Below are positions 1-32,024 of a stretch of DNA of 32,024 nucleotides, one piece after another. A program made the translations under genes and the position numbers. Each line of letters starts with the position of its first letter. The first letter of the stretch is position 1. A model generated the notes under the pieces. It worked only from the letters and a program-made list of their open reading frames with translations. It had not been told where the DNA came from and ran no database searches. Source of the stretch: Patescibacteria group bacterium (GTDB lineage Bacteria > Patescibacteriota > Patescibacteriia > 2-12-FULL-60-25); contig JAKLEH010000015.1 in NCBI GenBank assembly GCA_022703155.1, positions 1-32,024 on the forward strand, given 5' to 3'.

Positions 1-509
1 TCTTCGTCGCACACATACACCGAGCTGATGACCCCGTCGAAGCCGAAGCGCCGACAGAACGGGACCACGATTTCTTCGGGAGCGCCCGTGATGGCCACCA
101 CTACACCGTCCATCTCCTGGTCCAACAAGGCGCGCAGCACGGACACGATTTCGAGGGGGAAAGCGCTACTCGCCACGTCGAGATTGGTCGCCAACCTTTC
201 CGCGATGGCCGCGACTTTGACGTAAGGCAAACCCACGAAGAATCCGTTTTCCACGTATTGCAGAACCAACGAATTCAAGGTCTTGAGCGGCAAACGTCCC
301 ATGACGACGCGCTGCCGGATGCCGAGCAACGTGTCGTGAATCGGATGGCGATCCGGAAATTCATGGGCCACTTCGAACACGAAGTTGGTCAGCAGGTGGC
401 CGTTGAAGATGACCCTGTCCACATCGAAGACGTGGCATTTTAAACCCCGCTTAACTTTGGCCTTGTTGGCGATGCGGTCGGAAATGCGTTGCAACTGCTG
501 TTCGCGCAC
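1..509 (-). CDS. HAD-superfamily phosphatase-like protein, C-terminus cut by window edge
   Basis: About 169 codons are visible; the 3' part lies beyond the window. The start is GTG at 507-509, chosen because a strong GGGAGG ribosome site lies about 6 bases upstream. HAD motif I is present as FDVDRV (nucleophile Asp29, acid/base Asp31), and motif II as ITGAP near residue 140. Motifs III and IV would be in the missing part. HAD enzymes of this subclass (SerB-like, cap type I) remove phosphate from small metabolites; the substrate here is unknown. It is a clear paralogue of the next gene: they share the NGHLL/NGQLL stretch, the ENGFFVGL/DENFFVGL stretch and the region around motif II. Both start with GTG behind a strong ribosome site, but each seems to have its own promoter or terminator. 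Confidence 0.85.
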   Translation of the reverse strand, partial: MREQQLQRISDRIANKAKVKRGLKCHVFDVDRVIFNGHLLTNFVFEVAHEFPDRHPIHDTLLGIRQRVVMGRLPLKTLNSLVLQYVENGFFVGLPYVKVAAIAERLATNLDVASSAFPLEIVSVLRALLDQEMDGVVVAITGAPEEIVVPFCRRFGFDGVISSVYVCDE

Positions 510-545
510 GGTTCGCCTCCCAGGTGCTTGTCAACGAACTTGGTT

Positions 546-574
546 ACATAACACCCGCCTGCGGCAAAGGTCAA
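546..574 (-). promoter_or_regulatory. Possible sigma70-type promoter for the partial HAD gene
   Basis: On the minus strand a TTGACC -35 box (569-574) is followed after exactly 17 bases by TTATGT (546-551); a TATGTA reading with an 18-base spacer is also possible. It lies about 40 bases upstream of the GTG start. The -35 is good and the -10 is weak. Confidence 0.4.
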
Positions 575-579
575 GCGTT

Positions 580-603
580 AAAAAAACCCCGTTACGAACA
601 GGG
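580..603 (-). terminator. Rho-independent terminator after the 315-aa HAD gene
   Basis: On the minus strand a 7-bp stem (one G-T pair) with a 3-base loop is followed directly by seven T residues. It begins about 25 bases downstream of the stop codon of the upstream gene and so separates the two HAD paralogues. Confidence 0.8.
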
Positions 604-626
604 TCGAAGATGGCCGATTGGCGGTT

Positions 627-1574
627 TTACGTTTTGGACGCGCCTTTGACGACGCCTAAAAGGATTGACCGCTCGATGTCCAAATCCAGCGTTTCGTCGT
701 TCTCGTACGCGTAACGCATGCGGTCGACGGGCGGACAATAACGGGCCAATGATCGCGGCAAGATTTCATGCAGTTCCGCCTCAATCAAACGCCCCCTTGA
801 GACGCGCAACAGATTGACGCCGATTTTAGGCGATTCGAATACCACGCCCGCGCCTTCGATGCCGCGCATTTCAGCCAACAGTTTCCCGTCCGGATTGATG
901 GCTACGGGATACCCGACCTGTTTGAACACGTCGATATCGGCCAACGTGTCCCCCATGCCGACCGATTCAGCCCAATCCACGCCCAGAAACTCCCCGGTCA
1001 CTTTGACCAATGGGCCTTTGCGCAAACCCGAATCCAAATCGCGTTCGGCCGTATAACGCCTGACGCCTCCATTATCGTGACGCGCCCAGTACGCCGATCC
1101 GAAAACCGCGCAAAACCCGTGTTGCCCGCAAAAAGGTTCTGCCACGACATGCGGCGCCCCACTCAAGGCCATGGAACAGGCGTGTCTACCGGATTCGCCC
1201 GAATAGTGTTTTATGGCTTCAAGAACGGCAAGCGGAAACGCGTTGGTCTCGTTTTTTATCCTGGCGGCTAAACCCCGCGCCAATGCCGCCACTCTCCCCT
1301 CCTCCAAACCTACGAAAAAATTTTCGTCTGCCAAGGCTATGGCCAAACTGTTCATGAACGGGATGGCGCCTTGGTGAACGTGTAGATTGGCCACGTACCG
1401 GTCAAGACGCAGACGGAACTTGTCACGATCCGGCAAAGTCGAAGCGACCGAATATATAAGATGGAACAGCAGCTGGCCGTTCACGAAAGTGTTGTCCAGA
1501 TCGAAAACGTGCACCCTTTCTGGACGATGAGCCGAAAGCTCCAAGTATGCCTTGGCCAGAATCAACGCGTCCAC
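627..1574 (-). CDS. HAD-superfamily hydrolase, SerB-like class
   Basis: 315 aa, starting at GTG (1572-1574) behind AAGGAGA at 5-base spacing. All HAD motifs are visible: motif I FDLDNT (Asp25, Asp27), motif II as the Ser of LSGAP, the basic residue around RKGP, and motif IV GDTLADID near residue 207, whose aspartates bind magnesium. The insert between motifs I and II fits a helical type I cap. About 75 residues after the Rossmann core form a C-terminal extension of unknown role. The family dephosphorylates small molecules in the cytoplasm, or proteins in some cases; the substrate cannot be read from the sequence. It is paralogous to the gene just downstream. Confidence 0.85.
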   Translation of the reverse strand: MDALILAKAYLELSAHRPERVHVFDLDNTFVNGQLLFHLIYSVASTLPDRDKFRLRLDRYVANLHVHQGAIPFMNSLAIALADENFFVGLEEGRVAALARGLAARIKNETNAFPLAVLEAIKHYSGESGRHACSMALSGAPHVVAEPFCGQHGFCAVFGSAYWARHDNGGVRRYTAERDLDSGLRKGPLVKVTGEFLGVDWAESVGMGDTLADIDVFKQVGYPVAINPDGKLLAEMRGIEGAGVVFESPKIGVNLLRVSRGRLIEAELHEILPRSLARYCPPVDRMRYAYENDETLDLDIERSILLGVVKGASKT

Positions 1575-1613
1575 GGTTGTCTCCTTATGAAAGGACCCAA
1601 TAAACTGAAAACC

Positions 1614-1637
1614 AAAAAAGCGTCCGTGTCAAGACGC
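1614..1637 (-). terminator. Terminator after the VKOR-DsbA gene
   Basis: On the minus strand GCGTC and GACGC form a 5-bp stem with an 8-base loop, followed by six T residues. It lies about 25 bases after the stop codon of the oxidoreductase gene. Confidence 0.65.
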
Positions 1638-1661
1638 GCCTGTCTGTTCTTTCTTGTGATA

Positions 1662-2834
1662 TCAATTGAGCCGTTCGTCGATCAGCTGGCTCATGGTTTC
1701 GAGATTGGGCGTACCATCGACCAAACCGTCGTTGATGACGACCGTGGGCGTGCCCGTAATGCCAAAACCTTGGCCGTCCTGCCGGTCTTTGAGCACCAAA
1801 GCCAGGGTCGCGGGGTCGCTTTCGCACGCTTTGAACTTGTCCATGTCCAGCCCGAGCGACTGGGCGTAGCCTTCGGCGTCGGCCCGCGTCACCTTGGGTT
1901 GGTTGGCGTACATCAAATCGTAGAATTCGAAGAAGCGGTTCTGCTGGTTGGCGCACGCGCCGGCAATGGCCGCGTCCATGGCGTTCTTGTGCAATTCGAC
2001 CAACGGAAAATTGCGCGGCGCGAAACGGATGCGCCCGCGGTACTTGTCACGCAAGGGTTTAATGACGAGTTTGTGGTACAAGCCGCAGCCCGGGCATTCA
2101 AAATCGAAAAACTCGACCAAAGTCACCTTGGCCCCGGCCGGACCCTCAAAAGGCGTCCACGGACGCGTCAACCAAGGTTCGGCGGAAGTGGTCGTGGCCT
2201 GCGCAGACGGAACCTCCGGCGTGGAACTTGAACTTTCAGGTACCAAAATCTTATCCGGTTGGCGTTGTTGCATAACCGGCGCAACGGACGGACGTGACGC
2301 GGGACGCGTCAAACCGTAAATGCCCAAAGCCCCGCCGACCAACGCCGCGGCAATGGACATGAACATGATTTTCAGTTCGGCCAAAGCCCGGTCTTTGCCC
2401 AAAACCATACCCCTGTCCCACAGCATGGCCAAGAAGATGCCCATGGCCGCGGCTGCGGACAGCAAGCACCAGGCGCAAAACGAATGAAGCACGAAACGCT
2501 GGATGGACGTAAGGAACAGCGATTCGGCAAAACCCGCGCACGCAAGCAACGCGGTCAGCCAACGCGCCAACTTGGTTTTGTAATCCGGCGCGTAAGCCCG
2601 CGCCACCAAAACCGCCAGCACCATCAGATAGAACGCCACGCCAAAAAACGGCGTAGGCAAGCCGAACATACTGGACCATTTGGAGGCGCGCACGATGTCG
2701 CAACCGTGCAGCGGCCCGCACACCAATTCCGCGCCCGAGATGTAGGTGTAGGAAAGATACGAGGCCGCGAACAAGCCGACCAAAGCAGCCCACGTCATTA
2801 CGCGTCTGGACCAGATGATTTTTACGTGTTCCAT
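1662..2834 (-). CDS. VKOR-DsbA fusion, disulfide-bond-forming oxidoreductase
   Basis: 390 aa from the ATG at 2832-2834. The open frame continues upstream into the neighbouring inverted repeat, so the longer start is unlikely. The N-terminal part is a vitamin K epoxide reductase domain: four or five membrane segments, the loop cysteines Cys39 and Cys45, and a CAWC motif near residue 126. After a linker rich in Pro, Ser and Thr comes a thioredoxin-fold DsbA-like domain with active site CPGC in FDFECPGC, and the cis-proline loop GITGTPT near the C-terminus. In such fusions the thioredoxin part oxidises cysteine pairs of exported proteins and the VKOR part passes the electrons to quinone. Clients in this window could include the Cys-rich lipoprotein at 20542 and RlpA. 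No clear ribosome site is seen. Confidence 0.92.
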   Translation of the reverse strand: MEHVKIIWSRRVMTWAALVGLFAASYLSYTYISGAELVCGPLHGCDIVRASKWSSMFGLPTPFFGVAFYLMVLAVLVARAYAPDYKTKLARWLTALLACAGFAESLFLTSIQRFVLHSFCAWCLLSAAAAMGIFLAMLWDRGMVLGKDRALAELKIMFMSIAAALVGGALGIYGLTRPASRPSVAPVMQQRQPDKILVPESSSSTPEVPSAQATTTSAEPWLTRPWTPFEGPAGAKVTLVEFFDFECPGCGLYHKLVIKPLRDKYRGRIRFAPRNFPLVELHKNAMDAAIAGACANQQNRFFEFYDLMYANQPKVTRADAEGYAQSLGLDMDKFKACESDPATLALVLKDRQDGQGFGITGTPTVVINDGLVDGTPNLETMSQLIDERLN

Positions 2835-2864
2835 ATTGAATGCGATATCACGCCAGACCCGCGT

Positions 2865-2990
2865 GTCATTTCGAGCGCCTGCGAGAAATCGCTTATAGTC
2901 AACCGTCAACAATGAACTTGATTTTAGGTAGGACTTCAAGCGAACAAGCCAGCCATCAATAAGGGATTTCTCACATGCGTTCGAAATGAC
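2865..2990. repeat. 126-bp element with long inverted arms starting GTCATTTCGA
   Basis: Left arm 2865-2897 and right arm 2960-2990 are near-complementary: the ends read GTCATTTCGA and TCGAAATGAC, and the inner parts are GAGAAATC and GATTTCTC. About 60 bp of unique sequence separate the arms. It fills the gap between the thermonuclease stop and the VKOR-DsbA start. It resembles a MITE-like or REP-like element; no coding capacity is seen. Confidence 0.8.
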
Positions 2991-2999
2991 AGCGTTGTT

Positions 3000-3617
3000 T
3001 TATTTTTCGCATGCGTCGCCCCACAATCCCCGCTTGGCCGCCTTGGCTTCGGCTTCCAAACGCCGGAGCTCGGCTTTCCGCGCCGGATTCAACGGGAACG
3101 ACAGGTAGGCGTAAGCATAACCCTCGCTGATCAGTTTGGCGTTGTAATCCGTACCGTCTTCCAACACGACGTTGCGCAACAGGCGGTTGTATTTGTCGCG
3201 TTCGTCGGCTTGCGGGTCGGCGTCCAACCGGATGCGTTGGTCTGACAAGGTGTGTTTGGAAAAATCCGAAGCCTGTTTGCCGAAGCATTGGACCGCGCGT
3301 CGCGGATCCACGGTCTCGGGCGTATTCACGCCGAGCAGACGGATTTTATACTCTTTTTCCGGTTCGGCGTCCAACTTGGCCACCAGCGTGTCGCCGTCCA
3401 CCACGCGTAACACCAAGGCGTTGGTCTGGACCTTGGTTTGGCCCGTAGACGTGGCCGTCTGCGGCGTGGATGTGGCGATATTTGTTGCGACAGACGTCGA
3501 TGGCGCGGATTGTTTGCCCTCAACGTCCGCTTTCTCGTATCCATAAGCCGCCCATGAGGCGAACGCGGCCACGATTACGATCGAACCGATCAACGACATC
3601 AAACGCTTTTGCGACAT
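3000..3617 (-). CDS. Membrane-anchored thermonuclease (SNase family)
   Basis: 205 aa from the ATG at 3615-3617. The open frame reads further upstream, but only through a repeat array, so that extension is rejected. Residues about 7-28 form a hydrophobic anchor or signal segment, followed by a Ser/Thr-rich linker of about 35 residues. The SNase fold follows: RVVDGDTL, then RLLGVNTPET, which supplies the equivalents of Staphylococcus nuclease Arg35 and Glu43 (Asp40 is Asn here), and YNRLLR with the Arg87 equivalent. The C-terminal helix ends in KRGLWG, typical of the family. It probably cuts DNA or RNA outside the cell, for defence, DNA uptake or nucleotide scavenging. No ribosome site is clear. 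Confidence 0.88.
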   Translation of the reverse strand: MSQKRLMSLIGSIVIVAAFASWAAYGYEKADVEGKQSAPSTSVATNIATSTPQTATSTGQTKVQTNALVLRVVDGDTLVAKLDAEPEKEYKIRLLGVNTPETVDPRRAVQCFGKQASDFSKHTLSDQRIRLDADPQADERDKYNRLLRNVVLEDGTDYNAKLISEGYAYAYLSFPLNPARKAELRRLEAEAKAAKRGLWGDACEK

Positions 3618-3654
3618 AACAGTTAAATGATACGGTCGGGTGGCCGCGATGGCA

Positions 3655-3845
3655 AACGGACCGTCGGCAGCACGAAGCCCGGAGCCCGGAGCGCCGGGCA
3701 CTAAGCACTGAGCGCTAGGCACGTCCGATGGTCCGTAGCCCCGGTCCGATAGTCCGAGGGTGGCGCCGACCTCTATCTCGCCATGCCCTATGAGCTATGC
3801 GCTATGCGCGTTGTACGAAGTCCCCGGTACGCGGTACGATGAGCG
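3655..3845. repeat. Degenerate 7/8-bp tandem arrays between thermonuclease and Smr genes
   Basis: Several word families follow each other with a period of 7 or 8: AGCCCGG units from about 3677, then GCACTAA/GCACTGA units, then CGATGGTC/CGATAGTC units (about 3725-3760), then GAGCTAT/GCGCTAT units (from 3783) and GTACGCG/GTACGAT units up to the Smr start. The spacer must also hold the promoters of both divergent genes; none is obvious. Confidence 0.7.
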
Positions 3846-3846
3846 C

Positions 3847-4215
3847 ATGAAATACCGCCACATCAGGAACATGACGCCGACGCCGTCGGAAATGCCGCCG
3901 TCGAGCGACCCGGTGGAAATCGCCATGTTCGCGGCCGAGCTGGGCGGCTCCGCGCCCGAATTGGATTTGCACGGCTTGCCGCCGGACGAGGCGGTCCGTG
4001 AATTGGATATGTTCGTGAACCTGGAATTCGCGGGCAAGCCGCGCCGCGACCTCAAGGTCATAAAAATCGTGCACGGGCGTGGCGGCGGCGTGTTGCGCAA
4101 TGCAGTCATGAAATTTTTGAAAACCTGCCCGTTCGTCAAACGTTTCCGCGACGCCCAAGACCCGGCCCAAACCAACGGCGTGATTTACGCCGCCCTATCG
4201 CCCAACAAAAAATGA
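3847..4215 (+). CDS. Smr-domain protein
   Basis: 122 aa from the ATG at 3847; upstream in-frame codons lie in the tandem repeats and are discarded. An ATG at 3871 is an alternative start. The Smr domain covers about residues 40-120, with LDLHGLPPDEAV at its start and the nucleotide-binding loop VHGRGGGVLR. Stand-alone Smr proteins are related to the MutS2 C-terminus and act as nucleases on DNA or RNA, including mRNA cleavage at collided ribosomes. The N-terminal 35 residues are short and poorly ordered. The gene converges on the small membrane protein gene, and the two stop codons share one hairpin. Confidence 0.85.
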   Translation: MKYRHIRNMTPTPSEMPPSSDPVEIAMFAAELGGSAPELDLHGLPPDEAVRELDMFVNLEFAGKPRRDLKVIKIVHGRGGGVLRNAVMKFLKTCPFVKRFRDAQDPAQTNGVIYAALSPNKK

Positions 4216-4228
4216 GCCTAAAGCTCAT
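4207..4228 (-). terminator. Terminator overlapping both convergent stop codons
   Basis: A perfect 6-bp stem (ATGAGC with GCTCAT, 5-base loop) at 4212-4228 is followed on the minus strand by six T residues (A-run at 4207-4212). The Smr TGA and the TGA of the minus-strand gene both lie within the hairpin. Confidence 0.75.
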
Positions 4229-4500
4229 ACGAAGAAGGTGGGGTCAGGCCCCTCGGTGGCGTCGTGGTTCCAACCGCCGGTCCAAGCTCCGTACAAGCTG
4301 TACGAAGAGACCGCGGCTACGAGCGCGCAGATGCCCAAGCCGATCAGGTCTTCGGCTCCGACCGCATGGCCGTGCGACCATTTGGCCACCAAACCCAGCA
4401 GCGCATTGCCGCCGCAGAACAACCCGCCGATGGCCATCAAAGCCATGCAAATTGAGTAAAAGACCAAGAGCGCCCAACTGCCGACACTGACTTTTTTCAT
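4225..4500 (-). CDS. Small membrane protein, unknown function
   Basis: 91 aa. The ATG at 4498-4500 is preferred over the one at 4512 because a GGAGG lies 5 bases in front of it. Two hydrophobic segments are visible, about residues 7-37 and 54-72, joined by a loop with several His and Lys residues (AKWSHGHAVGAED). The C-terminus, GGWNHDATEGPDPTFFV, is soluble. No family is recognised. It is transcribed away from the PRPP-synthetase-like gene and ends in its own terminator. Confidence 0.7.
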   Translation of the reverse strand: MKKVSVGSWALLVFYSICMALMAIGGLFCGGNALLGLVAKWSHGHAVGAEDLIGLGICALVAAVSSYSLYGAWTGGWNHDATEGPDPTFFV

Positions 4501-4562
4501 CTCCGCCTCCATCTATTTTAAGTTTAATACCGACATGGTAGTTAGTCAAAATAATCAGTTTT

Positions 4563-4680
4563 CAAACCCACGCCCCCTCGGACCCTCGGACCGCTCCCCG
4601 CGGACCATCGGACCCGGGCTCCGTTCTCCGGGCTCCGCGCTTCGGACCGCCCCTCCTTGCGTCCTCTCCGCATCCCGTTC
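4563..4680. repeat. 8-bp-period array, GGACC and GCTCCG words
   Basis: Repeats of CCTCGGAC, CGGACCAT and GGGCTCCG-like units fill the spacer between the small membrane protein and the PRPP-synthetase-like gene. The same words occur at 3677-3760 on the other side of this small gene block. Confidence 0.7.
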
Positions 4681-4714
4681 TACCATGCGCCTGCGTTCTT
4701 TTGGGAGGACAAAC

Positions 4715-5779
4715 ATGGAAGCGAGATACAACCGCAACGGCGGACTGACGCTGGTGCCCATGCCCGGTTTTTGCGACCTGGCCGACAAGGTCAGAAACAA
4801 GGTGGAAAACATGGGCGTCACGCCCGGCAAGGAACCCACGAGCGTGGACGTGGTCAAACCGCTTTTTGGCACGCGCTTGAGCGGCGAACCGTTCTTGCGC
4901 TTGGGCAAGGACCATATCGGCGGCCACGATTGCGTGGTGTTGAGCAGTGGCCCCGGCACCTACCAGATGCTGCTCCAGCTGTTCCTCATCCTGCGCTACT
5001 TGGCCGGACGGCGCGCGCAACGCATTGCCGTGGTCACGGGCTATCTGCCGCTCGGACGCACGGACCGCGACGAAGGTTCGCTTGAATTCGCTTTGCCGCC
5101 GCTCATCAACGAGTTGCTCATGGCTTCGAGCCAAGGATTGCTGGATCGCATCATCGCCGCGGACTTGCATTCGCCGCAAGTGGTCATGGCCGGCCGCACC
5201 GGGCTCATCACCGAAGTTTCGTTGGTGCGCCGCCTCTTGAGCAAGGCCACGGACGAAGCGCGCAAACGCACGGACCGCATCTGTCTGGCCTTGCCCGACG
5301 ACGGCGCGGCCAAACGCATCGAAAACGCGTTCGACGAAGTCGAGAAGAAGCTCAATACGCGTTTGCCCATCGTGTTCGGCGCCAAGCGCCGCACCTCGAG
5401 CCGCGAATCCTCGCTCAAGCAGCTGTTCGGCGACCTGGACGCACTGCGGGACGCGCACGTCATCCTGCTGGACGACGAAATCGCCAGCGGCGGCACCAAC
5501 CTCAAAACCGCGCTCGCGCTCAAACGCGATTATGGCGCCAAACAGGTTTGGGCCGCGGCCACGCACGGCGTGTTCTGCGGCGAAGCGCCCACGCTGTTCT
5601 TGGCGCCGGATTGCCAAGTGGACCGTATTTTCGTCACGGACACCATCCCGCTCGAACCGCGCGCCGAACTCGCGCCGCTCCTGCAAAGCGGCAAGCTGGC
5701 CGTGGTCTCGTGGTGGGAAGACCTGGCTTGGATGGTCTACCACCACCATTGGGACAAAAGCATCCGCGAGATGCGCTAA
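4715..5779 (+). CDS. Divergent ribose-phosphate pyrophosphokinase (PRPP synthetase-like)
   Basis: 354 aa. The ATG at 4715 is chosen because GGGAGGA stands 5 bases upstream; the longer open frame crosses the repeat array. Two phosphoribosyltransferase-type Rossmann halves are expected. The N-half contains YLPLGRTDRD (residues about 110-119), the equivalent of the YFPYARQDR ATP-site motif of PRPP synthetases, and ADLHSPQ (about 149-155), matching DLH..Q. The PRPP loop is LLDDEIASGGT (about 251-261), against the usual DDMIDTGGT. The enzyme would make PRPP from ribose 5-phosphate and ATP for nucleotide synthesis. It is about 35 residues longer than typical Prs and several motif residues differ, so a related transferase is possible. 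It has its own terminator. Confidence 0.8.
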   Translation: MEARYNRNGGLTLVPMPGFCDLADKVRNKVENMGVTPGKEPTSVDVVKPLFGTRLSGEPFLRLGKDHIGGHDCVVLSSGPGTYQMLLQLFLILRYLAGRRAQRIAVVTGYLPLGRTDRDEGSLEFALPPLINELLMASSQGLLDRIIAADLHSPQVVMAGRTGLITEVSLVRRLLSKATDEARKRTDRICLALPDDGAAKRIENAFDEVEKKLNTRLPIVFGAKRRTSSRESSLKQLFGDLDALRDAHVILLDDEIASGGTNLKTALALKRDYGAKQVWAAATHGVFCGEAPTLFLAPDCQVDRIFVTDTIPLEPRAELAPLLQSGKLAVVSWWEDLAWMVYHHHWDKSIREMR

Positions 5780-5784
5780 ACCTC

Positions 5785-5811
5785 ATCCCGACTACTATCG
5801 GGATTTTTTTA
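5785..5811 (+). terminator. Terminator of the PRPP-synthetase-like gene
   Basis: A 7-bp stem, ATCCCGA with TCGGGAT around a 6-base loop, is followed by seven T residues, starting 6 bases after the stop codon. Confidence 0.9.
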
Positions 5812-5851
5812 TTCTCAATCGTTCTCGATAGCGGTTCCGATTTGAAGATCC

Positions 5852-5880
5852 CTCGTCACTCCGATTTCCCTCGGAATGAC
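5852..5880. repeat. Small palindrome with GTCA/TGAC ends
   Basis: The sequence runs from CGTCACTCCGA to TCGGAATGACA around a short centre and can form a hairpin of about 9 bp. It has the same GTCA...TGAC frame as the other palindromic elements in the window. Confidence 0.6.
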
Positions 5881-5919
5881 ATTGCCGAATCTTTTACTGC
5901 GGCCAAATGTATAAAATGA

Positions 5920-6331
5920 ATCCCCGCTGCAGATACGAGAGGCGGGGGTGAAGAAAAGGAGCTGATGGAGGGAGTGCCCTCCGGAATTTCTTGCTGGCGA
6001 TTGAAAGGGACTGCTCTGAATTGTGATTGGAGGGCGGCGTTCGCGTGAAGCGATCGCCAAGGGTACGGATTGACGCGTTGCGCGTTTGTTTGGCTCGTGA
6101 AGGACGTTATGGAAAACGGTTTGGTGACGAGCGAAAAACGCATGACGCGAAGGTACGAAGGCCGTGGGAAGTGTAAAAGAACGAGGGACGCAAACCGCTT
6201 TTGTTGAGCCTCACGGATACCGGAAGCACAATAGACAAGCGGCATTCCAAACATACCAACCCCAACGAGTCGGTCAAGGGTCGGATTGTGGATTGTTTTC
6301 TACGCAAAAACCCGCGCGCGCGGGTTTTTGC
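5920..6331 (+). ncRNA. Candidate structured non-coding RNA, family not recognised
   Basis: This stretch of about 410 bases has no convincing protein frame. A TGTATAAA -10-like box lies at 5908-5915. From about 5922 several helices can be drawn: CCCCGC (5922-5927) with GCGGGG (5942-5947); GGAGGG (5967-5972) with CCCTCC (5977-5982); and a compound helix at 6082-6141 with GCGTTT/AAACGC outside and GCTCGT/ACGAGC inside. The stretch ends in a GC-rich hairpin with a T run at 6304-6331. I searched by eye for RNase P, tmRNA, SRP, 6S and 5S signature motifs and found none. The strand is inferred from the promoter-like box. It could instead be a decayed gene or a long 5' region. Confidence 0.3.
6304..6331. 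terminator. Bidirectional terminator between candidate RNA and tRNA-Gln
   Basis: A perfect palindrome: A5 with CCCGCG on the left, its complement ending in T5 on the right. It lies one base past the CCA end of tRNA-Gln on the minus strand, and also closes the plus-strand candidate RNA. Confidence 0.85.
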
Positions 6332-6332
6332 A

Positions 6333-6406
6333 TGGCTCCGGGGCAGGGACTCGAACCCCGATATACAGCTTCAAAGGCTGCTGTCCTACCTTTAGACGAC
6401 CCCGGA
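6333..6406 (-). tRNA. tRNA-Gln (anticodon UUG)
   Basis: The minus strand folds as a full cloverleaf: acceptor TCCGGGG with CCCCGGA, a D arm containing AAAGGTAGGAC, anticodon loop CTTTGAA giving UUG, a T arm with GGTTCGAGTCC, discriminator G and an encoded CCA (6333-6335). It is 74 bases long and decodes CAA (CAG by wobble). Confidence 0.95.
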
Positions 6407-6419
6407 ATGGAACGCGAAG

Positions 6420-6448
6420 AGTATATGTTGGGCAACTCATTGAGTCAA
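6420..6448 (-). promoter_or_regulatory. Promoter of tRNA-Gln
   Basis: On the minus strand TTGACT (6443-6448) and TATACT (6420-6425) are separated by exactly 17 bases, and the -10 lies 13 bases before the mature tRNA 5' end. This is a near-consensus sigma70-type promoter. Confidence 0.85.
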
Positions 6449-6495
6449 GCCGACCCGGGACGTCCCGCATCTTTAAAGGCAAGCGCGTTGCGATG

Positions 6496-6504
6496 TGCTA
6501 TACT
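6496..6504 (+). promoter_or_regulatory. Extended -10 promoter TGCTATACT
   Basis: TATACT at 6499-6504 is preceded by TGC, an extended -10 element. No good -35 is present at 17 bases. The predicted start of transcription gives a leader of about 26 bases for the gene at 6537. Confidence 0.65.
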
Positions 6505-6536
6505 ATCGGTCGATAACCAATAATTCTCGTTAATTT

Positions 6537-7361
6537 ATGACAACAGCAAAAAAAGTCGTCATCGGTTGTTTAATCGCCTTGGCGATCTTCGTTTTAGGCG
6601 TCATCGGCATCATCGCCATCGCCATGTTCGCCACTTCGGGCATCAACGACGTGGCCAACGAACAACTCAAGGCTTTACGCGGCAACGACGTGGCCAAAGC
6701 GTATGCTTTGACGTCGAAGGATTTCCAAGCCGCGACCTCGCTCGACAAGTTCCAAGCTTTCGTCGACGCCTATCCCGCGCTCAAGAGCAACGAATCCTCG
6801 AGCTTCACCAACCGCAGCATCGAAAATAACGAGGGTACGCTCGAAGGCACGCTCAAATCCAAAGACGGCGGCATTACACCCGTGACTTACAAATTCGTCA
6901 AAGAAAACGACGAATGGAAGATCCTCTCCATCGAACTCAAGCCAGCCGGAGCCGCCATCAAAGATGAGGAGCCCAAAGAAGACCAAACCGAAACCCAGCC
7001 CACGGAACAGGCGGAGGCACCCAAAGACCCGAACATCTTTGACGTCCGCCTCAACGAATCCATCGGCGAAAGCGGCGTGGTAGAAACCACCAAAGGCGAA
7101 TACAAACCCGAAACCCCGGAAATCCTGGTCTCGGCTTACGTCGAGTCGGCCAAAAAGGACATGACGGTCAGCGCGTTGCTCACCTACAAACCCACGGGCG
7201 ACAAGGTCGGCCCGGCGGAAAACAAAGTGGAGCAGGACGGCGACATCGTGAGCAACTTCTCGTTCACCAAGCCGACGCAGGGATGGCCCACGGGCGATTA
7301 CGTCGTAACCGTCCAATTATCGACCGGACAAACCAAGGATGTGGCGTTTAAGGTTGAATGA
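6537..7361 (+). CDS. Membrane-anchored exported protein with DUF4864-like domain
   Basis: 274 aa. Residues 5-33 form one hydrophobic anchor (VVIGCLIALAIFVLGVIGII...). Residues about 36-138 resemble the NTF2/DUF4864-type fold common in exported proteins of these bacteria, with alternating ALTSKDFQ, a region of threonines and an ending of VKENDEWKILSIEL. A linker rich in Glu, Gln, Thr and Pro (about 140-165) leads to a C-terminal beta-type domain (about 170-274) that ends in a typical Ig-like strand pattern, GDYVVTVQLSTGQTKDVAFKV. It probably sits on the outer face of the membrane. The function is unknown. There is no Shine-Dalgarno sequence before the ATG. The gene stands alone between an extended -10 promoter and a strong terminator. 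Confidence 0.75.
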   Translation: MTTAKKVVIGCLIALAIFVLGVIGIIAIAMFATSGINDVANEQLKALRGNDVAKAYALTSKDFQAATSLDKFQAFVDAYPALKSNESSSFTNRSIENNEGTLEGTLKSKDGGITPVTYKFVKENDEWKILSIELKPAGAAIKDEEPKEDQTETQPTEQAEAPKDPNIFDVRLNESIGESGVVETTKGEYKPETPEILVSAYVESAKKDMTVSALLTYKPTGDKVGPAENKVEQDGDIVSNFSFTKPTQGWPTGDYVVTVQLSTGQTKDVAFKVE

Positions 7362-7372
7362 CACGATTTATG

Positions 7373-7405
7373 AAAAAAACACCGGAAGCAATCCGGTGTT
7401 TTTTT
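7373..7405. terminator. Strong terminator, works on both strands
   Basis: ACACCGGA and TCCGGTGT form an 8-bp stem with a 5-base loop, flanked by an A run on the left and a T run on the right. It serves the gene ending at 7361 and can also stop transcripts of the VanX-like gene from the other side. Confidence 0.9.
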
Positions 7406-7490
7406 GTTTATAAAGTTTATAATGTCCATAAAGATCATGGTATTGGTTGACGTTTCAACCTTACGAACTTTATAAACCTTAAGAACTTTT
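7406..7490. repeat. AT-rich degenerate array with inverted words
   Basis: GTTTATAA-type units at 7407-7430 face ACTTTATAA/CTTAAGAA-type units at 7460-7488, with a central unique part. It ends at the stop codon of the VanX-like gene. Confidence 0.55.
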
Positions 7491-8079
7491 ATCGAGATTT
7501 CGTCGGTGTCTCCACCACTCCGTATATCGCGACCCCCGCCCCCGTCCGCTTGGCCCACTGCGCGTCGCCGTACGACCAGTGCCAGAACTCGTTGTGGCAT
7601 TGTGAAAAACCGACCTCGGACAAAGCGCGGTACATGATTTCGCGGTTGCGTTGCAGATGTTTGGGCAGTTTGGGTTGGTACGGTCCAGCGTTTTCCTGGT
7701 ACGTCAATTTCCAACTGCGCATGGGCACGCGCTTTCCGTTTTTCCACAACCTGACGTCCAACGCGCCGCCGGTCATGTGCCCAGAAGCCATCACGCCCGA
7801 AGCGTTAGCCACGTATTTTTGCGCCTCTTTTTTTGCCCGTTCCTTGGTCCAACCAGGGTGCTGACGTCGGAACCTGACGACGAACGATTCCATGATATCC
7901 TGTTGCACTTTAGCCGGCCGCCACGCGTCCCGGATGACGAACGTCATGCCCGGCGGCAACTTCTTGAGCGCGCGTCCAAGCATGGCCGCAACGGTTTTTC
8001 GCAAATACGCGGCCCCATCCGGCCGATCCTTGTCCAACAAAACCACGACCCGCGGCAAGGTTTTTTTCACATCCACCAT
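7489..8079 (-). CDS. D-alanyl-D-alanine dipeptidase-like (VanX/M15D family)
   Basis: 196 aa from the ATG at 8077-8079. The motif SGHMTGGALD (about residues 99-108) matches the SxHxxGxxxD zinc-site motif, and EFWHW (about 163-167) supplies the catalytic Glu and the third zinc ligand His. DAWRP near residue 50 matches the DGYRP motif with the conserved Arg. The length is close to VanX (about 202 aa). Members cleave D-Ala-D-Ala or related peptidoglycan fragments. No signal peptide is seen, so the site is probably cytoplasmic, as for VanX. A GGGGAGGGG run sits right before the ATG; the GTG that follows gives a better spacing and is a possible start. Longer starts run into TCGGAGG repeats and are rejected. 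Confidence 0.85.
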   Translation of the reverse strand: MVDVKKTLPRVVVLLDKDRPDGAAYLRKTVAAMLGRALKKLPPGMTFVIRDAWRPAKVQQDIMESFVVRFRRQHPGWTKERAKKEAQKYVANASGVMASGHMTGGALDVRLWKNGKRVPMRSWKLTYQENAGPYQPKLPKHLQRNREIMYRALSEVGFSQCHNEFWHWSYGDAQWAKRTGAGVAIYGVVETPTKSR

Positions 8080-8111
8080 CCCCTCCCCGCATTCTTTTAT
8101 TAAAACCGGCG

Positions 8112-8143
8112 AGTATGACTTCCGACCTCCGACTTTCGACATA
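8112..8143. repeat. Short 7-bp array, GACTTCC/GACCTCC units
   Basis: About four units of seven bases lie between the divergent VanX-like and znuA genes. The word is the complement of the TCGGAGG family at 14954. Confidence 0.65.
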
Positions 8144-8189
8144 TTTTGCCAGTGTATATTTTTTACCTCTTCAAGTACAATATGCGCAT

Positions 8190-9092
8190 ATGGACAAAAA
8201 GCGTTTCGCAATTATCATCGGCGTCATTCTGCTCGTGGTTTTGGCCTGGAAATTGGCGCCGCTCCGCCAAGCCGCGCCCGACAACGGCAAATTGAAAGTC
8301 GCGGCCACCGTCGCGCCCTTGGCCGACATCGTAAAAAACGTAGGCGGCAGGCAAGTGGAAGTGATGACAGTCTTGCCGGCCGGAGCCAGCGCCCACACTT
8401 TTGAAGCCACGGTCCAACAAGCCCTGGATTTGCAAGGCGTTGGATTGGTGTTTGCCATGGGTCACGGTTTGGACGATTGGGTCAAACCATTGGCATCGAG
8501 CCTTACCGGAGACAAAATCATCACGGTCGACCGCAACATCGACCTCATTGACCTGGCGCCGTCCGAACGCGACCCTGACGAACCGGATCAGGCGCAAGAC
8601 CCGCACTATTGGCTCTCCGTTCCCAATGCCAAAATCATGGCACGCAACATCGCGGATGCGCTGGCGCGAACCGATCCGGCGAATGCCTCGATGTACTCGG
8701 CCAACCTGGAAAAATATTTGGACGACCTGACTTCTGCCGATGCGTATATGCGCCAACGCTTGGCCGCCGTCCAAAACAAAAACCTGATCACGCACCATAA
8801 CGCGTGGAATTACTTCGCCCAAGAATACGGCCTTAACATCGTGGGCACGTTTGAGGTCGCCCCGGGCAAAGAACCCACGGTCCAGCAACTTTCCGCCCTG
8901 CAGGACGCGGTCAAACGATTCGGCATCAAGACCGTATACGTGGAACCGCAACTTTCCGACGAATCAATCAAACCCTTCACGCAAGACCTTAAACTCAACG
9001 TGGCCAAACTCGACCCCGAAGGCGGAGCCGACAATCTGGGATATATCGATTTGATGAGGTATAATGCGGACACGATTGCGAATAACCAATGA
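8190..9092 (+). CDS. znuA: Zinc ABC transporter substrate-binding protein
   Basis: 300 aa from the ATG at 8190. An N-terminal hydrophobic segment (residues about 6-20) anchors or exports the protein; no lipobox Cys is seen. It belongs to the cluster A-I metal-binding family: likely ligands are His69 (GASAHTFE), His139 (DPHYWLS), His203 (HHNAW) and Asp275 (KLDPEG). Three His plus one Asp is the pattern of zinc-specific members; manganese-binding ones have Glu in the third place. The acidic loop of classical ZnuA is only hinted at by the DPDEPDQAQD stretch. It captures zinc outside the membrane and delivers it to ZnuB. A TACAAT -10-like box lies only 8 bases before the ATG, so the message may be almost leaderless. 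No Zur-like operator was recognised. Confidence 0.92.
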   Translation: MDKKRFAIIIGVILLVVLAWKLAPLRQAAPDNGKLKVAATVAPLADIVKNVGGRQVEVMTVLPAGASAHTFEATVQQALDLQGVGLVFAMGHGLDDWVKPLASSLTGDKIITVDRNIDLIDLAPSERDPDEPDQAQDPHYWLSVPNAKIMARNIADALARTDPANASMYSANLEKYLDDLTSADAYMRQRLAAVQNKNLITHHNAWNYFAQEYGLNIVGTFEVAPGKEPTVQQLSALQDAVKRFGIKTVYVEPQLSDESIKPFTQDLKLNVAKLDPEGGADNLGYIDLMRYNADTIANNQ

Positions 9093-9096
9093 AATG

Positions 9097-9225
9097 AAAA
9101 ACAGCAAACAGCAAAGTCCAAACAGCAAAGTCCCACGCATTTGTTCACCTCATTGTTGCTGTTTGTTGTTTGAAGTTTGCTGTTTGCGCCAGCCATTGCT
9201 GTTTGTTGTTTGAAGTTTGCTGTTT
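9097..9225. repeat. Inverted 7-bp array between znuA and znuC
   Basis: The left arm (9099-9133) has AAACAGC and AAAGTCC units. The right arm has two identical four-unit blocks (9156-9183 and 9196-9223) of TTGCTGT and TTGTTGT, with TTGAAGT in third place. A 22-bp centre separates the arms. The array ends 2 bases before the znuC ATG and leaves no room for a ribosome site. The same word recurs at 27701, 28857 and 30024. Confidence 0.9.
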
Positions 9226-9927
9226 ATGCAAGCGATATCCGTCAAAAACCTCACCGTTTCCTTTGGACCGCAGGCCGTTTTGGACCGCGTGAGTTTTGAC
9301 GTGCCCAAAGGCGGCTTGGCGGCCGTCATCGGTCCCAACGGTTCGGGCAAAACCACCTTGTTCAAAGCCCTGCTCGGACTCATACCTTATCAAGGCACGA
9401 TCAAGGTTTTTGACAAACCGGTCAAAGAAATTTTGGACCGCGTGGCTTACGTGCCGCAATATTTTGATTTTGACCGGACTCTGCCCATCACGGTCCAGGA
9501 ATTCCTCTCGTTCAACCACCCGCGACAGCCCAAGCAGTCCAAAGAAATCTGCCACGAAACCAAGGTGGGCGCGCTCAAGCCAAAACTAATCGGCCAGCTT
9601 TCCGGCGGCCAACTGCAACGCGTGCTCATCGCCAACGCGCTCATGCGCCAACCCAAACTTTTGTTGCTGGACGAGCCCGCGGCCGGCATCGACATCGAAG
9701 GCTCCAAAGCCTTCTACGACCTGGTCGGCCACGTCAACAAAGAGCACGGCGTCACGGTCGTGATGATCAGCCACGAAATCAACATGGTTTACCACTTCGC
9801 GGACCAAATCATCTGTCTGAACCGCGATTTGGTGTGCAACGGGCCGCCTCACGAGGCGTTGACCAAAGACGTAATGGCCAAACTCTACGGTCCGACATCC
9901 GACTTCCGGCCCCACGCGCACTTATGA
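9226..9927 (+). CDS. znuC: Zinc ABC transporter ATP-binding protein
   Basis: 233 aa. Walker A GPNGSGKTT lies at residues 36-44, a Q-loop in YVPQYFDFD, the signature LSGGQ, Walker B LLLLDEP and the switch His in MISHE. It powers zinc import through ZnuB. The ATG at 9226 is chosen because the TTG start nine bases earlier is part of the repeat array. The C-terminus ends in HAHL; the His residues there are few compared with classical ZnuC. The gene overlaps znuB by four bases (ATGA), so those two are translationally coupled. Confidence 0.93.
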   Translation: MQAISVKNLTVSFGPQAVLDRVSFDVPKGGLAAVIGPNGSGKTTLFKALLGLIPYQGTIKVFDKPVKEILDRVAYVPQYFDFDRTLPITVQEFLSFNHPRQPKQSKEICHETKVGALKPKLIGQLSGGQLQRVLIANALMRQPKLLLLDEPAAGIDIEGSKAFYDLVGHVNKEHGVTVVMISHEINMVYHFADQIICLNRDLVCNGPPHEALTKDVMAKLYGPTSDFRPHAHL

Positions 9928-10733
9928 CGCAACTCCTTGCCCTGCCCTTCGTGCAACGTGCGCTCATCGCGGGCGTGTTGTTGGGCGCGCTCCTGGCCGT
10001 ACTCGGCATCTTCGTGGTGCTCAAGCGCATGGCTTTTTTGAGCGACGGCATCGCGCATGCCTCGCTCGCGGGCGTGGCCGCTGGCCTGCTCGCCAACCTC
10101 AACCCCCTGCTTATGGCGCTCGGCCTTTCGGCCGTGCTGGGCGCGCTCATCGCTTGGTTGGAACGCAAAGCGAAAATCGCCAGCGACGCGGTCATCGGCT
10201 TGGTGTTCACGAGCGGCATGGCCTTGGGCGTGGTTCTTTTGGCCTTCAAGCAGGGCTATCAACCGGAACTCGTAACCTTTTTGTTCGGCAACATACTGGC
10301 CATCCAATGGAGCGAACTCTACGTCATGGCCGCGTTCGGTTTGGCCATCCTCGTCTTCCTGGCCGCGTCATACAAAAAAATCAGCCTCATGCTTATCAAC
10401 CAAGACTTGGCGCACGTCAGCGGCGTGAACGTCGCGGCGTACCAGACCGCGCTCTACGTGATGGTGGCGCTGGCCACGGTCTTGGGCATTAAACTGCTGG
10501 GCATCGTTTTGGTGAGCGCCCTGCTCATCATGCCCGTGACCACGGCCAAGCTGGTCTCCAAATCCTTCCGTCAACTGGCCGTTTACAGCGTGATCTTCGC
10601 CGAACTCATGGTTTTGGCCGGCCTGTATTTTTCCGTGCTCTTCAACCTGCCCACGGGCGCCACCATGGTCCTGGCTGGCATGGCGTTTTTCATTCTGACC
10701 TTCGCGGTTCAAAAAAATCGGAGCGTTGCATAG
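9924..10733 (+). CDS. znuB: Zinc ABC transporter permease
   Basis: 269 aa; ATG overlaps the znuC stop as ATGA. Eight or so hydrophobic segments are visible, with the ABC-3 family coupling region DGIAHASLAGVAAG near residue 40 and the conserved region TTAKLVSKSF late in the protein. It forms the membrane channel of the zinc importer. The stop codon lies inside the loop of the operon terminator. Confidence 0.92.
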   Translation: MTQLLALPFVQRALIAGVLLGALLAVLGIFVVLKRMAFLSDGIAHASLAGVAAGLLANLNPLLMALGLSAVLGALIAWLERKAKIASDAVIGLVFTSGMALGVVLLAFKQGYQPELVTFLFGNILAIQWSELYVMAAFGLAILVFLAASYKKISLMLINQDLAHVSGVNVAAYQTALYVMVALATVLGIKLLGIVLVSALLIMPVTTAKLVSKSFRQLAVYSVIFAELMVLAGLYFSVLFNLPTGATMVLAGMAFFILTFAVQKNRSVA

Positions 10734-10744
10734 ACTCCGATTTT
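10714..10744. terminator. Bidirectional terminator of the znu operon
   Basis: AAAATCGGAG (10714-10723) pairs with CTCCGATTTT (10735-10744). The znuB stop codon is in the loop, and the hairpin begins right at the stop codon of the minus-strand gene ending at 10745, so it can serve both. Confidence 0.8.
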
Positions 10745-11545
10745 CTACTCCACGATTTTACCCAACACGACGCGGTGATCTTCCTTTCCGCCATCCGGTC
10801 TTTTGATTGCGACCTGCCCACACAGACTGCCGCCCACGTTGCGGACGTCGTCGCAATGCTCGATTTCCCGGCCGCCGATTTCCCCGACGAGTTCGCCGTT
10901 GATGGCGGGCAGCCAACGCCCGCCGACCTTGATTTCGCCGTTCAGCTTGCCGCCCACGTTGCGGACGTCACGGCAACCCGCGATTTCCCGGCCGCCGATT
11001 TCCCCGACGAGTTCGCCGTTTATGGCGGGCAGCCAACGCCCGCCGACCCGGACCCTGCCGTTCAGCTTGCCGCCGATGAGTTCGTATTTTTCCCATTCGT
11101 CCAAGGCCGTGACCTTTTTCCCGGAGGCTTCGAGGTGCGCGACGAGGCTTTCGAAAGCCTCGGGCGGCGGGAGTTCTTGGGCGTCGGGGGGCAGCTCGTT
11201 CTTGTCCAACGCTAAGCCCAGGGCGTCGAGCAGCCGCAGCAATTCTTTGGCGTTTTCCTTGGGGACTTTAACTTTTCCTGCTTTGGCCCTGGCGTACAAA
11301 TCGGCGGCGTTATTTGCTCCGTACGCCCCGTAAAAAGCCTGGATTTCGGCGTAGAGCTTGTCCGCGTAATCGCGGACTTCCGGCTTCAAATCCTGGCGGC
11401 GGGTTTCGTAACCGGTGTCGTTTGGCGTCAATTCACCCCGCCCTCCCTTAACGAGGGAGGGTTCTGATTGTTGAATAACAATTCCTCTCTCGTTAAGGGA
11501 GGATGGCCGGAGGCCAGGAGAGTTAACGTTTTTAAACGGGTTCAT
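10745..11545 (-). CDS. Unknown protein with 40-residue tandem repeats
   Basis: 266 aa; the ATG at 11543-11545 overlaps the stop of the upstream gene as ATGA and has AAGGAA upstream, so the start is well supported. Residues about 8-40 are encoded by a palindromic repeat inserted in frame. Residues 50-150 are charged and mostly helical (RDYADKLYAEIQAFYGAYG, then AKELLRLLDALGLALDKNE). Residues about 155-266 hold two nearly identical 40-residue repeats and a third partial one, each with GGKLNG, VGGRWLPAINGELVG and GGREI; the pattern suggests a beta-rich repeat resembling WG or MORN types, but no family is matched. No signal peptide. It is coupled to the 150-aa gene before it and probably works with it. 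Confidence 0.75.
   Translation of the reverse strand: MNPFKNVNSPGLRPSSLNERGIVIQQSEPSLVKGGRGELTPNDTGYETRRQDLKPEVRDYADKLYAEIQAFYGAYGANNAADLYARAKAGKVKVPKENAKELLRLLDALGLALDKNELPPDAQELPPPEAFESLVAHLEASGKKVTALDEWEKYELIGGKLNGRVRVGGRWLPAINGELVGEIGGREIAGCRDVRNVGGKLNGEIKVGGRWLPAINGELVGEIGGREIEHCDDVRNVGGSLCGQVAIKRPDGGKEDHRVVLGKIVE
10831..11070. repeat. Two tandem 120-bp coding repeats
   Basis: Units 10831-10950 and 10951-11070 are nearly identical at DNA level and encode the 40-residue protein repeats. A third, diverged unit starts at 11071. The low divergence points to recent duplication or gene conversion. Confidence 0.9.
11428..11525. repeat. Palindromic element inside the N-terminal coding region
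   Basis: Inverted arms of CCCTCCCTTAACGAGGGAGG (11441-11460) and CTCTCGTTAAGGGAGG (11488-11503), flanked by the outer words AATTCACC and GGAGAGTTAA, surround an AT-rich centre. The whole element is translated as part of the 266-aa protein on the minus strand. Confidence 0.75.
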
Positions 11546-11994
11546 TGCAATGTTTCCTTAACCAACTTTTCCGTAGCTTGGATCCATGACGGCAGTTTGT
11601 CAGGATGCAAATCGCGGAACGCGAAGGCCATCATCAGGCGTTCGCGCGGGTCCAGCGGCAATTGGCACAGCGCGTTCCAACCGCATATCGCATGGTCGGA
11701 TAAGGCCAATGAATAATAACCGTTGGAGGACAGCCAGGCGGCAAACGCGTTTTCGAACAACGGCGACCTCAGCTGCACGCGATTCACGCCGGTCATGAAT
11801 TCGACCTTGCCCTCAGCGCGTGAGATTTCGGATTTGATGGCCGGCAAGCCTCGCGTCTGCCATTCTTCGAACGCCTCGCTCAATTCCCGCTCGCCGCGGC
11901 CGTTCAAAGCCACGCTCAAAAACTCGCCGTCGCGCACCGCGACTTCGCCCAGGCTTTCGAGCTCCGGGGACAGGATGATGAGGGTTTGTGACAT
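11542..11994 (-). CDS. Unknown protein, coupled to the repeat protein
   Basis: 150 aa from the ATG at 11992-11994; an in-frame ATG ten codons earlier is possible but no ribosome site supports either. The N-terminus, MSQTLIILSPELESLGEVAVRDGEFLSVALNG, reads like a beta-strand pair; the rest is mixed, with RVQLRSPLFENAFAAWLSSNGYYSLAL and a helical C-terminus. No membrane segment and no known motif is seen. The four-base overlap with the next gene suggests that the two proteins form a functional unit. Confidence 0.65.
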   Translation of the reverse strand: MSQTLIILSPELESLGEVAVRDGEFLSVALNGRGERELSEAFEEWQTRGLPAIKSEISRAEGKVEFMTGVNRVQLRSPLFENAFAAWLSSNGYYSLALSDHAICGWNALCQLPLDPRERLMMAFAFRDLHPDKLPSWIQATEKLVKETLQ

Positions 11995-12070
11995 AATAAC
12001 TTCATTCGTATGCTCACTGACCATTCAAACTGAAATGCATTTTTTATCGGTTTAAATAAATTCCTCTTCA

Positions 12071-12433
12071 CGTCATTCCCGCGAAGGCGGGAATCCATCC
12101 TCTATGCCAATTTGTTAAAACAAGCTTTCGTATAAATCATCCCAATTCAAATTCATTTCTTCAATCAATCTTGTCTTCCAAGACCTTTTCCATTTTTTAA
12201 TTTGTTTTTCTCGTTTAATAGCCTCGTTTATATCTTCGTGCGTTTCATAATAAACCAATTTCGATATCCCGTATTTGCTGGTGAATCCCTCGACTACCTC
12301 ATTCTTATGCTGCCAAATGCGTTTAATTAAATCGCTCGTGACGCCGACGTACAAAGTTCCGTATTTCTTGCTGGCTAAAATGTAAACGTAACTGAACCTC
12401 ATGGGATGGACGCCTGCCTCCGCAGGCATGACG
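12071..12433. mobile_element. Putative GIY-YIG cassette with palindromic ends
   Basis: The left end (12071-12100) begins CGTCATTCCCGC and contains a TTCCCGC/GCGGGAA hairpin; the right end (12403-12433) finishes GCAGGCATGACG and contains a GCCTGC/GCAGGC hairpin. The inner edges ATCCATCC and GGATGG are complementary. The GIY-YIG gene fills the interior. The interior is visibly richer in A and T than its neighbours. The cassette sits three bases past the stop codon of the gene at 12436. No target duplication could be made out. Confidence 0.6.
12115..12402 (-). CDS. Small GIY-YIG nuclease-family protein
   Basis: 95 aa from the ATG at 12400-12402; the ORF extends nine codons upstream, but these come from the palindromic end. 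The GIY-YIG core is present: YVYILASKKYGTLYVGVT at residues 5-22 (variant of the two YIG tripeptides), the conserved Arg in LIKRIWQH, and the Glu of the metal site probably in NEAIKREKQIKKWKR. The length is that of the UvrC-like stand-alone group (YhbQ/UPF0213). Such proteins may nick DNA. Base composition is clearly lower in GC than flanking genes, pointing to transfer. It lies inside a palindrome-framed cassette, so a role in moving these elements is conceivable but unproven. Confidence 0.85.
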   Translation of the reverse strand: MRFSYVYILASKKYGTLYVGVTSDLIKRIWQHKNEVVEGFTSKYGISKLVYYETHEDINEAIKREKQIKKWKRSWKTRLIEEMNLNWDDLYESLF

Positions 12434-12435
12434 GT

Positions 12436-14019
12436 TTATTCTTTAATCGGGTCTCCGTAGTACGCCACGCGCATGGCTTGGATGACGAGCGGCATGGCCT
12501 TTTGCCGGTCCTGGGGCGAGAGCGCGTTAAAAGCCGCGTCAAGCTTGGCCGCCTGTTGCGCGATGCGCATGCCATGAACCGGCGCGTAACGACCGTTATT
12601 GGCCACCAGACGGTGCAATTCGGAAAGCGCGTGTGCAAAATTCAAAGCCTCATTTACGGTCGCGGTTATGTTCGGTTCTTTGACGGCCCGCTCGCGCAAG
12701 GCGGCTTGCGCTTGTTCCAATTTTCCGTCCGCCTCGCGCATATACGGGGTGCGCTGGTCGGGTTTGACATGTGGCGAAAAATCCAGATACGTGGCGCGTT
12801 CGTTGACGCCCGCTTGCCAGACGCGTACCAGCAACGTGCGCAACCCTTGGTCCCTGACCGCGCCCATGACGGCCGCCTGTACGTCGCGTTGTACCATGGG
12901 TGTCTTCAACCGTTCTTCATAAGTTTGAAAATCGCGCACGAATTTGTCCGGGTCGGCGTTCGGGTCGCGCGAAGCGAAGAAACGCGTCACCAACTCCACG
13001 GCCGCGCGCGCCTTGTCGGCCGGTGCGCGGTGCGTGGTGGCCAAACGCAACATGAACGCGTCGCGCCACTTTTCCTTGGACGAAACCAAACGCACATGCA
13101 AAGCCGAATTCACCAGCGAAGCCCAATACACCTGCTGTTGGCGTACCTTCAACTGGTCGCCGCGCAAACCGGGAGGCGCGAAACCGTTGAGGATCGGCTC
13201 TTGGAACACGGGGCCGGGCGCGTATTGGATTTCCGGACCGCGATGCGGCTCCATGAGCGCATCGAGCGGGTTGGGCGTATGCGTAAAGCCGCGCAAGTCC
13301 TGGGGCAAATGGGCGAAGGCGTAGGCCAAGGCGACTTCTTGGCCCAAATAATTCATGAACATTTCGCGCGCTTGCGGCGTATTGCCGAAACATTCGGGAC
13401 CGTAAACCGCCAAACTCGGCTTGTCCCATTGCGCCGCTCCTCTATTGTCCGTCGGGATGTCGACCCCCGCCAACACGCTACGCCCCATGTCCTCGGCGCT
13501 GGGTCGATTTTCGCAGGTGGTGGCGTAGCGCACGGACACGAAACCGTTTCCAGGCAAAGCCTCAATCAGTCCCCAAATGTCTTCGTCCGGTATGCCAGCG
13601 CGCTCGAAGCCTTGGACGGGCAAACCGCGACTGGCGCCTTCGGCCCGCGCCACAGGCATGGCCGTTTCCGCGACCCTTCCTCCGCCTGACGTTTCAAAAC
13701 CCACGTCGCTTATTTTTGCGGGTTCACGGCTCGGGGCTTGCGCGCCTTGTCCGGCCAATCGTTTTTGGATATCGGCCCGGACTTCGTCCATGTCGCCCGG
13801 CGGCCTGCCCAACACGAATCCATAATCGCCTTCGCCGCTCTTGGGGTATTTGGCGCCCTTGGTCTCGGCTGCGCAGGCCGTCAAAAACACGCCGACCAAA
13901 GCCGCGGGCAACACGCGCGAACCCCGACGCAACGCATCCAAAAAATGTTGACGCGTCTCCGCGCCTTCGCGTTTGGCATCGCGCTTTGGCGCAAAACCGG
14001 CTTCGGGTGTTTTTGCCAT
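12436..14019 (-). CDS. Predicted lipoprotein in the ftsEX operon, unknown function
   Basis: 527 aa. A hydrophobic stretch ends in a lipobox, VGVFLTAC, with the modified Cys at about residue 49; the preceding 35 residues are charged, so the true start may be later, for example at a TTG or GTG nearer the hydrophobic part. The mature protein is large, soluble, rich in Ala, Arg and Pro, and mainly helical in its last 200 residues; no domain is recognised. The ATG lies three bases after the ftsX stop, so it is the last gene of rlpA-ftsE-ftsX-lipoprotein. FtsEX usually controls cell-wall hydrolases on the outer face; this lipoprotein may be a partner in that task, which is inference. Confidence 0.75.
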   Translation of the reverse strand: MAKTPEAGFAPKRDAKREGAETRQHFLDALRRGSRVLPAALVGVFLTACAAETKGAKYPKSGEGDYGFVLGRPPGDMDEVRADIQKRLAGQGAQAPSREPAKISDVGFETSGGGRVAETAMPVARAEGASRGLPVQGFERAGIPDEDIWGLIEALPGNGFVSVRYATTCENRPSAEDMGRSVLAGVDIPTDNRGAAQWDKPSLAVYGPECFGNTPQAREMFMNYLGQEVALAYAFAHLPQDLRGFTHTPNPLDALMEPHRGPEIQYAPGPVFQEPILNGFAPPGLRGDQLKVRQQQVYWASLVNSALHVRLVSSKEKWRDAFMLRLATTHRAPADKARAAVELVTRFFASRDPNADPDKFVRDFQTYEERLKTPMVQRDVQAAVMGAVRDQGLRTLLVRVWQAGVNERATYLDFSPHVKPDQRTPYMREADGKLEQAQAALRERAVKEPNITATVNEALNFAHALSELHRLVANNGRYAPVHGMRIAQQAAKLDAAFNALSPQDRQKAMPLVIQAMRVAYYGDPIKE

Positions 14020-14022
14020 ACT

Positions 14023-14943
14023 TTATTTTTTGAGGTATTTGCCGGCCGCGGCCCAAGACGACATGGAAACCAAAACCACCAGCGTGACGCCCTCAACCAC
14101 GCCCAAATACCAAGCGTTGGCCACGAAAAAACTCATAAGGCCCGGATCCGCTCCATCGAAGAACGATTTGAGACGCGGTTCCAAAAACACCACGCCGAGC
14201 GCCATCAACCCGCCCACGATGGCCAAAGCGAGCAAGGCCAAAAAGACCGCATCCAGAATCAAAGGCAAACGCACGAACGCATTGGACGCGCCCACCAAAC
14301 GCATGATGCCGATTTCCTCGCGTTGGGTGTAGATGGCCACGCGAATGGCGTTGTATACGATCAAAACCGAGAATAGGATGAACACCGCGGTAAGAATCAA
14401 GCCGAAATATCGGACCGATTTGGCGATTTCACGCACGCGGCTGATGGCCACGGCGTGGTCGTCGTAAGTTTGCGATTCGATGGCGAACGAAAATTGCGGA
14501 TTCTTGAGCGCTTCGATCAAAAACGGATAATTGTCCGTGCGGTTGGCTTTGACGACCATGGTCGCGCCGAACGGATTGGTTTCGACTTCCTTGATCGCGT
14601 CCAAAATCTTCTGATCGTCGCGATGGCGTTCCAAGAATTGGCCCAAGACCTCGTCGGCAGAGACGATTTCCACGTTCGCGGTTTGCGGCAGCGAAGCCAA
14701 ATACGAACGCGCCAAATCCAAAATTCCCTGCGGCGTGCCGGCCTTAAAATACACGCTCACGTCCACCTTGTCTTCCAAAGCCTTGATGGCCGACGAGGTG
14801 ACCGCGTTCACGCCCACCAGCACGTTGACCGAAAGCAGCGCCAAGACCAAAACCAAAACCGTGGCCAGGCCGATCCAGGCGTTGCGCACCAGGTTTTTCC
14901 AGGCGAAAGAGATGACGCGGGCGGTGGAGGTGATGAAGAGCAT
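14023..14943 (-). CDS. ftsX: Cell division protein FtsX
   Basis: 306 aa with the classical layout: a first membrane helix at about residues 24-46, a large extracellular domain (about 50-175) containing the KVDVSVYFKAG and FLERHRDDQKILDAI stretches, then three helices (about 180-210, 225-255 and 275-300). The signature region REEIGIMRLVGASNAFVRLP follows the second helix. FtsX is the membrane half of the FtsEX complex, which uses ATP hydrolysis by FtsE to switch peptidoglycan hydrolases on at the septum. It is separated from ftsE by a 129-bp spacer filled by a repeat array, unusual for this gene pair, which normally overlaps. No ribosome site is seen. Confidence 0.93.
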   Translation of the reverse strand: MLFITSTARVISFAWKNLVRNAWIGLATVLVLVLALLSVNVLVGVNAVTSSAIKALEDKVDVSVYFKAGTPQGILDLARSYLASLPQTANVEIVSADEVLGQFLERHRDDQKILDAIKEVETNPFGATMVVKANRTDNYPFLIEALKNPQFSFAIESQTYDDHAVAISRVREIAKSVRYFGLILTAVFILFSVLIVYNAIRVAIYTQREEIGIMRLVGASNAFVRLPLILDAVFLALLALAIVGGLMALGVVFLEPRLKSFFDGADPGLMSFFVANAWYLGVVEGVTLVVLVSMSSWAAAGKYLKK

Positions 14944-14953
14944 AGAAGGATAA

Positions 14954-15073
14954 ATGTCGGAGGTCGGAGGTCGGAGGTCGGAGGTCGGAGATCGGAGGTC
15001 GGAGATCGGAGGTCTTTGATCCGGTCGTCGGACAATCTGACTTCCTGAAAAATGACGTCCGACTTCCGACTTT
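14954..15073. repeat. 7-bp array TCGGAGG, inverted, between ftsE and ftsX
   Basis: From 14954 about eight consecutive units of AGGTCGG or AGATCGG are seen; the other arm (about 15040-15073) has GACGTCC and GACTTCC units in complementary sense. A centre of about 25 bp separates them. It ends at the ftsE stop codon. The transcript of the operon would carry the array as a long hairpin. Confidence 0.9.
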
Positions 15074-15758
15074 ACTCTGGCAGCATGTATTTGCCGTGTT
15101 TTTGGTCGGAAACCACGCGGCCGTCCGCGATGGTGATGACGCGGCTGTTCAGGGCGTTGATGGTGTCGCGGTTATGGGTCACGAGCACCACGGTGCTGCC
15201 GAAAGCGTTGATTTTTTTGAGCACGTCGATGACGTCATTGGTGTTGAGCGTATCCAAATTGCCCGTGGGCTCGTCGGCCAGCAGGATTTTGGGACGATGC
15301 ACCAAGGCGCGCGCGATGACCACGCGTTGTTGTTCGCCGCCCGAAAGCTGGTGCGGAAAACGGTGCGCCTTTTGGTCCAAGCCCACGATTTTGAGCACGT
15401 GCGGTACGGTTTCGCGGATGCGTTTGCGCGTCTCGCCGGCCACTTCGAGCGCAAAAGCCACGTTTTCGAACGCGGTCTTGTTGCGCAATAATTTGAAATC
15501 CTGAAAGACGACGCCGATTTGGCGCCGCAGGTACGGGACTTCTCGTTGTTTGACCCGCGTGATGTTCCAACCCCCGATTTCGATGGAGCCGCGCGTGGGC
15601 CGCTCTTCGGCGATGAGCATGCGCGCCAGCGTGGTCTTGCCCGCGCCGCTCGGGCCCACGATGCACACGAACTCGCCGGCGCCGATTTCCAAAGACACGT
15701 CGCGCAAGGCGTGCGAATCCGGCGGATAGACTTTTGAAACGTGTTTGAGGATGATCAT
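15072..15758 (-). CDS. ftsE: Cell division ATP-binding protein FtsE
   Basis: 228 aa from the ATG at 15756-15758; the longer frame upstream is a shadow of rlpA. Walker [10 protein letters not shown] is at residues 35-43, the Q-loop in VVFQDFKLL, the signature LSGGEQQR, Walker [13 protein letters not shown] and the switch His in LVTHNRD. The FtsE-typical opening [13 protein letters not shown] is present. It is the cytoplasmic ATPase that drives FtsX. It begins 11 bases after the rlpA stop codon. Confidence 0.95.
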
Positions 15759-15769
15759 GTCGGTTTTAT

Positions 15770-16690
15770 TTATAGCGTCCAACTGGCAACTGACGGCTCC
15801 GCGGGTTTGACGACGGTTGGTGACGGCGTGGCGGCCACCGTGGACCGTTTGGTCGCCGCTGTCGCGGCCGCGGATTTTTCCGCGGCTTTGGCCCGCAGGG
15901 CCAACGGGTCGTCCGGCGAGAGCGGCCTGACTTTTACCTGCATCACGCCGCCGCGCGGATTGCCGATGGCCGCAAACGCCACCTTGTCCAAATCGATGAC
16001 GCGTTTGGGGAACTTGTCGCGCTCCGGCCCCCAATCATTGATGCGCACCACCACGCTGCGCGCCGGATCGTCCAACCGCGTGACCAAGACGTACGTGCCT
16101 TTGGCGAAATCCGGCGAGGCGGCGCAATTGCATTTTTTGTACGCGTACCACGAAGCGTCGCCCTGGGTCATGTAGCCCGGGACCTCTACAGCCCTGACCG
16201 TAGCGCCCATGCGGACCTTGCCCGTAGCCAAACCGTCTTCCGGGCTGTCCGGTTTGATGATACGTGTTTTGCCGTTGAAGGATTCCTCCATGGCGCAATG
16301 TTTGAATCCGCCGGAACCGCAACCGTCCACGGATAAAGTGACGTTGACCGCAACCGGGACCTGGGCGGCGTTGGTGGTCCAAGCCAAACGCCACGCTTCG
16401 CCAAAATACCGCTCCCCGTTATCCGTGCTTGTGGCCAAAACCGATTCATGAATCAAGTTCATCACGCCAGGCGCCGGGATGTCGCCCTGCTTAAAATTCA
16501 ATTTGACCCCGATGTCCGACAAATCCAGATTTACGTCACGGCCTAAAAAACCCTGGTCCAAATACAGTTGGACCAAGCTCGGAGGTTGGACAGACGCAGG
16601 CGGCACGTTTTCCGCATGCGCTTGCTTGACTAAAACCATGCCGAAAAGTACACTTGCCGACATCAAAAACAGTCCGCACCGTCTCAACAT
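15770..16690 (-). CDS. rlpA: RlpA-like septal protein with double-psi beta-barrel
   Basis: 306 aa from the ATG at 16688-16690. A signal peptide covers residues 1-26, with cleavage after AHA. A domain of about 150 residues without known family (includes CGSGGFKHC, a likely disulfide) precedes the double-psi beta-barrel of RlpA (about 185-265): GDASWYAYKKCNCAASPDF, then VVRINDWGPERDKFPKRVIDL with the conserved Asp, then FAAIGNPRGGVMQVKV. The Ala/Thr-rich tail is low complexity. RlpA proteins bind or cut peptidoglycan lacking stem peptides at the septum. The catalytic Asp of INDWGP is kept, and the His of the usual GxxTASGE/H segment is replaced by a Cys-containing loop, so activity is uncertain. 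It leads the ftsEX operon. Confidence 0.85.
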   Translation of the reverse strand: MLRRCGLFLMSASVLFGMVLVKQAHAENVPPASVQPPSLVQLYLDQGFLGRDVNLDLSDIGVKLNFKQGDIPAPGVMNLIHESVLATSTDNGERYFGEAWRLAWTTNAAQVPVAVNVTLSVDGCGSGGFKHCAMEESFNGKTRIIKPDSPEDGLATGKVRMGATVRAVEVPGYMTQGDASWYAYKKCNCAASPDFAKGTYVLVTRLDDPARSVVVRINDWGPERDKFPKRVIDLDKVAFAAIGNPRGGVMQVKVRPLSPDDPLALRAKAAEKSAAATAATKRSTVAATPSPTVVKPAEPSVASWTL

Positions 16691-16701
16691 AGGTAATTCA
16701 A

Positions 16702-16710
16702 AGTATAGCA
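16702..16710 (-). promoter_or_regulatory. Extended -10 promoter TGCTATACT for rlpA operon
   Basis: On the minus strand TATACT is preceded by TGC and lies 11 bases before the rlpA ATG, so transcription would begin about 5 bases before the start codon. A weak TAGGCG stands at the -35 position. Confidence 0.6.
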
Positions 16711-16771
16711 AAAGTTCACGGGTGCGCCTAGCCTAAAAATGGGCTATCCACAGCCCAATGCCAAACACCGC

Positions 16772-16846
16772 GCCAGCTTAGCTCAGCGGTAGAGCAATGC
16801 TTTCGTAAAGCAGAGGTCCCGGGTTCAAATCCCGGAGCTGGCTCCA
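16772..16846 (+). tRNA. tRNA-Thr (anticodon CGU)
   Basis: Cloverleaf: acceptor GCCAGCT with AGCTGGC, D arm GCTCAGCGGTAGAGC, anticodon loop TTCGTAA giving CGU, T arm CCGGGTTCAAATCCCGG, discriminator T and encoded CCA. It reads ACG codons. Confidence 0.95.
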
Positions 16847-16849
16847 TGT

Positions 16850-16875
16850 AAAAAATCCCTTTCCAGGGGTTTTTT
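16850..16875 (+). terminator. Terminator of tRNA-Thr
   Basis: CCC and GGG with a 6-base loop are extended by an A6/T6 pairing, ending in six T residues, directly after the tRNA. Confidence 0.8.
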
Positions 16876-16950
16876 GTTATGGCGACGGGTTTTGAACGGC
16901 CCTATGAAAAAACAGGGTTATCCCCTGTCTCCCGACTAACGGCATCCGCC

Positions 16951-17010
16951 TACCGACCAGCGACCAATTCTGTCAGAATCCGACTTTCGACCGTCGACCA
17001 TCGACTCATG
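16951..17010. repeat. 7-bp array, CGACCAT-type units
   Basis: Units TACCGAC and CAGCGAC (16951-16964) and CGACTTT, CGACCGT and CGACCAT (from 16981) flank a short centre. The array lies just past the stop codon of the gene ending at 17025. The stretch 16877-16950 shows no other feature. Confidence 0.6.
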
Positions 17011-17024
17011 CGTATTGCGCTTCC

Positions 17025-17648
17025 CTACTTCATCTGCAAATAAACCACTACGTCGGATTTGGCTCTGCGCTCCGCGAGGTATGTCTCCAGCGCGTTGGCG
17101 TCGCCTTCTTTTTCTTTGGACATCTCCACCGCGAGCTTCTGTTCCAACAATGCGGGACGCAAAATCTTTTGACGGAACTGTTCCTCGTTCCAACCGTAAT
17201 TCTGGTACAGGTACTGGGCTACGTCCGGAATGCTGGACGATGCGGCCGAACGCACCACGTCCGCGAAGACTTTGCGTACGTCGTCGTCCGCGACCGTAAG
17301 CTTTCGCTGGTCCGCGGCCTCTTGCACCATGGCCTGCTTCAGCAGTCTGTCCATCACGTTCTGTTTCAGCTGATCATCGGGCGGCAAAGCCTCGCCGATG
17401 GTCTTGCCCGCATCGCTTTTCACGAACTTGCGTATGGCGTCCATGGTTTCCACGTAATCCTTGTACGAAACCGTGTATGTGCCCACTTTGGCCGCCGGAA
17501 AACCCAACACCGAAGCCACGGCCCGGACCGGTCCGCTGTCAGCCGTTTTAAAATAAACCTGGTACACGACCGCGCCGATTCCGGCTACGACCGCGATGAC
17601 CGCAACCAGCCCGGCCATCATACCCCAAACCTTGTTGGAAATTTTCAT
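17025..17648 (-). CDS. SurA-N-like exported chaperone-type protein
   Basis: 207 aa from the ATG at 17646-17648. One anchor helix (about residues 9-32) is followed by an outer domain. The sequence of that domain, with KDYVETMDAIRKFVKS, LPPDDQLKQNVMDRLLKQAMVQEAADQRKLTVADDDVRKVF and NEEQFRQKILRPALLEQKLAVEM, matches the helical N-terminal chaperone region of SurA/PrsA/trigger-factor-like proteins. No parvulin (PPIase) domain follows; the protein ends after about 25 more residues. It probably helps folding of exported proteins. It is the last gene after PH protein and FtsB, 57 bases downstream of the latter. Confidence 0.75.
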   Translation of the reverse strand: MKISNKVWGMMAGLVAVIAVVAGIGAVVYQVYFKTADSGPVRAVASVLGFPAAKVGTYTVSYKDYVETMDAIRKFVKSDAGKTIGEALPPDDQLKQNVMDRLLKQAMVQEAADQRKLTVADDDVRKVFADVVRSAASSSIPDVAQYLYQNYGWNEEQFRQKILRPALLEQKLAVEMSKEKEGDANALETYLAERRAKSDVVVYLQMK

Positions 17649-17705
17649 ATGTCTGTAGTTAGGACAGTTTAGCAACTCGTACGGGTAAATCAAGTGAAAC
17701 GGACT

Positions 17706-18128
17706 TTAGTGCGTAAAAAAATCCAACCAACGCTGCGGATTGGACCGCAAATCCAACTCTTCTGGCTTGACGTCGGCCACGGCCAAATTCATGGACGCGG
17801 AAGTGGCGCTGAACCCTTCCAGAATGACCACGTGTTCGCCCGGTTTCTGCAGGCCTAGTTTGGCGCGCGCCTGTTTTTCCACATACTGGTCGGATTGCAG
17901 TTTGGCGGCCAGCTCTGAAAGTTGCGAATGCCTGCCTTCCAACTGCTGCGCTTTTTGCTCCAAAGCCTTGATTTCCGCATCCACGGTCCAACCGCGATAC
18001 GTTTCACGCACTGTGGATATTCCGACGACCATGAGCAACGCCAAATTGGCCGCCAAAAACAGCGGCCACTTTGCCTTGCCCGCCCAGGCGGAAACGTTGA
18101 GGCGGTTTTGCGTCATGGTTGACCCCAT
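17706..18128 (-). CDS. FtsB/DivIC-like septum formation initiator
   Basis: 140 aa from the ATG at 18126-18128; the ATG at 18114-18116 is an alternative start. One membrane helix (about residues 19-37) is followed by a coiled coil (VDAEIKALEQKAQQLEGRHSQLSELAAKLQ, split here for brevity at about 48-77), then the family hallmark YVEKQARAKLGLQKPGEHVVIL. FtsB/DivIC bridges FtsL and FtsQ in the divisome. A C-terminal tail of about 35 residues ends in PQRWLDFFTH. The gene starts 13 bases after the PH-domain gene. Confidence 0.88.
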   Translation of the reverse strand: MGSTMTQNRLNVSAWAGKAKWPLFLAANLALLMVVGISTVRETYRGWTVDAEIKALEQKAQQLEGRHSQLSELAAKLQSDQYVEKQARAKLGLQKPGEHVVILEGFSATSASMNLAVADVKPEELDLRSNPQRWLDFFTH

Positions 18129-18141
18129 TTTACCACATCGC

Positions 18142-18819
18142 TCAAACTTTAGGCTGTGCGCCGTCGTTGAATAACTTTTCGGCTGACTTTTCGCGCTCCT
18201 GCTTTTCCAACTGCTTCTCCATTTCCGCGACCCGTTCGTCGTCCACACGCTCCAGCATCTCGGCTATATGGCGCAGATGCGCCCGCCTGTCTTTAACCGG
18301 AGCGGACGCGTCAGACGCTACTTCGGCTTTGGCCTGATGGCGCAGATCGTTGAGCAATTCGTACACGGTTTCCGGCCGGCCGATGCTGTCCGCGCAAATG
18401 GGTGCCGTGGCACCGGCGGTTTGGATGGTCAAAGTGCCCATGCGGAAAACCGTGGGCCAAAAACCTTCGCGCTTCCACGACACGTCCTGGACGGAGGCCA
18501 GCGGCGCTTCGGACACGCGGCGCGACAGGATGCCTTTTTGATCCACTTCGATGGCGCGTTCCGTAGTCAGGATAAGCACGTCCGCATCCCACAGGAACAA
18601 AGACCTGCCGGCGATGACGAGGCCCGCGGCCACGCACGCGCCAAACGCCACGACCCCGATCGTTCCGGCGGAAAACAGCGGGAACAAAAAGAAGAACGGC
18701 GCCACGATCAAGGCCATGGCCAAGGCCAATTGGGGCAACAAGGTGACCAAATGGCGACGAACCATGGCTTTGACGCTTTCGTTGTCTTTAAGCTGGATGG
18801 CCGATTCGAGTCTAAACAT
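18142..18819 (-). CDS. PH-domain membrane protein (YdbS-like, bPH2)
   Basis: 225 aa from the ATG at 18817-18819. Two membrane helices (about residues 25-75) are followed by a bacterial PH domain: LILTTERAIEVDQKGILSRR, VSEAPLASVQDVSW, then GTLTIQTAG, in the usual order. The C-terminal third is a charged helix (about 170-220) that could form a coiled coil. Proteins of this class sit in the membrane and are of unknown detailed role. First gene of a three-gene minus-strand operon with FtsB/DivIC and the SurA-N-like protein. Confidence 0.85.
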   Translation of the reverse strand: MFRLESAIQLKDNESVKAMVRRHLVTLLPQLALAMALIVAPFFFLFPLFSAGTIGVVAFGACVAAGLVIAGRSLFLWDADVLILTTERAIEVDQKGILSRRVSEAPLASVQDVSWKREGFWPTVFRMGTLTIQTAGATAPICADSIGRPETVYELLNDLRHQAKAEVASDASAPVKDRRAHLRHIAEMLERVDDERVAEMEKQLEKQEREKSAEKLFNDGAQPKV

Positions 18820-18837
18820 AAACGCCAAGGGAACGGG

Positions 18838-18968
18838 AATTCATAAAATTCATAAGATTTTTAAAATTCATAAGATTTCCCGCAATACGCAATCCAATAT
18901 TTTCATAAAAAGATTTCTAAATGCCCCAATCTTATGAATCTTATGAATCTGACAAATCTTACAAATAA
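18838..18968. repeat. 9-bp-period inverted array, AATTCATAA/ATCTTATGA
   Basis: The left arm (18838-18880) has AATTCATAA units with one diverged unit, GATTTTTAA, in third place. The right arm (18928-18966) has ATCTTATGA units, again with a diverged third, ATCTGACAA. About 45 bp of unique sequence lie between. The array lies between the MurE stop and the PH-protein start. Confidence 0.85.
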
Positions 18969-18970
18969 TT

Positions 18971-20305
18971 TTACGCCCCTCGCCCTCTCTCCGCAACGGC
19001 TGCGTCGATGGCTTGGGCCGCGGCTTGGCGCTCGTCCCAAGGGATTTTGTGCCCGTCGGCCACGCAAATCCATTGTTCGCTACCCTTGCCGGTCATGAGC
19101 ACCAAATCTCCGTTTTGGGCCAAACGCATGGCCATGCGGATGGCTTCCAGGCGGTCCTCGACCACGAACAAATCCTGGCCGTCGCGCTTGCCGCCTTGGC
19201 GCGCGCCTTGGGCCACCTGTTCCATGATTTCCCGCGGATCGTCGTCGTAAGGATCCTCGTTGGTCACGATCACCACGTCGGCCAAGCGTGCGGCCAGGTT
19301 GCCCAAAACCGGACGGCGCGCCACGTCGCGGCCTCCGCCGCACGATCCTAAAACATGGATGACGCGCTGGCGCGGCAGGCTCTTGAGCGTCTCGTACAAC
19401 CTTTTGAAAGATTCTGGTTCGGGCGCGTAATCCACGATGGCCGTCCAATCCTGGCCACGTTCGATGCGCTCGAACCTTCCGGGCACGGCCGTCACTTGTT
19501 CCAAATTTTTGGCCGCTGCGGAAACGTCCAAACCCAACGCATGGACCGTGGCCAAAGCCGCCAGCGCGTTGTACACGTTCACCTCGCCCGGCAAATTTAG
19601 GCGCAATGAGAGTCGCGACCCGCCGATGACGCATTCGAACGACGAACCTTCGGGCGTGGTCAGAACGTTTTCCGCTTTGACTTCCGCGTCCGTGCCGCGA
19701 CCGTACCATACGTTCTTCGGCATCTTGGCCAGAGCGAAATCCTGGGCGTGCGTATCGTCCGCGTTCAACACCGCGGCGCGCGCGACTTGTCTGCCCGCTA
19801 TTTCTTTGGGCGGCAAACCGGCCGTAAATTCGAAAAGTTTGATTTTGGCGCGTTTGTAATTCTCAAAACCGCCGTGCGCTTCGATATGCTCGGGCGTGAG
19901 GTTGGTGAAGACCGCCACGTCGTACGCCACGTTCTCGTGACGGTGCTGCACGATGCCTTGCGAAGAGGTTTCGACCACGGCGTACCCGCAGCCAGCCTTG
20001 ACCATGCGCGCCAAAAGTTTTTGCAATGCGAAACGCCCCAACATGGTCATCTTGGTGTCGTTCAGCCATTCTTGGTCCGCGACTTTGAACAAGGCCGTGG
20101 TCGTACAACCGGTTTTGGCGCCACTGATTTCGAGCGCTTTTGCGATCAGATAGGCGGTCGTGGTCTTGCCATTGGTCCCGGTCACGCCGATAATCGTCAT
20201 TTTTCGCGACGGATGGCCGTAAACAAACGCGGCCAGACCCGAAAAAAACCGGTGGTAAAAATCCAACCAGGAGGGCGGCACAAGCTTTTTTACGGCGCTT
20301 ATCAT
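18971..20305 (-). CDS. murE: MurE-type Mur ligase lacking the N-terminal domain
   Basis: 444 aa. The ATP P-loop GVTGTNGKTTT is already at residues 40-50, so the UDP-MurNAc-binding N-terminal domain of about 90 residues found in MurE is missing; only about 38 residues (with a hydrophobic FFSGLAAFVYG stretch) precede it. The central domain has FTNLTPEHIEAHG and the carbamylated-Lys motif YKRAKIKLF. The C-terminal domain has GRFERIERG, VDYAPEPESF, GSCGGGRDVARRP and NEDPYDDDP. In the position of the DNPR motif that selects meso-diaminopimelate stands EDPY. It should add the third amino acid to UDP-MurNAc-L-Ala-D-Glu; which amino acid cannot be decided. A promoter lies directly in front. Confidence 0.87.
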   Translation of the reverse strand: MISAVKKLVPPSWLDFYHRFFSGLAAFVYGHPSRKMTIIGVTGTNGKTTTAYLIAKALEISGAKTGCTTTALFKVADQEWLNDTKMTMLGRFALQKLLARMVKAGCGYAVVETSSQGIVQHRHENVAYDVAVFTNLTPEHIEAHGGFENYKRAKIKLFEFTAGLPPKEIAGRQVARAAVLNADDTHAQDFALAKMPKNVWYGRGTDAEVKAENVLTTPEGSSFECVIGGSRLSLRLNLPGEVNVYNALAALATVHALGLDVSAAAKNLEQVTAVPGRFERIERGQDWTAIVDYAPEPESFKRLYETLKSLPRQRVIHVLGSCGGGRDVARRPVLGNLAARLADVVIVTNEDPYDDDPREIMEQVAQGARQGGKRDGQDLFVVEDRLEAIRMAMRLAQNGDLVLMTGKGSEQWICVADGHKIPWDERQAAAQAIDAAVAERGRGA

Positions 20306-20314
20306 ATGAAAATG

Positions 20315-20343
20315 AGTTTAGCATCGCGCCATTTCATTGGCTA
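20315..20343 (-). promoter_or_regulatory. Promoter of murE, nearly leaderless
   Basis: On the minus strand TAGCCA (20338-20343), a 17-base spacer, and TGC-TAAACT with the -10 at 20315-20320. The -10 ends 9 bases before the ATG, so the leader would be only a few bases. Confidence 0.6.
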
Positions 20344-20371
20344 GATGGCTTATTTTAGCGAAAAAACAACA

Positions 20372-20438
20372 TGTCATTGCGAGGCTTTGCGAAGCAATCT
20401 ATAGATTGCCGCGCTCGTCGGACTCGCTCGCAATGACA
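20372..20438. repeat. Palindromic element TGTCATTGCGAG...CTCGCAATGACA
   Basis: The ends are perfect 12-bp inverted repeats; the inside holds a second palindrome, GCAATCTATAGATTGC. It lies upstream of the lipoprotein promoter. The sequence class is widespread in bacterial intergenic regions. Confidence 0.85.
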
Positions 20439-20448
20439 GTGTGGACAC

Positions 20449-20477
20449 TTGACATATCCCAATATTTATGCTAGGTT
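20449..20477 (+). promoter_or_regulatory. Near-consensus promoter of the Cys-rich lipoprotein
   Basis: TTGACA (20449-20454), a 17-base spacer, and TGC-TAGGTT (-10 at 20472-20477). The predicted leader is about 58 bases. Confidence 0.75.
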
Positions 20478-20541
20478 GCGCTTATTAACCTCAGAACCTT
20501 CAGCAACCAATCCGCACCCAAAACGCGTACCGGAGGAAAAG

Positions 20542-21306
20542 ATGAACGCTTTCGTCAAAACGTCACTCGCCGCTCTCGCCCTCGTGACCGCACTTGTGTC
20601 TTGCGCGGGCCAGGCCCAGATCCAGTCCAACGTGGGATTCAGTCGCGACGCGACTCCTGGCGGTTCCGCAATGCCGACGAACGGAACATTTCCGGCCCAG
20701 TGCTTCGTGGACGGCAAGCTCGCCATCAAGGAAGAGCCGGCTTGCTACGGAACGGGAGCCAACCGCTACTGCTCGGAATACTCGGTGCTCTGCAGTTGCG
20801 TGGGTACGGATTCCGTTGCCAGTTGGGCGCGCTTGAAGAGCGTGGACAACGGAAACCCGCAGTACGGCTACTGCAGTTATGCGCCTCCGGCCGCCACGCA
20901 GGTGGACGTCAAGAAGATCGGCCAGGCCGCGTCTTCGACCGCACCGGTCCAATCCGCTCCGCCCCCTCCTCCGCCGCCCGCGGCATCGGCCAGCGCTTCG
21001 GCGTCCTCGGTGGGCTCGGGCGTGGGACCCGTGGCTTCGGCGCCTCCCGTGGACCCCAAGCCGCTGCAGGCTTCGCCCAGCTGCGAGACCAAGGACGGCG
21101 TGGTGACCTGCAGGACGATCACGGCCAGCGCGGACGACGCGGACGCCGGTCCGCAGTTCCACTGCGTAGGGCCCAACGTGGTGCCGCTCGGCATCAACGA
21201 CCTGGCCAAGTACGCGGGCGGCCCGCCCTGTACCTGCGGCAAAGGCAAACTCAAAAAAATCGCGTCAGCCCAGAACACCTGGCTATGCGACACGACGGGC
21301 AAGTGA
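20542..21306 (+). CDS. Cysteine-rich predicted lipoprotein
   Basis: 254 aa; ATG at 20542 behind GGAGG at 5-base spacing. The signal peptide ends in lipobox LVSC with Cys21. The mature part has two Cys-rich segments, residues about 50-115 (CFVDGK, ACYGTG, YCSEYSVLCSCVG, YCSY) and about 180-252 (CETKDGVVTCRT, FHCVG, PCTCGKGK, WLCDT), joined by a Pro/Ala/Ser linker with an eight-proline run. The two halves probably form small disulfide-bonded domains on the cell surface; the VKOR-DsbA protein of this window could oxidise them. No family is recognised. Strong promoter, ribosome site and terminator together suggest high expression. Confidence 0.8.
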   Translation: MNAFVKTSLAALALVTALVSCAGQAQIQSNVGFSRDATPGGSAMPTNGTFPAQCFVDGKLAIKEEPACYGTGANRYCSEYSVLCSCVGTDSVASWARLKSVDNGNPQYGYCSYAPPAATQVDVKKIGQAASSTAPVQSAPPPPPPPAASASASASSVGSGVGPVASAPPVDPKPLQASPSCETKDGVVTCRTITASADDADAGPQFHCVGPNVVPLGINDLAKYAGGPPCTCGKGKLKKIASAQNTWLCDTTGK

Positions 21307-21311
21307 TTCCA

Positions 21312-21344
21312 AGGCTTCGGACCTCTCCGAAGCCTGTTTTTTTT
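21312..21344 (+). terminator. Terminator of the Cys-rich lipoprotein gene
   Basis: A perfect 10-bp stem, AGGCTTCGGA with TCCGAAGCCT around CCTC, is followed by eight T residues. Confidence 0.95.
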
Positions 21345-21945
21345 ACAGTCCGTACGAAACCAACGACATCACGGCAAAACCCAAAGAAATCACCAACAAT
21401 CCGGTGCCGGCCGCAAACAGCCACGGCGCCGCGTACAGCTTGCCCAAAAACAGGCACGTAACGCCCACGACCTGCAAGAACATCTTTACCTTGCCCGAAC
21501 CGTTGGCGCTTACGTATTCGCCGCGGCGCTTGCGCATGTAAGCCGAGAGTACGATCAAAAATTCCACGAACAGAATGCCCAAAGCCAACAGATGGTGCAC
21601 TTCGCGCACGATGAAGATGCACGCCACAGAACCGATAAGCAACTTGTCGGCCGTAGGGTCGGCGATGGTGCCCCAAAGGGTTATCTGCTTTCGAACCCTG
21701 GCCAACGAACCGTCCAACACGTCCGTAAATCCCGCAAACAAGAACAGCGGGATGGCTATGGGCCATGCCTCAAAGTACATGTAATAAATCACGAACGGTA
21801 TCAAAAAAAACCTTAAAACCGTCAAATGGTTGGGTTTGATCCAATTGGGTATCAACGGAATTAAGGTTTTTGCCAACACGCGGTCTTGGAAATACAATTG
21901 GACCGTTTCGTTGGTCATGAAGGTCTTCTGCGTAAGCCAGCCCAT
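21343..21945 (-). CDS. CDP-alcohol phosphatidyltransferase
   Basis: 200 aa; ATG at 21943-21945 or, nine codons later, at 21916-21918. The family signature DGx2ARx8Gx3Dx3D is complete: DGSLARVRKQITLWGTIADPTAD (residues about 77-100, quoted here in two parts: DGSLAR and GTIADPTAD). Six membrane helices are expected. Enzymes of this family transfer a phosphatidyl group from CDP-diacylglycerol to an alcohol such as glycerol phosphate or inositol; PgsA-like activity is most likely, but the acceptor cannot be fixed from sequence. It is divergent from the large membrane protein gene. Confidence 0.87.
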   Translation of the reverse strand: MGWLTQKTFMTNETVQLYFQDRVLAKTLIPLIPNWIKPNHLTVLRFFLIPFVIYYMYFEAWPIAIPLFLFAGFTDVLDGSLARVRKQITLWGTIADPTADKLLIGSVACIFIVREVHHLLALGILFVEFLIVLSAYMRKRRGEYVSANGSGKVKMFLQVVGVTCLFLGKLYAAPWLFAAGTGLLVISLGFAVMSLVSYGL

Positions 21946-21960
21946 AGGCGGTTGCGTTTA

Positions 21961-21969
21961 TGCTAACAT
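21961..21969 (+). promoter_or_regulatory. Extended -10 element TGCTAACAT
   Basis: TGC plus TAACAT lies about 40 bases before the ATG at 22010. No -35 box is visible. Confidence 0.45.
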
Positions 21970-22009
21970 ACACCCTGTTACGCCAGCTGTCGATAAACAA
22001 TCTTGAACT

Positions 22010-24112
22010 ATGAGCGATCGCACCCTTGACGCACTTGCGGGTTTGGTTTTTGTCATCATCATTCTGGGACTGGAATACTTGGGTTTGGACGTGTGGTTTT
22101 TCAAGTCCTTCCTCTGGGTTTTCGCCATTCTGTTCCACGCCTACGTGTTCGGCAAAAACGCCTTCGCCAAACAGCATTGGATAGTGTCCGCGCCTTTCGG
22201 CCTGCTTTTGCTCTTGGCCGTGCAAAGCGTCATCCAAACCGTTTGGTTTTACGCAGGCGGCGCGTTAGGCAGCCTGTCCGACGCCTGGTCGCTGGTCATC
22301 GCCATGGCTGCCGCGCATTTGGCCGGCGCGGTTCCCGATACTTTGGTCTTCGGGTCCAAAACGCAAATCGTGCCCCTGCCGGCCTGGTCGCGCAAACGCA
22401 CGTTGTTCGCGGCCATCCTTATAGCTGCCTCATTGGCCGTTTTATGCTACGTGGTTTGGGGCGCCTGGCAAGCCAGGACCATGGTCAGCATCCGTACGCC
22501 CTGGCCCGTCTTGCCCGCCGGCACTTTGGCCGCCGTCGCGTTGCTCTGGATGCTGGCCGCACTGGCCGCCGTCGCGTTGCGCGTGCCCTGGCTCACGGCC
22601 ATCCAATCGGTCTTGGCTTTGCTCGGAACCCTGTGTTTGGCGCCCATCGTCTACCGCTTGGGCTATGGCTTTGACGGCTTTTTGCATTTGGCCGGCGAAC
22701 AGGTCCTGGCCAAAACCGGGACGCTGGATCCAAAACCTTTGTATTACATGGGCCAATACGTGTTCGTCACGTGGCTGAACCGCGTGTTGGACATCCCCCT
22801 GCCCTGGATTGACCGTTGGCTTGTGCCCATGGTGGCCGCGTTCCTGTTGCCGGCCGCTTCCATGCTGACCTTCCGCCACCACTATCCCAATGCCGGCACG
22901 GTTTTGGCCTTGGCTTTGATGCCGCTCGGATTCTTCGTGTCTTCGACCCCGCAAGGTTTTGCCCTGGTCCTGGGTTTGGCCGGCATTCTGACCTCCTTCG
23001 GCATGTTTTGGGGCGATACGCGCCAAGCCTCGCCTTTGTGGCTGTGCCTATGGGCCACTTGCGTCCATCCTTTGGCCGGAGTGCCGCTGTTGGTCCTGTC
23101 CATCGCCGTCGTATTGGCGGCCAACGGCGCCAAGGCCCTCAAATGGCTGGCTTGGATCTGCGCCGTGCTGGCCGGGTTTTCCGTACCCGTGTTGTTTTTC
23201 GTGGCTAGCCGATATTCGGGCCTGAACATCGAATGGAGCGCCGCACAGCTCGTGCAACTCGCCACTTGGGCCAATACCTTCGAACCGCTAATCCCTTGGC
23301 TGGGCAACACCTACACGCTATGGCCGGCTTGGGCTTCGCTCATTGCCGTCTCATTGCCCGCGCTGGGCGTGGCTTTGGCCATCGGTTCTATCGTGGTCAG
23401 CGAAAAGAAACTGCCGTTCGGCTTGCTGTTGGCCGCGGCCGTCAGCCTGCTTGTCGGCGCCGGGCTTATGCAGAACGCCGGGGATTTCGCGTTCTTGATC
23501 CAATACGAACGCGAGGATTACGCGCAACGGTTGGGCGCGCTCTCGACCATGTTGCTGGTCATCGCTTCCATGCCGGCCATGGCTTGGATTTTCGACAAGC
23601 TGCGGACCGCTTGGCCCTTGGTTTCGCTCGTCGGCATCCTGCTGTTTGGCGCCGTGGGCGCGGCCAACGCCTACAACTCCCTGCCGCGGCATGATGCGGT
23701 GCAAGCCAGCCGCGGTTGGAGCGTGGGCCGCGCGGACGTGGAGGCCGTAAAATGGATCGACCGCCGGGCCGGCGACCGGCCGTACACGGTCTTGGCCAAC
23801 CAAACCGTGGCCGCGGCCGCGGTCAACGAATTCGGTTTCAAGCGTTACGCGGAAGACGTGTTCTTCTACCCCATTCCCACCGGCGGCCCCTTGTACCAAG
23901 TCTATTTAAAAATGACCTACGAAGACCCGTCGCTCGAAACCGTGCGCGAAGCCGCGCGTTTGGGCAAATCGGATTTGGTGTTTGTGGTCATCAACGATTA
24001 TTGGTGGAAAGCCGAAGAACTTAACGAGCGCATCGGCTTGATCGCCCAGGATTCTTGGGACATCGAAAACGGCAAGGTCAAGATTTACGTGTTCGATGTG
24101 GCGAAAAAATAA
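22010..24112 (+). CDS. Large polytopic membrane protein, possibly GT-C-type glycosyltransferase
   Basis: 700 aa with about 15 hydrophobic segments up to residue 560, followed by a soluble C-terminal domain of about 130 residues (RGWSVGRADVEAVKWIDRRAG ... IYVFDVAKK). The segment YGFDGFLHLAGEQVLAKTG, near residue 220, sits in an outer loop and has an Asp-His pair like the catalytic loop of some GT-C enzymes, which use lipid-linked sugars. No classical DD or DxD motif was confirmed. The position before a cluster of glycosyltransferases supports a role in surface glycan assembly. Function unassigned. Confidence 0.7.
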   Translation: MSDRTLDALAGLVFVIIILGLEYLGLDVWFFKSFLWVFAILFHAYVFGKNAFAKQHWIVSAPFGLLLLLAVQSVIQTVWFYAGGALGSLSDAWSLVIAMAAAHLAGAVPDTLVFGSKTQIVPLPAWSRKRTLFAAILIAASLAVLCYVVWGAWQARTMVSIRTPWPVLPAGTLAAVALLWMLAALAAVALRVPWLTAIQSVLALLGTLCLAPIVYRLGYGFDGFLHLAGEQVLAKTGTLDPKPLYYMGQYVFVTWLNRVLDIPLPWIDRWLVPMVAAFLLPAASMLTFRHHYPNAGTVLALALMPLGFFVSSTPQGFALVLGLAGILTSFGMFWGDTRQASPLWLCLWATCVHPLAGVPLLVLSIAVVLAANGAKALKWLAWICAVLAGFSVPVLFFVASRYSGLNIEWSAAQLVQLATWANTFEPLIPWLGNTYTLWPAWASLIAVSLPALGVALAIGSIVVSEKKLPFGLLLAAAVSLLVGAGLMQNAGDFAFLIQYEREDYAQRLGALSTMLLVIASMPAMAWIFDKLRTAWPLVSLVGILLFGAVGAANAYNSLPRHDAVQASRGWSVGRADVEAVKWIDRRAGDRPYTVLANQTVAAAAVNEFGFKRYAEDVFFYPIPTGGPLYQVYLKMTYEDPSLETVREAARLGKSDLVFVVINDYWWKAEELNERIGLIAQDSWDIENGKVKIYVFDVAKK

Positions 24113-24124
24113 AAACGCCGTCGG

Positions 24125-24153
24125 GTAGAGACGCCATCGGATGGCGTCTCTAC
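24125..24153. repeat. Perfect 13-bp palindrome GTAGAGACGCCAT
   Basis: GTAGAGACGCCAT and its complement are separated by three bases. It lies 12 bases after the stop of the large membrane protein gene. No T run follows, so it is a repeat-type hairpin rather than a standard terminator. Confidence 0.85.
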
Positions 24154-24183
24154 GGGATAATCGAAGGCCGCCGTTGCAACGCG

Positions 24184-24202
24184 CCCCCAATGGGGATTTT
24201 TT
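24184..24202 (+). terminator. Weak terminator after the large membrane protein
   Basis: CCCC and GGGG with a four-base loop are followed by ATTTTTT. It abuts the end of the convergent GT4 gene. Confidence 0.45.
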
Positions 24203-25343
24203 ATTTTGACAACAATTCCGTCAACCTTCCCATGACGCGATCCTGATTGTGGCGCTCGATCAGGCGCCGTCCAATAGGCCAATCCGCGTCGTATGTTTTT
24301 TTGTCCCGCAAAGCCCGCGCCAAATCCTCCGCGTCGTTGGGCTTGAAGAGCGTGCCGTATCCGTCCAAAGTTTCGCGCACGCCGCCCACGTCCGCGGCCA
24401 CGACCGGTTTGCCCAAAGCCACGGCTTCGAGCAGCACCGTGGGCTGGTTTTCCATGACGCGCGAGGGCATGACGAGCAGTTTGGCGCAAGCCAGGCGCTC
24501 CATGGCATCCGCATGGCCCAATTGGCCCACGCATTCGACGCTATGCGGGTCCAACGACCCGCATCCATCGCGCAGAGGCCCGTCGCCGACCAAGACCAGT
24601 CTTCCCGGTTTGGTTTCCAGCTTGTTCCACGCGGCCAACAACAAATCCGCGCCCTTGTCCTCGGCCAAGCGGCCGATGTAAATGACGTCGTCCCGCAAAT
24701 CTCGTACTCCGCACTCCGTACTCCGTACTTCATTGGTCGGCATTGGATTCGGCACGACCTCGCAAGTCGCATCGCGGAACAAACCGTTGGCCCGATGCTG
24801 TTCCAGCAGCCACCTGGTCGGGCTGATGACCGCGTCCGGCAGGCCAAAAGCGCGTTTGCGGCGCGCGGACCAGAATTTGCGCCATTTCCTCATGCAACAA
24901 AAATTGCTTTCGCCGTAATACCGCAAACCCGAAGGCTCGAACATTTGAACGTCGTGCAACACGTGCAACCAACGCAAGCCAGACTCCTTGAGGATGCGCG
25001 CCGTGCCCCAACCGCAACCGGTCACGTTGTGCGTCAACAAGACGTCCGGTTTCCAATTCCGTATGGCGTCCACGGCCGCCAAGTTCGGCGCCAAATCCTC
25101 CAGATGGAACAACAGGCGCAAAACGGCCGGCGTCTTGCCCAAAGCCGCGAATTTGGCCGAAGTGCGCGGCTTGAAAGCCGTGACCTGGATCGGGGACTCG
25201 GCGTCCGCAGCGAACGGCTCGACGGTGAACGCGTGCACGTCGTGGCCATGCGCCGCCAGCCAATCGGCCTGGAGCTTGGCTATCTGCCCGGCGCCGCCTC
25301 GGGTTTGCGGCGGGAAGGCGTTGGTCAGGACGGCGATGCGCAT
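24201..25343 (-). CDS. GT4 glycosyltransferase with repeat-derived insert
   Basis: 380 aa from the ATG at 25341-25343. The GT-B fold is clear: MRIAVLTNAFPPQTRGGAGQ at the start (N-domain), IYIGRLAEDKGADLLL at the beginning of the C-domain, and VMENQPTVLLEAVALGKPVVAADVGG, which carries the E-x7-E sugar-nucleotide motif. Near residue 210 the stretch EVRSTECGVR is encoded by a 7-bp tandem array. It overlaps the upstream GT4 gene by 19 bases, so both are coupled. It transfers a sugar in glycan or glycolipid synthesis at the inner face of the membrane; donor and acceptor are unknown. Confidence 0.87.
   Translation of the reverse strand: MRIAVLTNAFPPQTRGGAGQIAKLQADWLAAHGHDVHAFTVEPFAADAESPIQVTAFKPRTSAKFAALGKTPAVLRLLFHLEDLAPNLAAVDAIRNWKPDVLLTHNVTGCGWGTARILKESGLRWLHVLHDVQMFEPSGLRYYGESNFCCMRKWRKFWSARRKRAFGLPDAVISPTRWLLEQHRANGLFRDATCEVVPNPMPTNEVRSTECGVRDLRDDVIYIGRLAEDKGADLLLAAWNKLETKPGRLVLVGDGPLRDGCGSLDPHSVECVGQLGHADAMERLACAKLLVMPSRVMENQPTVLLEAVALGKPVVAADVGGVRETLDGYGTLFKPNDAEDLARALRDKKTYDADWPIGRRLIERHNQDRVMGRLTELLSK
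24704..24731. repeat. Four 7-bp units inside the GT4 gene
   Basis: On the coding strand the units are GAAGTAC, GGAGTAC, GGAGTGC and GGAGTAC. They encode EVRSTECGVR in the linker between the two halves of the enzyme and keep the reading frame together with flanking bases. Confidence 0.85.
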
Positions 25344-26446
25344 ATTTTTTCGTAGACGGCGATCATTTTGTCCGTATGGCGTTCCCAGGAATATCGCAAG
25401 GCTTTGGCGCGTGCGGCGGACGACAAACGTCGCCTTTCCGTTTCGTCCGACAACAAACGTTTGAGCGCCGCGGACACGGCCCATGCGTCACCGACTTTAA
25501 CGATCAGTCCGGCGTCTTTGGCCACGGACCTGACGCCCGGCAAATCGCTGGCCACGACCGGCGCGCCGCACGCCATGGCCTCGAGCATGGCCAAGCCAAA
25601 AGCCTCGGCGCGGCTTACGCTCGGAAAAGCGAAAACGTCCACGGTACGCAACGCCGCGACCAAACCCGCCTCTTCCAAACGGCCGACGAAATGCGCCCGT
25701 TCGGCCAAACCCAAATCGCAAGCCAATTTTTCGTATTTCGCGCGCCGGTCGCCATCGCCGACCAAAAGCAGATGCGTGTCTGCGGGCAAATCGGCTACGG
25801 CCTTAAGCAGGACATCCACGCCTTTGAAAGGATGCGCCGCGTCCATGACCGAAACCGTGCCCACGATTTTGGCGTTGGACGGAATGCCGAACCGTTCTGG
25901 TTCGCGTGGTCCTGGAGCAAAAACGTCCACGTCCGCGCCGAACGGCAATTCGACCAGCCGCGCGTCATGCGCCCTGGCCAGCGGCGCGTACGAGGAATGT
26001 TCCGCGTAATCCATCGACGACACGAACAACGCGTCCGCGGCGGACAGGATCTTGGACTGGCACCAGCGGCGGTGGCCGTTAAAAAAAATTCCGCGCAAAC
26101 CGCCGGCTTCGGCGTCCATGTGCAGAGTCATGGCCAGACGTTTGATGACGCCCGTTTTCCGCAACGCGGCGACGCGTCCGGCCGTGCCGTAAAACGGATA
26201 ATGCAAATGCACCACGTCGGCGTCGGATACGATTTTATCCACCGCCAAAATGCGCGCCGCGTTGCCCAATTTGATGGCCGGCAAACGGCTTACGCGCTCG
26301 GGCGCGGCCATAAGCCTGCCCGTTTCCGGGGCCATAAGCCAGGCCTCGTGGCCGCGTTTGTTCAAGGCCTTGACCTCGATGTGGGCCACGCGCCCCATGC
26401 CCCCGCCTTCAGGCGGCGCCACGCAGCACAAGTGGATGATTTTCAT
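25325..26446 (-). CDS. GT4 glycosyltransferase
   Basis: 373 aa. N-domain with MKIIHLCCVAPPEGGGMGRV and VVHLHYPFYG; C-domain with VGTVSVMDAAHPFKGVDVLL, LLLVGDGDRR and SRAEAFGLAMLEAMACGAPVV, the last carrying the two conserved Glu of the E-x7-E motif. No membrane segment; it would act at the inner membrane face. First gene of an overlapping GT4 pair. No ribosome site is clear before the ATG. Confidence 0.9.
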   Translation of the reverse strand: MKIIHLCCVAPPEGGGMGRVAHIEVKALNKRGHEAWLMAPETGRLMAAPERVSRLPAIKLGNAARILAVDKIVSDADVVHLHYPFYGTAGRVAALRKTGVIKRLAMTLHMDAEAGGLRGIFFNGHRRWCQSKILSAADALFVSSMDYAEHSSYAPLARAHDARLVELPFGADVDVFAPGPREPERFGIPSNAKIVGTVSVMDAAHPFKGVDVLLKAVADLPADTHLLLVGDGDRRAKYEKLACDLGLAERAHFVGRLEEAGLVAALRTVDVFAFPSVSRAEAFGLAMLEAMACGAPVVASDLPGVRSVAKDAGLIVKVGDAWAVSAALKRLLSDETERRRLSSAARAKALRYSWERHTDKMIAVYEKICASPS

Positions 26447-26470
26447 ACAAATTTAACGTTACTCGCATTT

Positions 26471-26552
26471 CGTCATCCTGAACTGGTTTCAGGATCTCGA
26501 TGATTCGCCGATCGGCCTTCAACCAAGATGCCGAACTGAATTCGGCATGACG
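26471..26552. repeat. Composite palindromic element, CGTCAT...ATGACG
   Basis: Left hairpin CATCCTGAA with TTCAGGAT, right hairpin ATGCCGAA with TTCGGCAT, outer ends CGTCAT and ATGACG. The element is 82 bp long and lies between two glycosyltransferase genes. Confidence 0.8.
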
Positions 26553-26567
26553 GAAAAAATTTACGGA

Positions 26568-27686
26568 TCACCACCGTACGATGAACAAATACGAACTATA
26601 CATGGCCTGCCAAAACGGATTGGCTATCTTTTCGGCCCAGCCGCTCTTCAATTCCTGATACTCGATCTTGTACGTCATGCGGCGGAAGACGTACCAATCC
26701 GGAACTTGGCGGATCCGCGCCGTCTGCTCGCGTCCGGCCAACAAATACTTCCAAGTGCCGGGCTTGAGCAATGCCAGATTGGCCAAAAACTTCTGTTTGA
26801 GCCAGCCGCCTTTGACCGCGAATGCCCAAATGGCCATGTCCGTAGAGACCAGGGCCGGCAAAAGCGCGATGAGCGTGGCCAATTTGTAATTCTTGAACAC
26901 GACCAACCAGCGGTTGCGCTCCATGAGCCGCCATTTGGAGATGGAACGCGAAAATTCGTAGTGGTGGACGACGCGGCTGGCTGGGGCCAAATAATTGCGT
27001 TTGCCGGCCAACGTCACGCGCCAACCCAAATCCAAATCTTCGTGGTACGAGTGCAGGTATTCGTCCAACAGGCCTATGGACTCGAACGTGGTCACGGGAA
27101 TGAGCACGCCCGCGCCCGAAGGATACGGGATGTCGACCGGTTCGGCCGGCGCGCTCGACACCGGATCGTGGTCGCCCATGCAATAACCGAAGCCCAAGTA
27201 ATGCAACGCGTTGCCGCGCGAATTGATTTGGTCCGGATGGTCCCCGCGCAACAGCAATGATTGGACCGTGCCCACGTCCTTTTGTTCCAAAGCGACCTTC
27301 ACGGCTTGGGCCAACGCGTCGGGCATGATTTCCGTATCCGGATTCAACAGGTAAACGAATTCGGAATTGTGCCGCATGGCCCAAATCATGGCCAAATTGT
27401 TGCCCCCCGCAAACCCCAAATTCGCATGCGGCTCATGGATGATGATTTCCGGCATTCCTCTCTCCCCCCCCCCGCCCGCCGTAGCTTCAGCGAAGGCGGG
27501 TCCCACCCTCCCACCCTTCCACCCTTCCACCTTCTCCTTCGTCCCATCCCCGTCTTTGTTGATGACCACATGCAGCCTCCAGCGGTCGCGCGGATAATCA
27601 AGTTTGGCCAGCGACGCGAACAACGCGTCCATGTAGGAAGCGTGGCCCCACGACACTATTATTATGTCGACCATTGGGTGTTCCAT
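26568..27686 (-). CDS. GT2 glycosyltransferase (rhamnosyltransferase-like) with repeat-derived insert
   Basis: 372 aa; the ATG at 27684-27686 or the one four codons later. GT-A fold: VDIIIVSWGHASYMDALF at the start, HANLGFAGGNNLAM (a hallmark of WbbL-like rhamnosyltransferases), LLNPDTEIMPDAL with the Asp of the metal site, and SYHEDLDLGWRV with the catalytic-base region ED. A hydrophobic stretch near residue 290 (YKLATLIALLPALV) may bind the membrane. Between DGDGTKEK and MPEIIIHEP about 24 residues derive from two repeats. It adds a sugar, perhaps rhamnose, to a growing lipid-linked glycan. Confidence 0.87.
   Translation of the reverse strand: MEHPMVDIIIVSWGHASYMDALFASLAKLDYPRDRWRLHVVINKDGDGTKEKVEGWKGGRVGPAFAEATAGGGGERGMPEIIIHEPHANLGFAGGNNLAMIWAMRHNSEFVYLLNPDTEIMPDALAQAVKVALEQKDVGTVQSLLLRGDHPDQINSRGNALHYLGFGYCMGDHDPVSSAPAEPVDIPYPSGAGVLIPVTTFESIGLLDEYLHSYHEDLDLGWRVTLAGKRNYLAPASRVVHHYEFSRSISKWRLMERNRWLVVFKNYKLATLIALLPALVSTDMAIWAFAVKGGWLKQKFLANLALLKPGTWKYLLAGREQTARIRQVPDWYVFRRMTYKIEYQELKSGWAEKIANPFWQAMYSSYLFIVRW
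27475..27532. repeat. Palindrome plus 8-bp array inside the GT2 gene
   Basis: A palindrome with ends CCCGCC and GGCGGG (27475-27500) is followed by 8-bp units TCCCACCC (twice) and TTCCACCC/TTCCACCT (27501-27532). Both are translated on the minus strand, giving VEGWKGGRVG and PAFAEATAG. Confidence 0.85.
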
Positions 27687-27700
27687 ATCGAACTAAACAG

Positions 27701-27781
27701 CAAGATACAAATTCCAAACAGCAAAATTTTAAATTTTATCACCCCTCCCCTTGCTGTTTGCTGTTTGAAGTTTGCTGTTTC
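27701..27781. repeat. Inverted 7-bp array, AAACAGC/TTGCTGT words
   Basis: The left arm has AAACAGC-type units at about 27703 and 27716-27726. The right arm (27752-27779) has TTGCTGT (twice), TTGAAGT in third place and TTGCTGT. The right arm overlaps the 3' end of the DUF2304 gene. Confidence 0.85.
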
Positions 27782-28110
27782 GCCTCCGCCCCCAATTCCC
27801 CAAGAGCCTCCCTCCTCACCACATCCGTCAGTTTGCGTTCCAGTTTCTCGTGGCTGATGAACAGCTTGAAGACCAAAAAGAAGAGTACGGCCACGGCCGC
27901 ATACAGGATCAGGTCAACGCCGCGGCCCACGCCGAACACCGAAGCCAGGCGTTCGGTTATTTTGGGGATGAGCGTCACGGCCACGCCGCCCAGCCACAGC
28001 ACGGACCAGCCCACGGCTTCAAGCAGCGGGATGACGCGTTGCTTCCAGCGCTTCCAGGTCACGTATAGCGCCAGACAAAAACCCACGATCAGAAAAAATT
28101 GGATCAACAT
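27739..28110 (-). CDS. DUF2304 family membrane protein with repeat-encoded tail
   Basis: 123 aa from the ATG at 28108-28110, four bases after the GT2 stop. Three hydrophobic helices (about residues 2-20, 33-52 and 63-85) followed by a charged helix (HEKLERKLTDVVRREAL), the usual layout of DUF2304. Such proteins are usually encoded next to DPM1-like GT2 enzymes and are thought to anchor or assist them. The last 14 residues, AKQQTSNSKQQGEG, come from a 7-bp repeat array and are probably dispensable. Confidence 0.82.
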   Translation of the reverse strand: MLIQFFLIVGFCLALYVTWKRWKQRVIPLLEAVGWSVLWLGGVAVTLIPKITERLASVFGVGRGVDLILYAAVAVLFFLVFKLFISHEKLERKLTDVVRREALGELGAEAKQQTSNSKQQGEG

Positions 28111-28114
28111 ATTT

Positions 28115-28804
28115 TCATTCGGTAAAGGCGCCAAGCAACAGTTGCCAGGCGATTTTGAACGCGTCGCTCGTTTGGTTGCCTTTGCGCAACGTGTCGGCCG
28201 TGTAGCGGACGTGGATGGGAACTTCTTGCCAACGTAAACCAGAACGCGTGACCAAACGCAGGATTTCGGACGCGTGGGCTTTGCGGTTTTGGGTGAAAGC
28301 GATTTTGGACGCGGCGTGGGCCGTGTAGGCGCGGAAGCCGCTTTGCGGATCGGTCACGCTGCGCGGTATGCCCAAGGCCAAAGTGTTGAACGTACGGCCG
28401 GCCAACAGCAGCCATTTGCGGATAAGCGGCATGCCTTGCGGTTCGGCGCCCATGAAACGCGAACCCAGTACCGCGTCGGCTTTACCTGTGATGATCGGCT
28501 CGACCAGTTTGGGAATCTCGGCCGGGTCGTGCTGGCCGTCCGCATCGATGTGCACGATGATGTCCGCGCCCAAACGCAACGCCGCTTCGCTGCCCGTGCG
28601 CAACGCCGCACCTTGGTCACGATTGATGCGATGGCGCAAAACCACGATTTTTGGGTCGCCTACGGCTTGGGCCACGGCGTAAGTCGCGTCTTTGGAACCG
28701 TCGTCCACCACCACCAAACGGTCCAGGTACGGCAAACACGCCCGGATGGCCTGTCCGATGCGCGTGGCTTCGTTGTACGCCGGCATGACGCCGATGACTC
28801 GCAT
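28115..28804 (-). CDS. DPM1-like GT2 glycosyltransferase
   Basis: 229 aa. GT-A fold: MRVIGVMPAYNEATRIG, VVDDGSKDAT, the metal site HIDADGQHD, then GSRFMG and DPQSGFRAYT, a complete set for the polyprenyl-phosphate mannose/glucose synthase group. It would charge a lipid carrier with one sugar on the inner membrane face; partners are the adjacent DUF2304 and possibly GtrA (31217). No C-terminal membrane helices. A promoter ends 6 bases before the ATG. Confidence 0.9.
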   Translation of the reverse strand: MRVIGVMPAYNEATRIGQAIRACLPYLDRLVVVDDGSKDATYAVAQAVGDPKIVVLRHRINRDQGAALRTGSEAALRLGADIIVHIDADGQHDPAEIPKLVEPIITGKADAVLGSRFMGAEPQGMPLIRKWLLLAGRTFNTLALGIPRSVTDPQSGFRAYTAHAASKIAFTQNRKAHASEILRLVTRSGLRWQEVPIHVRYTADTLRKGNQTSDAFKIAWQLLLGAFTE

Positions 28805-28810
28805 GGCTTA

Positions 28811-28839
28811 ATCCTAGCCAAAAAAACCAAAATAGTCCA
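28811..28839 (-). promoter_or_regulatory. Promoter for the GT2-DUF2304 pair, nearly leaderless
   Basis: On the minus strand TGGACT (28834-28839), a 17-base spacer and TAGGAT (28811-28816). The -10 ends 6 bases before the ATG, so transcription would begin at or next to the start codon. Confidence 0.5.
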
Positions 28840-28856
28840 CTACGGGTGCATGACGG

Positions 28857-28923
28857 AAAACAGCAAACAGCAAATTTCAAACAGCAAGGGTAGGCCTTGC
28901 TGTTTGCTGTTTGTTGTTTGGAT
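28857..28923. repeat. Inverted 7-bp array, AAACAGC/TTGCTGT words
   Basis: Left arm: AAACAGC twice, AAATTTC in third place, AAACAGC. Right arm: TTGCTGT twice, TTGTTGT, TTGGATT. The centre is only about 11 bp, so a hairpin of more than 25 bp can form. A T run follows on the plus strand. Confidence 0.9.
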
Positions 28924-28935
28924 TTTTTCGCTCTT

Positions 28936-30003
28936 TTACGCCGGCGCCGGGCCCTGTGGCGGTTTGATGGTGGCGGGCGGAGCGGTTTGGGCGAAGCCCG
29001 AGAGCAATTGGCGGTTGGCCACGGTGTAGTCGATGATTTTCTTGAGGCCTTCCTCCAGCCTGACCAGCGGCATCCAACCCAGCTTTTCCTTGGCCTTGGC
29101 CAAATCCGGCAAACCCAGCGGGGTCATGAACATGAGCGACGGCTGGAACACGATGCGGCTCGACGACCCGGTCATCTCCAGGATGGTGCGCACCACGTCC
29201 ACGATGGGCATGTCCAAATCGCTGCCCACGTTGACCGGACCCAAATCCCCGTCCGTGTTCATGAGTTTGATCAGCGCGTCCACCACGTCGGTCACGTAAC
29301 ATAACGACGTCAGGAAGGTTTCGTCGCCGTAAATTTCGATGTCTTTGCCGTCCAAGGCGTTGACTATGAAATCCGGAATCATCTCCCCCGAGAACAGGCG
29401 TTCGCGCGGCCCGTAGGTGCGGAACACGCGCGCGATTTTGACGTCCACGTTGTGCACTTGCCGATAGGTGGCGCAGCACGTCTCGGCGAACCGTTTGCCT
29501 TCGTCGTAACAGGCGCGCGACGACAAAGCGTTGACGCAACCCACCTCCTCTTCCTTGAGCGCGTGGTTGTCGGCCGGGCGCGGGCCGTAAACCGTGGAGG
29601 TGGAGGTGAACAGGGCCTTGGCGTGGTATTTGACGGCCAAATCCAAAACGTTCTTCATGCCCACGCTGTTGGCGTAGAGCGTCTGCATGCGCGTCTGCTC
29701 GAAATGCTTGGGGCTCATGGGGCAGGCCAGATGGTAAATCTCCTGCACGCCCTGGAACTTGATCTTGAAACGTTCCAATTCCGGATACTGCTCCGGGTCG
29801 AACGGCATGACGATGTCCTGCCGGATGAATTCGAAATCCGGATTCTTGAGCAGGAAGTCGATGTTGTTGAGTTGCGCGGACACCAGATTGTCCACGCAAA
29901 TGACGCGCGCGCCCGTGGCTAAAAGCTTTTCGCACACGTGCGAACCGATGAAACCGGCACCGCCGGTCACCAGGATGTTCTTTTTGTCGAAGACGGGAGG
30001 CAT
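28936..30003 (-). CDS. UXS-like extended SDR (UDP-sugar decarboxylase/epimerase family)
   Basis: 355 aa from the ATG at 30001-30003. NAD-binding TGGAGFIG at residues about 13-20, VDNL with the ribose-binding Asp, HLACPMSP, STSTVYG, and the catalytic pair in CYDEGKR (Tyr-x3-Lys). RVFRTYGPRERLF and DETFLTSLCYVTDVVDALI complete the UDP-glucuronate decarboxylase-like pattern. In UXS/ArnA the motif is STSEVYG or similar with a catalytic Glu; here it is Thr, so the reaction may differ. The C-terminus ends in a Pro/Ala-rich tail. It probably makes a nucleotide sugar for the glycan cluster. Paralogous to the next gene. Confidence 0.85.
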   Translation of the reverse strand: MPPVFDKKNILVTGGAGFIGSHVCEKLLATGARVICVDNLVSAQLNNIDFLLKNPDFEFIRQDIVMPFDPEQYPELERFKIKFQGVQEIYHLACPMSPKHFEQTRMQTLYANSVGMKNVLDLAVKYHAKALFTSTSTVYGPRPADNHALKEEEVGCVNALSSRACYDEGKRFAETCCATYRQVHNVDVKIARVFRTYGPRERLFSGEMIPDFIVNALDGKDIEIYGDETFLTSLCYVTDVVDALIKLMNTDGDLGPVNVGSDLDMPIVDVVRTILEMTGSSSRIVFQPSLMFMTPLGLPDLAKAKEKLGWMPLVRLEEGLKKIIDYTVANRQLLSGFAQTAPPATIKPPQGPAPA

Positions 30004-30023
30004 AACTTGGTAAAAAATCAATT

Positions 30024-30102
30024 TTCAAACATCAAACAACAAACGTCCTTCCCCTTTTTACCGTCGCCCTTTGCTGTTTGTTGTTTGAATTTTGTTGTTT
30101 TG
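30024..30102. repeat. Inverted 7-bp array, CAAACAA/TTTGTTG words
   Basis: The left arm (30026-30046) has CAAACAT, CAAACAA and CAAACGT. The right arm (30070-30102) has TTTGCTG, TTTGTTG, TTTGAAT and TTTGTTG. It fills the gap between the two UXS-like genes. Confidence 0.85.
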
Positions 30103-30103
30103 T

Positions 30104-31117
30104 CTAAAACGATACCGACTGCCGAGTGGCGTTGGCGTATTCGATCATGGATTTGAGACCGTCTTCCAAGCGCAACAGCGGCACCCAACCCAGCAAATCC
30201 TTGGCGCGCGACGTGTCGGGCAAACCCGGATCGATGTAATTTTGGATATGCGGCTCAAAACGCACGCGCGAACCCGAACCCGTAATCTCCAAAATCTTTT
30301 GGGCCACCGAAACCAGACGCACTTCCTGGTCCGAACCCAAGTTCACCAACGTTATTTCGATGGGCGAATGCATGAGCCGGATCAAACCGTCCACCACGTC
30401 GGTCACGTAAGCCAATGACGTGCGCGTCTCTTCGTCGCCCGCGATGGTGATGTCGCTGCCTTCGAGCGCGTTCAGCACCATGTCGGGTATGAGGTTGCCG
30501 TCGAAAATCTTCATGCGCGGCCCGAAGGTCCGGAAGATGCGCGCGATCTTCACGTCCAAACCGTACACGTCCGCGTACGTCTGCAATATGGCTTCGGAAA
30601 AACGCTTGCCTTCGTCGTACGCGCCGCGCGTGGTTAGGTGGTCCAGATGGCATTCGTCCGTCTCTTTGACCTTCTCGGGTATGCCGCGGCGGTTGCCGTA
30701 AATCACGCTGGATGAGGCGTACAGGATTTTGGCGTGGTTCTCGACCGCGATGTCCAAAACGTTCTTCACGCCCACGGAATTGGTGAGCACGGTCGCGATT
30801 TTGAAATCCTCAAAATGGCGTTTGGAAATGGGGCAGGCCAAATGGTAAATCTCCTGGATGCCTTGGACCCCGACTTTGAAGCGCTCCAATTCGCTGAAGC
30901 GCGAAAAGTTGAGCGGCTGGGTGATGTCGTGGTTGATGAATTCGAAATGCGGCTCGCGCAACAGGTGGTCGATGTTGGCCACCGAACTGGTGATGAAATT
31001 GTCCACGCAGATGACGTTGCTGTCGCGGACCAACCGGTCGCACAAATGCGAACCGATGAAACCCGCCCCGCCCGTCACCAAAACGTTTTTGCGTTCGGAT
31101 ATGAATTTTCCCTCCAT
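30104..31117 (-). CDS. Second UXS-like extended SDR paralogue
   Basis: 337 aa from the ATG at 31115-31117; the 24 codons upstream are array sequence and are rejected. Motifs: TGGAGFIG, VDNF, HLACPISK, SSSVIYG, AYDEGKR with Tyr-x3-Lys, RIFRTFGPRMKIFDG. The position of the UXS catalytic Glu is Val. Similarity to its neighbour runs over the whole length, including the NIDHLL/NIDFLL and ERFKVGVQGIQEIYHLACP segments, so the pair arose by tandem duplication and the two have diverged in the active site. They may act in series or as a heterodimer; this is inference. Confidence 0.85.
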   Translation of the reverse strand: MEGKFISERKNVLVTGGAGFIGSHLCDRLVRDSNVICVDNFITSSVANIDHLLREPHFEFINHDITQPLNFSRFSELERFKVGVQGIQEIYHLACPISKRHFEDFKIATVLTNSVGVKNVLDIAVENHAKILYASSSVIYGNRRGIPEKVKETDECHLDHLTTRGAYDEGKRFSEAILQTYADVYGLDVKIARIFRTFGPRMKIFDGNLIPDMVLNALEGSDITIAGDEETRTSLAYVTDVVDGLIRLMHSPIEITLVNLGSDQEVRLVSVAQKILEITGSGSRVRFEPHIQNYIDPGLPDTSRAKDLLGWVPLLRLEDGLKSMIEYANATRQSVSF

Positions 31118-31121
31118 AATT

Positions 31122-31217
31122 TCATGTAACACGCAACATGAATCATGTAACACGCAACGCGCACGAAGCCGGTCCATTCCCTGCTTCATGTTACATGATA
31201 CATGTTACATGTTACAT
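31122..31217. repeat. Inverted 7-bp array, CATGTAA/TTACATG words
   Basis: The left arm (31123-31165) has CATGTAA, CACGCAA and CATGAAT units. The right arm (31186-31217) has TTACATG (three, one as ATACATG) and TTACATT. It joins the GtrA stop codon to the start region of the second UXS-like gene. Confidence 0.9.
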
Positions 31218-31660
31218 TATACCGAATCCGTGGCCCGGCGTACAATCCGCCTGACCGCGCTGCCCGGCTCCGGATGGAACGTGTAAACGCGATGCGTGGC
31301 GAACGTGAAAAAAGGAATCAGCGCGTTCACGGCCACCAACAGGATCAGGTCGTAAACGTGCAGCACGTCATGCCCGAACCAAAACAGGCTGGCATTCAAA
31401 ACACTGGCCACGACCACCACGTAAGAATAACGCCGCACCGAACCTTTAGCCGCGTTTTGGTCGCCAAACGTCCAGATGCGATTGATGGAATAGTTGAAAA
31501 TCAACGAATACAACATGGCCAGGACATACAATGACGTCCGGTCGACCTGGGGCATAAGCAGGCGCGAAAACGCAATATAGCTCAAGCTTTGGATGAGGAA
31601 TGTGGACCCGCCCACGAACAGGAATTTGACGACTTTTTTCAGTTCCTTTTTCACGTCCAT
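31217..31660 (-). CDS. GtrA-like flippase-family membrane protein
   Basis: 147 aa with four hydrophobic helices (about residues 10-35, 42-60, 75-95 and 100-122) and the GtrA pattern KFLFVGGSTFLIQ at the start, NYSINRIWTF in the middle and FATHRVYTFHP near the end. GtrA proteins help move or present polyprenyl-phosphate sugars across the membrane for glycan decoration. A TTGACT box lies upstream with a poor -10 match, giving a very short predicted leader. Confidence 0.9.
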   Translation of the reverse strand: MDVKKELKKVVKFLFVGGSTFLIQSLSYIAFSRLLMPQVDRTSLYVLAMLYSLIFNYSINRIWTFGDQNAAKGSVRRYSYVVVVASVLNASLFWFGHDVLHVYDLILLVAVNALIPFFTFATHRVYTFHPEPGSAVRRIVRRATDSV

Positions 31661-31748
31661 AACGGACGTATGTTGGCTGGTTGAACGTCAAAAGTCAATC
31701 GACTTACCGTCTTGCCAACCCTTGCCATCCCTTTTCCTCGCCGCCCCT

Positions 31749-31834
31749 CGTCATGCCGAACTTGGTTCGGCATCTAGGTTGATAACGTGGATCCTGAAAC
31801 TAGTTCCCGCCAGAGGCGGACAGGCAGGATGACG
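31749..31834. repeat. Composite palindromic element, CGTCAT...ATGACG
   Basis: Left hairpin ATGCCGAAC with GTTCGGCAT, a central GGATCCTGAAAC word, then a CCGCC/GGCGG hairpin, closed by CAGGATGACG. Built like the element at 26471 with other inner words. The rest of 31661-31853 shows no gene. Confidence 0.75.
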
Positions 31835-31853
31835 GAGGGATCGCGATTAAATT

Positions 31854-32024
31854 TCACCTCGGCCAGCTGTCGTAAAACCTTTTGTCCTTGAAACCGAACA
31901 GGAACAGGCCTTGGGGAGCTTGTTTCCAACGGGTTACGGCCGCGCTCTTGGCGGGTTTGAGGCTGCCTGATTTTTCGACCAGATATGTCGGCGGTCCGCT
32001 TTGCGTGAGCCTGACGACCTCCCT
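31854..32024 (-). CDS. C-terminal end of an unidentified protein
   Basis: 56 codons before a TGA; the gene enters from beyond the window edge. The visible part, rich in Lys, Pro and aromatic residues and ending in FYDSWPR, contains no known motif. Its position and direction match the glycan cluster, so it may be the soluble tail of a membrane glycosyltransferase; unproven. Confidence 0.6.
   Translation of the reverse strand, partial: REVVRLTQSGPPTYLVEKSGSLKPAKSAAVTRWKQAPQGLFLFGFKDKRFYDSWPR

Follow-up and report, generated by a model that had tools for sequence, protein, structure and literature searches.

Palindromic repeats that are read in frame within protein genes are already known from Rickettsia and from intragenic copies of REP sequences (Di Nocera et al., 2013; PMC3733652). 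That paper describes two tagged REP superfamilies, GTAG and CGTC. The CGTC REPs are reported there without a transposase and include the Rickettsia palindromic elements RPE-4 and RPE-6, and intragenic REP copies are reported from genes for DNA repair, polymerases and tRNA synthetases.

The DNA analyzed here is a stretch of 32,024 nt from a Patescibacteria group bacterium (referred to as the window), in which a gene for a GT2-family glycosyltransferase carries a palindrome and an 8-bp array (Table 1). The original prediction, that two different repeats adjoin each other in frame in this gene, was confirmed: both lie in the reading frame of a single 372-aa ORF. In coding order, the purine-rich array is followed by the hairpin and then by a tract of ten G. 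The array was identified by TRF with a period of 8, 3.9 copies, 95% match and a score of 48, and an equally strong array was obtained in the gene in 5 of 1000 shuffles in which the local composition was kept. The window holds a single copy of the hairpin core (0.02 copies expected at 3 mismatches). Model R1, which was built from the other copies of the hairpin, matched positions 27470-27501 with 48.8 bits (E = 1.4e-9 over the genome). It is very likely that the GT2 insert is an in-frame REP-like element.

Table 1. Features of the GT2 gene and its insert (positions in the window)
Feature	Position	Strand	Basis or remark
GT2-family glycosyltransferase gene carrying the insert, 372 aa	26568..27686	(-)	ORF, Pfam and orthologues
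8-bp purine-rich array (GGGTGGGA/GGGTGGAA)n, part of VEGWKGGRVG	27501..27531	(-)	TRF
Whole 26-bp hairpin, CCCG-CCTTCGCTGAAGCTACGG-CGGG (core and 4-bp outer stem CCCG/CGGG)	27475..27500	(-)	model R1
Hairpin core CCTTCGCTGAAGCTACGG, read as AFAEAT	27479..27496	(-)	sole copy in window
3' tag position; CGGG here, one base off the CARG of the family	27471..27474	(-)	fixed offset in family
Homopolymer G10 (C10 on the + strand), abutting the hairpin	27464..27473	(-)	genome G-run search
Repeat-derived segment, residues 55-77 (GWKGGRVGPAFAEATAGGGGERG)	27456..27524 (approximate, alignment-dependent)	(-)	alignment with 29 homologues

The GT2 protein matches Pfam PF13641 (E = 1.1e-10) and also PF00535. 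Its AlphaFold model is confident (mean pLDDT of 90.1), and the nearest solved folds are GlfT2 (TM 0.62-0.66 by query length) and polypeptide GalNAc-transferases. Residues that are invariant over 29 aligned GT2 sequences are, by definition, kept in the insert-bearing protein, and its sequence suggests nothing that would point to a dead gene.

Comparison with related GT2 genes showed that the insert is missing from all 8 same-genus orthologues (59-67% identity), in which both flanks stay homologous, and likewise from the GT2 homologues of 21 further relatives. The insert site holds about 9 native residues, such as RKLADLQPQ in L035, where the window gene encodes GWKGGRVGPAFAEATAGGGGERG. The repeats had been predicted to add about 24 residues just after the first beta strands of the enzyme. 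The change is not a simple addition, since roughly 23 residues of repeat origin (55-77) stand in place of some 9 native ones, which results in a net gain of 14. The placement could be refined to a position after the second beta strand and the following helix, between H49-57 and E80-84. Residues 61-80 form the weak stretch of the N-terminal domain, with block-mean pLDDT values of 63-64 compared to mostly >90 elsewhere; as modelled, the insert is a low-confidence loop in an otherwise confident structure.

As the low-complexity C10 and the array adjoin, it was considered that the assembly might be erroneous or chimeric at the homopolymer. This is highly improbable, because the frame is intact with homology on both sides and the existence of the hairpin family does not depend on this site. 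A frameshift at the C-run (27464-27473) was not seen. Thus, with insert-free homologues present and no frameshift, the prediction withstood both checks, and the evidence supports the in-frame insertion of two dispersed repeats at a single point.

When G10 was changed in silico by -2 to +2 bases, a stop was reached within about 30 codons, and for these changes and the gain or loss of one octamer taken together, each stop lay within about 50 codons of the change. The assembled lengths of G-run and array are therefore the ones that keep the frame. The same behavior would be expected of a phase-variable contingency locus, in which the octamer array and G10 slip in replication, switch GT2 on and off and vary a surface sugar. 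The location of the gene among glycosyltransferase and epimerase genes would fit such a role, as would the rarity of G-runs of at least 9, since searches of the source genome (1.23 Mb), from which all its genome-wide counts were taken, identified only two, the GT2 tract and one other. However, same-genus orthologues lack such a tract, the hairpin element that it adjoins here is unrelated to it and the consensus assembly plainly stays in frame, so that phase variation is regarded as improbable. The other G-run is a G10 at L284 (G000:C35:9236-9245), which overlaps an uncharacterised open frame of 151 aa.

The unit of the hairpin family is the hairpin YCCG-CCTTCGCTRAAGCTWCGG-CGGR followed by an unpaired 3' CARG tag (on the other strand, 5'-CYTG-hairpin). 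In 172 copies that were unselected for pairing, outer-stem positions 1-4 paired in 122, 144, 151, and 141 copies, respectively, compared to shuffled means of 67.5, 107, 129, and 73. Pairing ends at position 5, as positions 5-7 did not pair beyond the shuffles. The covariation count of alignment A1 is biased by the preselection of its copies for pairing, and the unselected count is the trustworthy one. CARG was identified at the fixed tag offset in 67 of 178 copies and in 0-10 copies at any other offset, and a second CARG directly followed the tag position in 9 of 178 copies, compared to 0-4 at later offsets. In the GT2 copy the tag is mutated, and a nested outer repeat is not visible.

Within the phylum, the degenerate core was found exactly in 88 of 380 genomes, with 0-11 exact copies per genome, whereas the reversed control gave 0 matches. 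With one mismatch allowed, the 18-nt core was present in 27 of 96 relatives. The core was also identified in at least 118 stretches of other genomes from many phyla; among the matches listed for named genomes are Verrucomicrobia, Acidobacteria, Bacteroidota, Planctomycetota, Lentisphaerae, Proteobacteria and several Patescibacteria. The source genome has 17 matches to model R1, the weakest of which are uncertain, and this copy number is low compared to that of a typical REP.

Most copies lie outside long frames. An open frame of at least 150 aa spans 44 of 179 copies, although some of these frames are probably spurious, and Pfam-supported long frames run through the element in homologues of valS, a lysS-type class II synthetase, asnB, an O-antigen ligase, murC, gyrB, polA and ileS. 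Outside GT2, an in-frame reading denotes a frame read through the element; insert-free orthologues were aligned for GT2 only. The hairpin core was also found inside or at the edge of RNase P RNA genes, in different places (L007, 1478-1979; L025, 281-848).

In L008, L030, and L271, a gene whose translation looks by eye like ribosomal protein L1 is immediately preceded by a leader-like stretch GTGGGAGGTC...ACCACGGG, which has a hairpin copy in one stem in all three genomes. A matching Rfam family was not found for this leader. The opposite orientation of the copy in L271 compared to L008 and L030 was considered as evidence for inversion and dropped, as the core is nearly symmetric.

CGTC-type REPs are abundant in the source genome, where 98 CGTC REP ends were counted versus 1 control match. 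Although these ends number only 98 in 1.23 Mb, about 6 of the 17 matches to model R1 were found within such REP units. In the clearest nested case, the hairpin splits the CGTC REP loop, with the A on one side of it and the CAAG-like end on the other. Nested outer stems of at least 7 bp were observed in 11 of 175 copies, compared to about 1 in shuffles. The recurrent meeting is that of a palindrome within a palindrome, with the hairpin in the loops of CGTC-type REPs. Separately, a CGTC-type REP dimer was observed in the window at 31749-31835, the second unit of which nests a related shorter hairpin, CCCGCC-AGA-GGCGGACAGG (31805-31825).

The REP-like size, hairpin and tag, together with a GTAG on the reverse strand of the element (CCGTAGCTT), would be consistent with a non-autonomous GTAG-type REP that is moved by a REP-associated tyrosine transposase (RAYT). 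Y1_Tnp genes are present in 25 of 57 relatives and in 12 of 16 element-rich genomes. However, the GTAG is internal to the hairpin and not an unpaired tag at its end, and no Y1_Tnp gene was found in the source genome. In addition, copies of the element do not accompany Y1_Tnp genes, and a core within ~1.5 kb of Y1_Tnp was found at only 1 of 55 loci. A linked RAYT was rejected, as consistent flanking was seen neither in the 57 relatives nor in the 16 element-rich genomes or at the loci from other phyla. A dedicated RAYT for the hairpin element is not supported, and a RAYT/REP system is considered unlikely.

Spread could also occur free of any transposase, if the hairpins were copied by template switching in replication or by recombination at short homologies and settled where they are tolerated. 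A dedicated enzyme was not found, and the outer stems vary freely yet stay paired, as palindrome correction could yield; the CGTC REPs are likewise reported without transposase (Di Nocera et al., 2013; PMC3733652). On the other hand, the fixed tag offset and the presence of one unit in many distant phyla suggest a recognized unit, and this route is rather doubtful.

The meeting of both repeat classes at one insertion point had been taken as a hint of a common target or mechanism. This is only partly supported. In other phyla, arrays with a period of 5-12 were located within 60 bp of the hairpin at 22 of 118 loci, compared to 6.6% in non-ORF and 1.9% in ORF controls. In the Patescibacteria-like set, no clear excess of arrays within 60 bp was observed (4 of 59; 2 of 43 non-ORF vs. 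5.5% and 2 of 16 ORF vs. 2.9%). A strong lag-7 or lag-8 peak was not found by autocorrelation of the flanks. Shared insertion-tolerant sites would explain the enrichment without a shared mechanism. Octamers like those of the GT2 array were identified at ~5 other places in the genome, one of them in a 647-aa ORF with nearly the same peptide.

At L118, in a murC homologue, the hairpin is bordered on both sides by short heptamer-like repeats that face in opposite directions; this is a second instance of an array and the hairpin sharing an insertion point. The window contains further repeats. AAACAGC heptamer arrays occur as inverted pairs at gene junctions (27694-27780, 28857-28930, 30012-30110, and 9099-9235), and other inverted short-period pairs are located at 14956-15072, 18838-18966, and 31124-31217. 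The regions 28936-30021 and ~30050-31140 are tandem similar NAD-epimerase regions, ~1111 bp apart, with matched blocks that are 71-83% identical. At 10828-11074, a 120-bp tandem repeat is present in 2.1 copies with 89% matches.

Based on the observed orthologues without insert, stem covariation, tag, multi-phylum dispersal, in-frame copies and loop nesting, the insert is best explained as a REP-like palindromic mobile element of which GT2 carries a protein-coding copy, with a probability of about 0.7 and with the mechanism of spread left open among the readings described here. A REP-like hairpin would have inserted into a surface segment of GT2 next to a local 8-bp array, or possibly jointly with it. 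The insert would persist because it leaves the reading frame intact over its total length and sits in a segment where additional residues are tolerated, and it is probably close to neutral for the enzyme. The element might spread as single-stranded or hairpin DNA, moved by an enzyme supplied in trans, and copies other than that in GT2 point to possible insertion beside sites resembling CYTG, which hairpin loops often expose. This hairpin-loop insertion is put forward tentatively. More speculative still is a third, CYTG-tagged REP-like superfamily, which would be distributed over many phyla including very small genomes and would insert next to CYTG in DNA hairpin loops, such as those of other REPs and structured-RNA genes. 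In-frame insertions into genes would then be a by-product, and short tandem arrays would gather at the same sites.

In the open-access literature, a search for the core, for its related repeat CCTTCGACAAGCTCAGG and for the encoded peptides identified no relevant paper, and no description of the end tag of the family was found. As consensus, tag and model are now defined, copies can be recognized and masked in annotation, including peptides such as AFAEATAG, VASAKAG, and RSFSEGG. The nesting in hairpin loops and the fixed tag without a linked transposase make REP-like movement testable.

As described by Di Nocera et al. (2013), GTAG and CGTC REPs share with the hairpin family a short hairpin, compensatory stem changes, an unpaired tag at one end and intragenic copies. 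In contrast to GTAG REPs, the tag of the family is CYTG/CARG with GTAG internal, although the hairpin may still correspond to one of the 24 GTAG families of that paper; furthermore, it does not flank Y1_Tnp and is not high-copy per genome. Unlike CGTC REPs, it has no terminal CGTC tag, and its copies sit inside those REPs. MITEs have terminal inverted repeats with a target-site duplication; in the hairpin family a stem is present, and the CARG repetition after the tag position (9 of 178 copies, see above) is thin evidence of a target site. Phase-variable loci resemble the GT2 gene in that a coding repeat disrupts the frame when its length changes, as seen here in silico. Cyanobacterial STRR sequences are short tandem heptamer or octamer arrays. 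By description only, the GT2 array is similar to them in being a short-period tandem that is dispersed in the genome, whereas it has a period of 8 and is purine-rich. Rickettsia palindromic elements are, like the GT2 insert, in-frame palindromic inserts in unrelated protein genes, and the insert shares their absence from orthologues (8 compared). RPEs also occur in RNA genes. The hairpin family, likened to RPEs by description, has a different tag and spans many phyla rather than one genus, and thereby widens the known range of protein-coding palindromic repeats beyond Rickettsia and a few other bacteria to a family present in many phyla.
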